From Flavobacteriaceae bacterium PS02337 (GTDB lineage: Bacteria; Bacteroidota; Bacteroidia; Flavobacteriales; Flavobacteriaceae), in the NCBI GenBank assembly GCA_029959285.1, contig JASCOE010000001.1, positions 248,001 through 312,000 of the forward strand: a DNA stretch of 64,000 nt, written 5' to 3'. The position numbers and the translations under genes are program-made. The notes under the pieces are model-generated. The model was not told the DNA's origin. It saw only the letters and a program-made list of their open reading frames with translations, and ran no database searches. Positions 1 to 64,000 of this stretch are shown here, one piece after another. Every line of letters starts with the position of its first letter. The first letter of the stretch is position 1.

Positions 1-1
1 T

Positions 2-1546
2 CAACAAGATAGTGTCCGCGCTGAAAAATTCAATTTGCAATGGAACGATTTCCTTGTAGATTATTCTAAAAATAATATTAGTCAAGAAACTATTTCACTT
101 CTATTAGAATTGGCAAATTCAATCGGATTAAAAAATGCGATTGCTGATTATTTTGGAGGTGAATTAATTAATAAAACAGAAAATCGTGCAGTTCTTCATA
201 CGGCTTTACGTGCTCCAGAATCGGCAATAATTAAAGTTGATGGGGAAAACGTAATTCCAGAAGTTTACGAAGTAAAAAATAAAATCAAAAAATTTACAGA
301 AGAAGTAATTTCTGGAGAAAGAAAAGGTTACACAGGAAAAGCTTTTACTGATGTTGTAAATATCGGAATTGGTGGTTCTGATCTTGGTCCAGTTATGGCG
401 GTTGAAGCTTTGCAGTTTTACAAAAACCACTTAAATCTTCATTTCGTTTCAAATGTTGATGGCGATCACGTAAACGAAATCATTAAAAAATTAAATCCTG
501 AAACTACTTTATTTGTAATTGTTTCTAAAACTTTTACAACTCAGGAAACGCTTTCAAATTCTGAAACTATTAAAGAGTGGTTTTTAAAATCGGCTTCTCA
601 AGAAGATATTGCAAAACATTTTGCGGCGGTTTCTACAAACATTAAAAATGTAACAGAATTTGGAATTAACCCTGACAATGTTTTCCCAATGTGGGATTGG
701 GTTGGAGGAAGATTTTCTCTTTGGAGTGCCGTTGGATTAAGTATCGCTTTGGCAATTGGTTTTGAAAATTACAATCAATTATTAGTTGGCGCAAACGAAA
801 TGGACGAGCATTTCAAATCAACAGAATTAGACCAAAACATTCCAGTAATTTTAGCTTTATTAAGCGTTTGGTACAATAATTTTTATGGTGCCGAAAGTGA
901 AGCTTTAATTCCTTACACTCAATATTTATCAAAACTAGCTCCTTATTTGCAGCAAGCAACTATGGAAAGTAACGGAAAAAGTGTTGGCCGTGACGGAAAA
1001 CCTGTTAATTACCAAACTGGAACCATTATTTGGGGAGAACCAGGAACAAACTCTCAACACGCTTTCTTTCAATTAATTCACCAAGGAACAAAAAGAATTC
1101 CAACAGATTTTATCGGATTCGTAAAACCACTTTACGGAAATGAAGATCATCATGATAAATTGATGTCGAATTTCTTTGCCCAAACTGAAGCTTTAATGAA
1201 CGGAAAAACTCCAGCACAAGTTCAAGCAGAATTTGATAAACAAGGACTTTCTTCAGAAAAAGCATCTTATTTATTGCCTTTTAAAGTTTTTACAGGAAAC
1301 AAACCAACGAATACAATCTTGATTCAAAAACTGACTCCAAAAAGTTTAGGTTCTTTGATTGCATTGTATGAACATAAAATTTTTACTCAAGGAATTATTT
1401 GGAATATTTTTAGTTTTGATCAATGGGGAGTTGAATTAGGAAAACAATTAGCTAATTCTATTTTGGATGAAATTAATTCTAAAACTGTTAAAAGTCATGA
1501 TAGCTCAACTTCGTTTTTGTTGAATCATTTCTTGAAAAATAAATAA
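2..1546 (+). CDS. pgi: Glucose-6-phosphate isomerase, 5' end outside the window
   Basis: Interconverts glucose 6-phosphate and fructose 6-phosphate in the cytoplasm. The reading frame is open to the left edge, so the N-terminus (roughly 35 residues compared with the usual length near 550) is missing; a TTG at 35 is an internal leucine, not the start. Seen: the sugar-phosphate loop [11 protein letters not shown], the family signature [12 protein letters not shown], the MESNGKSVG segment with the catalytic glutamate, and the C-terminal signature [14 protein letters not shown] strong hairpin terminator follows, so the gene ends its transcript. The assignment is firm. Confidence 0.97.
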
Positions 1547-1580
1547 AAAACAGAAATTTAAGATTTCCGTAACATCTTGA

Positions 1581-1616
1581 AACGTCTTAATTTAATAAAA
1601 ATTAAGACGTTTTTTT
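1581..1616 (+). terminator. Rho-independent terminator of pgi
   Basis: A 13-bp perfect stem (AACGTCTTAATTT and its complement) with a 5-base loop is followed by a run of T, 35 bases after the pgi stop codon. Confidence 0.9.
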
Positions 1617-1870
1617 ACATAAAATACCGACAAAAAGTAAAGAAAAGGCGTCAATTTGCGTGTTTTCACCTACACAACAACTAAAATAATTACGTTTTTA
1701 ACAAAAAATACTTGCTTAAATTTAAAAAAACAGTGTTTTTATTAATGAAAATCAAACAATTCATTTTAATGCGCAACACAAAAGACAAAACTCGTTTTTC
1801 TTAACATTTCGATAACATTATCTAAGTTAATTGTTATAATTTTGCCAAAAACAATTAACTCAATAACAAA
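1617..1870 (+). promoter_or_regulatory. Leader and promoter of the Oar-like receptor
   Basis: This is the rest of the 324-base gap between pgi and the receptor gene. A flavobacterial -7 box TAATTTTG lies at 1837-1844, about 27 bases before the start codon; no convincing TTG was found at the usual -33 distance. The rest is AT-rich and shows no gene or repeat. Confidence 0.5.
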
Positions 1871-4800
1871 ATGAAGAAAATGAAAAGAATTATTTTTATT
1901 TTAATTATTTTTCTATCAGCCTTAGGTCATGCCCAAGTTACAGGCTCGGCAATGTCAGGAACTGTTAGATCAAACAAGGGAGAAGCGCTTCCAGGTGCAA
2001 CTGTAGAGGTTGTCCACAAACCTACTGGAACAAAATACTTTTCTACTACAGATTTTGACGGTGGATATGCTGTACAAGGTTTAAGACCAGGTGGACCTTA
2101 TAACGTAAAAGTAACATACATTGGTTACAAAACAACTGAAATTACTGATATTAACGTTGGTTTAGGTAATAACCTAACTGTAAACGTAAAAATTGACGAA
2201 GAATCAAATGCTTTACAAGAAGTTGTTGTTACAACAAAATCAAAAGGAAATTTTAACAAAGGAAGAACTGGTGCTTCACAACAGTTCTCAAACAGAGAAA
2301 TTACTGCAGTTCCTGTTACAGGATCTCGTTCTATAAACGCTGTTACAAAGTACAATGCTAATGCTGGTGCAAACGGAACTTTTGGTGGTCAAGATTCAAG
2401 ATTAAACAACTTTACAATTGACGGTTCTGTTTTCAACAACGGTTTCGGACTTGGAAGTGAGTCTCAAGCTGGAGGAAGAACAGGTTCTACTGCTATCTCT
2501 CTTGATGCAATTGAGCAATTACAAGTAAACATTGCTCCTTTTGACATTCGTCAATCTGGCTTCTTAGGATCAGGAATTAATGCTGTAACAAGAAGTGGAA
2601 CAAATGAAATCGAAGGATCTGTTTACAATTCTTTCAGAAGCAACAAATCAAGCTTTATTGGAACTCACGCAGGTGCAGTAGATATCACTCCAGGAAAATT
2701 TGACGAAAAAATTTGGGGAGCTCGTATCGGAGCACCAATCATCAAAGATAAATTATTCTTTTTTGGTAACTTCGAAACTATCGACAATGTAAGCCCTGCA
2801 ACAACATGGACATCTACTGGATCTCCTCAAGGTGGTGCACAAATTTCAGCTCCAACTTACACTGAAATGCAGACACTTTCTAATTACATGAGAGATAACT
2901 TCAATTATATTACTGGTCCTTGGGAAAATTACGATGCTGCAAAAACATCTAAAAAATTCTTAACAAGAATTGACTGGAATATTAATGACAATCACAAGCT
3001 TACAGCTCGTTACGTACACCACAATTCATCTTCTGATGAGTTAACTTCTAACTCAAACTCATTAGGTTTCGGAAACAGAAGAACAAGTGCTTTAGCAATG
3101 TCTTTCAAAAACAGTGGATACACAATTTTAGATAACACTAGATCTATCGTAGTTGAATTAAACAGTAAATTTAGCAACTCATGGTATAATAACTTCATTG
3201 CTGGTTACGATAAGCAAATTGAAGATAGAGGTTTACAAGGTGGTGGATTATTCCCAACTATTGATATCAAAAATGGTTCTGCTAACTACATTTCTGTTGG
3301 TTTAGACCCTTTTACACAAGGTAACAAACTTTCATATTCAACATTACACTTTACAGACAACTTAACTAAAACTATTGGAAAACATTCTATTGTTTTAGGA
3401 GCAAATTTTGAATATTTCAAATCAAGCAACTTATTCTTTTCTGGATCAAACGGAGTTTATGTATTTAATTCGTTAGCTGATTTTTATGCTGCTGCTGATC
3501 AATCAATAGCTAATGGTGGAGCTCCATCAAGCGCTACTACAACTTCTCCAGCACGTTTTCAATATAGATATTCAGCTTTGCCTGGTGGTGAAGAACCATT
3601 GCAAATTTTAAAATCTAATAAATTAGATTTATATGCACAGGATGAAATCAAATTAAGTGATAAATTTAAATTATCTGTTGGTCTTAGAGCATCTAGAGTT
3701 TGGTTCGCTGATACTGCTTTAGAAAACCCTACAGTTACTGCAATGACTTTTGCTAATGGCGAAAAGTTCAATACAGGTGAAATGCCAGATGCACAATACT
3801 TATTTGAACCAAGATTAGGATTCAATTTAGATTTAAACGGAGATGCTTCAACTATTGTTAGAGGGGGATCAGGAGTATTCACAGGAAGAGCTCCATCTGT
3901 ATACTTATCAAATCAAATTGGTAACAATGGTGTTCTTACAGGATTCGTTGATGTAAGTGGTGCTGCTTTAGCTGCTGGAGGTTACGGTTTTACACCAAGA
4001 CCAGCTGAGTATTTCACTCCATCAACTCCAACATTACCTTCAACTTTTGATTTAGCTTTTACAGATAAAAAATTCAAATACCCACAAGTTTGGAAAACAA
4101 CTATGGCAGTTGACCAAAAACTTCCATTTGGTTTTGTAGGTAGCGTAGAAGGTATTCTACAGAAAAACATTAATGCAATTAATTATTACAATGCTAACTT
4201 TGATGCGCCTGTTGGAACATTTGCTGGCACTGATAACAGACCTAGATACTCTCGTAATGATGCTGGAACAAGAGTTAATGATAACGTTTCAAACGGAATT
4301 GTTTTAACTAATTCTGACGAAGGATATTTTTATTCTACAACTTTTAAATTAGAATACCCATATCAAAATGGTCTTTGGGGATCATTCGCTTATACGCATT
4401 CTCAAGCTACTGATTTAATTTCTCCAGGATCTGTTGCTTCTGGTTCATGGACTGGTGCTAGATCTATAAATGGAAACAATGACTTACAAGTTTCTAATTC
4501 AAACAACAATACGCCTCACCGTTTAGTAGGAGTACTTGGATACAAAATTGAATACGGAAAAGGTTTAATTGGCGGTGCGACATCTATTAACTTAGGATAT
4601 ATTGGAGAAGTTGCAAGTCCTTTCACATACGCTTACAGCGGTGATATGAATGGAGATAGAGTAAATGGAAATGATTTACTTTACGTACCAAACAGCGCTA
4701 ATGAATTACGTTTTACTCCTCTTACTGTTTCAAGTACAGTTAATGGTGTAACAACAACTAAAACATACACAGAAGCTGAGCAAAGAACTGCATTTGATGC

Positions 4801-5197
4801 TTACATTGATCAAGACAAATATCTTCGCACAAGAAGAGGTCAATATGCTGAAAGAAACGGTGCTATCTTACCAATGTTACACAGATTAGATTTATCTGTT
4901 ACACAAGATTTAAACATTAACATTCGTGGTAAAAGAAACAGTTTCCAATTTAGAGCTGACATCTTGAACTTTACAAACATGTTAAACAGAGATTGGGGAG
5001 TTACACAAAGACCAACGAATGCAAACGTATTAGCATATAATACAACAAATGCTGCAAACGTTCCTTTCTACCAATTAGCAACTCAAACAGATGTAAACGG
5101 AAACAGATACTTGATTAAAGATACTTTCCAAAAAAATGCATCTACATTTGATGTTTGGCAAGCTCAATTTACAATCAGATATATTTTTGGTAAATAG
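1871..5197 (+). CDS. Oar-like TonB-dependent outer-membrane receptor
   Basis: A TonB-gated outer-membrane beta-barrel of 1108 residues. It has a signal peptide (residues 1-22), a carboxypeptidase-regulatory-like domain at about 28-110 (PGATVEVVHKPTGTKYFSTT), a plug domain at about 115-245 with an IDGSVFNN stretch, then a long barrel ending in an aromatic strand (FTIRYIFGK). The length and plug resemble the Oar family rather than SusC: there is no SusD partner. It is monocistronic, with a -7 box upstream and a strong terminator downstream. The substrate cannot be told from sequence. A second ATG three codons downstream (1880) is an alternative start. Confidence 0.88.
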   Translation: MKKMKRIIFILIIFLSALGHAQVTGSAMSGTVRSNKGEALPGATVEVVHKPTGTKYFSTTDFDGGYAVQGLRPGGPYNVKVTYIGYKTTEITDINVGLGNNLTVNVKIDEESNALQEVVVTTKSKGNFNKGRTGASQQFSNREITAVPVTGSRSINAVTKYNANAGANGTFGGQDSRLNNFTIDGSVFNNGFGLGSESQAGGRTGSTAISLDAIEQLQVNIAPFDIRQSGFLGSGINAVTRSGTNEIEGSVYNSFRSNKSSFIGTHAGAVDITPGKFDEKIWGARIGAPIIKDKLFFFGNFETIDNVSPATTWTSTGSPQGGAQISAPTYTEMQTLSNYMRDNFNYITGPWENYDAAKTSKKFLTRIDWNINDNHKLTARYVHHNSSSDELTSNSNSLGFGNRRTSALAMSFKNSGYTILDNTRSIVVELNSKFSNSWYNNFIAGYDKQIEDRGLQGGGLFPTIDIKNGSANYISVGLDPFTQGNKLSYSTLHFTDNLTKTIGKHSIVLGANFEYFKSSNLFFSGSNGVYVFNSLADFYAAADQSIANGGAPSSATTTSPARFQYRYSALPGGEEPLQILKSNKLDLYAQDEIKLSDKFKLSVGLRASRVWFADTALENPTVTAMTFANGEKFNTGEMPDAQYLFEPRLGFNLDLNGDASTIVRGGSGVFTGRAPSVYLSNQIGNNGVLTGFVDVSGAALAAGGYGFTPRPAEYFTPSTPTLPSTFDLAFTDKKFKYPQVWKTTMAVDQKLPFGFVGSVEGILQKNINAINYYNANFDAPVGTFAGTDNRPRYSRNDAGTRVNDNVSNGIVLTNSDEGYFYSTTFKLEYPYQNGLWGSFAYTHSQATDLISPGSVASGSWTGARSINGNNDLQVSNSNNNTPHRLVGVLGYKIEYGKGLIGGATSINLGYIGEVASPFTYAYSGDMNGDRVNGNDLLYVPNSANELRFTPLTVSSTVNGVTTTKTYTEAEQRTAFDAYIDQDKYLRTRRGQYAERNGAILPMLHRLDLSVTQDLNINIRGKRNSFQFRADILNFTNMLNRDWGVTQRPTNANVLAYNTTNAANVPFYQLATQTDVNGNRYLIKDTFQKNASTFDVWQAQFTIRYIFGK

Positions 5198-5231
5198 TCT
5201 AGTTTCTAAATTTAGAATCTAAATAAATAAT

Positions 5232-5270
5232 AAAAACGGCATTGACTTTTAAGTTTAATGCCGTTTTTTT
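5232..5270 (+). terminator. Terminator of the Oar-like receptor
   Basis: A 12-bp stem (AAAAACGGCATT and its complement) ends in eight T residues. The first ATG of the next reading frame (5258) falls inside this hairpin, which argues against that ATG as a start. Confidence 0.9.
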
Positions 5271-5284
5271 ATAGTCATTTTTGT

Positions 5285-5292
5285 TATATTTG
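5285..5292 (+). promoter_or_regulatory. -7 box of the small membrane protein gene
   Basis: TATATTTG matches the flavobacterial consensus TAnnTTTG, 22 bases before the ATG at 5315. It decides the start codon of that gene. Confidence 0.6.
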
Positions 5293-5314
5293 TTTCAAAC
5301 AAAAAACAAGGTTT

Positions 5315-5737
5315 ATGTATAATTTTCTACAAAAATTCCACTCTGGATGGGCATACTTAGCATTGCTTCTTTTACTTGTCGCAGTTGTTAATGCAATTAT
5401 CGGAGTAACATCAAAAAAAGAGTTTACAGCTAAAGATCGTAAAATTGTTTTATTTGCTTTAATTGGAACTCACACACAGTTATTAATCGGTTTGATATTA
5501 TATTTTGTTTCTCCACTTGGAAAAGCAGCTTTTGGACAAATGTCTAATGCAGAACTTCGATTAACATCATTAGAACACCCTCTAATTAATCTTATTGCAA
5601 TCGTCCTAATTACTATTGGATGGTCTAAACATAAAAAATTAATCAACAGCGAAGCTAAATTTAAAACCTTTGCTATATTTTACGGATTAGGATTATTGCT
5701 TATTTTAAGTAGAATTCCGTGGAACCTTTGGTTCTAG
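5315..5737 (+). CDS. Small four-helix membrane protein, cytochrome b-like
   Basis: A 140-residue integral membrane protein with four predicted hydrophobic helices, starting MYNFLQKFHSGWAYL. Histidines lie in or near helices (FHSGW, GTHTQ, LEHPL), which is why such flavobacterial proteins are sometimes called cytochrome b; haem binding is not demonstrated. The ATG at 5315 was chosen because the upstream in-frame ATG at 5258 lies in the previous terminator, while a -7 box TATATTTG at 5285-5292 precedes 5315 closely. A terminator follows at once. Function unknown. Confidence 0.7.
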   Translation: MYNFLQKFHSGWAYLALLLLLVAVVNAIIGVTSKKEFTAKDRKIVLFALIGTHTQLLIGLILYFVSPLGKAAFGQMSNAELRLTSLEHPLINLIAIVLITIGWSKHKKLINSEAKFKTFAIFYGLGLLLILSRIPWNLWF

Positions 5738-5750
5738 AAAATACCAATTA

Positions 5751-5777
5751 AAAGCCCTTTCATCAGGGCTTTTTTTA
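5751..5777 (+). terminator. Terminator after the small membrane protein gene
   Basis: Stem AAAGCCCT/AGGGCTTT with a 6-base loop, followed by T residues. Confidence 0.9.
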
Positions 5778-5829
5778 TCTCGGCATATTATTTGTACAAA
5801 CTCCCCCCAAGTCTGAAAAAAAATAACCC

Positions 5830-6321
5830 ATGAGAAATAAAAAAATTATTTTATTCGCCACAATTGCTTTCACTTTAATTAGTGGTTTTACCTATGTTAT
5901 AAGTCAAACCAAACCCGCAACAGACCCAAAAATTACTCAAGATACAGTAAAAAATGCAAAACCAAACATTATTGCATTACCAGTAGATTCAGTTTTTACA
6001 GACAAAGGATTAAAACTTAGACCATACAAAAAAAACGCACATGCCTCCTACTATGCAGATCGTTTTAATGGAAAAAGAACTGCTAACGGAAGCAGATTCA
6101 ACAACAACAGTTATACTGCGGCGCACAAAAAACTTCCTTTTGGAACTCGAGTAAAAGTAACAAACGAAGCCAATGGCAAATTTGTAATCGTAAAAATTAC
6201 CGACCGTGGTCCATTTGTAAAAACCCGTGAAATAGATTTATCAAAAAGAGCTTTTATGGACATCACCAAAAATAAAGGCGCTGGCGCAATGAAAGTAACA
6301 ATCGAAACTATAGTAGAATAA
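5830..6321 (+). CDS. RlpA-family septal ring lytic transglycosylase-like protein
   Basis: A 163-residue exported protein. An N-terminal signal anchor (residues 1-25) is followed by a short linker and a double-psi beta-barrel at about residues 73-160. The RlpA hallmarks are visible: ASYYADRFNGKRTANGSRF, the LPFGTRVKVTN segment and ITDRGPFVKTREIDLSKRA. RlpA proteins act in the periplasm on peptidoglycan at the septum; the family includes active lytic transglycosylases and inactive relatives. There is no SPOR domain here, so septal targeting is uncertain. Monocistronic, with a terminator at the stop codon. Confidence 0.88.
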   Translation: MRNKKIILFATIAFTLISGFTYVISQTKPATDPKITQDTVKNAKPNIIALPVDSVFTDKGLKLRPYKKNAHASYYADRFNGKRTANGSRFNNNSYTAAHKKLPFGTRVKVTNEANGKFVIVKITDRGPFVKTREIDLSKRAFMDITKNKGAGAMKVTIETIVE

Positions 6322-6350
6322 AAAAATCCCGCTCAAGAGCGGGATTTTTT
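6321..6350. terminator. Bidirectional terminator between two converging genes
   Basis: AAAATCCCGCTC and GAGCGGGATTTT form a perfect stem with flanking A and T runs on both sides. It serves the rlpA-like gene (+) and the DinB-like gene (-), whose stop codon overlaps its edge. Confidence 0.9.
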
Positions 6351-6807
6351 ATTTAACCAATTTTATTAAAGTCATCACAATTCCAGTATGAATTCCTTCG
6401 TGATAATTATTAAAATCTAATGCGTCTTGAACATTTCGCAATGTAAATCCCATGCTGGTTGTATATTCATTATAATCAACAAAAAGACCGCTTGTAAAAT
6501 CATTTTGCGTTTTTTGATATGTGCTCAAAAGAAACGTCTTAACCTCATCAACTTCTTCTTGTGAAACATCTCCTTCAGGCTTTGTTCCTTTTCTATATTT
6601 CAAAATAAAATCTTCTGAAACCATAGTAGGAAGCCCTGATAATTTATAAACCAAAGTTTGCTGCGCAGCAATGCAATGAGCAACATTCCAAATAATGTTA
6701 TTATTAAAACCTTGAGGAACTTTATTTAATTTTTCCAGAGAATGGTTTTCCAATATTTTTAAGAGAATCTCTCTTATTGTTTTTTGTGTTTCAAAAACTG
6801 AACTCAT
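6349..6807 (-). CDS. DinB-family protein
   Basis: A 152-residue protein of the DinB/YfiT four-helix-bundle superfamily. The metal-binding histidines expected for the family are seen as H44 (NVAHCIAAQ) and the pair in NNYHEGIHTGI near residues 136-140. Family members include thiol-dependent transferases and many uncharacterised stress-related proteins; no substrate can be assigned. Convergent with the rlpA-like gene and divergent from the ArsC/Spx-like gene. Confidence 0.85.
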   Translation of the reverse strand: MSSVFETQKTIREILLKILENHSLEKLNKVPQGFNNNIIWNVAHCIAAQQTLVYKLSGLPTMVSEDFILKYRKGTKPEGDVSQEEVDEVKTFLLSTYQKTQNDFTSGLFVDYNEYTTSMGFTLRNVQDALDFNNYHEGIHTGIVMTLIKLVK

Positions 6808-6886
6808 AATTTTATTTTTTTTCTAAAATTAGACAATTTTAAGTTTCAAATGAAGTTTCTTTGTATTCTAACAAAATTCAAAAACC

Positions 6887-7234
6887 ATGAACAAAATATA
6901 TTATTTAGCTTCTTGCGATACGTGTAGAAAAATTATTAAAAGTTTACCTGAGAACAATTTGGTTTTTCAAGATATCAGACAAGATCCAATTACAGAAGAT
7001 CAGCTTGAGGAAATGTATAAACTTTCAGGAAGTTACGAAGCGTTATTCAGTAAAAAAGCGCAATTGTATAAGTCTATGGATTTAAAAAACAAATCTTTGA
7101 CTGAAGCCGATTTTAAAAAATACATTTTAGAACATTATACTTTTTTAAGCCGTCCGGTTTTTATTATTGATGGCAAAATTTATATCGGCAACAGCCAAAA
7201 AAATGTTGCTGAAGTAATTAAAGCATTATCGTAA
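6887..7234 (+). CDS. ArsC/Spx-family thioredoxin-fold protein
   Basis: A 115-residue cytoplasmic protein of the arsenate reductase/Spx/YffB family. The redox motif CDTC is at residues 10-13, and the conserved RPVFIIDGKIYIGN segment near the C-terminus carries the family arginine. Family members are glutaredoxin-type arsenate reductases or RNA-polymerase-binding Spx regulators. No ars genes are nearby, so arsenate reduction is not supported by context. It stands alone, upstream of yicC. Confidence 0.82.
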   Translation: MNKIYYLASCDTCRKIIKSLPENNLVFQDIRQDPITEDQLEEMYKLSGSYEALFSKKAQLYKSMDLKNKSLTEADFKKYILEHYTFLSRPVFIIDGKIYIGNSQKNVAEVIKALS

Positions 7235-7301
7235 GAATATTTTTAAATTAGCTGTACGAAACTGATTCACAATTTACAACGCAAGGCATCAAACTTTTAA
7301 T

Positions 7302-7309
7302 TATCTTTG
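7302..7309 (+). promoter_or_regulatory. -7 box of the yicC-gmk-nadD unit
   Basis: TATCTTTG followed by CGCCTT, 20 bases before the yicC ATG. The same 14-base string TATCTTTGCGCCTT precedes cvpA and lepA in this window. Confidence 0.6.
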
Positions 7310-7328
7310 CGCCTTTATACTCAATTAT

Positions 7329-8189
7329 ATGATACAATCTATGACAGGGTTTGGCAAAGCTTCTTTGCAATTGCCTACAAAAAAAATTACGGTCGAAGTA
7401 AAATCTTTAAACAGTAAAGGTTTAGATTTAAACGTAAGAATGCCATCGCTTTACCGCGAAATGGAATTAGGATTACGAACTCAAATCTCGACTAAATTAG
7501 AAAGAGGAAAAATTGATTTTGCGATTTACATCGAAAACACCGCAGAACAAACTTCTACTAAAGTAAATGTACCTGTTGTAAAATATTACATCGCGCAGTT
7601 AAGAGAAGTAAATCCTGATGCTGATGAAACTGAATTAATGAAAATGGCCGTTCGAATGCCAGATACATTAAAAACAGAACGTGAAGAAATTGACGAAGAC
7701 GATTGGGATCAAATTCAGGTTATAATTGACGAAGCGCTTCAAAACATTTTAAATTTTAGAAAAGACGAAGGTGAATCTTTAGAAAAAGAATTCAATCTAA
7801 GAATTGGGAATATTCGCCAATTTATGAATGATACTTTAGCTCTTGATCCAGAACGCGTACAAGCAATTAAAGATCGTTTGCAAACTGCCATTTCAGAATT
7901 ACAAGTTAATGTAGACGAAAACCGTTTTGAGCAAGAATTAATCTATTATTTAGAGAAATTAGATATTACTGAAGAAAAAGTACGTTTAGGAAATCATTTA
8001 GATTATTTTATTGAAACTTTAAACGGTACCGAAGCTAACGGAAGAAAATTGGGTTTTATCACTCAAGAAATGGGTCGTGAAATCAATACAATGGGTTCAA
8101 AATCAAATCATGCACAAATGCAAAAGTTAGTTGTGATGATGAAAGATGAATTGGAAAAAATTAAAGAGCAAGTTTTAAATGTCCTTTAA
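7329..8189 (+). CDS. yicC: YicC-family endoribonuclease
   Basis: A 286-residue protein with the characteristic N-terminus MIQSMTGFGKA and a C-terminal half rich in charged helices (DUF1732 region, about residues 200-286) ending KEQVLNVL. E. coli YicC is an endoribonuclease linked to small-RNA turnover. The gene lies directly upstream of gmk, as in many bacteria, and probably shares its transcript with gmk and nadD, all on the same strand with gaps of about 90-110 bases. Confidence 0.92.
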   Translation: MIQSMTGFGKASLQLPTKKITVEVKSLNSKGLDLNVRMPSLYREMELGLRTQISTKLERGKIDFAIYIENTAEQTSTKVNVPVVKYYIAQLREVNPDADETELMKMAVRMPDTLKTEREEIDEDDWDQIQVIIDEALQNILNFRKDEGESLEKEFNLRIGNIRQFMNDTLALDPERVQAIKDRLQTAISELQVNVDENRFEQELIYYLEKLDITEEKVRLGNHLDYFIETLNGTEANGRKLGFITQEMGREINTMGSKSNHAQMQKLVVMMKDELEKIKEQVLNVL

Positions 8190-8279
8190 AAGCAATACAC
8201 TTTAAGCCATAGGCTATAAGCCAAAATGACATCAAATTAAAGCTTAAAGCGTAATGCTTAAAGCCTAAAGCATATATTA
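8190..8279. repeat. Degenerate AAGC-type repeat between yicC and gmk
   Basis: The 90-base gap is built from variants of TTAAAGC, AAAGC and AAGCC (for example TTAAAGCTTAAAGC, then GCTTAAAGCCTAAAGC), partly as inverted copies. It resembles the degenerate intergenic filler seen elsewhere in the window and holds no gene. Confidence 0.5.
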
Positions 8280-8852
8280 ATGAACAAAGGAAAATTAATT
8301 GTTTTTTCAGCACCTTCAGGCTCAGGAAAAACAACTATCGTTAAACATTTACTAGGGAAAGAAGATTTAAACTTAGAATTTTCGATCTCAGCGGCTTCAC
8401 GCGACCCACGCGGAGAAGAAGAACACGGAAAAGATTATTATTTCATTTCGCTGGAAGAATTCAAAAAACATATTAAAGCAGAAGATTTCCTTGAATGGGA
8501 AGAAGTTTATCGTGATAATTTTTACGGCACTTTAAAATCTGAAATTGAAAGAATCTGGGCTTTAGGAAAAAATGTCATTTTTGATATTGATGTTGCAGGC
8601 GGACTTCGTATTAAACATAAATTTCCCGAACAAACTTTAGCCGTTTTTGTAAAACCACCAAGTGTTGACGAACTTAAACGAAGATTAAAAGAACGCTCTA
8701 CAGAAAGCGAAGACAAAATAAATATGCGTATTGCAAAAGCATCTGTAGAATTAGCAACTGCTCCACAATTTGATGTAATTATCAAAAATTATGATTTGCC
8801 AGTAGCACTGGAAGAAGCACATCAATTGGTAAAAGATTTCGTAAGTAAATAA
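8280..8852 (+). CDS. gmk: Guanylate kinase
   Basis: Phosphorylates GMP to GDP in the cytoplasm. The 190-residue length is typical. Seen: the P-loop APSGSGKTT (residues 11-19), the GMP-binding SAASRDPRGEEEHGKDYYF region, and FDIDVAGGLRIK in the core. Second gene of the yicC-gmk-nadD unit. Confidence 0.96.
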   Translation: MNKGKLIVFSAPSGSGKTTIVKHLLGKEDLNLEFSISAASRDPRGEEEHGKDYYFISLEEFKKHIKAEDFLEWEEVYRDNFYGTLKSEIERIWALGKNVIFDIDVAGGLRIKHKFPEQTLAVFVKPPSVDELKRRLKERSTESEDKINMRIAKASVELATAPQFDVIIKNYDLPVALEEAHQLVKDFVSK

Positions 8853-8857
8853 TTTAT

Positions 8858-8952
8858 TCCGCAGAGAATCACAAAGAAAAACACACAAAGATTCGCAGAA
8901 GCTTTTTTAAACTTTGCGAATCTTTGTGCTATCTTAGCGACTCTCTGCGAAA
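8858..8952. repeat. REP-like imperfect palindrome between gmk and nadD
   Basis: Outer arms TTCCGCAGAGA (8858-8868) and TCTCTGCGAA (8943-8952) enclose inner perfect 14-bp arms CACAAAGATTCGCA (8885-8898) and TGCGAATCTTTGTG (8916-8929). It could fold as a long hairpin in the gmk-nadD mRNA. There is no coding potential. Confidence 0.75.
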
Positions 8953-8961
8953 CTATAAAAA

Positions 8962-9543
8962 ATGAAAATAGGTCTTTATTTCGGAACATACAATCCTATT
9001 CATGTTGGTCATTTGATCATTGCCAATCATATGGCAGAATTTGCAGATTTAGATCAAATTTGGATGGTGGTTACGCCTCATAATCCGTTAAAAAAGAAAG
9101 CGACTTTATTAGACGATCATCATCGTTTGCAAATGGTTTTTTTGGCTACGGAAGATTATCCTAAAATAAAACCTTCAGATATAGAGTTCAAATTACCTCA
9201 ACCTAATTATACGGTGATTACTTTAGCGCATTTACAAGAAAAATATCCAACTCACGAATTTTCTTTAATTATGGGTGAAGACAATCTGAAAACGCTTCAT
9301 AAATGGAAAAACTACGAAGTAATTTTAGATAATCATGATATTTACGTTTATCCGAGAATTTCTGATGAACCTGAAAATGTAGAATTAAAATCGCATCCAA
9401 AAATTCATGTAATTGATGCGCCGATTGTAGAAATCTCTTCGACTTTTATTCGAAATAGTATTAAAGAAGGTAAAAATATTCAGCCTTTACTTCCTCCAAA
9501 AGTTTGGGAATATATTGATCACAATAATTTTTATAAGAAGTAA
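8962..9543 (+). CDS. nadD: Nicotinate-nucleotide adenylyltransferase
   Basis: Adenylates nicotinic acid mononucleotide in NAD synthesis. A 193-residue nucleotidyltransferase with the HxGH motif at residues 14-17 (GTYNPIHVGH) and the C-terminal ISSTFIRNSI motif. It follows gmk on the same strand. A separate NAD salvage operon lies just downstream on the other strand, but the two are not cotranscribed. Confidence 0.95.
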   Translation: MKIGLYFGTYNPIHVGHLIIANHMAEFADLDQIWMVVTPHNPLKKKATLLDDHHRLQMVFLATEDYPKIKPSDIEFKLPQPNYTVITLAHLQEKYPTHEFSLIMGEDNLKTLHKWKNYEVILDNHDIYVYPRISDEPENVELKSHPKIHVIDAPIVEISSTFIRNSIKEGKNIQPLLPPKVWEYIDHNNFYKK

Positions 9544-9567
9544 TCCAAAGAATTACAAACAATATTA

Positions 9568-9646
9568 TCATTGCGAAGAACGAAGCAACCACACTAAAAC
9601 ATACTCATTAATCTAGCAAGTGAGATTGCTTCGTTCCTCGCAATGA
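9568..9646. repeat. REP-like palindrome, GCGAGGAACGAAGCAA family
   Basis: Arms at 9568-9588 and 9626-9646 pair over 21 bases with one mismatch; the core is TTGCGARGAACGAAGCAA. The second member of this family in the window is at 31723-31826. Such repeats are scattered between genes in many Bacteroidota. Confidence 0.8.
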
Positions 9647-9665
9647 CAAATGGAACGCAATAAAA

Positions 9666-9692
9666 AAAGCCTGAATTTAAAATTCAGGCTTT
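9666..9692. terminator. Terminator of the nadV operon
   Basis: Stem AAAGCCTGAATT/AATTCAGGCTTT, loop TAA, with an A run on the left that reads as a U run on the minus strand. It closes the prs-NADAR-kptA-nadV transcript. Confidence 0.85.
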
Positions 9693-9699
9693 CTTATTT

Positions 9700-11169
9700 T
9701 TATGCTTCAACGTTTACTTCGTTTTTTACTCTCGTTCTAATTTCACTTAGCGATTGATCTAATAAAAGTTTTCCATCTCTGAAAACCTCTTTCAATTCGC
9801 CTTGTTTTTCTTCTTCCCAAGAAACATTATCAGTTAAATGGTACTTACCGTCAATCAAGTCGATTTTCATCAATCCTTTCGCCGATTTTTTAGTTCCGTC
9901 GTCTGTAATTGGATCTTTAAAGATTGCTCTTCCCTCTCCGTTTACTTCTCCGTAAGTTGCTTTCATTGCAAATCCGAAAGTATCTCTCGTGTTGTATTGA
10001 TAGGTAAAAGAACCTATTCCGAGAACAACATTTGTAGATGCGAATCCTTTTTCTTTCAATCTTTCGCAAATTTGAGTTGCTCTTGCCACAGTGATGCTAT
10101 CACCGTAAATCGCACCAATTTGCGGAACCAATTCTTTAAATCCTTTAGCATTTGTAGATCCTCCAAAAACATCCCAAAGCAATTCAATAACACCTTTCTT
10201 TTCTTGTTCTGTTTTTCCGTTCGGATTTCCGCAGATAATATCAACTGGATCACCACTGTCAGGACGAATTACCACTTTTCCTTCTCTTGAAACAATTTCT
10301 TCTTTCAATCTTGGAAGATAATCTGTCAGCACTTTCCACAAATCCCAAGTATCAGAAACGATAGAAACAATTCCTTTTGGATATACTTCTGTAATTAATC
10401 TTTTGAAAGTTTCGTACTCGCCTTCTGTAGTTCCCATACACATTACAGAATGTTCTGTTGCCGCTACAGAACCTGCTACAAGTTCTTGATCTGAATTGGC
10501 ATTGTAATAATCTTCTAAGAAATCTATTGCTGGAATTGTATCTGAACCAGTAAAATTCAATAAATGTCCAGCTGCAGAAGTTACCGCAGCTTCGATTCCT
10601 CCCATTCCTCGCATTGAGAAATCGTGCGCCTGCCAATCTACAAATTCTGGAACAGATGAAGTTTCTGCCGCGTATTTGTCTAAAACTTTTCTGTATTCTT
10701 TAGCAATTGTTGCTGAGTTACACGGAAGCCAAACCACTGCAGAAAGTAACGTTTCGAAATAATTTGTCAACCAGAAAAATTCTGGAATTGTATTGTACAT
10801 CGTAAACATTGGCACTCGCAACGGAACACTTGAACCTTCAGGAAGCGCTTTAAAAACCATTGGAATATAGCCTAAATCGTGTAAATCTTCGATATGTTTA
10901 GTTCCAACTTGGTTTTCACCCAAATAATTATTGATTCTGCGTGAGTATTTTTTAACTACTTCTTCTTTTGATTTTTTGAAAAAATCTTCTTCAAAGTCAC
11001 GAATAATATATTTTTTAATGAAATACTGCAATCCAAAAAAGACAACCTCATCAATTGTTTCAATTCTAGATTTTCTTGGTGTCCAGTTAGAATATACAAT
11101 TGTTGTTCCGTCTGGATATTGTCTTCTGTGGTCAACTTTGTAACCGTCGGTTAATAATAATGGGTTCAT
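9700..11169 (-). CDS. nadV: Nicotinamide phosphoribosyltransferase
   Basis: Condenses nicotinamide with PRPP to give NMN, the first step of nicotinamide salvage. At 489 residues it matches the NAMPT/NadV family and is longer than nicotinate-type PncB. Seen: N-terminal LLLTDGYKVDHRRQYPDGT, the catalytic-histidine segment ATEHSVM near residue 238, and the phosphate-binding VIRPDSGDPVDI near residue 305. It is last in the minus-strand operon, 32 bases after kptA. The upstream prs gene can supply its PRPP. Regulation by the adjacent NrtR-type protein is inferred from the operators before prs. Confidence 0.93.
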   Translation of the reverse strand: MNPLLLTDGYKVDHRRQYPDGTTIVYSNWTPRKSRIETIDEVVFFGLQYFIKKYIIRDFEEDFFKKSKEEVVKKYSRRINNYLGENQVGTKHIEDLHDLGYIPMVFKALPEGSSVPLRVPMFTMYNTIPEFFWLTNYFETLLSAVVWLPCNSATIAKEYRKVLDKYAAETSSVPEFVDWQAHDFSMRGMGGIEAAVTSAAGHLLNFTGSDTIPAIDFLEDYYNANSDQELVAGSVAATEHSVMCMGTTEGEYETFKRLITEVYPKGIVSIVSDTWDLWKVLTDYLPRLKEEIVSREGKVVIRPDSGDPVDIICGNPNGKTEQEKKGVIELLWDVFGGSTNAKGFKELVPQIGAIYGDSITVARATQICERLKEKGFASTNVVLGIGSFTYQYNTRDTFGFAMKATYGEVNGEGRAIFKDPITDDGTKKSAKGLMKIDLIDGKYHLTDNVSWEEEKQGELKEVFRDGKLLLDQSLSEIRTRVKNEVNVEA

Positions 11170-11201
11170 AATATTTATAATTTAAGGCTTTATAATAGTT
11201 T

Positions 11202-11750
11202 TTAAAATTCGATATATTTTGCTGGAACTTCATCTGTAAGCCAGACATTATTTTCAGACAAATAAAATTTGAATCCGTCTTTGTGCATTTCGCCGCTTTT
11301 GATTGTTAGAATTTGCGGAATTCCTCTTCTGTTTCCAACTTTTGTTGCCGTTTCTTTATCTTTTGAAAGATGAACATGTTGACGATCCATTTTCTGCAAT
11401 CCTTCTTTTTGAATGCTTTCAAGAAATTTTTCAACAGTTCCGTGAAATAAAAACTCCGAAGGTTCTGCTTCTTCTAAATTCAATTCAACCGAAATAGAAT
11501 GTCCCTGACTTGCACGGATTTTGGTTTTATCTTCATTAAATGCAAAACGTTTTTTATCGTTATTTTCAACAACATAATTCAAAAGTTCGGCAGTCATCTG
11601 ATTTTGAGTTTCTTTGTTATTACATTTTACAATTAATTCTTCAATATCCGCCCAGCCATTTTCGTCTAAATTTAATCCGATAGTTTCAGGCGAATGTCTG
11701 AGCACTAGGCTAAGAAATTTGCTGACGTTTTTTGCTGTTTTTTCATTCAT
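11202..11750 (-). CDS. kptA: RNA 2'-phosphotransferase (Tpt1/KptA family)
   Basis: Tpt1/KptA enzymes move an internal RNA 2'-phosphate to NAD+, releasing nicotinamide and ADP-ribose cyclic phosphate. The 182-residue protein has the N-terminal winged segment (SKFLSLVLRHSPE), the RASQGHS motif, LFHGT and QHVHLS, so the catalytic Arg-His-Arg-Arg set seems complete. Bacterial substrates are unclear because bacteria lack the tRNA splicing step that makes such RNA. It sits between NADAR and nadV (gaps 9 and 32 bases), where its products, nicotinamide and an ADP-ribose derivative, could feed its neighbours. Confidence 0.92.
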   Translation of the reverse strand: MNEKTAKNVSKFLSLVLRHSPETIGLNLDENGWADIEELIVKCNNKETQNQMTAELLNYVVENNDKKRFAFNEDKTKIRASQGHSISVELNLEEAEPSEFLFHGTVEKFLESIQKEGLQKMDRQHVHLSKDKETATKVGNRRGIPQILTIKSGEMHKDGFKFYLSENNVWLTDEVPAKYIEF

Positions 11751-11759
11751 TATTTCTAA

Positions 11760-12287
11760 CTATTTCAATTCATCTCTAACTTCCATCAAAGCAAAACCTA
11801 AAAGATTTAATCCTTTCCATTTTTCAGGATTTAAAACATCTTTGTGATCTTCTGCCATTCCGATTCCCCAAATTGGATCAACCGGACTTGCTTCTACTAA
11901 AACTCGGTCTTTAGTGTTTAATAAGAACGTTTTCAAATCAGGATTTTGACTGAATTTGTAAAAGTTTCCTTGTTTTACGATTTCATATCGGTTTTCTAAC
12001 CAACGTTTATCATCGTAATTCTTTACTTCGCGACCTAACTTTTTTGCTTCAGCTGGTGAATTGCATTGTATGATTTTCTCTAAAACTTCATCATCTTTAA
12101 ATAATTCGGCTTTTTTTGCCATCATCCAATGTTCTGCTGTTTTGTAAATCACGCCATTTACTTCAAAAGAACTTAACCACCACTGGCTGAAACAAGTTTT
12201 GGTAATCATTCCGTCTTTGCTTGGCTGATGTCCCCAGAAAAATAAGAACTTACTTTCTTGAGCTATATTTTCTATATTGTATTTCAT
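11760..12287 (-). CDS. NADAR (YbiA-like) family protein
   Basis: A 175-residue protein of the NADAR superfamily (NAD- and ADP-ribose-associated), related to E. coli YbiA; characterised members are N-glycosidases, including ones acting on riboflavin intermediates or on ADP-ribosylated guanine. Seen: FLFFWGHQ near the start, CFSQWW, TAEHWMMAKKA, and the C-terminal LVEASPVDPIWGIGM motif. It lies between prs and kptA, 9 bases from kptA. In this setting it probably handles an ADP-ribosyl compound; the exact substrate is not known. Confidence 0.9.
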   Translation of the reverse strand: MKYNIENIAQESKFLFFWGHQPSKDGMITKTCFSQWWLSSFEVNGVIYKTAEHWMMAKKAELFKDDEVLEKIIQCNSPAEAKKLGREVKNYDDKRWLENRYEIVKQGNFYKFSQNPDLKTFLLNTKDRVLVEASPVDPIWGIGMAEDHKDVLNPEKWKGLNLLGFALMEVRDELK

Positions 12288-12347
12288 TTTCTTTTGTTTT
12301 TTGTTTCAGGTTTTATGTTGCATACCGAACTTGAAACCTGAAACTTT

Positions 12348-13181
12348 TTAAACTAAAGTATCTAGTCCAATTACCTGAACGCTTTCGCCTTCAAAATCTT
12401 TAAATGAATTTGTTGTAAAAATGCCGTCAAAACAGTTTAAAACTTCAAAACCTTTATTGAAAATTCCGTGGCTTACGGCTAAATATAATTTTCCAGCATT
12501 TTTCTTTTTTAATTCTTCGGCAAGACCAACAAAAGTTCCGCCGCCGTCACAAATATCATCTACAATTAAACAATCCATTCCATTTAAATCTTCTTCATAT
12601 ACTTTAAAACCAGATAATCTTCCAGTTTTTACGTCACGGCTTTTACTGCATTCTACAACTTCAACTCCACCTAAAAATTCAGAAACTTTATAGATTTTTT
12701 TCAAAGCGCCACCATCTGGAGAAATTAATTTTACGTTTTCTCCAATTCTATTTAAAACTTCTTTGATAAAAGTATAATTCGGAATTACTGTACTATTATT
12801 TAATAAAGCTGGAGTTACTTCAGAGTGCGCATCAAAAACAAATACTTTGCTCAATTGTAAAGCATTAATAATATCAGCATATACTTTTACAGAAAGTGGC
12901 TCGCCAGGAATCATAACGCGATCTTGCCTTGCAGCTGGAAAATATGGAATAAAAAGATCGATAATTTTAACGTCCATTCTGCGTAAAGCATCAACAGTAA
13001 CGCACAACAATCCTAAATCATTGAATGAATTTAATCGGTGTGTAATAGTTACTTTTCTATTTGCATCGAAATCTGGAACGATTTTGATATGTGGTTCTCC
13101 TCCAGAGAAAGTAAAACTTTGAAATTTAATTTCTTCCTGATTTTGAAAAGGAGCGAATTTGGGGTCAAGATTTAGTATCAT
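12348..13181 (-). CDS. prs: Ribose-phosphate pyrophosphokinase, short NAD-operon type
   Basis: Makes PRPP from ribose 5-phosphate and ATP. At 277 residues it is shorter than housekeeping Prs (about 310), so it is likely a second, dedicated copy. Seen: IPYFPAARQDRVMIPGEPLS (ATP-binding), FDAHSE near residue 120, and the PRPP loop VDDICDGGGTF near residue 209. It is first in the minus-strand operon; PRPP is the cosubstrate of NadV encoded three genes downstream. The promoter and two putative operators lie directly upstream. Confidence 0.93.
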   Translation of the reverse strand: MILNLDPKFAPFQNQEEIKFQSFTFSGGEPHIKIVPDFDANRKVTITHRLNSFNDLGLLCVTVDALRRMDVKIIDLFIPYFPAARQDRVMIPGEPLSVKVYADIINALQLSKVFVFDAHSEVTPALLNNSTVIPNYTFIKEVLNRIGENVKLISPDGGALKKIYKVSEFLGGVEVVECSKSRDVKTGRLSGFKVYEEDLNGMDCLIVDDICDGGGTFVGLAEELKKKNAGKLYLAVSHGIFNKGFEVLNCFDGIFTTNSFKDFEGESVQVIGLDTLV

Positions 13182-13191
13182 AGTTTTTTAG

Positions 13192-13212
13192 TTTGCGTTA
13201 ATTATACGCAAA
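13192..13212. promoter_or_regulatory. Putative NrtR operator 1, over the -7 box of prs
   Basis: A perfect 21-bp palindrome TTTGCGT-N7-ACGCAAA. It overlaps the -7 box of the minus-strand promoter, as expected for a repressor site. Identity of the bound protein is inferred from the adjacent NrtR-type gene. Confidence 0.75.
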
Positions 13213-13238
13213 TGTAGAATTAATTTTTAAATAAACAA
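13209..13238 (-). promoter_or_regulatory. Promoter of the prs-NADAR-kptA-nadV operon
   Basis: On the minus strand TTG (13236-13238) is followed after exactly 19 bases by TACATTTG (13209-13216), fitting the flavobacterial TTG-N19-TAnnTTTG form. Four bases of the -7 box are shared with operator 1. Confidence 0.75.
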
Positions 13239-13243
13239 TTTAT

Positions 13244-13264
13244 TTTGTGTAAAACTTACGCAAA
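13244..13264. promoter_or_regulatory. Putative NrtR operator 2, upstream of the -33 element
   Basis: TTTGTGT-N7-ACGCAAA, the same 21-bp palindrome as operator 1 with one mismatched base pair. It starts 52 bp from operator 1, about five helical turns, and overlaps the stop codon of the regulator gene. Confidence 0.7.
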
Positions 13265-13948
13265 CTTTATTTCGAAGTGAAAACCTTCTTTAGTCAATTC
13301 ATTATATTTCAATTTATTAAACTTAAAAAGTTTTGCTGGACGTCCCGTTTTTACTGGAGAAAAGTTTTCCGTTTGCTCTAAAATATCGAAGCTCAATATT
13401 TTTTTTCTAAAGTTCCGACGATCAATTTCTTTTTCTAAAATGGTGCAATAAAGATTTTCTAAGTCTGAGAATAAAAATTCTTCGGGAAGCAAATCGAAGC
13501 CGATTGGTTCGTAAGTTAATTTGGCTTTTAGTCTTTCTATTCCTTTTTGTAAAATCAAATTATGATCAAATGCCAAAGGCGGAATTTCGTCAATTTTAAA
13601 CCATTGTACTTTTTCTGCGTCGGTATTAGCTTTAATTTCTAGGTTAGAAGCATCAACTAAAGCGTAATAAGTAACCGAAATAACGCGGTTTCTAGAATCT
13701 CTGTGAATATCGTCTCCAAAAGTGTACAACTGCTCCATAAAAGTAAGCTGTACGCTTGTTTCTTCATGCAATTCACGAATAACGGCATCGTTTAAAGATT
13801 CTTCATCTTTAACCAAACCGCCTGGTAAAGCCCAATATTTATCTGAAGTACCAAATTGCTGTTCAATCAATAACACATACAAACCGTTGCTTTTGTATCC
13901 AAAAACAATAGCATCAACAGCAATTCTAATATTTTGCAATTTTTCCAT
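13256..13948 (-). CDS. nrtR: NrtR-type Nudix transcriptional regulator of NAD metabolism
   Basis: A 230-residue protein with an N-terminal Nudix domain (about 8-145) and a C-terminal winged helix containing GRPAKLFKFNKL near residue 205, the recognition segment of the NrtR family. NrtR proteins repress NAD genes and release DNA on binding ADP-ribose. Here the Nudix box (residues 44-66) keeps RELHEE, so hydrolytic activity is possible; only its terminal glycine is changed to serine. The gene is upstream of prs with the same orientation; its own promoter (TATATTTG, plus-strand 13969-13976) has no such palindrome, so it may not repress itself. Confidence 0.85.
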   Translation of the reverse strand: MEKLQNIRIAVDAIVFGYKSNGLYVLLIEQQFGTSDKYWALPGGLVKDEESLNDAVIRELHEETSVQLTFMEQLYTFGDDIHRDSRNRVISVTYYALVDASNLEIKANTDAEKVQWFKIDEIPPLAFDHNLILQKGIERLKAKLTYEPIGFDLLPEEFLFSDLENLYCTILEKEIDRRNFRKKILSFDILEQTENFSPVKTGRPAKLFKFNKLKYNELTKEGFHFEIKFA

Positions 13949-13980
13949 ATTTAAAAATCATATCAAACAAATATAAAGAA

Positions 13981-14035
13981 AGAGAGTCAACTTTATAATT
14001 TAATGCATCATCATTAAATTATAAAATTGACTCTC
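13981..14035. terminator. Long hairpin terminator of the PKD lipoprotein gene
   Basis: 25-base arms beginning AGAGAGTCAACTTTATAATT pair across a 5-base loop with a single mismatch. It lies after the stop codon of the 14055-14411 gene and upstream of the nrtR promoter. Confidence 0.8.
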
Positions 14036-14054
14036 TAATTTCTTATTTCTTTTT

Positions 14055-14411
14055 CTAATTAACTGTTACCGTTCTTTTCGGTATAGAAGTACAATCTGCT
14101 CCATCTTTTTTTACTGTAACTTCAGCTTTAGCTTCATATGTTCCTGCTGCTGCATACGTGTGAGTAACTTCTTGGCCAGTTCCTGTGCTTCCATCTCCAA
14201 ATGTCCATTTTACAGAAACCAATGTTCCTGTTCCACTATAACCAACCGAATAATTCATCAATTTTGGATTACTCGCATCTGTAGAATTGTGTAATTTAAC
14301 AAAAATTGATTCTGCAAGACAATCGACGATAACTTCGTCATCATGTTTACTGCAAGAATTACTAGTAAAAAACAATAGAGCAAGTATTAAAAATGTTACA
14401 ATCTTTTTCAT
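14055..14411 (-). CDS. Small lipoprotein with one PKD domain
   Basis: A 118-residue lipoprotein: signal peptide with lipobox SNSC (cysteine at residue 20), then one PKD-type immunoglobulin-like domain with the typical WTFGDGSTG and HTYAAAGTYEAKAEV segments. PKD domains mediate binding between proteins or to glycans at the cell surface. It is monocistronic and no partner is evident nearby. Confidence 0.85.
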   Translation of the reverse strand: MKKIVTFLILALLFFTSNSCSKHDDEVIVDCLAESIFVKLHNSTDASNPKLMNYSVGYSGTGTLVSVKWTFGDGSTGTGQEVTHTYAAAGTYEAKAEVTVKKDGADCTSIPKRTVTVN

Positions 14412-14530
14412 AATTGAAAATTTTAATGGTTAGTTCCTCAAAAATATTCTTTTAAAAGATACATTCAAAGCAAAACGAAAGAATTTTCAGATATAATAAT
14501 ATTGAATTTAAATAAAAAGCAAGGCGATTT

Positions 14531-15436
14531 CTACAATCGATTTCCGAAAAATAACTTTAATTCTTTAGCAATAATTTCAAAAAAAGAATTAGCATTATTA
14601 TTTTTTGCCGTTAATAAATACACAAATTCTTCTGGAACATGAAAACTATTCCATAATAATTGTAGTTTATTTTCTGAAATTAATTTTCTTGCGTTGCAAT
14701 TCCACGTTACAGCAACTCCTTCATTTTTAGCTAATAATTTCAACATTTCAGATTCTGAAGGAATAATATAATTTGGCACCATAGAAGGTCTTTTTTTATT
14801 AAAAGCATGTAACCAAAATACTTTTATATGCGGAATTCTAGCGTCGTGACTATACCATTTCTGTTCGTTAAGCCATTGTTCGATTTCTGTATAATTGTCG
14901 GCTTTCAATTTCTGGCGAAAATCGGTTATATCCAAACTTGTCGGTGCAACCATAATAAGTTTGATTTTTCCAACGATTTCATACATCGTATCAAATGTTT
15001 CGTAACCTTTTGTGACAATGGCAAAGTCTAATTTTTTGGCATCGACTAAAGCAAAAAGTTCATCGTTACTTGCGAAAGTAAAATCGATTAGATCGAATTT
15101 CGAAATCAAAAGATTTCCAATACAACTAAAAAGATGCTGCGAAATTCCGATTGAAATTAGTCTATTGGCATCTTCTGCTTTATTTCTAAAGCTAGTTTCC
15201 ACATTTTCAAGCCTTTCTAATGCATCTATTATTAAATTATTTAGTAACTTAGCATATTCGGTTGGCTCTACGCCTTTCGATTTCCGGTTAAATAATTTAT
15301 TTCCAACGTGCGCCTCAAGCATCGAAATTTGCTGACTAACCGCTGGCTGACTCATAAATAATTCCTTCGCAGCCACTGAAAAATTACCGTTTTTGTAAAC
15401 TGCTTTAAAAGTTCTGTACCATTCTAGATTTACCAT
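14531..15436 (-). CDS. LysR-family transcriptional regulator
   Basis: A 301-residue regulator with an N-terminal helix-turn-helix (MVNLEWYRTFKAVYKNGNFS, then AAKELFMSQPAVSQQISMLE) and a substrate-binding domain. The ATG at 15436 was chosen; the frame is open 45 codons further upstream, but that extension would run into the divergent gene and lacks family similarity. It is divergent from the DJ-1/PfpI gene across 85 bases that contain a 16-bp perfect palindrome, so it probably regulates that gene and perhaps the dehydrogenase after it. The inducer is unknown. Confidence 0.9.
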   Translation of the reverse strand: MVNLEWYRTFKAVYKNGNFSVAAKELFMSQPAVSQQISMLEAHVGNKLFNRKSKGVEPTEYAKLLNNLIIDALERLENVETSFRNKAEDANRLISIGISQHLFSCIGNLLISKFDLIDFTFASNDELFALVDAKKLDFAIVTKGYETFDTMYEIVGKIKLIMVAPTSLDITDFRQKLKADNYTEIEQWLNEQKWYSHDARIPHIKVFWLHAFNKKRPSMVPNYIIPSESEMLKLLAKNEGVAVTWNCNARKLISENKLQLLWNSFHVPEEFVYLLTAKNNNANSFFEIIAKELKLFFGNRL

Positions 15437-15438
15437 GA

Positions 15439-15505
15439 TATAAATATATTTATAACAAACATAGTTTATTTTATTTTTACTGATATCACATAAGACGTAA
15501 ATTTG
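15439..15505. promoter_or_regulatory. Divergent regulatory region between lysR-type and DJ-1 genes
   Basis: A 16-bp perfect palindrome TATAAATATATTTATA (15439-15454) adjoins the LysR start. A minus-strand -7 box TATGTTTG (plus-strand 15456-15463) faces LysR, and a plus-strand TAAATTTG (15498-15505) faces the DJ-1 gene. The palindrome is a plausible LysR site. Confidence 0.5.
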
Positions 15506-15521
15506 TTGAAAATTTAATCTT

Positions 15522-16283
15522 ATGAAGAAAATAGCACTATTCGCAATAACTGCATTTACAGCCGTAAGCATTTCAGCTGAAGCTCAAAAGTCAAATAAAA
15601 AAAGTATGAAAAAGGTCTTATTTGTTGTTACCAGCAATGATAAACTGGGCAATACAGGAGAAAAAACAGGATTTTGGTCAGAAGAATTTGCTGCACCATA
15701 TTATGAATTACTAGATCAAGGCGTTGAAATTACAATTGCTTCTCCACTTGGAGGACAACCACCAATTGATCCAAAAAGTGCTGATCCAGCTTCGGCAACC
15801 GAAGACACTAAACGGTTTGATGCCGATAAAGTTTTACAAGAAAAATTAAAAAACACTTTAAAACTTTCTACAATTAATCAGAAAGATTATGATGCTGTAT
15901 TTTATCCAGGAGGTCATGGTCCGCTTTGGGATTTGGTTGAAGACAGAAATTCAATTGCTTTAATTGAATCTTTCTACACACACAAAAAACCTGTAGCTTT
16001 TGTTTGTCACGCTCCTGCCGTTTTGAAAAACGTAAAAGTAGACGGACAATATTTGGTAAAAGGAAAGAAAATAACTGGTTTTACTAACGAAGAAGAAGAA
16101 GCTGTAGGTTTGACAAAAGTAGTTCCGTTTTTATTGGAAGATGTTTTAGCTTCACATGGAGGAGTTTTTTCTAAAGGTCCAAACTGGCAACCTTACGCTG
16201 TTGAAGACGGACTTTTAATTACTGGACAAAATCCAGCTTCATCTAAATTGGTGGCTGGAAAATTGCTAAAAAAATTGAATTAA
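15522..16283 (+). CDS. Exported DJ-1/PfpI (Hsp31-like) family protein
   Basis: A 253-residue type-1 glutamine-amidotransferase-fold protein. The nucleophile elbow AFVCHAPAVL carries the reactive cysteine near residue 166, and YPGGHGPLWDL matches the family glycine-rich loop; relatives are glyoxalase/chaperone-like proteins that detoxify reactive carbonyls. An N-terminal signal peptide (MKKIALFAITAFTAVSISAEA) suggests the periplasm, which is unusual for this family. If translation began at the internal ATG at 15606 the product would be cytoplasmic, but the -7 box at 15498 supports the first start. Confidence 0.85.
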   Translation: MKKIALFAITAFTAVSISAEAQKSNKKSMKKVLFVVTSNDKLGNTGEKTGFWSEEFAAPYYELLDQGVEITIASPLGGQPPIDPKSADPASATEDTKRFDADKVLQEKLKNTLKLSTINQKDYDAVFYPGGHGPLWDLVEDRNSIALIESFYTHKKPVAFVCHAPAVLKNVKVDGQYLVKGKKITGFTNEEEEAVGLTKVVPFLLEDVLASHGGVFSKGPNWQPYAVEDGLLITGQNPASSKLVAGKLLKKLN

Positions 16284-16301
16284 AAGGTACTGAGATTCTA
16301 A

Positions 16302-16440
16302 GATTCTGAGGTTCTAAGCGTTTTCTTAGCAACTTAAAATCTGATTCTCTCATCTATTAATCAATTAATAAAAAAATTAAATAACAACGATGCTAAGTTT
16401 GCTGACTAAGTTCAAACAAAAAACTTAGAACCTCAGAACC
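16302..16440. repeat. Inverted repeat of the CTTAGAACCTCAGAACC family
   Basis: GATTCTGAGGTTCTAAG (16302-16318) pairs with CTTAGAACCTCAGAACC (16424-16440) with one mismatch, and degenerate copies extend on both sides to about 16290 and 16455. Similar strings occur before the YafY gene near 63015. It fills the gap between the DJ-1 gene and the dehydrogenase gene. Confidence 0.65.
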
Positions 16441-16465
16441 TTAGCATCTTAGAACATAAAAAAAC

Positions 16466-17623
16466 ATGCTAAACTTTGAATTATACAATCCGACGAATTT
16501 AATCTTCGGAAAAGGACAAATTGAAAAACTTTCGACTTTAGTTCCAAAAAATGCTAAAATATTATTGGCTTATGGCGGCGGAAGTATCTTTAAAAACGGA
16601 ATTTACGATCAAGTAATCAACAATCTAAAAGGTTTTGAAATTGTAGAATTTGGTGGAATTGAACCAAATCCGAGATTTGAAACTTTAATGAAAGCTGTTG
16701 ATGTAATTAAAGCAGAAAAAATCGATTTTATTTTAGCTGTTGGCGGGGGCTCTGTAATTGATGGTGTGAAATTTATTTCGGGAGCCGTTAATTTTGATGG
16801 AAATCCGATTGACATTCTACAAAAAAGAATATTAATTAAAGAAAATGCTTTGCCTTTTGGAACAATTTTGACACTTCCAGCAACAGGAAGCGAAATGAAT
16901 TCTGGCTATGTTGTGACAATTGAAGCAACTCAAGAAAAATTATCTTCTGGCGGAAGCGCTTTGTTTCCGCAATTCTCTATTTGTGATCCGACTGTAATTG
17001 CTTCTTTACCAAAAAGACAACTTGAAAATGGTGTTGTAGATGCGTTTACTCACGTTATGGAACAATATTTAACGTATCCAACCGATGCCTTTTTACAAGA
17101 TAGAATTGCAGAAGGAATTTTGCAGACTTTAATTGAAGTTGGACCTGGAGTTGTAGATAATCCGACAGATTATACTTTGGCTTCAAACTTTATGTGGAGC
17201 TGTACAATGGCGTTAAACGGATTGATTCAGAAAGGTGTTCCGAGCGATTGGGCAACGCATATGATTGGTCATGAATTAACAGCTCTTTACGAAATTGACC
17301 ATGCAAGAACTTTGGCGATAATAGGTCCAAGCTTATATACTGTAATGTTCGAAACTAAAAAAGGAAAATTGGCTCAATACGGAAGACGTATTTTTAACTT
17401 AACCGGTTCTGATGACGAAGTTGCAAAAGAAGCAATCAACAAAACCGTAGCGTTTTTCCATACAATGGGAATGGACACGAAACTTTCGCAATACACAAAC
17501 GATTATTCTAACACAGCAGATTTTATCGTAAATCGTTTTGATGAAAGAGGTTGGAAAGGTTTAGGCGAAAAACAATTAGTTACTTTAGATAAAGTGAAAT
17601 CTATTGTTGAACTTTCTTATTAG
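16466..17623 (+). CDS. Iron-dependent alcohol dehydrogenase (YqhD/BdhA type)
   Basis: A 385-residue group III alcohol dehydrogenase, likely NADPH-dependent reduction of aldehydes. Seen: N-terminal NPTNLIFGKGQIEKL, the nucleotide-binding GGGSVIDGVKF, and metal-site residues in DAFTHVMEQY, HMIGHELTALYEIDH. The closest known types are E. coli YqhD and butanol dehydrogenases. Placed after the DJ-1 protein and its LysR regulator, it suggests a reactive-aldehyde response, which is inference. Confidence 0.9.
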   Translation: MLNFELYNPTNLIFGKGQIEKLSTLVPKNAKILLAYGGGSIFKNGIYDQVINNLKGFEIVEFGGIEPNPRFETLMKAVDVIKAEKIDFILAVGGGSVIDGVKFISGAVNFDGNPIDILQKRILIKENALPFGTILTLPATGSEMNSGYVVTIEATQEKLSSGGSALFPQFSICDPTVIASLPKRQLENGVVDAFTHVMEQYLTYPTDAFLQDRIAEGILQTLIEVGPGVVDNPTDYTLASNFMWSCTMALNGLIQKGVPSDWATHMIGHELTALYEIDHARTLAIIGPSLYTVMFETKKGKLAQYGRRIFNLTGSDDEVAKEAINKTVAFFHTMGMDTKLSQYTNDYSNTADFIVNRFDERGWKGLGEKQLVTLDKVKSIVELSY

Positions 17624-17978
17624 TCGCAATATTCAGTTTAAGTTTAAAGCTTCAACATGTCACTGAAAACTGTGACTGTGACTGAAAACTATTTCACATA
17701 AAAATCAAAAAAGGCGTTCTTAATAAATTTAGGAACGCCTTTTTAAAATACTAAAACAAAACTAACTAACTCAATTCCTTGTAAATTCATTAAAATTCTA
17801 ATTTATAAAGTATTACAACGTAAGTCGTGTGTTTTTATTGTATAGTGCTTGAAAAAAAATATTTAAACGCAAAAACTCTTGAAAGTCATTATGATTAAAG
17901 GCTTTTTTGAAATTTCTTAAATCAGGTTTTGCTTTATTAGCACATTATTAAGTACTTTTGTTTTAAATTATTAAAATA
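17624..17978. promoter_or_regulatory. Gap between the dehydrogenase and gpsA: repeat, terminator, promoter
   Basis: No gene is seen. It holds a copy of the CACTGAAAACTGYGACTG repeat (17661-17697), a terminator (17707-17746), and the gpsA promoter: TTG at 17930-17932, 20 bases, TACTTTTG at 17953-17960, about 19 bases before the ATG. Confidence 0.6.
17707..17746 (+). terminator. Terminator after the alcohol dehydrogenase gene
   Basis: AAAAAGGCGTTCTTAA pairs with TTAGGAACGCCTTTTT and ends in a T run. Confidence 0.85.
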
Positions 17979-18974
17979 ATGAGCGAAAAATTAAAATTTG
18001 CAGTGATTGGTGGTGGAAGCTGGGCAACGGCAATTGCGAAAATGTTATGCGTTAATCTTTCAGAAATTGCTTGGTACATGCGTAATGATTCGGCAATCGA
18101 ACATATTCAAAAATACAAGCACAATCCAAACTACTTAAGTTCGGTTGAATTTGACACTAATAAACTCAAATTAACTAATAATATAAACGAAGCGATAGAA
18201 TATGCAGATTACATTATTTTTGCGATTCCGTCAGCTTTCTTAGATGCCGAATTGAAAAATATGACGGTTTCTTTAGCCGATAAGATTATTTTTTCTGCCA
18301 TTAAAGGAATTGTTCCTGAAACGAGTTTAATTGTTGGAGAACATTTTCATATTCAATATGATATTCCATACTACAATATCGGAGTAATTACAGGTCCGTG
18401 TCACGCTGAGGAAGTAGCTTTAGAAAGACTTTCTTATCTAACAATTGCCTGTGGGGATCCAGATAAAGCCAAAATGGTGGCTAAAACACTTTCTGGAAAT
18501 TACATAAAAGCGAAAATCTCAGACGATATTATCGGAACTGAATATGCAGCAATGCTGAAAAATATTTACTCTATCGCTGCCGGAATTGCTCATGGTTTAG
18601 GTTATGGTGATAACTTCCAGTCAGTTTTGATGAGTAATGCGATTCGCGAAATGAAGAAATTCATTAGAAAAGTACATAAAATGAAACGTAACATTAATGA
18701 TTCGGCTTATTTGGGCGATTTATTGGTTACGGGATATTCTGTTTTCTCTAGAAATAGAATGTTCGGAAATATGATTGGAAAAGGTTATACCGTGAAAAGT
18801 GCTATGATGGAAATGAGTATGGTTGCAGAAGGTTATTATGCAACAAAAAGTGCTTATAAATTAAATCAAGGTTACGGAGCAAAAACGCCAATTATCGACG
18901 CGGTTTATGCCGTTTTATATGAAGGAAAAGATGCAAAAGCTGTTTTCAGAAAATTAACTGAGTCTTTGGATTAG
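17979..18974 (+). CDS. gpsA: Glycerol-3-phosphate dehydrogenase [NAD(P)+]
   Basis: Reduces dihydroxyacetone phosphate to sn-glycerol 3-phosphate for phospholipid synthesis. The 331-residue protein starts with the Rossmann loop GGGSWATAIAK (residues 11-21) and has ITGPCHAEEV, the catalytic-lysine segment GTEYAAMLKNIYSIAAGI, and a helical C-terminal domain with MVAEGYYA. Monocistronic, with its own promoter and terminator. Confidence 0.95.
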   Translation: MSEKLKFAVIGGGSWATAIAKMLCVNLSEIAWYMRNDSAIEHIQKYKHNPNYLSSVEFDTNKLKLTNNINEAIEYADYIIFAIPSAFLDAELKNMTVSLADKIIFSAIKGIVPETSLIVGEHFHIQYDIPYYNIGVITGPCHAEEVALERLSYLTIACGDPDKAKMVAKTLSGNYIKAKISDDIIGTEYAAMLKNIYSIAAGIAHGLGYGDNFQSVLMSNAIREMKKFIRKVHKMKRNINDSAYLGDLLVTGYSVFSRNRMFGNMIGKGYTVKSAMMEMSMVAEGYYATKSAYKLNQGYGAKTPIIDAVYAVLYEGKDAKAVFRKLTESLD

Positions 18975-19362
18975 TTTTTAAGAAAATAGAATAAAGAAAC
19001 AAGATTTAAGATTTAAAAAGAGTCGGGAAATTTATTTTTCTGACTCTTTTTTTATTTATTTAAATCCCAAAAAGCAGAAATTAAATTCTGAAAAAAGATC
19101 AATTAACAAGAAATAACTTGATTCATTCTACATCAAACCTACATCTTACTAAAAAATCATCATCCATTTATTCTTACAAAAAGTAAAAAAGGAGATTTCA
19201 TTGTTTATCAAGCATATAACTTCCTTTCTTAAAAACATTTATGTTCGATTTTCTCACAAATCTATAATCGTACATTTTAACAAATCCCTTGTTTTGCATT
19301 GCTTCGCAAAGAATTATTGATATTTTTGCATCACTATTTTTATTTGTTCTAATTAAATACAG
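18975..19362 (+). promoter_or_regulatory. Gap between gpsA and the TonB receptor operon
   Basis: It holds the gpsA terminator (19015-19053) and the promoter of the following operon: TTG (19299-19301), exactly 19 bases, then TATTTTTG (19321-19328), 34 bases before the start codon. The AT-rich stretch 19054-19290 shows no gene or clear repeat. Confidence 0.6.
19015..19053 (+). terminator. Terminator of gpsA
   Basis: AAAAAGAGTC pairs with GACTCTTTTT, with an imperfect inner stem, and ends in T residues. Confidence 0.8.
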
Positions 19363-22035
19363 ATGCGTTTTATTGCAATTCTTTTTCTATTCACCCAAGT
19401 AATCTTTGCTCAAAAGACCATTTCTGGTAAAGTTTTATCTAAAGAAACTTCTACATCTATAACTGGCGTTTTTGTCCGCGATACTAAAACAGAAAACTGG
19501 ACAATTTCTGATAAAGACGGAAACTTCAGCATAACGATACCTTATTTTCAAGATATTGAATTAAATTTTTCCATTCTTGGAAAAAAAGATGTTAATCAGA
19601 TTTTAAAAAATAATCAAAGTTCGATTATCGTTTATTTGGAAGATAATACGCTTCGATTGAAAGAAGTTGTGGTTACAGCCGAAAAAAAACGCAAGTATTC
19701 TGAATTAACCTTAGGAACAAATGCCATAAACAATGTTCAGGCTTTCTCTTTAGATGATGTTTTGCAACAGCTTCCAGGGCAGACTATTACAACTTTTGAC
19801 TTAAATGAATTCAAAAATATTGTTTTTAGAACTGCTGCTACTTCTACTCCTACCTCAACAATTAAAGCATTTGGAACTTCTTTTGTGATGAATGATATTC
19901 CAATATCTAATAATGAAAACATGCAGACCTTTAACCCAAATGGACTCACTTTCAACACATTTGGAACAAGAGATAGAACTTTTACAAATGCAAATGCAGG
20001 AGTTGATTTAAGAGAAATCTCAACTAATAATATTGAAGAAATTAAAGTTATACAAGGAATTCCATCTGCAAAATATGGTGATTTAACTTCGGGTCTTGTT
20101 TTAATAACAACAAAAGTGGGTAGAAGTCCTTATCGAGTTTCTGCTTCTCTACGAGATGCGACATCAGAACTAAATCTAACTAAAGGGTTCAAATTGAGCA
20201 CAAATAATTCGATGAACGTAGCCCTTAATTATCTTGACAATAAAGCAGACCCAAGAGACAATTTATTAAATTATGAAAGGGTAAATGGAAACATGTCTTG
20301 GTTGTACAAAAACCAATCTTCAACAATAAAAAATACTGTTAATACATCATTCAGATTAAACTTAGATGAAGCAAAAACTGATCCCGATGATATTAATGCT
20401 GCTGTAGCCAGAAACCAGAAAAAAGGGTTTTCAATTTCAAATAATTTTATGTGGAAACCAAAAAACTTGTGGATTGACGGTATTAATATTAACGGAAGTT
20501 TTAGCTATGATAAACAATTTTCAAGAAGAGACAGATATATTAATGTTGCCAATGCAGCAGCTACTGATAGTTATGAAGAAGGTATCCATGAAGCTATTAT
20601 ACTTCCTTCTCAATATACTAGCATCAATACTGTTGAAGGTATTCCGATTTCGACTTTTTTAACTTTTGAAGCAACAAAAGTATTAACTAATGAAAGCAAA
20701 TGGATTCATAGTCTTGTTTTTGGAGTTTCAAATCGAACAAGCGCCAACAAAGGTGAAGGTAGAAAAAATGCTGTAACGGGGTTATTGAATTTTTATGCTC
20801 TAACACAAAACAATGACAATACGTTGGGTTATAGAGATTATGAATTTACTAATTCTAAAACTGAGACTCAGATGTCTGCTTATGCGGAAGACAGAATTTT
20901 TAAAAAATTTCAAAATGAACAGATCTTAAATGTTGATTTAGGAGTTCGATTTGACAATCAGTTAGGTAATATGTCTTTGCAACCTCGTATTAATTCATCT
21001 TTTGCATTTAATAAAGTGATTAAAGTTCGTGGTGGATTTGGATTATCATCTAAAGCACCTTCATTAAATCAGCTTTATACTGGAGATCGTTATTTGGATA
21101 AAATTGTTGGAAGCGGCATTTACACTTATCCAGGAATTTACCAAAAAGCATGGATTCAGACTCTTATTACTCCCGGAGATAATTTAAATCTTAAGCCAAG
21201 TAAATCGTACCGATCTGAATTAGGATTTGATTTTAATCTACCTTTTGCAATGTTGAATTTTACTGGATATTATAATAAACTTTACAATGGTTTTTCGGGC
21301 GAAAAACATCCTGAATACAGAGTAATTCCAAAGGCAGAAGTTGTAATTATTGGAACCGAAATTCCAACTTACCAAATTGTTGGAACTGAAAATTTTTATT
21401 ATTTCACCAATACTTTAACCAACAATAATTCTTCTGAAGACACTGGTATAGAAGCTATTATAAATTTTCAAAAGATCAAACCTCTAAACCTTGACATCAG
21501 CTTAAATGCTTCTTATGTTCACTCTAAAGATTTTTCTAATGTAAAAACATATTTGGCTTCCTCTAGTGCTTTATCTCCAGAAACATATGGAGTTTTTGAT
21601 CCAAGAACAGCTTTCTACGATAATTTTACCGTGAGTTCTAATTTCAATTATCACATACCTTCAGTCGGATTATTAATTTCTATGAGAACAGATCATGTTT
21701 TATTAAGAAATACAAAAAGTGCTACAGCAAATTTCCCAAATGGATATTTAGACAGGGAATTAGTATATCACGAAATTCCAGTTGAAGACAGAACAAATGT
21801 TCAAAAATATGGGCATCTCATCCAAAAAAGTACCGAAACCGAAAATAAACTGCAAAATGCGCTTCACAATTTCCATTTACGAGTTTCTAAAGATTTCTTG
21901 AATGGTTTTAGTGTTTCTCTTTATGCAACAAATTTCTTAAATGTAAAACCATACTATTATGATGATTCAGGCGACAAAATATTATCAAATGTTGCCACAT
22001 TTTCATTTGGAACAAGACTTGACTACGAATTTTAA
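19363..22035 (+). CDS. TonB-dependent receptor with plug domain
   Basis: An 890-residue outer-membrane receptor. Signal peptide (1-16), carboxypeptidase-regulatory-like domain at about 18-100 (ISGKVLSKETSTSITGVFV), plug at about 108-240 (IEEIKVIQGIPSAKYGDLTS, the usual end of the plug), then a 22-strand-type barrel ending SFGTRLDYEF. It has no SusD. It is the first gene of a four-gene operon (gaps of 18, 11 and 3 bases), together with DUF4876, DUF6850 and a di-haem peroxidase. The substrate is likely a metal, metal complex or similar small ligand, by inference. Confidence 0.88.
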   Translation: MRFIAILFLFTQVIFAQKTISGKVLSKETSTSITGVFVRDTKTENWTISDKDGNFSITIPYFQDIELNFSILGKKDVNQILKNNQSSIIVYLEDNTLRLKEVVVTAEKKRKYSELTLGTNAINNVQAFSLDDVLQQLPGQTITTFDLNEFKNIVFRTAATSTPTSTIKAFGTSFVMNDIPISNNENMQTFNPNGLTFNTFGTRDRTFTNANAGVDLREISTNNIEEIKVIQGIPSAKYGDLTSGLVLITTKVGRSPYRVSASLRDATSELNLTKGFKLSTNNSMNVALNYLDNKADPRDNLLNYERVNGNMSWLYKNQSSTIKNTVNTSFRLNLDEAKTDPDDINAAVARNQKKGFSISNNFMWKPKNLWIDGININGSFSYDKQFSRRDRYINVANAAATDSYEEGIHEAIILPSQYTSINTVEGIPISTFLTFEATKVLTNESKWIHSLVFGVSNRTSANKGEGRKNAVTGLLNFYALTQNNDNTLGYRDYEFTNSKTETQMSAYAEDRIFKKFQNEQILNVDLGVRFDNQLGNMSLQPRINSSFAFNKVIKVRGGFGLSSKAPSLNQLYTGDRYLDKIVGSGIYTYPGIYQKAWIQTLITPGDNLNLKPSKSYRSELGFDFNLPFAMLNFTGYYNKLYNGFSGEKHPEYRVIPKAEVVIIGTEIPTYQIVGTENFYYFTNTLTNNNSSEDTGIEAIINFQKIKPLNLDISLNASYVHSKDFSNVKTYLASSSALSPETYGVFDPRTAFYDNFTVSSNFNYHIPSVGLLISMRTDHVLLRNTKSATANFPNGYLDRELVYHEIPVEDRTNVQKYGHLIQKSTETENKLQNALHNFHLRVSKDFLNGFSVSLYATNFLNVKPYYYDDSGDKILSNVATFSFGTRLDYEF

Positions 22036-22053
22036 ATCTTTAAATATTACACT

Positions 22054-23364
22054 ATGAAAAAATCTTTCCTTATTACTATAACATTATTATTTGCAATACT
22101 TATACAATCTTGCAGTAACAATGATGAAAATGAAGCTTTAAAGCCTGTTAATTTTTCCATCAATGTAAAATATGATGAAACATTCAATAATATAATTACC
22201 AAAAATTCTGATGTCACCATCGTAAACAATGAAACAGGAAATAAATATACTGTAAAATCAGATGCAAATGGTGTTGCACAATTTAATCAAATCATACCAG
22301 GTGTCTATTCTGTTTCGGCTACAAAAATTATGCAATCAACAGAATTTACTGAAACTTTTGGTTATACTCCTACAGAAGCAGAGGTTAATTTTAATGGTTC
22401 TGAAAGCAGCTTAACCGTGACCAGCACAACAGCTCCAATAAACATTGTGATGAAAACCTCTAAAGTAGGTGATTTTGTAATCAAACAAATTCATTACGGA
22501 GGTTCTGATACTCAAAAAGGTGCTTCAATTAGAGATCAATTCATAGAAATTTACAATAACTCAAATACCGTACAATATGCCGATGGATTATATTTTGCAC
22601 AATTGTACGGCTCCTTTGCAACAACTGTTTATGCTTATACTTTAGCAAATGGGCAGTATGACTGGAGTAAATCTGAAGGAATGACGATGGGTAATGCGGC
22701 AAATACAGATTATGTTTATGCTTCTAACATATTTAAAATCCCTGGAAATGGAACACAATATCCTGTACAACCAGGTAAAAGCATTGTAATTGCTCAAAAT
22801 GCTATTAATCATAAATCAAATTACACAGATAATAATGGAAAATCGGTTAGCATTTTAAGTCCTGAACTTACACTAGACTTAAGCACTGCAGATTTTGAAT
22901 CATTTTTGGGAACTTATTTAGGAGACACTTACTTATATGACATCCAGAATCCAGCTGTTCCAGATTTAGATATTGCTTATTGGGGTAACAAAAACAAAGA
23001 CATGATTTTGGATACAAATGGACGATATGCCTATGCTATTTTAAAAATGTCAGCAACTGAACTTGCAAGTTTAAAAAGCTATAAAAATCCAAAAGGTGAT
23101 GCAACGTTATATCTTCAAGTACCTAATTCTGCAATTATTGACGGTGTTGATACTACTAAAGATTTAGGATCAAATTATATTCCTAAAAAACTAGCTACGC
23201 AAATTGATGGCGGTACTACTTATTTACCTTCAGGCGCTTTTTCTTCTAAATCTGTAATTAGAAAAACAAAAACTACAATTGCCGGAAGAATCGTTTTACA
23301 AGACACGAACAATTCTAGTAATGATTTTGTAGAGATAACAGCTAACCCAAGAGGGTTTAACTAA
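22054..23364 (+). CDS. DUF4876-type lipoprotein
   Basis: A 436-residue lipoprotein with signal peptide and lipobox LIQSC (cysteine 20). An N-terminal domain (about 30-135) looks like a carboxypeptidase-regulatory fold (NVKYDETFNN, VTIVNNETGNKYTVKSD). The rest begins VIKQIHYGGSDTQKGAS and FIEIYNNSN, similar to lamin-tail-like folds, as in the DUF4876 family. The function is unknown; coupling to a TonB receptor upstream (18 bases) suggests a surface ligand-binding or lid protein working with it. Confidence 0.8.
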   Translation: MKKSFLITITLLFAILIQSCSNNDENEALKPVNFSINVKYDETFNNIITKNSDVTIVNNETGNKYTVKSDANGVAQFNQIIPGVYSVSATKIMQSTEFTETFGYTPTEAEVNFNGSESSLTVTSTTAPINIVMKTSKVGDFVIKQIHYGGSDTQKGASIRDQFIEIYNNSNTVQYADGLYFAQLYGSFATTVYAYTLANGQYDWSKSEGMTMGNAANTDYVYASNIFKIPGNGTQYPVQPGKSIVIAQNAINHKSNYTDNNGKSVSILSPELTLDLSTADFESFLGTYLGDTYLYDIQNPAVPDLDIAYWGNKNKDMILDTNGRYAYAILKMSATELASLKSYKNPKGDATLYLQVPNSAIIDGVDTTKDLGSNYIPKKLATQIDGGTTYLPSGAFSSKSVIRKTKTTIAGRIVLQDTNNSSNDFVEITANPRGFN

Positions 23365-23375
23365 AATTTTCATTA

Positions 23376-24968
23376 ATGAAAATTAATAATATCAATATTA
23401 TTCTAAGCGATGCCCAGAAATACTGGGCTTTGCTTGTTTTCTTTATTTTTCCCATTTTATCCTTACACGCTCAAGATAGCATAGCGGTAACCAATCATAT
23501 TATCGATTCACAAGTTAAAAATGAAATTTTCAAGTTTCCTGTAAGTTATACTAATCAGTATATTAAAGATTTTACTTTTACAGAAATATCGTATCAGTAC
23601 CAGAAAAATGAATTTGCTAGAACACAAGTCGCCAACGAAATAAACACTTACAAGTTTTTAGCTCAAGGCTATTACACCACAAAATCTAAATGGAACTTAT
23701 TTGGTGACCTATCTATTTCAAAATTTGACGAAAAAAATCTAGGCTGGATACTTTCAGATGAGCGCACAGAGAATCAAGAAGTTGTAGCGCCGCATTATTT
23801 TCTTGTTCCAAGAGAAGCAAATTGGACCAATCAAAAATATGATTTCAATGGAGGTTTTTCTAAAGAAATCACAAATAGAATATCTTTTGCCGCTAAAGGA
23901 AATTATAGTGCTGGAAAATTTACCAGAAGTCTCGATCCAAGGCCACAAATTATTACAAGAAAAATAGGTGGCGAAGTACAACTTGGCTACACTTTAAAAG
24001 AAAATCATAAAGTTTTCGTTTTAGCAAATTACTCTCGTCTAGACAAAGATTTTACATATACATATAAAGATGAGCATTTGAATGTTGAAACTAAACCTGA
24101 AACATATTTAAGATTTAACACTGGTTATGGAAGAATTATTAACTACTTCAAATCTAACTATTCTGGAGGAAAACGTTTTTTGTATAAAGATATAATCACT
24201 AAAGCTGGTTTAGGTTACACTTTCAACAATAAAAACAATACGTTTACTATTTCATATTACAATCAAAAATCAAACAATAATTTCTACAACAATGTATTTG
24301 GCACAGAAGATCAGGAAAGATTAAAATATGAAACCACTACCAATCATGCAGAATTATTTTCTTTCCATAAATGGGACAAAAAAGAAATAAAATCAACGGT
24401 AAAATTTGATTTCAGTAACTCTCGTAATTTTGATGTAAACAATAACGGTTATAATTATAAAAACAGTTTAAATACTATTAGCTGGTTAACTTCAATTTCA
24501 AAAAGAACAAAATCATATATTGACTATTTATTTGGCTTCGACGTTCTCTATCGGCAAAACGAATACAATGACGTAATGGCAACAACAGATATTGAAATTA
24601 ACTCTCTAAATACCGGAATATTTGGAAGTAAAGATTTCGCTTTCGCTAAAAGCAAATTAAACACAACCGTAAGTTTCAACATGTATTTTCCGCTTCCATC
24701 AAAACTGGAATATTACGATACTTCGGGCGGAACGAATGCAAGATTTTTTGACGAAGTGATTATTCATGACTATGCCGTTAGCACAACCAATTATTTTGCA
24801 CCTGGATTGCGTTTACAATATAGTTATCCAACAAAAAACAATAAAACAGTGGTTTTCTTTACCGATTTAAAAGAGAAAATCGCACTCAAAAAACAAACTG
24901 ATTATCCAGTCAACATCAATACCAATACCACCTATTGGGTTCAAATGGGTGTACAATTAAATTATTAA
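23376..24968 (+). CDS. DUF6850-type outer-membrane beta-barrel protein
   Basis: A 530-residue exported protein: signal peptide ending SLHAQ near residue 33, then alternating, aromatic-rich beta strands throughout (for example AGLGYTFNNKNNTFTISYYN), ending VQMGVQLNY as outer-membrane barrels do. It matches the form of the DUF6850 family, found beside DUF4876 proteins. There is no plug domain, so it is not itself TonB-gated. It starts 11 bases after the DUF4876 gene and its stop is 3 bases from the peroxidase start. Confidence 0.75.
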   Translation: MKINNINIILSDAQKYWALLVFFIFPILSLHAQDSIAVTNHIIDSQVKNEIFKFPVSYTNQYIKDFTFTEISYQYQKNEFARTQVANEINTYKFLAQGYYTTKSKWNLFGDLSISKFDEKNLGWILSDERTENQEVVAPHYFLVPREANWTNQKYDFNGGFSKEITNRISFAAKGNYSAGKFTRSLDPRPQIITRKIGGEVQLGYTLKENHKVFVLANYSRLDKDFTYTYKDEHLNVETKPETYLRFNTGYGRIINYFKSNYSGGKRFLYKDIITKAGLGYTFNNKNNTFTISYYNQKSNNNFYNNVFGTEDQERLKYETTTNHAELFSFHKWDKKEIKSTVKFDFSNSRNFDVNNNGYNYKNSLNTISWLTSISKRTKSYIDYLFGFDVLYRQNEYNDVMATTDIEINSLNTGIFGSKDFAFAKSKLNTTVSFNMYFPLPSKLEYYDTSGGTNARFFDEVIIHDYAVSTTNYFAPGLRLQYSYPTKNNKTVVFFTDLKEKIALKKQTDYPVNINTNTTYWVQMGVQLNY

Positions 24969-24971
24969 AGA

Positions 24972-26111
24972 ATGAAAACAAAATTAATTGGCATTGGAGT
25001 AATGATATTTTCACTTATCATGCTTTCTTATGCTAAGATTGAACCAAAACTATCTATTTCAGAATTAAAGAGATTATACAGCAGCGGCGATTATCAAAAA
25101 TGGCCAAAGCCTGAAGTTGACTCTATAGTTTACACCCAAGGATTTGAAGATATCGGAATTTTAGGTAAACCAGAATTTCCAGAAAACAATCCGTATACCG
25201 AAGAAAAAGCCGAATTAGGCAAAGTGCTCTTCTTTGACCCTAGATTGTCTAAATCTGGGCAGATTTCGTGCGCCAACTGCCACGATCCAGAATTAAATTG
25301 GGGCGATGCGAGAAGAGTTTCTTATGGAGAAGGAAGATTACAAGGAATTAGAAATGCGCCAAGTTTAATGAACATCGCGTATTCTAAAGTTTTCTTTTGG
25401 GACGGAAGAGCCGAAACTCTAGAAGATCAAGCCAGTTTTCCTATTCAAGATACTAAAGAAATGAATTTTCATATCGATTTGGCAACAAAACGTTTAAATA
25501 AGATAAAAGGTTATAAACCATACTTTAAAAAAGCTTTCGGAAAAGAAAAACTAACACAGAAAGAAATCTTAAAAGCAATTGCAACATTCGAAAGAACATT
25601 AATTAGCCAAAAAAGTAAATTTGACAAATTTGTCGCTGGAGATTCTACACAGTTAACCAACAGACAAGTTGAAGGCTTGCATTTATTCCGTACCAAAGCG
25701 CGTTGCATCAATTGTCATAATACAGCAAATTTCTCAGACAACAAGTTTCACAATATCGGTTTGACTTATTATGGAAGAGAATACGAAGATTTAGGAAGAT
25801 ATAATGTGACAAGAAAAGCAACAAATGTAGGCGAATTTAAAACACAATCTTTACGCGGAGCCGCACAAAATGCGCCTTATATGCACAACGGCTTGTTTCC
25901 AAATATAAGAGGCGTATTGAATATGTATAACGCTGGAATGCCTCAGCCAAAAAGAAAAGAACACCAGCTAAACGATACTTTATTTCCAACAACTTCTAAG
26001 CTTATAAAAAAACTGGAGCTTAATAAATCAGAATTAGATGCTTTAGAAGATTTTATTACGAGTTTGTCAAGCGGAGCTTATAAAATGCGCCCGCCTGTTT
26101 TACCGCAATAG
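24972..26111 (+). CDS. Di-haem cytochrome c peroxidase (MauG-like)
   Basis: A 379-residue periplasmic protein with a signal peptide (1-22) and two haem-binding motifs: SCANCHDPELNWGD near residue 100 and RCINCHNTANFSDN near residue 246. Further family segments are RNAPSLMNIAYSKVFFWDGR and SLRGAAQNAPYMHNG. Such enzymes reduce H2O2 or oxidise a protein partner. It is the last gene of the TonB-DUF4876-DUF6850 operon, only 3 bases from the preceding stop, so its role is probably tied to the imported ligand (for example redox change of a metal); this is inference. Confidence 0.9.
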   Translation: MKTKLIGIGVMIFSLIMLSYAKIEPKLSISELKRLYSSGDYQKWPKPEVDSIVYTQGFEDIGILGKPEFPENNPYTEEKAELGKVLFFDPRLSKSGQISCANCHDPELNWGDARRVSYGEGRLQGIRNAPSLMNIAYSKVFFWDGRAETLEDQASFPIQDTKEMNFHIDLATKRLNKIKGYKPYFKKAFGKEKLTQKEILKAIATFERTLISQKSKFDKFVAGDSTQLTNRQVEGLHLFRTKARCINCHNTANFSDNKFHNIGLTYYGREYEDLGRYNVTRKATNVGEFKTQSLRGAAQNAPYMHNGLFPNIRGVLNMYNAGMPQPKRKEHQLNDTLFPTTSKLIKKLELNKSELDALEDFITSLSSGAYKMRPPVLPQ

Positions 26112-26117
26112 TTAGTT

Positions 26118-26257
26118 TACAGTCGCAGTTTTCGGTCTTAGCAATCGTAAAAATTTCAAAAATATCATTTCATAAAAAAGGTCGGAAAAATATATTCCGA
26201 CCTTTTTTATATTGTTTATGCACTGAAAACTGCGACTGCGACTGAATACTATTTCAC
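26118..26257. repeat. Inverted CTGAAAACTGCGACTG repeat around a terminator
   Basis: ACAGTCGCAGTTTTCGGTC (26118-26136) faces CACTGAAAACTGCGACTGCG (from 26221) in opposite orientation, with a bidirectional terminator between them. The right copy overlaps the stop codon of the minus-strand gene at 26249. Related copies lie at 17661-17697 and 27850-27927. Confidence 0.65.
26174..26208. terminator. Bidirectional terminator
   Basis: AAAAAAGGTCGGAA and TTCCGACCTTTTTT form a perfect 14-bp stem with a 7-base loop. It serves the peroxidase operon (+) and the small gene 26249-26656 (-). Confidence 0.9.
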
Positions 26258-26656
26258 CATAACACCTTCAACAAACAAAATCGGGACTTCTTCCGTTTTG
26301 TTTTCGTCAAGCGAATTGGCTTTGAAGATAAATTTCTTATCGTATAAAGTATTTCCGATGAAAAAAGTTACCATAAATTCGTTATTCATAACCAAAAGGC
26401 TTTTCTCTATCATTTCGATTTTTACAACCGAAACAGCTGGAACTTCAACAAAAGCATGACGCAGAATCGAAGTTTTTTTCATTTCGCCGTCAATTGTTCC
26501 AAAAGCTTTTGAAACCACCATTACGCTGTCTAAGTTAAAATCACTGTCATTTACCAAATAAGCGTACCATACTTTTTCCATAAAATCGTCACTCCATTCT
26601 TGCACTGCGGCAAGAAATACGTTTTCAACTTCCGGAATTATTATATCTTTTTTCAT
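26249..26656 (-). CDS. Conserved hypothetical protein downstream of pheS
   Basis: A 135-residue, probably cytoplasmic acidic protein that I cannot assign to a family. There is no signal peptide or membrane segment; it begins MKKDIIIPEVENVFLAAVQE and is predicted mixed alpha/beta. The frame is open ten codons upstream, but the ATG at 26656 gives the more natural MKKD start. It follows pheS on the same strand after 124 bases and could be cotranscribed. Confidence 0.6.
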   Translation of the reverse strand: MKKDIIIPEVENVFLAAVQEWSDDFMEKVWYAYLVNDSDFNLDSVMVVSKAFGTIDGEMKKTSILRHAFVEVPAVSVVKIEMIEKSLLVMNNEFMVTFFIGNTLYDKKFIFKANSLDENKTEEVPILFVEGVMVK

Positions 26657-26780
26657 TTTTATTAAAAGCTTTAAAACCTTTGTCAAAGTCTAAACTTCAA
26701 CAAAGGTTTATTATATTATGATAATAAATTAGATAACAGAATTAATCTAAAATCTACAGTCTAAAATCTAAAATTGCAAC

Positions 26781-27800
26781 TTATATATTTGCTTTGAATT
26801 GCTCTAAGAAACGAACATCGTTTTCATAAAACATACGGATATCGCCAATTTGGTATAAAAGCATAGCAATACGCTCTACTCCCATTCCGAAAGCGAATCC
26901 GTTATATTCATCTGGGTTAATGTCACAGTTTTTAAGAACGTTTGGATCTACCATTCCGCAACCTCCAATTTCTAACCAGCCAGTTCCTTTTGTAATTCTG
27001 TAATCAGTTTCTGTTTTCAGTCCCCAATAAATATCAATTTCAGCACTTGGTTCTGTAAATGGGAAATAAGACGGACGAAGACGAATCTTAGATTTTCCGA
27101 ACATTTCTTTTGTGAAATACAATAACGTTTGCTTCAAATCGGCGAAAGAAACATCTTTGTCAATGTATAATCCTTCGACTTGATGGAAAATACAATGCGA
27201 ACGAGATGAAATCGCTTCATTTCGGAAAACACGACCTGGAGAAATTGTACGAATTGGCGGTTTATGATTTTCCATATAACGCACCTGAACAGATGATGTA
27301 TGCGTACGCAACAACACATCAGGGTTTGTTTGAATGAAAAACGTATCCTGCATATCTCTTGCCGGATGATATTCTGGTAAGTTTAATGCAGTAAAATTAT
27401 GCCAATCATCTTCGATTTCTGGACCTTCAGAAACATTGAAACCTATGTTAGCAAAAATATCAATAATCTGATTTTTAACAATTGAAATCGGATGACGAGA
27501 ACCAATAATTACTGGTTCTGCCGCACGAGTTAAGTCACCGAAAATTCCTTTAGATTCTTCTTTGCTTTCAAGCTCTTCCTGAATAACTCTTACTTTTTCT
27601 TCAGCAACAGCTTTCAAAGTATTTATAACTTGGCCAAAATCCTTTTTTTGGTCGTTCGGAATATTTTTAAATTCAGTAAAAAGTTCTTTCAATAAACCTT
27701 TACTACCTAAATATTTAATACGGAATTGTTCTAAAGATTCTTTGTTTTTATCATTAAAGGCCTTTGCTTCCTCTATGTGTTGTTTTATCTTGTCTATCAT
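26781..27800 (-). CDS. pheS: Phenylalanine-tRNA ligase alpha subunit
   Basis: Catalytic subunit of the alpha2-beta2 enzyme that charges tRNA-Phe. The 339-residue protein has an N-terminal coiled-coil arm (1-85), the class II motif 2 region (SPGRVFRNEAISSRSHCIFHQ) and motif 3 (GFAFGMGVERIAMLLYQI). pheT is not adjacent, which is usual in this group. A -7 box TAAATTTG (minus strand, plus-strand 27822-27829) lies 22 bases before the start. Confidence 0.96.
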   Translation of the reverse strand: MIDKIKQHIEEAKAFNDKNKESLEQFRIKYLGSKGLLKELFTEFKNIPNDQKKDFGQVINTLKAVAEEKVRVIQEELESKEESKGIFGDLTRAAEPVIIGSRHPISIVKNQIIDIFANIGFNVSEGPEIEDDWHNFTALNLPEYHPARDMQDTFFIQTNPDVLLRTHTSSVQVRYMENHKPPIRTISPGRVFRNEAISSRSHCIFHQVEGLYIDKDVSFADLKQTLLYFTKEMFGKSKIRLRPSYFPFTEPSAEIDIYWGLKTETDYRITKGTGWLEIGGCGMVDPNVLKNCDINPDEYNGFAFGMGVERIAMLLYQIGDIRMFYENDVRFLEQFKANI

Positions 27801-27849
27801 TTTCCTTCAATAATTGGAATACAAATTTAGTGTTTTTAGTTTAAAGTGT

Positions 27850-27927
27850 GCAGTCAGAGTCACAGTTTTCAGTTTTCAAATTAATAATTATGCAAACTGC
27901 GACTGTCACTGCGACTAAAAACTACTC
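27850..27927. repeat. Inverted ACTGCGACTG repeat at a gene end
   Basis: GCAGTCAGAGTCACAGTTTT (from 27850) faces AAACTGCGACTGTCACTGCG (from 27893) in opposite orientation. The right copy runs into the stop codon of the minus-strand gene at 27922, as the copy at 26221 does for its gene. Confidence 0.6.
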
Positions 27928-28278
27928 AATAAGTTTTCTTTCTAAAAAATAATTTACAATCGCTTCTTTCATTAAAACAGACTGCTCACCTGCTTTTAAT
28001 GCTGGCAATTGTTCTTTTACTCTGTAATGCGGCCAGCCTTCTTCGTCAAAATATTCGAATTCATAAAACCCGTACGGCTCTAACAATCTGCAGATTGCAA
28101 TATGCATAAGGTTTAATTTTTCATCTTTTTTGAATTCTCGGTGCACTTTGCCTAATTCCTGAACTCCAATCAGGTAAATTATCGAATCTAAATCTAGGTC
28201 TTCGCCTTGCGAAAATTGATTTGAAAGTATATCAACGAGCTTTTCCCATCGCTCTTTTAGTTGTGTATCTCTAGACAT
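27922..28278 (-). CDS. Conserved hypothetical protein
   Basis: A 118-residue soluble, mostly helical acidic protein. It begins MSRDTQLKERWEKLVDILSN and contains SIIYLIGVQELGKVHREFKK and RLLEPYGFYEFEYFDEEGWP. It looks like a protein common in Bacteroidota but no function is known to me. It lies between pheS (same strand, 121 bases downstream, repeat in between) and cvpA (divergent). Confidence 0.65.
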   Translation of the reverse strand: MSRDTQLKERWEKLVDILSNQFSQGEDLDLDSIIYLIGVQELGKVHREFKKDEKLNLMHIAICRLLEPYGFYEFEYFDEEGWPHYRVKEQLPALKAGEQSVLMKEAIVNYFLERKLIE

Positions 28279-28441
28279 TTTTATAATTGTGAATTATGAA
28301 TTGTGAATTATAAATTTCAAAACATAAATTTTAGTTTGCAAAGATACGCACTTCAAATTCAATGCTCTTAAAAAAATGAACACATAGGAATAAAACCTCT
28401 GAAGCTTTGCAACTATGTCACTTTGAACCTCAAAAAAAACA

Positions 28442-28449
28442 TATCTTTG
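28442..28449 (+). promoter_or_regulatory. -7 box of cvpA
   Basis: TATCTTTG followed by CGCCTT, 25 bases before the start codon; same extended string as before yicC and lepA. Confidence 0.6.
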
Positions 28450-28474
28450 CGCCTTATTAAATATAAATTGAAAC

Positions 28475-29014
28475 ATGAGTTTTTTTGACATTATCGTTGC
28501 TGCGCTTTTAGGATATAGTTTATACAAAGGCATTAAAAACGGACTTTTTGTAGAAGTTGCTTCTTTTATTTCGCTCTTATTGGGAATTTATTTGGCGATT
28601 AAATTTTCATCTTTAATGACGGGAATAATTTCTAAACATGTTTCATGGAAACCAACTAACATTCAGATTACGGCTTTTATCTTGACTTTTATTTTAGTCG
28701 TGATTGCTGTTTATTTTCTAGCTAAAATATTGACTGGAATTGCTGATTTTGCCATGTTAGGCTGGATGAATAAACTAGGCGGCGGATTTTTCAGGATTTT
28801 AAAAACCATTCTGATTTTGAGCATTTTTATTGCTTTGTTTGAAAAAGTCAATTTCAATAATACTTTCGCTAAAAAAGAAACTTTAGATAATTATATTTTC
28901 TATAATCCAGTAAAGAAAGTGGCTGCATTTGTGTATCCATCTATAGAAAAATGGTACGAGACTTTTAAAAAAGAGCATTCTCAAAAAGCAGAAGAAGAAA
29001 AAGAAAAGTCTTAA
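28475..29014 (+). CDS. CvpA-family membrane protein
   Basis: A 179-residue inner-membrane protein with four hydrophobic helices (about residues 5-25, 28-50, 64-90, 103-125) and a charged C-terminal tail (KKEHSQKAEEEKEKS). The N-terminal FFDIIVAALLGYSLYKGIKNG and the second-helix region match CvpA (colicin V production) proteins, whose role is poorly defined but touches envelope integrity. Monocistronic. Confidence 0.85.
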   Translation: MSFFDIIVAALLGYSLYKGIKNGLFVEVASFISLLLGIYLAIKFSSLMTGIISKHVSWKPTNIQITAFILTFILVVIAVYFLAKILTGIADFAMLGWMNKLGGGFFRILKTILILSIFIALFEKVNFNNTFAKKETLDNYIFYNPVKKVAAFVYPSIEKWYETFKKEHSQKAEEEKEKS

Positions 29015-29045
29015 TCTGAAAAAGAATAAATTCAAATATAAAAAA

Positions 29046-29211
29046 GCCTCAGTGAGGCGATATATTTATAGAAATTTAATAATCAGACCAGAAAGAGCTC
29101 CAGTGGAGCGACATATTTAGATTTTAAATCATTTATATGTCGCTCCACTGGAGCTTTATTATATCTTGAACGTTTGTTTTTTTCTATAAATATTTCGCTT
29201 CTCAGAAGCTT
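29046..29211. repeat. Nested double palindrome, GCTCCAGTGGAGC family
   Basis: An outer pair (GCCTCAGTGAGGC then ATATTTATAGAAA, from 29046; TTTCTATAAATATTTCGCTT and on to about 29211) encloses an inner hairpin 29093-29156 with arms AGCTCCAGTGGAGCGACATA and complement. Each arm contains its own small GGAGC-type palindrome. It lies between cvpA and the GH95 gene and may end the minus-strand PUL transcript. Confidence 0.7.
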
Positions 29212-29213
29212 CC

Positions 29214-31673
29214 CTAAAACTTGATTTCTATGCTTTCTCCTTTTTTCAAAAGAATTTCTTGTTTTTTCTCTCCAAAAATCAAAATTGTTTTTCCTCCATT
29301 TTTAGACGAAACGATTACTTTTTCAGGTTTTTTATTGTTCCAATTCATTTCGATTTCGAAACCACCTCTTGCGCAAATTCCTTTCACAGAACCTTCTGAC
29401 CAAGCGTCTGGTAAAGCCGGAAATAATCTGATTTCATTTTCATCAGATTGCACTAACATTTCTGCAACAGCTGCAGCGCCACCAAAATTTCCGTCAATTT
29501 GAAATGGCGGATGCGCATCAAATAAATTCGGATAAGTTCCTCCGCCTCTTCTTGGTTTTTCTGTTTTCTTTCCGTCAGGATCAACGTAACGTAATAATTC
29601 TCGGAACATTTTATAGGCACGATTTCCGTCCCAAAGTCTTGCCCAAAGATTGATTCTCCAACCTTTTGACCAGCCTGTAGTTTCGTCGCCTTTTATTTCT
29701 AAAGTTTTTCTAGATGCTTCTGCTAAATCTGGCGTTTTCTCAGGCGTAATATGATTTCCGGGAAAAAGTCCAAATAAATGCGATTGGTGACGGTGTTTCG
29801 GATCATTATCTTCCCAATCAAAATACCATTCTTGCAGATTTCCTTTTTTGCCAATTTGATACGGATGTAATTTGGCCAAATCTTTTTCAATTTCCGCTCT
29901 AAAATCGGCATCAATATTTAAAACTTTGGCAGCTTGAGCCGTTTTTTCAAGACATTCTCTTATCATCGCAAGATCTGCAGTTCCTCCATACATTGTTGCG
30001 CCAACAAAACCATTAGCCAATTTATACTGGTTTTCTGGAGAAGTAGATGGCGCAGTTATCAAGTTTCCTTTACTATCTACCACTAACCAATTCAAACAAA
30101 ATTGCGCCGCTCCTTTCATTAAAGGATAACCTTCATTTTTTAAGTATGTTTTGTCTTGTGTAAAAACATAATGCTCCCAAATATGTGTACTCAGCCACGC
30201 ACCCGCCATTGGCCAGCACGCCCACATTGGATCTTCTTTTCCGAATTGTCCAACCGGATTTGTCATTGCCCAAATATCTGAATTGTGCGCCGCAGCCCAA
30301 CCTTCGTTTACACCATAAAAAGTTCTCGCTGTAGTTTTTCCTGTTACCGAAAGATTTTTTATAAAACTCAAAAGCGATTCGTGCATTTCTGAAAGATTGG
30401 TGTTTTCTGCCAGCCAATAATTCTCTTCCAGATTAATGTTCATTGTATAATTACTGCTCCAAGGCGGATTCAAATACGGATTCCAAAGTCCTTGTAAATT
30501 TGCCGGAACACCCAAAGTTCTGGAAGAACTTATAAGCAAATAACGTCCGTAATTGAAATATAAAATTTCGAGATTTTTATCTTCTTTTCCGTCTGCATAA
30601 CGCAATAAACGTTCGTCTGTTGGCAAATCTGGAGCGGTTGTTTTTCCTAGATTTAAGTCAACACGATTAAAGAATTTTTGATAATCGACAAGATGCGCTT
30701 TTTTTATTTCATCGAATGATTTTGAAAATGCTTTGTTTAGATTCTTTTTTGCAATTGCATCTGCAACTCCATCAACAGAGGGATTTTCTTTAAAACCTTT
30801 AAAACTAGTTGCAATTGAAACATAAATTACAGCTTCGGTTGCATTTTTTACTCCTATAGTCTTATTGGATGAAGTGACAGTTCCGTCCGTGTTTTTAATT
30901 TTTAATAAAGAAGTATATCTCGTACCTTTTATGATACTTTTTTCTTTTAAAGCTTCTTTTTCCATCTCCGCCTTTTGTGTTTCTGTTGGAAACGCTGGAA
31001 GATATCCAGATTTAAAATAGCCAGGATTTTCATGAATCGGCGCAACGCCGTTCATTGCCAAAACATTATTTTTTACTTCAAATGTTGATGTTAATAAACT
31101 ACTTGGATTAATTTCAAAATTTAAAGCGCCTTTTTTACTGCTGGTCAATTTGATAATCATGATTTGATCTGGTGCCGAAACGAAATATTCTCGTGTGTAT
31201 TTCACGTCGTCTATTTCGTAAATTACTTTAGAAACGGCATTCGAAATATCCAATTCTCGGTAATAATTAGAAACTTTTCCAGTATTTGAATTTGTTATTT
31301 CTAAAGTTCCTAAAGGCGCATATGATTCAGAATTCTTGCCTTGAATTTTTTTATTTAATTCTTCAGCAAGCTTATAATCTTCTTTATTTAATGCCTCGCG
31401 AATTGCCTTCAGATTTTGATAGGCAAAGGTATTCATATTGGCATCAACAGGTTCGCCAGACCAAAGTGTAATGTCATTCAAATAAATTTTATCTGAATTG
31501 ACGCCACCAAAAACTGTCGCTCCCATTTTTCCGTTTCCTAAAACCAAACTTTCTTCAAAGAATTCTGCGGGTTGTTTGTACCATAAAATATGTTTGGATT
31601 GAGCCAAAATGGTCGTGCCGTAAAATGTGAGAAGTATTATGAAAAATGTTTTTTTTATGTTTTTTACATTCAT
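29214..31673 (-). CDS. GH95 alpha-L-fucosidase / alpha-L-galactosidase
   Basis: An 819-residue exported enzyme, periplasmic by its plain signal peptide (cleavage after TTILAQ). GH95 inverting enzymes remove terminal alpha-1,2-L-fucose or alpha-L-galactose, both found on xyloglucan side chains. Seen: YKQPAEFFEESLVLGNGKMG at the N-terminal beta domain, the (alpha/alpha)6 core with QGLWNPYLNPPWSSNYTMNI, HQSHLFGLFPG near residue 630 and PFQIDGNFGGAAA near 725 carrying acidic active-site residues. It is the last gene of the minus-strand PUL, 367 bases after the esterase gene. Confidence 0.92.
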   Translation of the reverse strand: MNVKNIKKTFFIILLTFYGTTILAQSKHILWYKQPAEFFEESLVLGNGKMGATVFGGVNSDKIYLNDITLWSGEPVDANMNTFAYQNLKAIREALNKEDYKLAEELNKKIQGKNSESYAPLGTLEITNSNTGKVSNYYRELDISNAVSKVIYEIDDVKYTREYFVSAPDQIMIIKLTSSKKGALNFEINPSSLLTSTFEVKNNVLAMNGVAPIHENPGYFKSGYLPAFPTETQKAEMEKEALKEKSIIKGTRYTSLLKIKNTDGTVTSSNKTIGVKNATEAVIYVSIATSFKGFKENPSVDGVADAIAKKNLNKAFSKSFDEIKKAHLVDYQKFFNRVDLNLGKTTAPDLPTDERLLRYADGKEDKNLEILYFNYGRYLLISSSRTLGVPANLQGLWNPYLNPPWSSNYTMNINLEENYWLAENTNLSEMHESLLSFIKNLSVTGKTTARTFYGVNEGWAAAHNSDIWAMTNPVGQFGKEDPMWACWPMAGAWLSTHIWEHYVFTQDKTYLKNEGYPLMKGAAQFCLNWLVVDSKGNLITAPSTSPENQYKLANGFVGATMYGGTADLAMIRECLEKTAQAAKVLNIDADFRAEIEKDLAKLHPYQIGKKGNLQEWYFDWEDNDPKHRHQSHLFGLFPGNHITPEKTPDLAEASRKTLEIKGDETTGWSKGWRINLWARLWDGNRAYKMFRELLRYVDPDGKKTEKPRRGGGTYPNLFDAHPPFQIDGNFGGAAAVAEMLVQSDENEIRLFPALPDAWSEGSVKGICARGGFEIEMNWNNKKPEKVIVSSKNGGKTILIFGEKKQEILLKKGESIEIKF

Positions 31674-32040
31674 AGGCTTGTTGTTTTGTGTAATGTTTTT
31701 TACATCTGGTATTTTTGCAATCTTGTCATTCCGAGGAACGAGGAATCTTCGTTAGTAGATCGACAAAGATTGAGGATTTACTTTATAAAGTTTCTTGCGA
31801 AGATTCCTCGTTCCTCGGAATGACAAAACTATCCTGTTAATCTTGCCTTGACAAATAATTGTAGTAACGGAAAATTTCTTATCAACTTTGTGCGCGTGAG
31901 GGATAGAAGCAAACTACCGAAGTAGTGCGGATAGCCCGACCATATTCTGATAAGCGGGCGAATAAGCACAAAGAAAATTTGCCCGCTTATCAGAATATGG
32001 TCACGCCCAGAAACTTTTACTAATCACTAAGGACTAATGA
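31674..32040. repeat. Gap between GH95 and esterase genes filled by two REP-like elements
   Basis: Element one: perfect 29-bp arms at 31723-31751 and 31798-31826 (core CCGAGGAACGAGGAATCTTC). Element two: perfect 22-bp arms at 31938-31959 and 31981-32002 (core CATATTCTGATAAGCGGGC), preceded by GTGAGGGATAGAAGC and GGATAGCCCGACC, a string I know as common in Bacteroidota intergenic repeats. No gene is seen. Confidence 0.8.
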
Positions 32041-33987
32041 CTATTTACTAACACTATACTTTTCGTTTGCCGTAACCATTTCCCAATTATCTGTTCTGAA
32101 TGGCGATGCAGGAAATTTTTCTTTATTGAAAAGATTGATTGCCGTATCATCATCTGCCCAGCCGTAATGAACTGCAACAGGATTTTGAACTTCTGCGCTC
32201 GAAACAATTATTTTGTTGTCTTTGATTATCGCTTTCGCGGAATGAAAAACTTTGTCTGAGCCAGCGATTTCGAAACCTTTTAATTCATCGCTATTTGGCG
32301 TTGATAATCCGCTGCCGATGTTATCGAAAGTCAGGATGATTTGATTTCCTTTTATTTCTTGAGATTTGTAAGTTGGTCCGCTGTGAACTTGTTTTTTACC
32401 ATAAATATTGTTCAGTGCAGTTGCCGCCAAACGCAAACCAATATCTTGTTTGTTGGTTGGGTGAATGTCTTTTGCGTTTCCGATATCGGTTGTAACGGCC
32501 ATTCCTGTATTTGGTAATTTTAAAGTTTCAGATTGTGCTTCGCGAAGTTCTGCCCAACGACTTCCTTTTTGGCTGTTTCCACCAAATTCGTCGAAAGTCG
32601 ATAATTGAACAAAGTAAAAATGAAAATTTCCTTGTTTGAATTTTGTTCTCCAATCGTTGATCATCAACGGAAATGCTTTTTTGTATTGGTTTGCTCTCCA
32701 AACATTGGCTTCACCCTGATACCACAAAACGCCTTCAATAGCATAAGGAACTAACGGATTTACCATTGCATTGTACAATAATGACGGATAACTGTTTGGT
32801 GAAACGGCAATTTTTACCTGAACGACATTGAATTTCCAAAGTCCGTCAAGCGGAAGATTTGAATCTTTAAAATCGATTTTTAAATCTTCTGGATCGCCGT
32901 AGATTCCGCCGCCGCCGCTGTAATCTGTAATTCTTACCGCGATTACGTTTGTTCCTTCTTTTAAAACATTTGCTGGAATTTTGTAAACTCTTAGTTTGTC
33001 CCAGAGATTGTTGGTTCCAACTTCTACTCCGTTTACATACGTTTTGTCTTCGTCGTCGACTTTTGCCAAATGCAAAACAGCTTCTTTTTTAGCTTGTTCG
33101 GCTGTTAAAACAATTGTTTTTCGCATCCAGACAATTCCGTCGATATTGCCGATTTGTTGGTTTTCCCAAAGTGAAGGCACTTTTATTTCTGGCCAGTTTT
33201 TATCCTGAAAGTTTAGATTTTTAAATTGCTCTTCGTTTTCCATCGAAACATCAAAACCTTGTACTTTTTTAAGATTATCAAAAACTGATTTTTTATACAC
33301 TTCTAAAATTGCATTGATATCTACATTTGGAACATTTGCAATCATCGATTTAAATTCGTCGCTTTTTTCAAAAGCTTCACGGCTTGTCCAAGTTTCAACA
33401 TTAGTTCCGCCCCAAGAAGTATTGATGATTCCGATTGGAATTTTTAATTCTGAATATAATTTTCTAGCGAAATAATATCCGACTGCTGTAAAGTTGCCAA
33501 CGGTTTCTTTATTTGCTACTTCCCATTTTCCTTGTTTTAAATCGTCTTTTGGAGTTCCACTTAAATCTTGAGCCACGCCAAAATGACGAATCATTGGATA
33601 ATTAGAATCAGCAATTTCTTTTTCGGAATTCATGGTTTTGATAACCTGAAATTCCATGTTCGATTGTCCGCTGCAAATCCAAACTTCTCCAACCAAAACA
33701 TTTTTGATCGTAATTTTATTTTTTCCGATAATGATTAATTCGAAAGGTCCGCCAGCTTTTTCAGCATTTAAATTTACCGTCCATTTTCCGTTTTTATCGG
33801 CTGTTGTTTTCTTGATTTGTTTATTGAAATGAATTTCTACACTTTCATTGGCGTCAGCAAAACCCCAAATCGGAATTTGTTTGTCTCTTTGGAGTACCAT
33901 TCCATCAGAGAATATTAAAGGCATTCTCACATTAGCATTAGCTAAAACACTAATTAACAGAAAAATAAATATTACACTTTTTTTCAT
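32041..33987 (-). CDS. Sialate O-acetylesterase-type carbohydrate esterase
   Basis: A 648-residue exported SGNH-fold esterase with signal peptide. The nucleophile motif is VWICSGQSNMEF (serine near residue 109) and the catalytic Asp-His lies in DIHPTNKQDIG near residue 509. Between them a galactose-binding-like jelly-roll insert (about 275-375, VPSLWENQQIG...VWMRKTI) interrupts the domain, as is common in this family. In a xyloglucan locus it probably removes O-acetyl groups from galactosyl side chains; the name sialate esterase reflects family history only. Confidence 0.88.
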   Translation of the reverse strand: MKKSVIFIFLLISVLANANVRMPLIFSDGMVLQRDKQIPIWGFADANESVEIHFNKQIKKTTADKNGKWTVNLNAEKAGGPFELIIIGKNKITIKNVLVGEVWICSGQSNMEFQVIKTMNSEKEIADSNYPMIRHFGVAQDLSGTPKDDLKQGKWEVANKETVGNFTAVGYYFARKLYSELKIPIGIINTSWGGTNVETWTSREAFEKSDEFKSMIANVPNVDINAILEVYKKSVFDNLKKVQGFDVSMENEEQFKNLNFQDKNWPEIKVPSLWENQQIGNIDGIVWMRKTIVLTAEQAKKEAVLHLAKVDDEDKTYVNGVEVGTNNLWDKLRVYKIPANVLKEGTNVIAVRITDYSGGGGIYGDPEDLKIDFKDSNLPLDGLWKFNVVQVKIAVSPNSYPSLLYNAMVNPLVPYAIEGVLWYQGEANVWRANQYKKAFPLMINDWRTKFKQGNFHFYFVQLSTFDEFGGNSQKGSRWAELREAQSETLKLPNTGMAVTTDIGNAKDIHPTNKQDIGLRLAATALNNIYGKKQVHSGPTYKSQEIKGNQIILTFDNIGSGLSTPNSDELKGFEIAGSDKVFHSAKAIIKDNKIIVSSAEVQNPVAVHYGWADDDTAINLFNKEKFPASPFRTDNWEMVTANEKYSVSK

Positions 33988-34009
33988 TTTTTCTAATTTA
34001 AATATTTTG

Positions 34010-34088
34010 AAACCATATAAGTGATATAAGTTATTTTAAGTTTTTATTTCACATGTGCTTAAATTTACTTATATCACTTATATGGTTT
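34010..34088. repeat. Inverted repeat between esterase and GH5 genes
   Basis: 22-bp perfect arms (34010-34031, starting AAACCATATAAGTGATAT; 34067-34088) around a 35-base spacer. Located between two PUL genes; it could form a hairpin in the PUL mRNA. Confidence 0.75.
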
Positions 34089-34100
34089 AATCTCATTTTT

Positions 34101-35600
34101 TTACTTTAATCCGTCTATTAAAGCGTTTAAAGCTTGTGTATCGAAGACGGTATTATTGGTTCTGTTCATTATTCCGAAACCATTATTTCCTAGGCTTCCT
34201 TCGTCCCAATAAAAAGGTAATAATCCGTTTGCTTTTGCTGTTTTTACGACCGTTTTTAAATAATAGGCTCTTGAATTTAAATGCAAAGTAAGCGCATCTC
34301 CCGTTAAAGTTGTTCTTCTTATTGCTCCAAATTCTCCCAATAAAACCGGAATTCCTTTATCTACAAATTGTGTTTTCATCAATTTGAAACTTTTTTCTAA
34401 ATCGGCTTCTTCTCCCCAAATTGCATTTCGTTCTGTATCGGTTGTAGAATGAAATCCTGCGCCCCAATAATAGAACATTTTTCCCCAAGTTTCGTCTTTG
34501 GTTAAACCAGCAAAATTCCACGGAGAATAATAATGAACTTCGACCATCATTCTACCCGTAACTTTATCTACTGGCAATGTAGTCATTAATTTGTTTGTTT
34601 TTTCGATATCTGTTGTTGGACCTTGAACGACTAAAACACGCGTTGCATTTTTTCCTCCTGTCGAACGAACAGCATCTATAAAAGTTTGATGATATGAAGT
34701 TAAAACTGCCATTTGAGTTGCGTCTTCAACCGCTGGTTCGTTGGCACTTGCGAAAAGTAAATGTTCGTCGAAACCTCTTAAATGCGTTGCGATTTGTTCC
34801 CAAAAAGCTTTTTGTTTCGCATTGTTTTCTACTTTTTTGGCTTCGGTAATATTGTTTTCCAGCCAACCGCCGTCCCAGTGAATGTTTACTACAACGTACA
34901 TATCATTATCAACGCAATATTGCACGACTTCTTTCACTCGGTTTAACCAATCAACTTTGATTTTTGCTGTTGCTGCATTTTCCAGATTCTGATTCCAAGA
35001 ACACGGAATTCTAATAGCATTAAAACCGTTTGCTTTTACGGCATCAATAAGCGCTTTTGTCACTTTTGGATTTCCCCAAGCGGTTTCGCCGCCAGTTGCT
35101 TCCAACGTATTTCCGATATTCCATCCTAATTTAATTTTTGCTGCTAATTCAACTGCAGAACTTCCCATTCCTGAGACATCTGCCGCAATCGGATTGGTAT
35201 TGTAACTTGGATACAAACTTCCTGCTGCCTGAGAAACTGAAATTTCTACAGATTTAGCTTCGCTTGAAGTTAAAGTCAATACAGAATTTCGCGCAGAAGT
35301 TGTAGCATTTTCTGAAGCGGTAATTTTTACTACTGTACCTCCTGAAGTTCCAGTAGTCTGGCTTAATTTTATCCAACTTACCGGATTACTCAAGCTCCAG
35401 TTAACGCCAGTAGAATTAATTGTTATTTCAATTGTATTTTCTTTGCTTTCAAAATCGACTTTGCTTGCGCTCACAGAAAGCATTTTTATACTTATCGGAG
35501 TTTCTTCTGTATCTGATTTATCTGAGCTGCAAGCTAAAACGCCTAAAAAAGCAAAGCATAATATAAAACTCAAGATATAATCTTTAATTGTTTTTTTCAT
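34101..35600 (-). CDS. BACON-GH5 endo-glucanase, probable endo-xyloglucanase
   Basis: A 499-residue lipoprotein (lipobox LGVLAC, then SSDKSDTEE, an acidic stretch typical of surface-exported lipoproteins). A BACON domain at about 40-130 (VNWSLSNPVSWIKLSQTTG) precedes a GH5 barrel at about 150-499, with NIGNTLEATGG, the acid/base in ASANEPAV near 288 and the nucleophile in VLLGEFGAIRR near 420. This BACON-GH5 form is that of the Bacteroides ovatus surface endo-xyloglucanase BoGH5A; subfamily GH5_4 is my best guess. It would cut the backbone at the cell surface to start uptake. Confidence 0.9.
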   Translation of the reverse strand: MKKTIKDYILSFILCFAFLGVLACSSDKSDTEETPISIKMLSVSASKVDFESKENTIEITINSTGVNWSLSNPVSWIKLSQTTGTSGGTVVKITASENATTSARNSVLTLTSSEAKSVEISVSQAAGSLYPSYNTNPIAADVSGMGSSAVELAAKIKLGWNIGNTLEATGGETAWGNPKVTKALIDAVKANGFNAIRIPCSWNQNLENAATAKIKVDWLNRVKEVVQYCVDNDMYVVVNIHWDGGWLENNITEAKKVENNAKQKAFWEQIATHLRGFDEHLLFASANEPAVEDATQMAVLTSYHQTFIDAVRSTGGKNATRVLVVQGPTTDIEKTNKLMTTLPVDKVTGRMMVEVHYYSPWNFAGLTKDETWGKMFYYWGAGFHSTTDTERNAIWGEEADLEKSFKLMKTQFVDKGIPVLLGEFGAIRRTTLTGDALTLHLNSRAYYLKTVVKTAKANGLLPFYWDEGSLGNNGFGIMNRTNNTVFDTQALNALIDGLK

Positions 35601-35610
35601 TTGGTTTGGT

Positions 35611-35665
35611 TTAAGTTAAGTGTAAGTTTTTAAAATCAACGCCAGCTTTTTATGGGCTGGCGTTG
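35611..35665 (-). promoter_or_regulatory. Hairpin and leader before the GH5 gene
   Basis: CAACGCCAGC (35637-35646) pairs perfectly with GCTGGCGTTG (35656-35665) between the GH3 and GH5 genes; no U run follows directly on the minus strand, so it looks like an mRNA-stability or weak attenuation element. Close to the GH5 start the minus strand reads CTTAACTTAAACC, also found before susC. Confidence 0.45.
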
Positions 35666-35695
35666 AGAGTTTGGTTATTTTAAGCAATAACAGTT

Positions 35696-37933
35696 TTATT
35701 TAACTGTTACCTGAATTTCTTTTTTAATATCTCTTGAAGAAGTTCCCAATTTGATTGTGTATTTTCCTGGCTCAACTGTCCATTTTTTAGAAGCAACATC
35801 ATAATAAGCCAATTCTTTTACTGGAACTTTGATAGTTACTTTTGCTGAACTTCCCGCTTTTACATCTGCTTTTTTGAATCCTTTTAATTCTTGTGCTGCA
35901 CGAATTATTTTAGAATCAGATTTAGAAGTATATAATTGAACTACTTCTTTTCCGTCTACTTTTCCTGTGTTTTTAACATCAACCGTAACTTCGATTACAT
36001 CATTTTGAGCGTAAGAATCTTTATTTGCTTTTGCATTATCAAGCGCGAAAGTCGTGTATGATAATCCGTAACCGAAAGGATATAATGGCGCAACATTTTT
36101 AGTATCAAACCAACGGTATCCAATTAAAAGTCCTTCTGCGTAATTTACCGCTTTGTCTCCAGGGAAACTGTTTGTTGCATGCGCAGGAGAATCTTTTAAA
36201 GTAACTGGCATTGTCCAAGGCAATTTTCCCGACGGATTTACTTTTCCTAAAATCACATCCGCCAAAGCATTTCCACCTTCAGAACCATTAAACCAGCTCC
36301 AAACTAAAGCAGAAGATTTTTTGCTTACTTCATTAATATCGAAAGGCGCTCCAGCAACCATAACTACAATAGTTTTAGGATTAACTGCCAATACTTTTTT
36401 GATTAATTCTTCTTGTCCGAAAGGCAAGTGTAAATCTCTTCTATCTGAAGCTTCAGTTTCGTAATCACGGTTTGAACCTGCAAAAATAATTGCAACATCA
36501 GAGTTTTTAGCTGCTTCAACCGCTTCCTGAACTTTTGCCGGATCTAATTCATCAATTGTAACTGGACCGTTAGCCGTAATATTTCCTAAGTTTCCTCTGT
36601 TTTTCTTATCGTAACGCTCTAAATATCCTTCAGCATAATTAATTTTTATTGAAGAAGGAAGTCTGTTTTTAAGACCTTCAAGAGGCGTAACTTCTCTTTT
36701 TGTTTTTACTCCCGCTCCAAATCCGCCAAGAGCGTTTTTCTTTGTTGCGTTGTTTCCAATAACAGCGATTGATTTTACTCCATCCAATTTTAATGGCAAT
36801 GCATTATTTTCGTTTTTCAACAATACGATTGCTTCTGCCGCAATTTTGTAAGCGTCCTGATAATGTGCTTCGGTTGCGATGCTTCCTTTTGCGCGCTCGC
36901 CTCCGCCCATTGCTTTCACTTGGAATAAAACTCTTAAAATACGTTTTACATGCAAATCAATTTCTTTTTCTGAAACTTCACCAGATTTAACCGCAGCGAT
37001 TAATTTATCTGCCAAGAAAAATTCGTTGAAAGGTTTTGGTGTTCCCATTTCAATATCTAAACCGCTTTTCAAAGATTTTGCTGTAGAATGTACCGCAGCC
37101 CAATCTGAAACTACAATTCCTTTAAATCCCCATTCGTCACGAAGGATTTTATTTAGCATATAATCGTTTTCACATAAATATTCGCCTCTGAATTTATTGT
37201 AAGCCCCCATAATACTGTATGCTTTTGCTTCTTTTACCGAAGCTTCAAAAGCAGGAAGATAAATTTCGCGAAGTGTACGCTCGTCAATTTGTACATCTAC
37301 AAAATCACGATTCGTTTCCTGATTGTTTGCTGCGTAATGTTTCACGCAAGCCATTACATCTTTTTCTTGTAAACCAACGATCAAAGGCACGGCGATTTTT
37401 TTATTCAAAAACGGATCTTCCGACATGTATTCGTACGTTCTTCCTCCAAGCGGCGTTCTCACCATATTGATGGCTGGCGAAAGCAACATGTCTTTGTCTC
37501 TTGCACGTAATTCTTCTCCTAAACTGGTTCCGAAAGTATGCGCCATTTCTGCATTCCAAGTTGCAGCCAAAGCGCCACCTGCTGGATAATAAGTCGCAAA
37601 ATCGTTTGTCCATCCTGCTGGAGCCCAATTATCTCTTGAGATTTCTTCACGAACTCCCAACGGACCGTCGGCCATTTTTAATTCTGGAATTCCTAAACGT
37701 TTTACGCCTGCGTTTGCAAACATGCTATTTCCGTGAAGCATTCCGATTTTTTCTTCTAAAGTCATTTGCGAAATCAATTTATCGATTTCTGCATCATGAT
37801 CTGTGCTTATTTCTTTTCCAACGTATTCTTCGGTTTGTGCCGAATTTGAAGCTAATGTCTGCGCATCATTTTTACAAGAAGTAAACAATGCAAAAACTAG
37901 AGCTGCTGAAAGGAACATCATTTTGTTTTTCAT
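35696..37933 (-). CDS. GH3 beta-glucosidase
   Basis: A 745-residue lipoprotein (lipobox FTSC, cysteine 20). GH3 two-domain form: TIM-like domain with KHYAANNQETNRDFVDV, the nucleophile aspartate in GIVVSDWAAVHS near residue 275, then the alpha/beta sandwich (VAIIFAGSNRDYETEASDR) and a C-terminal fibronectin-like domain (about 650-745). It would release glucose from de-xylosylated oligosaccharides. A beta-xylosidase activity cannot be excluded for GH3, but the GH31-containing context favours beta-glucosidase. Confidence 0.9.
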   Translation of the reverse strand: MKNKMMFLSAALVFALFTSCKNDAQTLASNSAQTEEYVGKEISTDHDAEIDKLISQMTLEEKIGMLHGNSMFANAGVKRLGIPELKMADGPLGVREEISRDNWAPAGWTNDFATYYPAGGALAATWNAEMAHTFGTSLGEELRARDKDMLLSPAINMVRTPLGGRTYEYMSEDPFLNKKIAVPLIVGLQEKDVMACVKHYAANNQETNRDFVDVQIDERTLREIYLPAFEASVKEAKAYSIMGAYNKFRGEYLCENDYMLNKILRDEWGFKGIVVSDWAAVHSTAKSLKSGLDIEMGTPKPFNEFFLADKLIAAVKSGEVSEKEIDLHVKRILRVLFQVKAMGGGERAKGSIATEAHYQDAYKIAAEAIVLLKNENNALPLKLDGVKSIAVIGNNATKKNALGGFGAGVKTKREVTPLEGLKNRLPSSIKINYAEGYLERYDKKNRGNLGNITANGPVTIDELDPAKVQEAVEAAKNSDVAIIFAGSNRDYETEASDRRDLHLPFGQEELIKKVLAVNPKTIVVMVAGAPFDINEVSKKSSALVWSWFNGSEGGNALADVILGKVNPSGKLPWTMPVTLKDSPAHATNSFPGDKAVNYAEGLLIGYRWFDTKNVAPLYPFGYGLSYTTFALDNAKANKDSYAQNDVIEVTVDVKNTGKVDGKEVVQLYTSKSDSKIIRAAQELKGFKKADVKAGSSAKVTIKVPVKELAYYDVASKKWTVEPGKYTIKLGTSSRDIKKEIQVTVK

Positions 37934-38021
37934 AGATAGTTAGATTTTTTTGGGTTTGAAGATTTTTAATTCCTCACGCATAGGCTTCAAATCCAGTTAA
38001 TAATTATATTGTTTGTGGTTT

Positions 38022-39596
38022 TTATTGTTTGATTAAATTAAGAAAAAAAACATCATTTTCATTGATTTTAAATTCCTTGCTGAAAATTCCTTTTCCGTCA
38101 ATTGTAATTTTTTCTGTCGAAATCGGCGCGCCATTATTTTTCTCTTTTATCGAATTGACTTGTTCACGTGTTAACTGACTCGGCTTGTTCATCGCTAGAT
38201 AATCCGCGTAAGCGTCATTTACTTTGTAACCTACTTTGTAAATTTCTAAAAGATATTTTCCTTTCTGCATTCCGTCAATCTCCACTTTTACTTTTCCTTT
38301 TTCTTTTGATGGAAGGTCTTTAATGTAATAGGTTTGATTCAACTCTTTATCGCCTGGATGCGTATTCGTAAAATCCCACAACAAAACTTGTACATCGCCT
38401 TTTGCATTTTTAGAAGTCCAAGAAGCCTTATCAGAATTTTGAAGTTCTGTTTCTCCCAATTTATTCATTAAATAATAAGAGAAATAAGCTGGTTTTTTAA
38501 TTCCCTGTGTATTCAATAACCCGAAACCGCCGTGAAAAGGCGTAAATCTTGGGCCTGCTTCTTCAAAAATATCGGTAAAAACCCAATATGACATGGAGTT
38601 TGCTGCGTTGCCAACTTGTTTTATTTTTTGTAAAATGTACGCTGCCGAATGATAACTGTCGTGAATTGGATCTGCCGGTGTATAAGATGAACTCCACTCT
38701 GTATAATGCAATTCTAAATTCGGTTTAGCCGACTCTGTAATTAATTTTCTTGAATGAATAATTTCTCCGCTCACACTCCATTCGTCTTGATTTAAAATCG
38801 TTCCGGAAGTTCCGAATTCGTCCAAATAACCTTGTTTTACTCCGTAAGTATGTGTTGAAACAAAATCGATTGGCAGATTATTTTTGGCGCAAAAATCAAT
38901 TGTTTCAGCAACCCATGCAGAACCCGCTGTTGCTGGTCCGCCAACTCTATAAGCAGGATTTACCGCTTTTACACCTTGAGCGGCATAATCGTATAGTTTA
39001 TAATATTCTGCCTGAGTACTGCTCCAAAATCCTGGCGATAAATTCGGTTCGTTCCAAACTTCAAAATACCAAGTTTTTACTTCGTCATCTCCGTAACGTT
39101 CCTTAAAATGCTGGGTCAAATTTCGAACTAAATCTTCCCATTTTTTATAATCTTTTGGAGGCGTTACATTTCCTTTCCACCAGAAAATAGTCTCTTTTCC
39201 GCTTGCTAAAGCATTCGGCATAAAACCTAATTCTACAAACGGTTTCATTTTCAGACTTACAATAAAATCGAACAGAACGTCTACGTATTGGTAATTGTAT
39301 TCTGGATTTCCTTTTTCGTCTTCACGATAAACGGCCATATCATCGGTCAACAAACCATGAAAACGGATGTATTTGAAATCGCATTCTTTTTTCACCAATG
39401 CCAATTGCTGCTGCCAGTCGGCACGAAGACCTTCGTTTGCTCTTCCGGCACCGATGCATTCTTTAAACATGGTGTTTAGTTTTCCTGCTTCTTTTTTATA
39501 ATCAACTTTTATGGTTCGATTTTCAGCGGTTTGCCCAAACAAAATGCTGTTGTTTAACAATAATGAAAGAAATAGTATTGCTGAAAGTTTTTTCAT
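38022..39596 (-). CDS. GH39 beta-xylosidase-like glycosidase
   Basis: A 524-residue exported enzyme (signal peptide ending ILFGQ). GH39 barrel with the acid/base in YFEVWNEPNLSP near residue 180 and the nucleophile in LHYTEWSSSY near 300, followed by a C-terminal beta domain. GH39 members are mainly beta-xylosidases, with some acting on other pentoses or uronic acids. It is not a standard part of described Bacteroides xyloglucan loci, so its substrate here is open (for example beta-linked xylose or another side chain). Confidence 0.85.
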   Translation of the reverse strand: MKKLSAILFLSLLLNNSILFGQTAENRTIKVDYKKEAGKLNTMFKECIGAGRANEGLRADWQQQLALVKKECDFKYIRFHGLLTDDMAVYREDEKGNPEYNYQYVDVLFDFIVSLKMKPFVELGFMPNALASGKETIFWWKGNVTPPKDYKKWEDLVRNLTQHFKERYGDDEVKTWYFEVWNEPNLSPGFWSSTQAEYYKLYDYAAQGVKAVNPAYRVGGPATAGSAWVAETIDFCAKNNLPIDFVSTHTYGVKQGYLDEFGTSGTILNQDEWSVSGEIIHSRKLITESAKPNLELHYTEWSSSYTPADPIHDSYHSAAYILQKIKQVGNAANSMSYWVFTDIFEEAGPRFTPFHGGFGLLNTQGIKKPAYFSYYLMNKLGETELQNSDKASWTSKNAKGDVQVLLWDFTNTHPGDKELNQTYYIKDLPSKEKGKVKVEIDGMQKGKYLLEIYKVGYKVNDAYADYLAMNKPSQLTREQVNSIKEKNNGAPISTEKITIDGKGIFSKEFKINENDVFFLNLIKQ

Positions 39597-39628
39597 TTGA
39601 TAATAAATATTTATTTGATTATTGGAAC

Positions 39629-39713
39629 GTAGACGTACTGCGGTGCGTCTCTACAATTATGCGTAATCGTTGCGTTAAGTAAACCCGACAGGTTTTTAAA
39701 ACCTGTCGGGTTT
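39629..39713. repeat. Two palindromes between GH97 and GH39 genes
   Basis: An imperfect palindrome GTAGACGTACTGCGGTGCGTC (around 39629-39655) is followed by a near-perfect one at 39681-39713, with 16-bp arms AAACCCGACAGGTTTT on either side of a single T. The latter string is a frequent Bacteroidota intergenic repeat. Confidence 0.75.
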
Positions 39714-39728
39714 GAAATCTATAAAATG

Positions 39729-41735
39729 TTATATTTTTTTGAATCTCACTGCTCCACCGCCAGCACCGCCTAATTTCAATTGTAATTTATCTGAAGCTTT
39801 TACGGTTTTCTTAGAAATTGCCACTCCTTCCGGATTATGTGTTTGATCAGTTCCTTCAGCATCCACATAAATTTGTGCTTCGTAAGTTGCATTTGGATCT
39901 AAGAATGATAATGATACCTCTACATTTCTTGGTTTTTCATTCGTTAAAGTTCCTAAATACCAATCAGCGCTGTTTCTGTCTTTTCTTGCTGTTGTGATGT
40001 ATTCGCCAATTTTTCCTTCTAAGATTTTAGTGTCTTCCCAATCTGTTGGAACGTCTTTTAAGAATTGTAAAGCTGGTTTTCCTTCGTAATTTTCAGGAAG
40101 ATCTGCCAACATTTGAATTGGGGCATAAATAGTTACATATAATGCCAATTGCTGACCAACTGTTCCTTGAATTCTTTTTCCCGGATAACCTTGTTTTACC
40201 TCAACATCAAAAATTCCAGGTGTGAAATCCATTGGACCAGAAAGTAATCTTGTAAACGGAATAATCGTTAAATGGTTTGGCGGATTTCCTTCACTCCAAG
40301 CGTTATATTCTTGTCCGCGCGCTGCTTCTCTCGAAACCATGTTTGGGAAAGTTCTTCTTTCTCCTGTATCTTTTATCGATTCATGGTATAAAACCGCTAA
40401 ATCGTATTGCGCTGCTTTTTCTAAAATGTATCTGAAATAATTTACTCCAAATTGTCCGAAATGCATTTGTTTCATGTTCAATTTAGAACCTACGTGACCG
40501 ATTTTTACGGTATGAATTCCTAGTTTTTTGTATAAAGCAAAACCTTCGTCAACTTGTTTTAAATAATTAATTAAGTTCGAACCTGTTTCATGATAACCAA
40601 TAAGTTCTACATTGTTTTTCTTTCCATATGCTACAACTTTCTCCAAATCGAAGTTATCTGCACTTTGCGTAAAACTAAACATGTGCATTTTGTTTTCGTA
40701 CCATGCAGGTGTCCAGCCTTTGTTCCAGCCTTCGATCAATAAATGGTTGAAACCTTCTTTTGCAGTAAAATCAATATATTCTTCGGCATGTTTGGTTGTT
40801 GCGCCTTGTTTGTCACTTTCCCAGAAAGTATATTTCCCAATGTGCATTCCCCACCAAATTCCTAAATATTTATATGGTTTGAAATAGCTGTTTGTATTTT
40901 TTAATTTATTTGGTTCGTTAAGATTTAAAACCAGATAAGAAGTGATTAATTCTCCTGGATTTTCCCCAATTTGAAGTGTTCTCCAAGAAGAAGTGAAAGT
41001 ATCTTTTACACGAACTTTAACGCCATCAGGCCACGGCACCAAATCAGATTTTAATTCTGTACCTTTTGTGTTTACCAAAGTCATACTGGCAAAATCAACC
41101 AGATTTGCTTCGTGGAAACTCAACGCTAATCCGCTTTTGCTTTCGATTGTTAACGGAGTTAAAACAGTATCCAACGTACTTACTGGCGCATCTTTAAAAA
41201 GATACTCGTCACGATTTTCTCTATTTGCCGGAATCCACCATGCTTTTCCGTCTTCTTTTAAATTGAAAGTCGTTTTTTCGTCTGTAATGAAAATACTGTC
41301 TTTTACATTTTGTTTTGGATACACATATCTAAAAGCTACTCCGTCATCGAAAGCACGAAACTGAATTTGTAATTTTCTTTTGTTTCCTGTTTTTTGCTCT
41401 AAATCTACTACTAATTGATTGTAGTGATTTCTGATGTTTTTCTTTTCTCCCCAAACTTGTTCCCAAGTTTCATCAAAAGTTGAAGTTTTTGCGCCTTTTA
41501 TTTCAAAGTTCGAACTTAAATCTTCATTTCCTTTCAATACAAATCCCATATCTGACGGAGAAATCACTTCGGTTTTTCCGTGAGAAACTGCATATTTTGG
41601 AGCATTTTTTACCAGCTCAAATTTGATTTTATTCTTTCCGTTTGGCGATGCCAATTCGTAAGCGTTCTCAGTTTTTTGACTGTAGCCTATTGTTATTGAA
41701 AACAATACGGCTGGGAGAATTAGATAGTTTTTCAT
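39729..41735 (-). CDS. GH97 glycosidase, probable alpha-glucosidase group
   Basis: A 668-residue exported enzyme (signal peptide ending IGYSQ). GH97 layout: N-terminal beta-sandwich (1-260), TIM barrel with WWGMHIGKYTFWESDKQGAT, LLIEGWNKGW, then a C-terminal beta domain. The family has inverting alpha-glucosidases (SusB type, two glutamates) and retaining alpha-galactosidases (aspartate nucleophile). Here the nucleophile position appears as glycine in TVKIGHVGSK near residue 412 and a glutamate is present in VLYHESIKDTGERR near 450, which fits the inverting type. Its role in a xyloglucan locus is not obvious. Confidence 0.85.
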   Translation of the reverse strand: MKNYLILPAVLFSITIGYSQKTENAYELASPNGKNKIKFELVKNAPKYAVSHGKTEVISPSDMGFVLKGNEDLSSNFEIKGAKTSTFDETWEQVWGEKKNIRNHYNQLVVDLEQKTGNKRKLQIQFRAFDDGVAFRYVYPKQNVKDSIFITDEKTTFNLKEDGKAWWIPANRENRDEYLFKDAPVSTLDTVLTPLTIESKSGLALSFHEANLVDFASMTLVNTKGTELKSDLVPWPDGVKVRVKDTFTSSWRTLQIGENPGELITSYLVLNLNEPNKLKNTNSYFKPYKYLGIWWGMHIGKYTFWESDKQGATTKHAEEYIDFTAKEGFNHLLIEGWNKGWTPAWYENKMHMFSFTQSADNFDLEKVVAYGKKNNVELIGYHETGSNLINYLKQVDEGFALYKKLGIHTVKIGHVGSKLNMKQMHFGQFGVNYFRYILEKAAQYDLAVLYHESIKDTGERRTFPNMVSREAARGQEYNAWSEGNPPNHLTIIPFTRLLSGPMDFTPGIFDVEVKQGYPGKRIQGTVGQQLALYVTIYAPIQMLADLPENYEGKPALQFLKDVPTDWEDTKILEGKIGEYITTARKDRNSADWYLGTLTNEKPRNVEVSLSFLDPNATYEAQIYVDAEGTDQTHNPEGVAISKKTVKASDKLQLKLGGAGGGAVRFKKI

Positions 41736-41839
41736 GTTTTTTGGAATTATATTTTTTGCCTAAATGCTGGCTATATTTTTAAACCCATAGAATCATAGCT
41801 TATTGGAAACTTAAAAAAGGCGTTTCACTTGTTTAAACA

Positions 41840-42000
41840 AACATAGTTTCTATGTGTGATAAACTAGTTTCTTTCCATTTTTTCTTTTATCCAAAACAAA
41901 AAAATCTATGTTTCTATGTGTTTAAATATTTTATTTTTCGCCACGAATTACACAAATTAACACCAATTCAATTCGTGGAAATTCGTGCAATTCGTGGCTA
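41840..42000. repeat. Repeats between GH31 and GH97 genes
   Basis: AAACATAGTTTCTATGTG and ATCTATGTTTCTATGTG occur as near copies, followed by an inverted set based on GCCACGAATT and AATTCGTGGC (about 41940-42000). The 271-base gap contains no gene. Confidence 0.6.
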
Positions 42001-42006
42001 ACTTTT

Positions 42007-44406
42007 TTATTTTGCCCACTCCGTTTTAAAAGTGGTTTTTCCATTTAATGGATTTGCTGCTACTTCAAAATTGTTTCCGCTTTTGTTCACTTTTATTTCT
42101 TGTACAGCATCTCCTTCTGGTAAAAATACTTTGGCTGTTGCCGAAGTGGTTTTATCGCTTGCATACACTTTCAATGTCAATTTGCTCCAGTCCATATCTT
42201 TTGTAGACTGCGCCAAACCGATGTGTGGAATTGCAGTTCCATCTTTTACTAAAACTACGATTGGCACTTCTCCGGCTTTAATTTTATGCCAACCCGATTG
42301 GTATACTTTTTTAGTTTGATAATCAATCCAAGTTCCTTCTGGAAGATAAACGTCTCTTTCTTCAACTTCTTCAAAAAGCGGTGCAACCAAAATACTTGAC
42401 CCGAATAAATATTCATTATCAACTAACCAAGCGCCTGGATCATTTGGATATTCTACAAATAATGCACGCATCATTGGCAAACCTTTTTGAGAACTTTCTT
42501 TCGCTTGAGCGTAGATATATGGCATTAATTCGTAACGCATATTATCGGCTTTTCTAAAACCTTCCAAGAAGTCTTTGCTATACAACCAAGGCTCGCGCGG
42601 AGGCTCTCCGTGGCTTCTTACGTGCGAAGTAAACATTCCGAATGGCGCCCATCTTCTGTATAAATTCTCAGGAGATTTTGTAGCAAATCCTCCAACATCG
42701 TGGCTCCAGAAACTGAATCCGCTAAGACCTAATGAAAGTCCGCCACGTAATTCTGCAGACATTGCTCCGTTTGTTGTTTCTGAATCTCCTCCCCAATGTA
42801 AAGGGTAACGCTGTGAACCTGCCCAAGTACTTCTTGCCCAGATTAAAGTATATCCTTTTTCTTTTTGAGTAATTTCTGCAACTGCTTTATTGTATCTTAA
42901 CGGATATAAATTGTGTTCGTAGAAACCTGTTCTTCCAGAATGGTAAATTCCGTCTGGCGGAGCAGCTTCTCCAAAATCTACTTTGAAAACCGCAACGCCT
43001 TCATCAAATAACTTTTTCAATTTTCCTTGGTACCAAGTTACCGTTTCTGGGTTTGAGAAATCTAAAACAGCATCTTCATATGGAAGATTTCCTTTTCTGT
43101 CTCTTACCGCTAAGTTTTTATCCATGATTTCAGGGAATAAAGTGTTCTTTGGCGTGAAATATGGTAATTGCCAAAGACAAACTTGAAAACCGTCTTTCTT
43201 TAAATCAGACATCATTTTTGTCGCGTCTGGGAAACGAGATTTTGCAAACTCATAATTATTTCTCCAATCTACATCAAACCAGCCTGTATCAAAGTGAATA
43301 ACATCGGTTGGGATTTTGTATTTACGTAAATCTCTGGCAACGTCACGTCCTTCTTTTTCAGAGAAATAAGTGATTCTACTCATCCAGAAACCGAAAGACC
43401 AAAGTGGTGGCATTGCCGCTTTTCCAGTCAAATTGGTGTATTGATCTAAAATGTCTTTTGGTTCTCCGATAAAGAAAAACAAATCGGCTTCGTCATCTCC
43501 AATGTACATTTCGTTGGCACTTGAAAAATATTTTCCGAAGTCAACTGTAATTGGTGTTGAATGATGCATGAAAACTCCGTAACCGCGACTGCTCATATAA
43601 AACGGAATCGGTTTGTACATTGTTTCATTTTGGATTCCGTTGGCATCATCCGTCCATAAAACTACTTTTGAACCACGTTTATTGAATTGTGTGAACGATT
43701 CACCGCAACCAAATATTTTTTCGTCTGGTTCTAAGCTGAAAGCCGCGCCCATACTTCTTGAATAATCGCTGTTTCTGCGAACGTAAGAAAACGGAAGTGT
43801 CGGCGTGTATGTGTTTTTAAAGTCTGTATCGTGAAGAGTGCTTGTCAATAATTTTCCTTTTTCATCGTAGATTTTTACGTGCCAAGGTTTTGTCAAGATT
43901 TCAACTCTTCCGTGTTTACTAGTGTAACTGTGACCGCCTTCGATTTTAGCATATTTCCATAATTCTGGATGATTCGGCGCAACGCCGTCAACTAACATTA
44001 AAGAAGTTGCTTGCGGATGAAATTGTGGTCCGGAAGTTGTTTTAATTCTGATTGTTCTATCTGAAACAAATTGAATTTCGAATGGCAAAACAGGCGATTC
44101 CGCATATTCTGTTGTTGGGAACTCGTTTGCTTTTTCCACATCTGGTTTCATCATCATGTTGTTGAAAGCCTGACGTGTTTTATAATTGTATCTCAAATAT
44201 TTGATAGTTCCTTTTCCTGTTGCAGGATCAAAAGAAGCCAGTTCGTCTGCGAAATAAAAAGTGTTCAGATAGTTCTGAAAATCTTTACTGATATCAATCG
44301 GGGCATTTAATACATCTGCATTTTGGATTTGAGCGTTAGCATTTGGAACTGCTAAAAATCCAAACATAAACGCAGAAAGCAATGTGGTTAGTTTTGAGTT
44401 TTTCAT
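42007..44406 (-). CDS. GH31 alpha-xylosidase
   Basis: A 799-residue exported enzyme (signal peptide ending NANAQ). The active-site region is YicI-like: nucleophile aspartate in AVFKVDFGEAAP near residue 477, acid/base aspartate in LHWGGDSETT near 539, and GLSGFSFWSHDVGGF. These motifs and the FGE after the nucleophile are those of alpha-xylosidases rather than alpha-glucosidases. It would remove non-reducing-end xylose from xyloglucan oligosaccharides. Unlike B. ovatus BoGH31 I see no PA14 insert. This gene is the strongest single pointer to xyloglucan as substrate. Confidence 0.92.
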   Translation of the reverse strand: MKNSKLTTLLSAFMFGFLAVPNANAQIQNADVLNAPIDISKDFQNYLNTFYFADELASFDPATGKGTIKYLRYNYKTRQAFNNMMMKPDVEKANEFPTTEYAESPVLPFEIQFVSDRTIRIKTTSGPQFHPQATSLMLVDGVAPNHPELWKYAKIEGGHSYTSKHGRVEILTKPWHVKIYDEKGKLLTSTLHDTDFKNTYTPTLPFSYVRRNSDYSRSMGAAFSLEPDEKIFGCGESFTQFNKRGSKVVLWTDDANGIQNETMYKPIPFYMSSRGYGVFMHHSTPITVDFGKYFSSANEMYIGDDEADLFFFIGEPKDILDQYTNLTGKAAMPPLWSFGFWMSRITYFSEKEGRDVARDLRKYKIPTDVIHFDTGWFDVDWRNNYEFAKSRFPDATKMMSDLKKDGFQVCLWQLPYFTPKNTLFPEIMDKNLAVRDRKGNLPYEDAVLDFSNPETVTWYQGKLKKLFDEGVAVFKVDFGEAAPPDGIYHSGRTGFYEHNLYPLRYNKAVAEITQKEKGYTLIWARSTWAGSQRYPLHWGGDSETTNGAMSAELRGGLSLGLSGFSFWSHDVGGFATKSPENLYRRWAPFGMFTSHVRSHGEPPREPWLYSKDFLEGFRKADNMRYELMPYIYAQAKESSQKGLPMMRALFVEYPNDPGAWLVDNEYLFGSSILVAPLFEEVEERDVYLPEGTWIDYQTKKVYQSGWHKIKAGEVPIVVLVKDGTAIPHIGLAQSTKDMDWSKLTLKVYASDKTTSATAKVFLPEGDAVQEIKVNKSGNNFEVAANPLNGKTTFKTEWAK

Positions 44407-44427
44407 TGGTTACTTTTTATTTTTTTA

Positions 44428-44506
44428 CCACAGATTAAAAGGATTCGAAAGGATTTTTTTCTTTTTTCTCGCAGATTTAAATCTTTTTAATCCTTTTAAT
44501 CTGTGG
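44428..44506. repeat. Inverted repeat between GH2 and GH31 genes
   Basis: Perfect 18-bp arms CCACAGATTAAAAGGATT (44428-44445) and complement (44489-44506), with extra degenerate copies inside. No gene. Confidence 0.75.
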
Positions 44507-44528
44507 CTATATTTAAAATTTCAAAAAT

Positions 44529-47015
44529 TTATTCTGTTGTAATTACAATTGTAGCTTGTTTTAAGCCATTCGCTTTAGCAGTTAATTCCAATCTTCCAGA
44601 TTTATCTCCAGATTGTACAATTACTAAACATTTTCCAGCCAAAGCCGTATGTTTATTTCCTTTGTACGATTCGTGGCTAACTGGATCTCCGCTGCAAACG
44701 CCTACGATTTTTCCGTTTCCTTTTAAAGAGAAATTAATTTCGTTATTCGCGTTTGGAGCTATCGTTCCATTAGCATCTAAAATATCAACGGTGATAAATG
44801 ACAAATCGTTTTTGTCTGCTTTGATAGTGCTTCTGTCCGCAGTCAGTTTTAATTGAGATGGATTTCCAGCAGTTTTAATTTCTTTTTCTAAAACTACTTT
44901 TCCGTTTTTACGAGAAACTGCTTTTAAAGTTCCAGCTTCAAAAGGAATTCTCCACATGACGTGTAAATCATCTCCTTTTTTGCTTCTTTTTCCAACTGAT
45001 TTTCCGTTAAGGAAAAGTTCCACTTCATCCGCTTTATTATAATAGGCCCAAACATCGACAGTTTGTCCTGCTTTCCAATTCCAATGCGGAAAAATATGTA
45101 GCACCGTTTTATCTGTCCATTCACTTTGGTACATATAATACACGTCTTTCGGGAAACCGGCTAAATCTACAATTCCAAAATACGAACTTACCGATGGCCA
45201 TTCGTAAGGAGTTGGTTCTCCGATATAATCAAAACCTGTCCAAATGTACATTCCAGAAAGGAAATCGTGTTTTTTAATGACTTTCCAAGTCGCTTCGTGA
45301 GTGGAACCCCAAGGCGTTTGCACTTGATCGTAAGCTGAAACGGTATTTCCAGAATTACCTTGATCAAATTTAATATCCCATCTTACTGGCCATTTTTTAA
45401 TGGTGTCTGAAATGGCATCGTAATATCCTCTTGTTTGTAAACCTGAAGTCGTTTCGGTTGCAATAAATGGCGTATTCGGAAAGTTTTTTTGATGATATTC
45501 ATACGTTTGATGCGCATAATTATATCCTATTAAATCTAAAATACCAGATTTTGCAATGGCATTAAACTGAACATTCTTTTTTTCAAATTGTAAAGTCACA
45601 GCATCAATATTCATATTTACGGGCGGATTCATGGCTGCAGTCAACGGACGCGTTTTATCATACTGACGTGTAATCGCCGCTAATTCTTTTGCAACCTCAA
45701 CACCATTTTCGCTCCATTGTTCCGGAATTTCGTTTCCTATGCTCCAAACAAAAATACTGGCGTGATTACGGTCGCGGAGCAATTGATCAACTAAATCTTT
45801 TTTGTGCCATTTGTCCCAATCATTTGCATAATCGTATTTGGTTTTGTTTTGTTTCCACATGTCGAAAGCTTCATCCATGACAATGAAACCCATTTTGTCG
45901 CAAAGATCCAAAAGTTCAGGAACAGGCGGATTATGAGAAGTTCGGATTCCGTTTACGCCCATTTCTTTCAAAATCTCTAACTGACGTTCGATGGCGCGCG
46001 TGTTGATTGCAGAACCTAATGGACCCAAATCGTGATGCATACAAACTCCTTTTATTTTGACTTGTTTTCCATTCAAAATAAAACCTTTGTTCAAATTAAA
46101 TTTAAAATCTCTGATTCCGAAAGTGGTTTTGTATTGATCAATTATTTTATCGTCAAGCGAAATTTCTGTAACTGCCGTGTACAATTCTGGTTTTTCAACC
46201 GACCATAAAACTGGATTTTCAACTTCTGTCGATTGCTTTATAGTTTGATTGGCATTCGCACCAATTGTTATATTCTGAGTAATCGATGTTACTTCAGTGT
46301 CTTCTTTAAAAATAGTTGTTGTGACAATTGCTGTTTTTGAAGCTTTATCCTGATTCTGAATTGTAGTTTCAAATTGAACAGAAGCTTTTTCAGCAGAAAC
46401 TTTTGGAGTTGTAATATAAGTTCCCCATTGTGCAACGTGCAATTTATCTGTAGTTTCAATCCAGACATTTCTAAAAATTCCTGAACCCGAATACCAGCGT
46501 GAATTTGGTTGTTTTGAATTGTCAACCTTAACAATTATTTCGTTGTTTTTGTCTCCGTAATTTAAATATGGCGACATATTGTATTGAAAACCAATATATC
46601 CGTTTGGACGTTTTCCTAAATAATGCCCGTTTATCCAGACTTCGCTGTTTCTGTAAACGCCATCAAAAGTTATTGAAGTTACTTTTGCGCTATCTGCTGC
46701 AGCGACTTTAAATGTTTTTTTGTACCAGCCTAAACCTCCGTTAAGAGAACCTCCGCCATAACCGGCCGGACTTTTTTCATCAAATTTTCCTTCGATGCTC
46801 CAATCGTGAGGAACATCTAGAGTTCTCCATTTTGTTGCAGTTCCGATAGTATCTTTATCAACAATACTGTCATTAAGATGAAAACTCCAATCTGCATTAA
46901 AAGAAACTTTTCGGTTTATAAATGCATCTTCTTTTTTTGCACAAGAATTCAAAAATAGAACTCCCGCTGCGACAGCCCATAAACTTATACTTTTTATGTT
47001 TTTTTTAATTTGCAT
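44529..47015 (-). CDS. GH2 beta-galactosidase
   Basis: An 828-residue lipoprotein (lipobox FLNSC, then AKKEDA). GH2 domain order: sugar-binding jelly roll (about 30-190), immunoglobulin-like domain, TIM barrel with the acid/base in FVWSIGNEIPEQW near 428 and the nucleophile in FIATETTSG near 520, then C-terminal DUF4982-type and Ig-like domains. In a xyloglucan locus it would remove beta-1,2-galactose, exposing xylose for the GH31 enzyme. Beta-glucuronidase or mannosidase activity cannot be fully excluded. Confidence 0.9.
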   Translation of the reverse strand: MQIKKNIKSISLWAVAAGVLFLNSCAKKEDAFINRKVSFNADWSFHLNDSIVDKDTIGTATKWRTLDVPHDWSIEGKFDEKSPAGYGGGSLNGGLGWYKKTFKVAAADSAKVTSITFDGVYRNSEVWINGHYLGKRPNGYIGFQYNMSPYLNYGDKNNEIIVKVDNSKQPNSRWYSGSGIFRNVWIETTDKLHVAQWGTYITTPKVSAEKASVQFETTIQNQDKASKTAIVTTTIFKEDTEVTSITQNITIGANANQTIKQSTEVENPVLWSVEKPELYTAVTEISLDDKIIDQYKTTFGIRDFKFNLNKGFILNGKQVKIKGVCMHHDLGPLGSAINTRAIERQLEILKEMGVNGIRTSHNPPVPELLDLCDKMGFIVMDEAFDMWKQNKTKYDYANDWDKWHKKDLVDQLLRDRNHASIFVWSIGNEIPEQWSENGVEVAKELAAITRQYDKTRPLTAAMNPPVNMNIDAVTLQFEKKNVQFNAIAKSGILDLIGYNYAHQTYEYHQKNFPNTPFIATETTSGLQTRGYYDAISDTIKKWPVRWDIKFDQGNSGNTVSAYDQVQTPWGSTHEATWKVIKKHDFLSGMYIWTGFDYIGEPTPYEWPSVSSYFGIVDLAGFPKDVYYMYQSEWTDKTVLHIFPHWNWKAGQTVDVWAYYNKADEVELFLNGKSVGKRSKKGDDLHVMWRIPFEAGTLKAVSRKNGKVVLEKEIKTAGNPSQLKLTADRSTIKADKNDLSFITVDILDANGTIAPNANNEINFSLKGNGKIVGVCSGDPVSHESYKGNKHTALAGKCLVIVQSGDKSGRLELTAKANGLKQATIVITTE

Positions 47016-47153
47016 AGGTGTTTTTTTTGTTTTTGGAATTTGAAGATAGAAATAAAAATCGATATCGTTTATTTCTTAATAAAATAATTTAAGTCTCAGT
47101 CTTAAAGAACATTACAAAATGTTTTTAGGACTGAGACTTCAAAACTAACTAAC

Positions 47154-48014
47154 CTAAGGTTTTGGTTTATAATGGAAAACAATTAAACAAACGCCTTCGC
47201 CAGTTCTACTCTGATCACGTACAACTGCTAATCGTAAAGAGGTTGCACTTAACTGAACCAATTTAACGCTGTACCAATTGCTGCAATCGCCGTAATAATC
47301 TCCGCCGTAAAGCATTTGTACACCTCCATTAAAAATCACTTTATTATTTGCAATATCAAATGTGTATGTTCCTTTTTTTGTTGTCTGATTGTTGTTTGCA
47401 ATCGCCGTTTGAGTTACAGATGTATTGTAATTTCCATTTAAATCGAAATACATTTCACCCCAATTTTTATTTGGCATTACCCATGAATTGCTTGCATAAT
47501 CTGGCAACCAGCTCCAGTTGTCGCCAGAAGCAGCAGGATAATCTAGACCAGCCCATCCCACAGGATCAACAAAATCTAATACCCAAGTTTTTCCTGCAAC
47601 ACCATTTGTCAGCATTTGCCATTTTGGATCTCTAAAATAAGTATCATCATTTTGTGCAATATTCACAACAACCGGAACTGCTTCAACAGAACCACCTCTT
47701 GTGTACGCTGTGTAATAAATAGTATATTTTCCTGCGAAAGGCAAAGTAACTTGATCGTTGCTTTTGTTTGAATGTCCTAATTCATTTCCTGCGGCATCCA
47801 CATATTTCCAATATGAAACTACGCTTGGATCATCACTTTTAAGAATCACAACATTTTTGTTTGTTGCATCTTGAGTTACAGAATATTTAAGTGTTTCTGG
47901 CGTCAAAGTTACGGCTGGAAGACTTTCACGATCTTCAACTGCTTCACATGAAAATAATAGCGAGCTTACAGTAAGCACTGCCATTAAAATATATAGTATA
48001 CGTTTCATAATCAT
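47154..48014 (-). CDS. Putative surface glycan-binding lipoprotein of the PUL
   Basis: A 286-residue lipoprotein (lipobox LLFSC, then EAVEDRES, an acidic surface-export-like stretch). An N-terminal PKD/Ig-like domain (about 30-120) is followed by an aromatic-rich C-terminal domain (WSWLPDYASNSWVMPNKNWG) with several exposed-type tryptophans. It has no catalytic motif. The position directly after susD (11 bases) is where SGBP-B-type proteins are encoded, so binding of the polysaccharide at the cell surface is likely. A second ATG two codons in (48008) is equally good as the start. Confidence 0.75.
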   Translation of the reverse strand: MIMKRILYILMAVLTVSSLLFSCEAVEDRESLPAVTLTPETLKYSVTQDATNKNVVILKSDDPSVVSYWKYVDAAGNELGHSNKSNDQVTLPFAGKYTIYYTAYTRGGSVEAVPVVVNIAQNDDTYFRDPKWQMLTNGVAGKTWVLDFVDPVGWAGLDYPAASGDNWSWLPDYASNSWVMPNKNWGEMYFDLNGNYNTSVTQTAIANNNQTTKKGTYTFDIANNKVIFNGGVQMLYGGDYYGDCSNWYSVKLVQLSATSLRLAVVRDQSRTGEGVCLIVFHYKPKP

Positions 48015-48025
48015 TTTGTTTTAAA

Positions 48026-49615
48026 TTAATTCCAACCTGGATTTTGAGTTATAGAACCATTTGAAAGGATAATTTGTGACTGCGGTAACGGAAACCAGCC
48101 TTGTGTTTCTGTTCTGAAAGTCACATTAAATTGAGAATCTGTATTTACATTGTCAATTGCTGTTTTTGCAACTGCAGTTCCTTGTCTGATTAAATCGAAA
48201 TAACGTAATCCTTCTAAAGCCAATTCTAACTGACGCTCTTTCATAATATTTGCCTGAGTTGCAGCAATTCTATGCGTTGTATTTTTGAATGCACGATCAC
48301 GAACTCTATCTAAATAGGTTTGTGCCAACGCTGCATTAGATTGCAAGTTTAACTCTGCTCCCATTAATAAAACATCTGAAAAACGGATAATTGCATAATC
48401 TTGATAGTTATCAATTTGGAAATTTCCTCCGTTTGCTTCTACAACTGCGGTTCCTGCTGCATTTGTAATTGGGCAATATTTTTTCCAAGAATATCCTGTG
48501 TACTGACGTTGTTCTCTCGCTTGTGCATCAAAATTTAAACTTTCGCCTGCATAATCAATAAATGAAGCTGCTTTTCTAGTATCTCCAGCTTCGTATTGAT
48601 TGACTAATTTCGGATTCACAGTTGCTCCTCCCCATCCAGTTGCATATTTTCCGATTGAACCTCCACGCGGCGCAATATTTACCTGAAAACGGTTTCCTTC
48701 ATGAAGATCCCAATTTCCTTTTCCTGAACCATTAAAACGAACCGCCCAAACCATTTCTGTATTATCTTCTCCAACAAAATTTTCAAAAGAAGCAGCTAGC
48801 CAAAGATTTGCGAAATCAGCAACTAAAGCATGTCCGCTGTTGCTTACTGCATCATTGATATAAGTTGTAGCTTGTGTTTTTGTAATTACACCTGCCAAAT
48901 CTGTTTTGTTGTAAACTCCAGTATAAAACAAAAATGTTCTAGCCAAATATGCTTCTGCAGCCCATTTTGTAATACGTCCGTAATTTGCATTTCCAGCTTG
49001 AGAATAGTTTTCTGGACCTAAATTTTCAATAGCAAATTTTAAATCGTTTGCAATTAATGCATACGTAACTTCTGGCGCTTGTCTTGGCAATTCAAATTCG
49101 CTTGTAGTTACAGTATGATCTAACGGAATAATATCTCCGAACATTTTCGCTGCAGTAAAATGAAAGTGCGCTCTTAAAAAACGTGCTTCAGCTTCGTAGC
49201 GTGTTTTCAAAGCAGTTTGAGTTCCCCAATTTACTTTATCTATATTTTCTAATAAGACATTTGCTCTGTAGATTCCTAAATAAGCATTAGACCAAACATC
49301 TTTATTCATGTCTTTATCGGTAACGTATAAAAAACGATCCCATTCGATGTCAGTCTGCGCATCAGAAATTCCGTAACCTCCAAAACAATCATCAGAAGCT
49401 TGTTCACTAATTAATAACGGTCCGCCGTATGCCTCGCGTTGCAAAACATCGTAAACTGCTACAAGACCTTCAAAAGCATCAGAAGGAGTTTTATAAAAAT
49501 TGTCTGTTACTTTATCTGTATATGGTTCGTTTTCTAAAAAATCCTGCGAACACGCACCTAAAACAAGTAAGCTTGAGAGTGCAAATAATTTTATATATTT
49601 TTTCATGGTTTTCAA
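48026..49615 (-). CDS. SusD-like glycan-binding outer-membrane lipoprotein
   Basis: A 529-residue SusD/RagB-family lipoprotein (lipobox VLGAC, then SQDFLENEP). Typical segments: the TPR-like helices with YEAEARFLRAHFHFTAAKMF, the FSDVLLMGAELNLQS segment, and the C-terminal MKERQLELALEGLRYFDLIR and GWFPLPQSQI. It forms the lid of the SusC transporter encoded 3 bases upstream and binds polysaccharide at the surface. The start is ATG 49615 or the ATG three codons later. Confidence 0.95.
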   Translation of the reverse strand: MKTMKKYIKLFALSSLLVLGACSQDFLENEPYTDKVTDNFYKTPSDAFEGLVAVYDVLQREAYGGPLLISEQASDDCFGGYGISDAQTDIEWDRFLYVTDKDMNKDVWSNAYLGIYRANVLLENIDKVNWGTQTALKTRYEAEARFLRAHFHFTAAKMFGDIIPLDHTVTTSEFELPRQAPEVTYALIANDLKFAIENLGPENYSQAGNANYGRITKWAAEAYLARTFLFYTGVYNKTDLAGVITKTQATTYINDAVSNSGHALVADFANLWLAASFENFVGEDNTEMVWAVRFNGSGKGNWDLHEGNRFQVNIAPRGGSIGKYATGWGGATVNPKLVNQYEAGDTRKAASFIDYAGESLNFDAQAREQRQYTGYSWKKYCPITNAAGTAVVEANGGNFQIDNYQDYAIIRFSDVLLMGAELNLQSNAALAQTYLDRVRDRAFKNTTHRIAATQANIMKERQLELALEGLRYFDLIRQGTAVAKTAIDNVNTDSQFNVTFRTETQGWFPLPQSQIILSNGSITQNPGWN

Positions 49616-49618
49616 AAT

Positions 49619-52600
49619 TTAAAAGTTAACATTTAGACCCATCATGTAGGTTCTTGGCTGCGGATAATATCCAACATCAATTCCTTTAGCCCAAGATTGA
49701 TTTACGTTTCCGAAACCAATTTCTGGATCCATTCCTTTGTACTTTGTGAATGTGTAAATGTTATTTCCTGCAACGTATAATCTGAACTTAGAGAAGAATT
49801 TTAACTTGTCTGTTAGCTTTGTCAAATCACATCCGATTGTTGCATTTTTAATTCTGAAGAAATCTGAATCCTGAACATATAAATCTGAGAATTTAGTGTA
49901 ATTCCCGTTTGCATCTGTTCCGTAAGTTACTCTTGGAATTCTGTTTGAAGTTCCTTCAGTTGTCCATCTGTTCAACACTTCTGTTGTATTGTTTGTGTAA
50001 GCACGAGTGTAATCGTGAACTCCAAAAACGTTTTGTCCTCCAGCAGTACCGTAAGTATTTATAGAAATATCAAAAGCTTTATACGATAAATCTAAATTTA
50101 CACCATAAGTAACATCTGGATTCGGATTACCTACTTGTGTTTTATCGTTTGCATCGATTTTTCCGTCACCATTCAAATCTACGAAACGAACGTCTCCAGG
50201 CTGTGCACTTGGCTGAACACCTGCCGTAACTTCAGCCGCATTCTGGAAAATTCCATCTGTTTTTAATCCGTAGAAATAACCCATTGGTTTTCCAACCTCA
50301 ACACGGTTCATCTCGTCTAAACCTTGGAATAAAACATTTGTTTCTCCGTGAATAATTCCTTCGTTATTGGCAATTCTCAACACTTCGTTTTGGTTACGAG
50401 AAAGGTTTGCATTGATTCCAAAATTCCAATCTTTTCCAATACGAGTACGATACGCTAATCCGATTTCAAAACCTTTGTTGCTAACATCTCCACCATTAAT
50501 GTAAGGCGCAGTTGCTCCAGCATAAGTTGGAATTGAAGCAAGAACCAACCAATCTTTAGTTTTCTTATCATAATAATCAAAAGTCAACGTAAAGTTGGTA
50601 AACAAAGTAGCATCAAAACCTAAATCTAACTGCTCAGAAGTTTCCCATTTTAAGTTACGATTTGATAATTGATCTGGACTTGAACCTACTAATAATGTTT
50701 CGTCTCCCGTACCAAAATGATAGGTTTTATCTGTTGAATTTACAGTCGACATATAAGCAAATCTTCTTGCAAATTGATCGTTACCGTTTTGTCCCCAACT
50801 TGCTCTTAATTTGAAACTATTTAAGACTTTATTTTCTTTAAAGAAAGCTTCTTTGTCTAAATTCCATCCCGCAGAAAACGAAGGGAAAATAGCGTATTTA
50901 TTATCTGGACCAAATTCTGATGAACCGTCGCGACGAATTGTTGCAGAGAATAAATATTTATTATTATAGTCATACAATAAACGTCCGAAGTAAGATTGAA
51001 TCGCATAATCTTTACGATTTCCTTTTACAACATTTGAAGTCGGATCTTTTGCGTTATCCAAATAAGCGTGAGCGAAATCATCAAAAATTAAATTTCTTCC
51101 TTGACCTTCCATATAATCTGCTGTATTCTTTTTAGCAGAAGTACCAACTAATACATCAAAATTATGAGCCGATGCAAGGTTGAATTTGTATTGAAGTGTA
51201 TTTTCAAAAATCCATCCTAAAGATTTTGTTGCACTTTGAGTAACGCTAGAAACGGTATTATTATCATTTGAAGAAAGAGAATAAACAGGTCTGAAAGAAC
51301 GATAATTACTATCTGTCATATCAACACCAAAACTTGTTCTGAAAGTAAAGTCTTTTGCAAATTTCAATTCAGCAAAAATATTACCCACATAACGATTTAT
51401 TTTAGTTTGGTTGAAGTTGTTATAGTATAAAGATCCAACCGGATTACTTATATCTTGAGAAATAACAGAATGAGCAAAATCTCCATTTTCATCATACGTT
51501 GCATCAATTGGAGCAGCGTTTAAGAAACTTCTAATTGCGTTGCTGTAAATTCCATCATCGGCAACACCGCTAGATTTTACATTTGAGAAAGTAAAGTTTT
51601 CTCCAATTTTCAAATGTCCTTTAATAACATCTGAAGTTGAGTTTACTGTAAAAGTTACACGATCGTATTGCGATTGATTATTAGATCCGCCAATCATACC
51701 TTCTTGTCCATAGTAAGACAAACCCGTTGCAATAGTAGATTTATCGTCTCCGCCCGTAATCAAAAGAGAGTGATTTTGTTTCATTGCTCCTTCGTTAAAC
51801 AAATCATCTTGCCAATCGTGGTTTGGAAATGCAGCAATTTGAGCTTTTGTATACAATGGAGAATATCCAGAATTTACACGTGCTTCGTTCATAATTGTTG
51901 TATATTCCTGTGTATTCATCAAATCCAGTTTTTTAGCAATTTGCTGAAAACCTGTGTAAGAACTCAAAGACACATTCATTTTTCCGTCTTTTCCTTTTTT
52001 AGTTGTAACCAAGATAACTCCATTTGCAGCTCTTGCTCCGTAAATAGAAGCCGCAGAAGCATCTTTAAGAACGTCAACCCTTTCAATAACAGACGGATCC
52101 AAATATCCGATTCCGTTATCTACCACAACACCATCTACAACATAAAGCGGATCACTGTTTCCAGCTGTACCTGCACCACGAATATTTACCACCATATTCG
52201 CACCTGGCTGACCAGAAGAAGAAGTTACAGAAACTCCTGAAGCCTGACCTTGTAAAGCATTTACAACATCTAAACTCGCTACTTGCTGAATATCTTTTCC
52301 TGATATCAACGAAGTTGCCGCAGTATTTACTTTCTTCTTTTGAGTACCGTAACCAATCACTACAATTTCTTTAAGTTCGGCGGTTTCTGGACTCAAAACT
52401 ATGTTTACTGTTTTTTGAGTTCCAACCGTAATATTCTGTGTTTTAAATCCCACGAAAGTGATAACTAAAACATCGCCTGTTTTGGCTTCCACTTTATATT
52501 TTCCATCAAAATCGGTAACAGTACTCGATTTTGTTCCCTGTACTTGTACAGTTGCTCCCGGAACTCCAAATCCGTCTTCGGCAGAAGTGATTGTTCCACT

Positions 52601-52708
52601 TACAGGTTTAGATTCTTGTGCAAATCCAAACTGCATCATAAATACGCTAAGCAGCACCGCCATAAAATATGGAAGCTTTTTTGTTTTAATACAATTTTTG
52701 CTTTTCAT
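49619..52708 (-). CDS. SusC-like TonB-dependent oligosaccharide transporter
   Basis: A 1029-residue SusC/RagA-family receptor: signal peptide (to about residue 30), carboxypeptidase-regulatory-like domain (about 35-110, VSGTITSAEDGFGVPGATVQ), plug (about 120-230) with VIGYGTQKKK before it and YVVDGVVVDNGIGYLDPSVI within, and a C-terminal barrel ending in TYMMGLNVNF. It imports oligosaccharides with SusD. It is the first gene of the minus-strand PUL and divergent from the two Nudix regulators. Confidence 0.96.
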   Translation of the reverse strand: MKSKNCIKTKKLPYFMAVLLSVFMMQFGFAQESKPVSGTITSAEDGFGVPGATVQVQGTKSSTVTDFDGKYKVEAKTGDVLVITFVGFKTQNITVGTQKTVNIVLSPETAELKEIVVIGYGTQKKKVNTAATSLISGKDIQQVASLDVVNALQGQASGVSVTSSSGQPGANMVVNIRGAGTAGNSDPLYVVDGVVVDNGIGYLDPSVIERVDVLKDASAASIYGARAANGVILVTTKKGKDGKMNVSLSSYTGFQQIAKKLDLMNTQEYTTIMNEARVNSGYSPLYTKAQIAAFPNHDWQDDLFNEGAMKQNHSLLITGGDDKSTIATGLSYYGQEGMIGGSNNQSQYDRVTFTVNSTSDVIKGHLKIGENFTFSNVKSSGVADDGIYSNAIRSFLNAAPIDATYDENGDFAHSVISQDISNPVGSLYYNNFNQTKINRYVGNIFAELKFAKDFTFRTSFGVDMTDSNYRSFRPVYSLSSNDNNTVSSVTQSATKSLGWIFENTLQYKFNLASAHNFDVLVGTSAKKNTADYMEGQGRNLIFDDFAHAYLDNAKDPTSNVVKGNRKDYAIQSYFGRLLYDYNNKYLFSATIRRDGSSEFGPDNKYAIFPSFSAGWNLDKEAFFKENKVLNSFKLRASWGQNGNDQFARRFAYMSTVNSTDKTYHFGTGDETLLVGSSPDQLSNRNLKWETSEQLDLGFDATLFTNFTLTFDYYDKKTKDWLVLASIPTYAGATAPYINGGDVSNKGFEIGLAYRTRIGKDWNFGINANLSRNQNEVLRIANNEGIIHGETNVLFQGLDEMNRVEVGKPMGYFYGLKTDGIFQNAAEVTAGVQPSAQPGDVRFVDLNGDGKIDANDKTQVGNPNPDVTYGVNLDLSYKAFDISINTYGTAGGQNVFGVHDYTRAYTNNTTEVLNRWTTEGTSNRIPRVTYGTDANGNYTKFSDLYVQDSDFFRIKNATIGCDLTKLTDKLKFFSKFRLYVAGNNIYTFTKYKGMDPEIGFGNVNQSWAKGIDVGYYPQPRTYMMGLNVNF

Positions 52709-53283
52709 AATAAGAATTGATTAAGTTTAAGTTATAGTTAGTAATTTCTACCCTAAGAGAAATCTGGAAAACTTCCCAAGCAGGTCATGCCAAAAATGAG
52801 GGCCTGAATCTCATTTCCAACATTTAGTACTTGCAGACTATTAGCAGCTATTTTTAGCATCAAACCGATTAAAAATCAATTTCTAAAAAAACAATTGTGG
52901 TAAGTTTAAGTTAAGTTGTAGCTTTGCCTTTTTTACTTATAGTCAATTTGAATTTATCTTATGGTGAATTTGACTACAAGTGTAAAACAAATTTTCTATA
53001 TTAACAAAATATTAGGGTTAATTTTTTTCTATTCTAATAAATCCTATTTCATTTTTGTGAATGCTGTAAAATTTGAATTAGATTTGAAATAAAAAGTAGA
53101 GAAAAATCAGCGTTTTATGAAATTGACAATCAACCGTTTAAGAATCCTTTTTAAAAAAGAGAATTTTTAAACGTTTTTTAAACGACTGATTATCAAAATC
53201 TTGTTTTGTTAAAAAAAATATAAGGCTTTTAAGAAGGCTCCTAATCATTTTATTTATTTAATTTGTCAAAATTTATCTCGAGT
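52709..53283. promoter_or_regulatory. Divergent control region between susC and the Nudix regulators
   Basis: About 575 bases without a gene. Seen: TAAGTTTAAGTTA twice (near 52728 and 52901); a plus-strand promoter-like TTG-N21-TAGCTTTG ending near 52926; an inverted pair TAGTCAA (52941-52947) and TTGACTA (52971-52977); and 17-base arms at 53125-53141 and 53178-53194 with three mismatches, enclosing further TTAAACG units. No strict -7 box was found for susC on the minus strand. Confidence 0.5.
53125..53194. promoter_or_regulatory. Inverted repeat upstream of the first Nudix regulator
   Basis: GACAATCAACCGTTTAA and TTAAACGACTGATTATC pair at 14 of 17 positions, 90-160 bases before the ATG at 53284. 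Within it CGTTTAA occurs once and TTAAACG twice. It may be an operator of the adjacent regulators or an mRNA hairpin. Confidence 0.4.
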
Positions 53284-54000
53284 ATGATTGAAAATGTAGA
53301 TGACAAACCCGTACCAAAAAACGAGCACAGCGCCATGAATGCGATCACGATTGATTGCGTCATTTTTGGTTTTGATCAGGGCAGTCTTGAGGTACTTTTA
53401 GTGCAGCACGGAGAAGGTATCAGCAAAGGAAAATGGGGTCTTCCGGGAGGATGGATTTACAAGAAAGAAAGTACAGATGCTGCTGCACATCGCTTGTTGA
53501 ATGAACTTACTGGTCTTGACAATATTTATCTGGAACAGCTAAAAGCATTTGGAGATCCTGATCGTTTTCCGCTTCGACGCGTTATTACAATTGGATATTA
53601 TGCTTTAGTAAAAAGAGAAGATTATAATATTAAAGCTGGTTTTACGGCTTCTGATGCAAAGTGGTATAAAATCAACGAAATTCCGAATTTGATTTATGAT
53701 CATAACGAAATTTTAGATTACAGTATAAAACATCTTAGAAGCAAAGTTCGTCAGACACCAATTGGTTTTAACTTATTGCCAGAAAAATTCACTTTATTAC
53801 AATTGATGCAGTTGTACGAAGAAATTTTAGGAATCGAAATGGACAAACCGAATTTTAGAAGAAAAATTCTTCACATGAAATTGTTGGTTGCTTTAGACGA
53901 AAAACAGCAAGATGTTTCGCATAGAGCCGCTCAATTGTACAAATTTGATCCAGAAATTTACACGAAATTAACCGAAAAAGGATTCAATTTTGAATTTTGA
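53284..54000 (+). CDS. Nudix-winged-helix regulator 1 of the PUL
   Basis: A 238-residue NrtR-superfamily regulator: Nudix domain (about 18-150) and C-terminal winged helix (SHRAAQLYKFDPEIY). The Nudix box is degenerate: the usual REUxEE reads RLLNEL (residues 70-75), so two of three glutamates are lost and catalysis is unlikely. The Bacteroides arabinose regulator AraR (BT0354) is a known sugar-responsive member of this superfamily. Divergent from susC, it probably controls the PUL in answer to a released sugar. ATG 53284 was chosen over an upstream in-frame TTG at 53263. Confidence 0.85.
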   Translation: MIENVDDKPVPKNEHSAMNAITIDCVIFGFDQGSLEVLLVQHGEGISKGKWGLPGGWIYKKESTDAAAHRLLNELTGLDNIYLEQLKAFGDPDRFPLRRVITIGYYALVKREDYNIKAGFTASDAKWYKINEIPNLIYDHNEILDYSIKHLRSKVRQTPIGFNLLPEKFTLLQLMQLYEEILGIEMDKPNFRRKILHMKLLVALDEKQQDVSHRAAQLYKFDPEIYTKLTEKGFNFEF

Positions 54001-54059
54001 TTTTTCATTTAAAATGAATTTAAAACACTATTTTTTGCACTTCGAAACAACACCATAAA

Positions 54060-54761
54060 TTGACAGAAACAACTACTCAACATAACAAACCTGCCGTAGA
54101 CGGAATCACGATTGACTGTGTTTTCTTCGGATTTAATAAAGAAAGTCTCGAAGTTCTTTTGGTTCAGCACGCTCAAGGCGAAAGTAAAGGTAAATGGGGA
54201 CTTCTTGGCGGATGGCTTCAATTGCATGAAAGTGCCGATGATGCCGCACAGCGAATTCTGCAGGAACTTACGGGTCTTGAAGATATTTATTTAGAGCAGT
54301 TAAAAGCATTTACAAATCCAAAACGTGTTTTAGAAAGACGAGTTGTAACTATTGGTTATTATACTTTGGTGAATCGCGAAGATTATAATATCAAGGCGAG
54401 TTTAAAAGTCATTGAAGCAAAATGGTATAAAATAAACGAAATTCCAGATTTGATTTTTGATCATAACGAAATTCTAGATTTCAGTTTATTGCAATTGAGA
54501 AACCGTGTTCGTCAAGCGCCAATTGGTTTTAATTTATTGCCTGAAAAATTTACTTTATTGCAATTAATGCATTTGTATGAAGAAATCTTAGGAATCGAAT
54601 TGGACAAATCTAACTTTAGAAGAAAAGTGCTTCATATGAAATTGCTTCAAGCATTAGACGAAAAACAAAAAGACGTTTCGCACAGAGCGGCCAAACTTTA
54701 CAAATTTGATGCTGATATCTACAAAAAATTAACAGAAAAAGGATTCAATTTTGAATTTTAA
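54060..54761 (+). CDS. Nudix-winged-helix regulator 2 of the PUL, tandem paralogue
   Basis: A 233-residue close paralogue of the preceding gene, nearly identical in the C-terminal DNA-binding half (PIGFNLLPEKFTLLQLM through KLTEKGFNFEF). The Nudix box again lacks the glutamates (RILQEL, residues 65-70) and the loop reads LLGGW where gene 1 has LPGGW. No ATG fits: the frame is closed by a stop at 54021 and the only sensible start is TTG at 54060, 59 bases after gene 1. It arose by tandem duplication and may form heterodimers with gene 1 or sense a second ligand. Confidence 0.82.
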   Translation: MTETTTQHNKPAVDGITIDCVFFGFNKESLEVLLVQHAQGESKGKWGLLGGWLQLHESADDAAQRILQELTGLEDIYLEQLKAFTNPKRVLERRVVTIGYYTLVNREDYNIKASLKVIEAKWYKINEIPDLIFDHNEILDFSLLQLRNRVRQAPIGFNLLPEKFTLLQLMHLYEEILGIELDKSNFRRKVLHMKLLQALDEKQKDVSHRAAKLYKFDADIYKKLTEKGFNFEF

Positions 54762-54826
54762 TCCCGATTTTAATTCTTTCCTCTCAACTATCGAACATCA
54801 AGATTCCAGAATCCAAAACTTTGCGC

Positions 54827-54834
54827 TATCTTTG
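54827..54834 (+). promoter_or_regulatory. -7 box of lepA
   Basis: TATCTTTG followed by CGCCTT, about 90 bases before the lepA start; the third copy of this extended string in the window. Confidence 0.55.
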
Positions 54835-54924
54835 CGCCTTAATAACACGCTTTAAAGCAATTGCTTTGGCATTATTTATACCCAAAAAAATACTAAAACT
54901 CGTTTAGAGAACTGATATATTAAA

Positions 54925-56721
54925 ATGAAGAAGATACGTAACTTTTGCATTATTGCACACATTGACCACGGTAAAAGTACATTGGCGGACAGATTATTAG
55001 GAGCAACACAAACTGTTACAGCTCGTGAAGAAAAAGCACAATTGCTTGACAACATGGATCTGGAGCGTGAGCGTGGAATTACCATTAAAAGTCATGCCAT
55101 TCAGATGGAATACACTTATAAAGGTGAAGAATACATTCTGAATTTAATTGATACTCCTGGTCACGTAGATTTTTCGTATGAAGTTTCAAGATCAATTGCT
55201 GCCTGCGAAGGTGCTTTATTGATTGTTGATGCTGCTCAAAGTATTCAGGCACAAACAATTTCAAACTTATATTTAGCTCTTGAAAACGACTTGGAAATTA
55301 TTCCAGTTTTAAATAAAGTCGATTTACCAAGTGCAAATCCAGAAGAAGTTAGCGACGATATTATCGATTTATTAGGATGTAAATTAGAAGATATTATTCA
55401 TGCTTCTGGAAAAACTGGTTTTGGTGTTGAAAATATTTTAGCTGCCATTATCGAAAAAATTCCTGCTCCAAAAGGAAACCCAGAAGAACCATTACAAGCT
55501 TTGATTTTTGACTCGGTTTACAATCCGTTTCGTGGAATTGAAGTAATTTTTAGAGTTGTAAATGGTGAAATCAAAAAAGGTCAAAAAATTAAATTCATGG
55601 CTACTGGCAATGAATATTTTGCTGACGAAATTGGAACTTTAAAATTAAATCAAGTTCCTAAAAATGTAATTTCTAGCGGAGACGTTGGTTATTTGATTTC
55701 GGGTATTAAAGAAGCGAAAGAAGTAAAAGTTGGAGATACGCTAACTGATGCAAAAACACCGACAACCAATATGATTACTGGTTTTGAAGATGTAAAACCA
55801 ATGGTATTTGCCGGAATTTATCCAGTTGACACTGAAGATTATGAAGATTTGCGTTCTTCTATGGAAAAACTGCAATTGAATGATGCTTCGTTAGTTTTTA
55901 CACCTGAAAGTTCTGCGGCGTTAGGATTTGGTTTCCGTTGCGGGTTCTTAGGAATGCTTCACATGGAAATTATTCAGGAACGTTTAGAGCGTGAGTTCGA
56001 TATGACTGTAATTACTACAGTTCCTAACGTTTCGTATTTGGCTTACACCAAAAAAGATCCTGAAACTGCATTTGTGGTAAACAATCCTTCTGATTTGCCT
56101 GAACCTTCTCGTTTAGATAGAGTTGAAGAACCTTTCATTAAAGCAACAATTATTACAAAAGCTGATTTCGTAGGAAACGTAATGAGTTTGTGTATTGAAA
56201 AACGTGGACAAATTACTAATCAAACATATTTAACAACAGAACGTGTTGAATTGAACTTCGACATGCCTTTGGCGGAAATTGTATTCGATTTTTATGATCG
56301 TTTAAAAACAGTTTCTAAAGGTTATGCTTCTTTTGATTACTCTCCAATCGGAATGAGAACTTCAAAATTAGTTAAACTTGACGTTCTTTTAAATGCACAA
56401 ACTGTTGATGCGCTTTCTGCATTAATTCACGAAGACAACGCTTACAATATCGGTAAAAAAATGACCGAGAAATTACGCGAATTGATTCCAAGACAACAAT
56501 TTGACATTCCGATTCAAGCTGCAATTGGAGCAAAAATTATCGCTCGTGAAACCATTAAAGCACTTCGTAAAGACGTTACCGCAAAATGTTACGGTGGAGA
56601 TATTTCGCGTAAGCGTAAATTGCTGGAAAAACAGAAAAAAGGTAAAAAACGTATGCGTCAAGTAGGAAACGTTGAGATTCCGCAAGAAGCATTTATGGCT
56701 GTTTTGAAATTGAATGACTAA
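54925..56721 (+). CDS. lepA: Elongation factor 4 (LepA)
   Basis: Ribosome-bound translational GTPase that acts on stalled or misassembled ribosomes. The 598-residue length is normal. Seen: G1 AHIDHGKST (residues 9-17), the RERGITIKS switch, G3 DTPGHVDF, G4 NKVDLP, and the LepA-specific C-terminal domain ending [20 protein letters not shown] with [19 protein letters not shown]. The last 128 bases (56593-56720) recur at 60213-60340 on the other side of the next gene. Confidence 0.97.
56593..56720 (+). repeat. Left copy of the lepA 3'-end direct repeat
   Basis: The final 128 bases of lepA, starting exactly at a glycine codon, match 60213-60340 at 124 of 128 positions. It is part of the intact gene. 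Confidence 0.95.
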
Positions 56722-56760
56722 AGTTTAGTATTAAGAATTTGGTACTAACTATTAAGATAG

Positions 56761-56790
56761 AACCCAATGACGAAAGTTGTTGGGTTTTTT
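56761..56790 (+). terminator. Terminator after lepA
   Basis: AACCCAA...TTGGGTT stem with a short loop and six T residues, about 40 bases after the lepA stop. Confidence 0.75.
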
Positions 56791-56956
56791 GTTTGTTTTT
56801 TGGTTAACGAAACTCTTTTTATAATTTTTAAAATAGTATTAATTACTTTTTTTATAAATAAAAATCCAATAGCTTTACATCGGAAAATACTTTCTTTTTT
56901 AAGTATTTTAAAATCATGACATCTTTTAATAAAAAAATTATTTAGAAGCCCCGCCT

Positions 56957-59900
56957 ATGAAAGGAACTTTACTTAATTACAAATTATTTACGGTAGTAAC
57001 AATTTTAATATTTTCACCTTTATTTTCTAAAGAAAAAATGAAGTCTCATCTTTTTTCATTAGAAAGCAATGCTAAAAAAGACTTTTTTTTGTTTTTTCAG
57101 GCAACAGACAAAGAAGCTCCTACTGCACCTACTGAATTGAAAGTGACTGAAAATACTGGCACTAGTCTAACATTATCTTGGAAAGCATCTACAGATAATG
57201 TAGGTGTTACTTCTTATGATATCTACGCAGGAAGTTTCTTTGCAGGTAATTCTAAATCAACAAGTTTCACTATTAAAGGATTAGCCTCAAATACTTGGTA
57301 TAGTTTTAAGGTAGTAGCGAAAGATGCTGCTGGAAATGTTTCAGCTGAAACTGGAATCGGAACTAAAACACTAGATATAACACCACCAACTCGTCCAACA
57401 GCATTAACTTCTACGCAGGTTACTCGTACAAGCGTAAGTTTATCTTGGACAGGATCAACTGATAATGAACGTGTAGTAGCTTACGATATTTTTCAAGGAG
57501 GAAATTTACTAGTAGGAACCTCAACAAATACAAGATTTACAGTAACTGGACTTGTTTCCGATAATACATACGCATTTTCTGTAAGAGCAAGAGATGCTGA
57601 CGGAAATTATTCAGAAAAAAGCATTGCCTTAATCGTCGAAACTTTAGATGGAAAACCTCCAACTGTGCCTACGGGGATTTCTGCTGACGAAATTACTTCA
57701 ACTTCTATTAAATTATCATGGAATCCATCAATAGACAACAATAGTGTTACAGGATATCAAGTTTATCGTTATGGTGTTTTATTAGGAACAACAACCTCTA
57801 CAAGTTTCATTGCATCTAATTTAATTCCCAATAATGCTTATTCCTTTACAATAAAAGCAAAAGATGCTAACTCAAATTTCTCTGCTGAAAGTGAGATTTT
57901 CACTGTCACTACTATTCCAACACCTCCTGATTATTGCGTGTCAAAAGGATTTAGCACTGTTTTAGGCATTACTCTATCAAGAGTACAGTTAGGAACAATT
58001 GATAGTAAACAAAATCCAACACAATTAAGTACAGAACTAAAAAAAGGGGAAACATACGCCATTACTGTCAGTGGAAGCGAATATTTAACTGGCCAAACAC
58101 AATTTGGCCAACGATATGCTGTTTGGATTGATTATAATGGAGATTTAGATTTTTATGATTCTGGAGAACGCGTTTGGAATAATGAAGTAACAAATCTTAC
58201 TCCTGTCATTGGTACATTTACAGTTCCTGAAACTGCAATTATCGGCGCTACAAGAATAAGAATAACAAGTCAAGGTGACGCTGTTGGTATTCCTTCTCCT
58301 TGTGGAGATTATACCGGAACATACAATTATGGCAGAACAGAAGATTATACTGTTAACATAGTGAATTCTACTAAAGATAGCAATGCATCAACTGCTCCAT
58401 TGAATCTTACAGCATCAAAAACGACTTGGACAACAACAAATTTATCTTGGTCACCTCCCGCAAATACACCAAATCTTATTGGTTACGAAATTTATCAGGA
58501 ATCTACTTTAATTGGAAGTTCTGAAACAAACAGCTTTTCTGTAACTGGCTTAAAACAAGTAACAGGTTATGTCTTTACAGTAAAAGCAAAAAAAGCAGAC
58601 GGAACATTATCTGCAGCAAGTAATCCTTTATTAGTAAAAACTATAAGAGCTCCGCGACCAGATAGACCAACAAATTTACAGGCCTTAAAGGTTACTTCAA
58701 CAAAAGCCGATCTCGCGTGGACTCCTTCACAAAACACTTCAGGGCTTGATCTAACTTATTACATTTATGGATCATATTATCGCAACAATAATACCCTACT
58801 AGGAAAAACAAAAAATCCCTTTATTACTATTTTGTTCTCAAACTCCTACTATGATGATGTTAATGTAGTAGCAATTGACGAAATGGGTAATGACTCTGGC
58901 TCGTCCAACAAAATTTCTATTAAAGCCGCACAAGCTAATCCAGCTCCTTTACCTCCAACTGATCTTACTGCTACCGAGATTACAACCTCATCAGTAAAAT
59001 TAACTTGGACAGCTTCAAAAACTGATCCCCCAGTTAGCTCTTATTACATTTATAAGAATTCCATCTTAATTGGAAAAGTAAATAATGGAGAAACTACTTT
59101 CATAGTTACGGACTTAGATGCCAATACAGAGTATAACTTTATAGTATATACCAATGTGGAAGATTCTTACCAATCTTCAACCGAGAAAATACTTACTAAA
59201 ACCGCTTCTCTACCAGGTTATTGCAAACCAGAAATATCAAAAACAAAGAGAGATCAAATCATTTCTTTTGATTTAGGTTCATTAGTTCGCAGTGCACCTG
59301 CTAATGGATACACAGATGATTCATCCTATATTACATCGTTTACTCCTGGGCAAGAAAGTACCATTATCATGGCTATAGACAGGTATCCAAATAATTCCCC
59401 TAAAAACATGTCAAACGGTCTAGCTGTTTGGATTGATTTTAATGGAGATAAAGATTTTGATGATGCAGGAGAGTTAGTTTGGAGCAATTTATACAAAAAC
59501 CCTTCATCTTTAGATTTTACAGCAATTGCAACATTCATGATCCCTTCAACAGCAATTACAGGAAAAACTGGACTGAGAATTGCAATGAAGGAAAATGGAA
59601 TTCCAGCATCATGTGAACAATTTACTTACGGAGAGGTTAGAGATTTTACAGTTGACATCAAGAAACCAATTATAGAATCTGAAGCCCCAAGCATACCAAC
59701 GAATTTAACCGTATCAAACATTACTAAAACATCAGCAATTTTATCATGGAATGAATCAACAGACAACATAGCAGTTACAGGTTATGATATTTACCAAGGA
59801 AACACTTTAATTGGATCTACAATTTTAAATACGTACAACGTTACTGGATTAAATACAAATACGACTTATTCTTTTACTGTAAAAGCTAAAGATTATGCTA

Positions 59901-60199
59901 AAAACATTTCAGATTCAAGCGATCCTATTTCCGTAACGACGGCTAATCTTTCTGTAGAAGATTATGAATCGGAAACGAATCAATATATTTTATATCCAAA
60001 TCCGGTATCTCAAACATTATTTGTACAACAGCCAAATAACACTTCAACTTCATATAAAATAATTAATTTAAATGGACAGATTGTACTTCAAGGAAGTTTA
60101 AATAACGGCATCGAAGTAAGTAATCTAAGTAGTGGAGTCTATATTATTGAGTTAAAAAATGACGAAACAACAATTACCAAAAAGTTTATAAAAATATAA
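56957..60199 (+). CDS. Fibronectin-III/GEVED secreted protein with T9SS C-terminal domain
   Basis: A 1080-residue surface or secreted protein. After a signal-like N-terminus come three FN3 domains (about 55-325; APTELKVTENTGTSLTLSW), a GEVED domain (about 325-470, VWIDYNGDLDFYDSGE), three more FN3 (about 478-750), a second GEVED (about 753-900, VWIDFNGDKDFDDAGE), one FN3 (about 908-998) and a type IX secretion sorting domain (about 1010-1080, YILYPNPVSQTLFV to KKFIKI). The repeated FN3 units suggest adhesion or a scaffold; no enzyme domain is seen. It lies between two copies of the lepA 3' end, so it appears inserted behind lepA. Confidence 0.9.
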   Translation: MKGTLLNYKLFTVVTILIFSPLFSKEKMKSHLFSLESNAKKDFFLFFQATDKEAPTAPTELKVTENTGTSLTLSWKASTDNVGVTSYDIYAGSFFAGNSKSTSFTIKGLASNTWYSFKVVAKDAAGNVSAETGIGTKTLDITPPTRPTALTSTQVTRTSVSLSWTGSTDNERVVAYDIFQGGNLLVGTSTNTRFTVTGLVSDNTYAFSVRARDADGNYSEKSIALIVETLDGKPPTVPTGISADEITSTSIKLSWNPSIDNNSVTGYQVYRYGVLLGTTTSTSFIASNLIPNNAYSFTIKAKDANSNFSAESEIFTVTTIPTPPDYCVSKGFSTVLGITLSRVQLGTIDSKQNPTQLSTELKKGETYAITVSGSEYLTGQTQFGQRYAVWIDYNGDLDFYDSGERVWNNEVTNLTPVIGTFTVPETAIIGATRIRITSQGDAVGIPSPCGDYTGTYNYGRTEDYTVNIVNSTKDSNASTAPLNLTASKTTWTTTNLSWSPPANTPNLIGYEIYQESTLIGSSETNSFSVTGLKQVTGYVFTVKAKKADGTLSAASNPLLVKTIRAPRPDRPTNLQALKVTSTKADLAWTPSQNTSGLDLTYYIYGSYYRNNNTLLGKTKNPFITILFSNSYYDDVNVVAIDEMGNDSGSSNKISIKAAQANPAPLPPTDLTATEITTSSVKLTWTASKTDPPVSSYYIYKNSILIGKVNNGETTFIVTDLDANTEYNFIVYTNVEDSYQSSTEKILTKTASLPGYCKPEISKTKRDQIISFDLGSLVRSAPANGYTDDSSYITSFTPGQESTIIMAIDRYPNNSPKNMSNGLAVWIDFNGDKDFDDAGELVWSNLYKNPSSLDFTAIATFMIPSTAITGKTGLRIAMKENGIPASCEQFTYGEVRDFTVDIKKPIIESEAPSIPTNLTVSNITKTSAILSWNESTDNIAVTGYDIYQGNTLIGSTILNTYNVTGLNTNTTYSFTVKAKDYAKNISDSSDPISVTTANLSVEDYESETNQYILYPNPVSQTLFVQQPNNTSTSYKIINLNGQIVLQGSLNNGIEVSNLSSGVYIIELKNDETTITKKFIKI

Positions 60200-60212
60200 A
60201 AATCTATAAATT

Positions 60213-60341
60213 GGTGGAGATATTTCGCGTAAGCGTAAACTTCTTGAAAAACAGAAAAAAGGTAAAAAACGTATGCGTCAGGTAGGAAACGTTGAGATTC
60301 CGCAAGAAGCATTTATGGCTGTTTTGAAATTGAATGACTAG
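60213..60341 (+). pseudogene. Duplicated 3'-terminal fragment of lepA
   Basis: Encodes the last 42 LepA residues (from [14 protein letters not shown]) in an otherwise headless copy ending in TAG where lepA has TAA. The four differences from the intact gene (at the positions matching 56620, 56622, 56625, 56661) are all synonymous: Leu TTG/CTT, Leu CTG/CTT, Gln CAA/CAG. It therefore descended from a functional lepA. It has no start of its own and starts 13 bases after the FN3 gene stop. Confidence 0.92.
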
Positions 60342-60385
60342 ATTTTTTCTTAGAGAATAGAAGAAAGAAACAAGAATATAAACTA

Positions 60386-60413
60386 AACCCGATTACATAA
60401 GTAATCGGGTTTT
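60386..60413 (+). terminator. Terminator behind the lepA fragment
   Basis: Perfect 12-bp stem AAACCCGATTAC/GTAATCGGGTTT, loop ATAA, T run. Possibly the original lepA terminator, now serving the FN3 gene. Confidence 0.9.
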
Positions 60414-60503
60414 TTATTTAAGTTTAAAATAAACAATCAAAAAAATAATAGAAATAAGTGAGTAGATATCTTCAATCAGCCTCAATTTATTTAGGCTTTT
60501 TAT

Positions 60504-60701
60504 TTAGGAAATAAGTGTTCCACAAATTCCTAATCCAATAATCAGATATAATGCACCTATAATAAAACAAACTTTTGCTCCATTAGGATGGTTTTTCTTC
60601 ACTGCAAAACCAATGATTGTCATTAAAATTGGCGGCACGACCATAATCGCTACAAAAAATGCTATCAATCCACCTAAATTACCTACTTCTAGCGCTGTCA
60701 T
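60504..60701 (-). CDS. Small two-helix membrane protein of the radical SAM operon
   Basis: A 65-residue protein with two hydrophobic helices (about 10-33 and 43-63) joined by a basic, hydrophilic turn (KKNHPNGAKV). No family is recognised. It starts 5 bases after the radical SAM gene stop, so it is almost certainly cotranslated in the same operon and may anchor or assist the other two products. Confidence 0.7.
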   Translation of the reverse strand: MTALEVGNLGGLIAFFVAIMVVPPILMTIIGFAVKKNHPNGAKVCFIIGALYLIIGLGICGTLIS

Positions 60702-60706
60702 ATTCT

Positions 60707-62098
60707 TTAAATATTAGTTCTTAATTCTTCTAATCTTTTTACTTTATCATCTCTATAAAACAAATTCATGGTTTCAAAAGGAATTATTTTATTATCCTTA
60801 TTGACAATATGTACGCATGATTTTTTTATTGCTCTCACATCAAAATTATAGGCATCAATAAATTGCATTATAATAATTCTAAACAGATTGTCATATCCTA
60901 ATTCTGGCGCATCAATATTAGGAAGACAGCATAATATCGATTTCAAGTTTTCTTGTGCTACTTCAACAGAATTTCCTGTACTAAACAAATCTATCATTTT
61001 ACCTCTCAGCACTTCATCCTGCTCATAGATAATAGTGTTTTTACTATTATCCAATAAATCATTTGGATTAATATATCGTGTTAACGGAAAAACTTCATCT
61101 CCTAATTTCAACGCATAACCCATTACTAAAGCGTCAGGATTACAGGGAACAGGAAGTAAATCATCTGAATTAAAAACAGTTGTTTGCTCCAGGATTTTTC
61201 TTCTTACTTCTGTTAATGTCATCCGATCGGTTTCTAAGTTAAAGTTCTCCAATCTACCCGCTATTTGAGTTGGCTGAAATGTAACGCCTCGAACGCATTT
61301 TTGCTTTAGTGCAAACTCAATAATTTTACCTATTTCATGATCGTTTAATCCTTTTTGAAGCGTAACAACCAAAGTGGTCGATAAATTAACTTCATTTAAA
61401 TTTTCTAAAGCTTGTTTTCGTATTTCGCTTAAATCGGCTCCGCGCAACTCCTGCAATACACTATCTTCAAAGGAATCAAACTGAAGATAGATTTCAAAAT
61501 CTGGAGAATAGCTTTTTAACCTCTGAACAAATTCTTTGTCTTTTGCAATTTTGATTCCATTTGTATTTAGCATTAAATGCTTTATAGGAATCGATTTCGC
61601 ATAATCCAAAATTTCAAAAAATTCAGGATGTATGGTTGGTTCTCCTCCACTAATCTGTACTACATCTGGTTCTTTCTCGTTTTTAACAACCGTATCGAGC
61701 ATTGCTTTTATTTCTTCAAGAGTTCTGTGTCTACCATAAATAGGCGATGAACCCGCATAACAAGTCGGACATGTCAAATTGCAACGATCTGTAACCTCAA
61801 CAACTGTCAAGCATGAATGCTGTTCGTGATCTGGACATAAACCACAATCGTACGGACAGCCGTAATGCGTTTTCGTATTAAAAGTGTACGGCATCTCAGA
61901 TGGTTTATTGTAGTTTCGGATATTCTTGTAATACTGAATATCGTCAGCAATTAAAACCTTAGAACTTCCGTGTTCTGGACATCTTTTAAGCATGTAAACA
62001 TTCTCGTCTTCAAAAACAATTTTAGCATCAATTCGCTTTAAGCACTCTGGGCAAAGGCTTAATGTAAAGTCATAATAAGTATATTTTCTAACTGGCAT
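60707..62098 (-). CDS. Radical SAM protein of the MJ0619/tetraether synthase (Tes) type
   Basis: A 463-residue protein. The order of cysteine motifs is that of MJ0619/Tes: CPEC (16-19), CPEH (40-43), GCPYDCGLCPDH (80-91), the radical SAM triad CNLTCPTC (106, 110, 113), then QISGGEPTIHPEF and LMLNTNG. Later cysteines (ILCCLPN) may bind a further cluster. Archaeal Tes joins lipid tails by carbon-carbon coupling; bacterial relatives make membrane-spanning lipids. Its start overlaps the end of the Lgt-like gene by 11 bases, supporting a lipid substrate. The reaction in this organism is unknown. Confidence 0.85.
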   Translation of the reverse strand: MPVRKYTYYDFTLSLCPECLKRIDAKIVFEDENVYMLKRCPEHGSSKVLIADDIQYYKNIRNYNKPSEMPYTFNTKTHYGCPYDCGLCPDHEQHSCLTVVEVTDRCNLTCPTCYAGSSPIYGRHRTLEEIKAMLDTVVKNEKEPDVVQISGGEPTIHPEFFEILDYAKSIPIKHLMLNTNGIKIAKDKEFVQRLKSYSPDFEIYLQFDSFEDSVLQELRGADLSEIRKQALENLNEVNLSTTLVVTLQKGLNDHEIGKIIEFALKQKCVRGVTFQPTQIAGRLENFNLETDRMTLTEVRRKILEQTTVFNSDDLLPVPCNPDALVMGYALKLGDEVFPLTRYINPNDLLDNSKNTIIYEQDEVLRGKMIDLFSTGNSVEVAQENLKSILCCLPNIDAPELGYDNLFRIIIMQFIDAYNFDVRAIKKSCVHIVNKDNKIIPFETMNLFYRDDKVKRLEELRTNI

Positions 62099-62831
62099 TT
62101 TTTACAAATAAATTTAAAATTGTTTTGTTATAATAGAGCAGACAAATCAAACATAAAATCTGAATCGAGCTTATTCCAAAAATCAGGAAATAATTGGGTT
62201 TCAGAAATTCTACAAAAAAGCGAAATCCGAAATAGGCAATCATAAAATATTGAAATATAAGTCCGTTTTTGATATTTCTGGCTTTTAATTTCTTCAAAGT
62301 AAAAAACAAAATAATCAGAAAAATTAATTCGTATAATGCAATCGGATGCCTCATAATATTATCACCAAGATTCATGCCCATAAAAAAGGTTGTTTGTTTT
62401 CCATATGTAAACTCATTGGTTCCAGATAAAAAACAGCCAACTCTTCCAATAAAAATTCCTAAAATGATCGGAAAAGTAAACAAATCACCTGATGATTCTT
62501 TTTCGCCAATAATTTTCTTAGCAATTTCAACTCCTAAAAGTCCGCCAAACAATCCTCCCATAATTGTTTTTGCATTGAAGAGTTCTAAAATTGATATTCC
62601 ATCAAGATGAAAAACAGGATTTTCTAGAAATCCCATAATTCTAGAGCCTAAAAAAGCTCCAATTGCCGCTCCCAATATAATGGATAATCTATTGGTTGAA
62701 ACAATTGTATCATTTGTTCTTTTTCTCAAAAAAATATAATATCGATATCCCAAGAAAAAAGCTAGATATTCTAAGACTAAATGGACATTAATTTCATACC
62801 CAAAAATAACTGGCTCAAAAGGTAACTTCAT
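62088..62831 (-). CDS. Lgt-like (prolipoprotein diacylglyceryl transferase family) membrane protein
   Basis: A 247-residue protein with about seven hydrophobic helices. It keeps several Lgt landmarks: GRVGCFLSG (R130), RHPIALYE (161-168) and RFFVEFLKPNY (204-214). But the signature asparagine is cysteine (C133), the signature glutamate position reads threonine (T138), and the HGG segment reads KTIMGGLFGG. It is thus probably a paralogue with another acceptor, not the essential Lgt. It is the first gene of the operon and overlaps the radical SAM gene by 11 bases. Confidence 0.8.
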   Translation of the reverse strand: MKLPFEPVIFGYEINVHLVLEYLAFFLGYRYYIFLRKRTNDTIVSTNRLSIILGAAIGAFLGSRIMGFLENPVFHLDGISILELFNAKTIMGGLFGGLLGVEIAKKIIGEKESSGDLFTFPIILGIFIGRVGCFLSGTNEFTYGKQTTFFMGMNLGDNIMRHPIALYELIFLIILFFTLKKLKARNIKNGLIFQYFMIAYFGFRFFVEFLKPNYFLIFGISSIQILCLICLLYYNKTILNLFVKNAS

Positions 62832-62908
62832 TCTTTACACTATAATTTAATACTATAATTCTGTAAAGATGCAAAAAAATGTTTTCAAACTGATGTTGAT
62901 AAAATATT

Positions 62909-62980
62909 ATCTTTGAAAAAATGTTTTTGATTCATTCGACTTATAAAGTAAAAGCTGTTCCAGTTTGGAACAGCTTTTTT
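62909..62980 (+). other. Possible short transcript: -7 box followed by an orphan terminator
   Basis: A promoter-like TATCTTTG (62910-62917) is followed 30-odd bases later by a strong terminator (AAAGCTGTTCC-AGTTT-GGAACAGCTTT, 62951-62977, then T residues). No gene lies upstream on this strand, so the terminator has no evident client: the genes on both sides are transcribed away from it. A short RNA or attenuated leader of the YafY gene is possible. Confidence 0.35.
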
Positions 62981-63041
62981 ATTTCTTTAAACATTAAACC
63001 TTTGTAACTTTGAACCTCAAAACCTTAGAATCTTAAAAAAA

Positions 63042-64000
63042 ATGCTCGACGAAACTCCAAAACGATTTGACCGAATTGTTGCTATTCTCATTCAATTACA
63101 ATCTAAAAAAATTGTAAAAGCGCAGGAATTAGCCGACCGTTTTGATTGCAGTTTACGAACTATTTATAGAGATATCAGAACTTTAGAAGCTTCTGGAGTT
63201 CCTATATATAGTGAAGCGGGCGTTGGTTATGCTTTAATGGATGGTTATCGACTTCCGCCGGTTATGTTTACGCGCGAAGAAGTCAGTAGTTTTATTGCAG
63301 CAGAAAAATTGATTCAGAAATTTACAGATCCTGTTTTAGGAAATCACTATGCAACTGCGATGTACAAGCTAAAATCGGTTTTGAAAAGCAGCGATAAGGA
63401 TTGGCTTTCAAACATAGAATCGCGAGTGATTATGCAAAACGCAGAACCGATGTTTCATGATAATTCTCCGAATACTTTGACTGCTTTGTTTGAAAGTATT
63501 GCAGAAAAGAAACAGATTTTACTTTCGTATAAAACCTTTGGAAAAGATGAACTAACAGAACGTAATCTAGAACCTGTTGGTGTTTTCCATGACAATAATA
63601 ATTGGTACTTTTTGGGTTTTTGTCATTTGCGAAAAGATTACAGGCAATTTAGAACCGATAGAATTCAAAACCTCAAAAAAACCGATTTAGATTTTACAAT
63701 TGAACACGATTCTCTAGAAACCTATCTGAGTAAAACGGAAACAATTCCGACTACAAAAGTCCGTCTTTTAGTTGAAAAGAAAATAGCGCGATATCTGACA
63801 TTCGAAAGAAAATATCATGGTTTTGTTTCCGAAAAAGAAGTTGGTAATCATTTAGAGATGACATTTATGTGTCGTGATATCGAAAGCGGTTTTCCGAGAT
63901 GGTTCTTGATGTTTGGCGATTATGCGACTATTTTGGAACCCGAAATTTTGAAGACAAAGGTTTTAGATTTAATAGAAATCAATAAAAAAAGACTTTCATA
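63042..64000 (+). CDS. YafY-family WYL-domain transcriptional regulator, at the right edge
   Basis: A regulator of at least 319 residues that runs to the window edge; the last two bases are TA after a serine codon, so the stop is probably the next base. The N-terminal winged helix begins MLDETPKRFDRIVAILIQLQ and contains the recognition helix CSLRTIYRDIRTLEASGVP (about 37-54). The WYL domain has NNWYFLGFCHLRKDYRQFR near 190-208. WYL proteins sense small or nucleic-acid ligands; in YafY types the target is often a neighbouring gene, here outside the window. A degenerate CTTTGAACCTCAAAACCTT repeat precedes the start. Confidence 0.9.
   Translation, partial: MLDETPKRFDRIVAILIQLQSKKIVKAQELADRFDCSLRTIYRDIRTLEASGVPIYSEAGVGYALMDGYRLPPVMFTREEVSSFIAAEKLIQKFTDPVLGNHYATAMYKLKSVLKSSDKDWLSNIESRVIMQNAEPMFHDNSPNTLTALFESIAEKKQILLSYKTFGKDELTERNLEPVGVFHDNNNWYFLGFCHLRKDYRQFRTDRIQNLKKTDLDFTIEHDSLETYLSKTETIPTTKVRLLVEKKIARYLTFERKYHGFVSEKEVGNHLEMTFMCRDIESGFPRWFLMFGDYATILEPEILKTKVLDLIEINKKRLS

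Follow-up and report, generated by a model that had tools for sequence, protein, structure and literature searches.

What does a relative of the lipoprotein enzyme Lgt do in one operon with a radical SAM relative of the tetraether synthase Tes? This question is raised by a locus in a 64,000-nucleotide stretch of Flavobacteriaceae bacterium PS02337 DNA, which we call the window. Three genes follow each other there on the minus strand. The first (62088..62831), identified by its ORF and a profile match, encodes an Lgt-like membrane protein of 247 aa. The second (60707..62098) encodes a 463-aa radical SAM protein, which according to ORF, profiles, and tree is a relative of Tes and TrsS forming its own clade. 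The third (60504..60701) encodes a 65-aa two-helix membrane protein, a candidate acceptor on the basis of its ORF, homologues, and charge pattern. The Lgt-like and radical SAM genes share 11 bases (62088-62098), and the start of the 65-aa protein follows the stop of the radical SAM gene after a gap of 5 bases. These ORF coordinates agree with the three-gene operon described in the initial annotation, which had deduced an unrecognized lipid modification or lipid-to-protein transfer from a Tes-type enzyme beside an Lgt relative. Lipid modification or transfer is still the likeliest theme, but the Tes-type identity of the radical SAM protein is not supported. Furthermore, the third gene, whose importance had been overlooked, is a core part of the set. 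We read the three genes, with a probability of about 0.42, as one module that would lipidate and then modify small membrane hairpin proteins. No account of this gene set was found in the literature searched.

Small membrane proteins with a C-terminal cysteine

The 65-aa protein matched no family above cut-off in profile searches. Five residues before its C-terminus it carries Cys60 (codon 60522..60524, minus strand), the sole invariant column of a 24-row alignment. A homologue search run without a cysteine condition, and thus unbiased although it covers only relatives of the window protein, found this residue in 114 of 115 distinct sequences (median identity 46%). The lone Cys-less homologue belongs to locus L096. 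At least one adjacent ORF on the same strand, small and ending in a hydrophobic stretch followed by a C-terminal Cys, is present in 97 of 101 two-gene loci, a tally that requires the Cys by construction and includes 78 loci from a contig scan of close relatives, so that the loci are not independent. Three of the four loci missed (L139, L141, and L176) show a Cys tail by eye. The fourth, L132, runs into the end of its contig, and in its genome (G212) the profile matches three times on a different contig. Four further loci were kept outside the 101. In L067 and L109 the Lgt-like match is in pieces, and both have Cys-tailed small ORFs; in L116 and L120 the Lgt-like gene lies elsewhere, and such an ORF was found in L120 and not in L116.

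Cys-tailed small ORFs are concentrated on the strand of the large genes: 143 are adjacent on that strand and five lie nearby on the other strand, compared with 41 on both strands of 1166 kb away from them. Eight of the 143 were removed as strays, by eye or from clusters: one DUF4395 gene and seven ORFs unlike the small protein. The remaining 135 ORFs are distributed over the 97 loci in one to three diverged copies each, and these copies look like substrates. In 132 of the 135, the residue at position -2 to the Cys is Gly, Ser, or Ala. The Cys follows the last helix, at most 12 residues from the end in 133. With a stricter Gly-x-Cys pattern, 94 of the 108 radical SAM loci have an adjacent ORF, the misses being 11 loci in addition to three Trs-like ones. 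Hydrophobic ORFs lacking a Cys also adjoin the genes, as in L064, L089, L105, and L111, where another copy has the Cys.

The charge of the small proteins is +3.9 in the loop, -1.0 at the N-terminus, and 0.0 in the C-tail, with the loop highest in 136 of the 143 ORFs. This pattern fits a predicted N-out/C-out topology in which the last helix has the Cys at its outer end. A related idea, the lipidation of a near-C-terminal Cys by an Lgt-like enzyme, has been proposed for the MYXO-CTERM/myxosortase system (PMC11980579, excerpt). In that system, a helix follows the Cys, its cytoplasmic end is Arg-rich, and a protease acts. Here, by contrast, the Cys ends the in-to-out helix of a tiny hairpin, and the order Cys-then-helix is not found.

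In the module that we favor, the 65-residue protein would insert with both termini outside the cytoplasmic membrane. Helix 2 would then carry Cys60 at its outer end, where a lipobox Cys is found as long as its signal peptide remains membrane-inserted. The Lgt-like enzyme would move a diacylglyceryl group from a phospholipid onto this C-terminal Cys of the putative acceptor, presumably through an S-diacylglyceryl thioether bond. Next, the Tes-related radical SAM enzyme might act on lipid, with the hydrophobic tail, either in the lipid itself or on the lipidated protein, as its target. As the C-terminal Cys of the small protein is invariant, lipid-to-protein transfer is favored over a free membrane-spanning lipid. 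Several observations run counter to the module. The motif is not a lipobox, the Cys lying on the C-terminal helix. In addition, Cys60 is predicted outside, whereas the radical SAM enzyme probably works in the cytosol; for the two to meet, lipid tails would have to extend to the middle of the membrane, or the enzyme would have to act before insertion. In a bolder and quite unlikely version, the radical SAM enzyme would join one diacylglycerol tail of the outer-leaflet hairpin to a tail of another lipid or of a second such lipidated protein, forming a membrane-stapled lipoprotein. If true, a protein would be covalently part of a membrane-spanning lipid in ordinary bacteria.

Taken from sequence, these features suggest an unrecognized route by which a lipid would be attached to a small membrane protein and altered there. 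If so, the Lgt family attaches diacylglyceryl groups at places other than N-terminal lipoboxes: a sister enzyme of Lgt would act on tiny hairpin proteins, at a C-terminal Cys, and would be tied to a radical SAM relative of a lipid-tail-joining enzyme. The proposal bears on the role of bacterial Tes relatives and offers a concrete target, namely one Cys in one 65-residue protein of one operon.

A radical SAM clade related to Tes and TrsS

The best-scoring named family for the radical SAM protein is TrsS (NF045646). The match, of 340.4 bits, spans nearly its full length and is under the 490-bit cut-off, as are the Trs-like relatives where scored. The protein matches the Tes (GDGT-MAS) profile NF045702 at 304.4 bits, under the 450-bit cut-off, and MJ0619/Tes itself (7tol) with an E-value of 6.4e-74 and 37% identity over the aligned parts. 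As neither equivalog cut-off is reached, we rejected filing it as Tes or as TrsS. In the tree, MJ0619 groups with the methyltransferase-linked Trs-like proteins, apart from the window clade (91/75 support, with long-branch warnings). Unlike the window gene, three such relatives (L136, L137, and L140), which served as control loci, sit with a methyltransferase and have no Lgt-like gene in the stretch; the identical ORF search found no Cys-tailed small ORF beside them. The bacterial membrane-spanning lipid synthase Mss couples fatty-acid tails, and its models resemble Tes (PMC13274423 and PMC11868695, excerpts).

The initial annotation had attributed to this protein the full MJ0619/Tes cysteine layout. 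Three of the sites are indeed shared with Tes. The rubredoxin-like site C-X2-C-X20-C-X2-H, whose spacing agrees with that of Tes (PMC9433317, excerpt), is present, with C16, C19, and C40 in 98/98 type A rows and H43 in 97/98. The ligands of the N-terminal [4Fe-4S] cluster (C81, C85, C88, H91, and H94) are kept in all 98 type A rows, this cluster being lost in type B proteins, and those of the radical SAM cluster (C106, C110, and C113) are retained. By hand mapping, with the numbering of the PMC9433317 excerpt, the SAM-site residues Y195, D199, R210, Q268, and R275 of Tes have identical counterparts, whereas Tyr459 is replaced by Ile, F106 by Tyr, and S271 by Gln. The layout breaks down at the C-terminal [4Fe-4S] cluster, which in Tes holds the alkyl intermediate and whose ligands we infer from sequence as CC...PFC. 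The window protein reads SC...PFE instead, with S427 in 96, C428 in 97, and E442 in 95 of the 98 type A rows. It has C319, C390, and C391, each conserved in 98/98 type A rows, which possibly form a substitute set of C-terminal cluster ligands. Having two of the three inferred C-terminal Cys replaced, a score below the equivalog cut-off, and a different placement in the tree, the protein is not supported as a Tes-type enzyme, as it had been called.

The kinship with Tes nevertheless leaves room for a pathway in which the product of both enzymes is an unusual free lipid, for instance a tail-coupled or glycerol-modified one, the small protein being a lipid-holding accessory whose Cys is loaded transiently. 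Tes acts on lipid tails, and a density in it was interpreted as phosphatidic acid (PMC9433317, excerpt); Lgt binds phospholipid (PMC4728403, excerpt); and Zeng et al. put forward that membrane-spanning lipids may be products of Tes homologues in bacteria (PMC8941075, excerpt). However, besides the missing cut-off score and cluster cysteines of the window clade, a free lipid alone does not explain an invariant C-terminal Cys on small proteins that have diverged and multiplied. We consider this pathway unlikely, although the most credible of the alternatives.

Second among them, and also unlikely, is a peptide maturation system. The radical SAM enzyme would modify a RiPP-like small protein, for example at or near its C-terminal Cys, and the Lgt-like enzyme would only anchor or lipidate the product. 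Diverged small copies with a single invariant Cys are what such a system could present, and the dyb cluster, with an MNIO enzyme related to ChrH of Chryseobacterium, provides a precedent for a RiPP in a lipoprotein pathway (PMC12636315, preprint, excerpt). Conversely, among the 14 largest neighbor clusters, the deep-branch loci show no recurring third large gene, for an exporter or a protease for instance. The closest named relatives of the enzyme are TrsS and Tes, whereas its best match to a peptide maturase (RiPP/SPASM), among the best 25 families, reaches only 52.6 bits.

A divergent member of the Lgt family

The Lgt-like protein belongs to the same LGT family as phosphatidylglycerol:prolipoprotein diacylglyceryl transferase, matching PF01790 at 79.6 bits (cut-off 24.9). 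Its score against the equivalog TIGR00544 is 51.3 bits, under the cut-off of 118.9, and an A2 row at 80.4 bits and a type B row at 89.7 are likewise under it. We aligned 102 Lgt-like rows, made up of 94 type A, three A2, four B, and one from genome G017. In the tree, a 100/99 branch separates Lgt-like rows from eight canonical Lgt.

The replacement of the signature Asn by Cys133 (GRVGCF; codon 62433..62435, minus strand), reported from the window alone, holds throughout the clade: the position of Asn146 of Lgt is Cys in 102/102 rows, compared with Asn in 8/8 canonical Lgt. This exchange could signal another reaction than that of Lgt, which would count against the module. The equivalents of R143 and R239 (R130 and R204) are kept in 94/94 type A, 3/3 A2, and 4/4 B rows, and that of E202 in 94/94 type A rows; the E243 equivalent is Glu in 90 and Asp in four of the 94. 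Whether Glu has become Thr138, a second change reported at the same time, hinges on the alignment. The E151 region is rearranged, and an acid is kept at position 140 in all 94 type A rows (88 Glu and six Asp), with a gap in A2 and B. From this alignment, the protein appears to keep the phospholipid-activating residues of Lgt with an altered signature.

None of the 102 rows has a His in the HGGL region, a feature also of two or three of the eight canonical Lgt. The loss of His103 was discarded as a diagnostic mark, the aligned residue being Tyr or Trp also in the Lgt of Rubrobacter, Latilactobacillus, and Streptomyces. A pattern scan finds an HGG motif in the Latilactobacillus Lgt, so the His103 case there depends on the alignment.

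With both Cys133 and the Cys of the small protein conserved, the Lgt-like protein might be a scaffold on which these residues exchange disulfides or bind metal, the radical SAM enzyme being involved in sulfur or cofactor chemistry, as relatives of TrsS may be. Among the three Trs-like relatives, one is beside genes annotated as CcdA and protein disulfide oxidoreductase and the others are beside peroxiredoxin/redoxin genes, each with a methyltransferase. Pfam places DUF4395 next to the Lgt-like genes of L117 and L119, and L118 has a look-alike by eye. But the Lgt-like protein retains the Arg pair and the acidic residues of Lgt, and no redox-type gene recurs by type A Lgt-like genes among the 14 largest neighbor clusters. 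We therefore judge a thiol or redox system improbable.

Distribution and organization of the gene pair

We searched 395 Bacteroidota genomes. The Lgt-like profile identifies 33 clear carriers, with at least 264 bits in 32 of them and 153 bits in G096; the next-best score is 126 bits. At E<=1e-60, the radical SAM protein is found in 31 of the 395 genomes, all of which are among the 33 carriers. A profile also detects it in G096, bringing to 32/33 the Lgt-like genomes that have both genes. At the thresholds used, none of the 395 genomes has the radical SAM protein without the Lgt-like type. The same gene set is present on three actinobacterial records, phyla beyond Bacteroidota being sampled through a plasmid collection only. 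The pair's conservation in the sampled phylum and outside it exceeds chance, in line with the linked, conserved pair that the initial annotation had expected. The refuting case named there, two genes without joint conservation, is not what the genomes show.

The organization is also conserved. The two large genes are never on opposite strands in the 102 loci where both were placed, and the Lgt-like gene is upstream in 99. In these 99 loci, the genes overlap in 65 and are separated by 0-60 bases in seven, by 61-400 in 21, and by more than 400 in six. An ordinary extra Lgt next to an unrelated radical SAM gene, an idea to which the three canonical Lgt copies in the genome of the window and the frequency of paralogues lend some color, is contradicted by the co-occurrence in 32/33 genomes, the second phylum, the single gene order, and the 100/99 branch, and is highly improbable.

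A few genomes depart from this pattern. G017 carries an Lgt-like gene but no radical SAM gene. In G034 no small protein lies near the large genes, and the profile search gave two weak matches inside longer frames; both genomes count against the module. Both large genes are present in G034 and in G272, on different contigs.

Gene layout and the two large enzymes

The three genes lie on the minus strand, in the order Lgt-like gene (62088–62831, 247 aa), radical SAM gene (60707–62098, 463 aa) and a gene for a 65-aa two-helix membrane protein (60504–60701). These coordinates bear out the coupled layout described in the initial annotation: the two large genes share 11 bases, and the gap between the radical SAM gene and the third gene is 5 bases.

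The first product belongs to the LGT family (Pfam, 79.6 bits) and scores far below the lgt equivalog cut-off. The genome encodes three further, canonical Lgt paralogues (L001, L002, and L003), all of which score at least 200 bits with the Pfam LGT model. According to the phylogeny, a branch of 100/99 support divides the Lgt-like rows from eight canonical Lgt. The initially noticed change of the signature Asn to Cys was confirmed: at Asn146 (E. coli numbering), all 102 Lgt-like rows carry Cys, whereas the eight canonical rows carry Asn. In E. coli Lgt, R143 and R239, with E202, Y235, E243, and the signature motif, are described in the phospholipid-binding center, and Mao et al. proposed that H103 serves the peptide side (PMC4728403). 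Equivalents of R143, E202, and R239 are present in all 94 rows of type A, the type of the window, and E243 is Glu or Asp.

The second product combines a radical SAM domain with an HMPTM zinc ribbon. It scores 340 bits against TrsS (cut-off 490) and 304 bits against the Tes family (cut-off 450); in the PDB, it matches MJ0619/Tes with an E value of 6.4e-74. Judged by sequence, the enzyme superfamilies are known and the subfamilies fall below the cut-offs of the named families. During C–C coupling by Tes, an alkyl intermediate is bonded to a sulfur of a [Fe4S4] cluster, assigned by the authors as the C-terminal one (PMC9433317), whose Cys ligands, to judge from the alignment, are probably those of the motif CC...PFC. 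In the window clade, this site reads SC...PFE. The full Cys layout of MJ0619/Tes claimed initially holds in part: the ligands of the rubredoxin site, the N-terminal cluster, and the radical SAM cluster are present, and two of the three presumed C-terminal ones are replaced. Four Cys (C319, C390, C391, and C428), conserved in 97–98 of 98 type A rows, could hold a cluster in another way. In a 31-row tree that carried long-branch warnings, MJ0619, represented by parts of its chain, lies outside the window clade and joins Trs-like proteins of haloarchaea and M. vanbaalenii (91/75, without a star).

Trs-like radical SAM genes paired with a methyltransferase gene were found on Mycolicibacterium and haloarchaeal plasmids (L136, L137, L140, and L142). 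The L136 pair adjoins CcdA and disulfide oxidoreductase genes, those of L137 and L140 adjoin peroxiredoxin/redoxin and DUF547 genes, and L142, where the radical SAM match is in two pieces, has none of these neighbors.

Conservation of the gene pair in two phyla

Among 395 Bacteroidota genomes, 31 encode the radical SAM protein (E ≤ 1e-60). These carriers are patchily distributed over 15 of 170 genera; the window's own genus has ten, including its own genome, versus 14 listed noncarriers. The Lgt-like profile, run over 395 genomes whose handles agree wherever the two lists allow a comparison, clearly matched 33: 32 at 264 bits or more and one (genome G096) at 153. The next matches, at 126 bits or less, were taken to be canonical Lgt. 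All 31 radical SAM carriers fall within these 33 genomes, and the G096 radical SAM protein was recovered by profile. Both genes therefore occur together in 32 of the 33, in line with the co-occurrence that the initial annotation had asked about. The remaining genome, G017, gave no radical SAM match at E ≤ 1e-10 in a profile search; its solitary Lgt-like gene (L175), with changes at H17 and K105, positions that do not vary among the 94 type A rows, is perhaps a relic. No Cys-tailed small protein was found in the L175 stretch. In G034 and G272 the two genes are both present on separate contigs, so that co-occurrence outlasts lost linkage.

A contig scan added 80 named loci, the best 80 of at least 566 relatives. 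Both genes lie on one strand in all 102 placeable loci, with the Lgt-like gene upstream in 99. The two genes overlap in 65 cases (n = 99) and are otherwise separated by 0–60 bases (7), 61–400 bases (21), or more (6). Of the 14 largest clusters of neighboring genes, those of the two large genes alone reach four or more deep-branch loci, and the rest reflect local synteny within Flavobacteriaceae. In the radical SAM tree, a Persicobacter plasmid copy (L005) sits among Flavobacteriaceae rows, and two loci of one genus (L123 and L124) group with a row from another family (L125). These positions suggest horizontal transfer.

In Actinobacteria, two Mycobacterium species, M. branderi and M. avium, have on plasmids a row of four genes: Lgt-like, two for small membrane proteins, and radical SAM. 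A Nonomuraea record joins a Cys-tailed reading frame to both large genes. These type B radical SAM proteins are 28–30% identical to that of the window. The G096 protein is also of type B (66% identity with that of M. branderi). Type B lacks the N-terminal cluster ligands and keeps CC...PFC, the opposite of type A. In a third group, A2 (L117–L119, about 40% identity), the Lgt-like gene lies downstream of the radical SAM gene. Between the two, L119 encodes an ICMT-like membrane methyltransferase and a DUF4395 protein (L119:4784–5858); a DUF4395 gene also adjoins the Lgt-like gene in L117. The small proteins of A2 (L117 and L118) and type B form one BLAST cluster, which favors a common origin of the gene set. 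The 31-row tree joins A and A2 (89/79) and sets type B apart by a long branch, so that a single origin would be no more than a possibility.

Small membrane proteins with a cysteine near the C-terminus

No family was found above cut-off for the 65-aa protein in family-profile searches. Small membrane proteins, one to three per locus, are encoded at nearly every locus; beyond a Cys ending the last helix, they have little in common. We searched mechanically for adjacent same-strand ORFs with a C-terminal Cys, which was required, after a hydrophobic stretch. The 101 loci comprised 78 from the contig scan (from the best 80 of at least 566 relatives), 19 genome stretches, including that of the window, and four plasmid-collection records. 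At least one such ORF was found in 97. Near the genes, 143 lie on the same strand versus five on the opposite one, and the same search gave 41 elsewhere on both strands of 1166 kb. A Cys tail is visible by eye in three of the four misses (L139, L141, and L176); the fourth (L132) is at a contig end, and three profile matches lie on a different contig of its genome. As a control, the search was run next to three Trs-like radical SAM genes without an Lgt-like neighbor; it found no Cys-tailed ORF.

After removal of eight strays, 135 ORFs from 97 loci remained. Gly, Ser, or Ala occupies position −2 from the Cys in 132 and −4 in 129, and the Cys is at most 12 residues from the C-terminus in 133. As the mechanical search demands the Cys, we also collected, by BLAST without that demand, 115 distinct homologs of the 65-aa protein, of which 114 keep it (median identity 46%). 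It is also the only invariant column of a 24-row alignment. The small proteins form 11 BLAST clusters, six of them taken as real and the other five regarded as strays. Of the 143 ORFs, 138 have a second hydrophobic stretch. The mean charge is +3.9 in the loop and −1.0 and 0.0 at the ends; because the loop between the two stretches is positive, both ends should be outside, with Cys60 of the window protein at the outer face.

The third gene appears central to the gene set. Against this role we weighed three observations: in G034 no small protein was found near the genes or convincingly by profile, 11 loci, in addition to the three Trs-like ones, escaped a stricter Gly-x-Cys pattern, and some extra copies have no Cys. 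The profile search covered 12 genomes. It found the small protein in the window's genome and in G212 and nothing in G017. Eight operon-less genomes of the same genus gave no convincing match: seven had none, and G206 had a single weak one inside a 305-aa frame.

A candidate lipid-to-protein system

We read the gene set as a lipid-to-protein system. The Lgt-like enzyme would transfer a lipid group from a phospholipid to Cys60 of the hairpin protein, and the hydrophobic tail would be the substrate of the radical SAM enzyme. We infer that the hairpin is the acceptor, that a thioether bond is formed, and what the radical SAM enzyme does. Multiplied and diverged copies, as seen for the small proteins, are typical of substrates. 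Cys60 would occupy the place that a lipobox Cys has as long as the signal peptide remains membrane-embedded; unlike the lipobox Cys, it is followed by few residues.

There are three main alternatives: the set may serve a free-lipid pathway, the radical SAM enzyme may mature a peptide, or the genes may form a thiol system such as may surround the Trs-like relatives, which adjoin CcdA, disulfide oxidoreductase, and peroxiredoxin genes.

The literature searched, mostly nonsubscription papers, so that an account may have been missed, showed no report of this gene set. Zeng et al. collected 456 Tes homologs from bacteria and suggested for them a possible role in making membrane-spanning lipids (PMC8941075); radical SAM proteins like that of the window may already be among them, their neighbors aside. 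Closest to the present reading come the lipidation proposed for the MYXO-CTERM Cys (PMC11980579) and a RiPP using the lipoprotein pathway (PMC12636315, preprint). What is new here is the predicted acceptor with its reversed arrangement.

Elsewhere in the window, a 134-base direct repeat (96%) at 56593–56726 and 60213–60346 flanks a 1080-aa gene (56957–60199) with fn3, GEVED, and Por secretion tail domains. As the first copy contains the 3′ end of lepA (54925–56721), this end is copied on the far side of the 1080-aa gene, as if the latter had been inserted at the lepA tail. Two tandem paralogs (53263–54000 and 54060–54761) each combine a Nudix domain with an NrtR-type winged helix.
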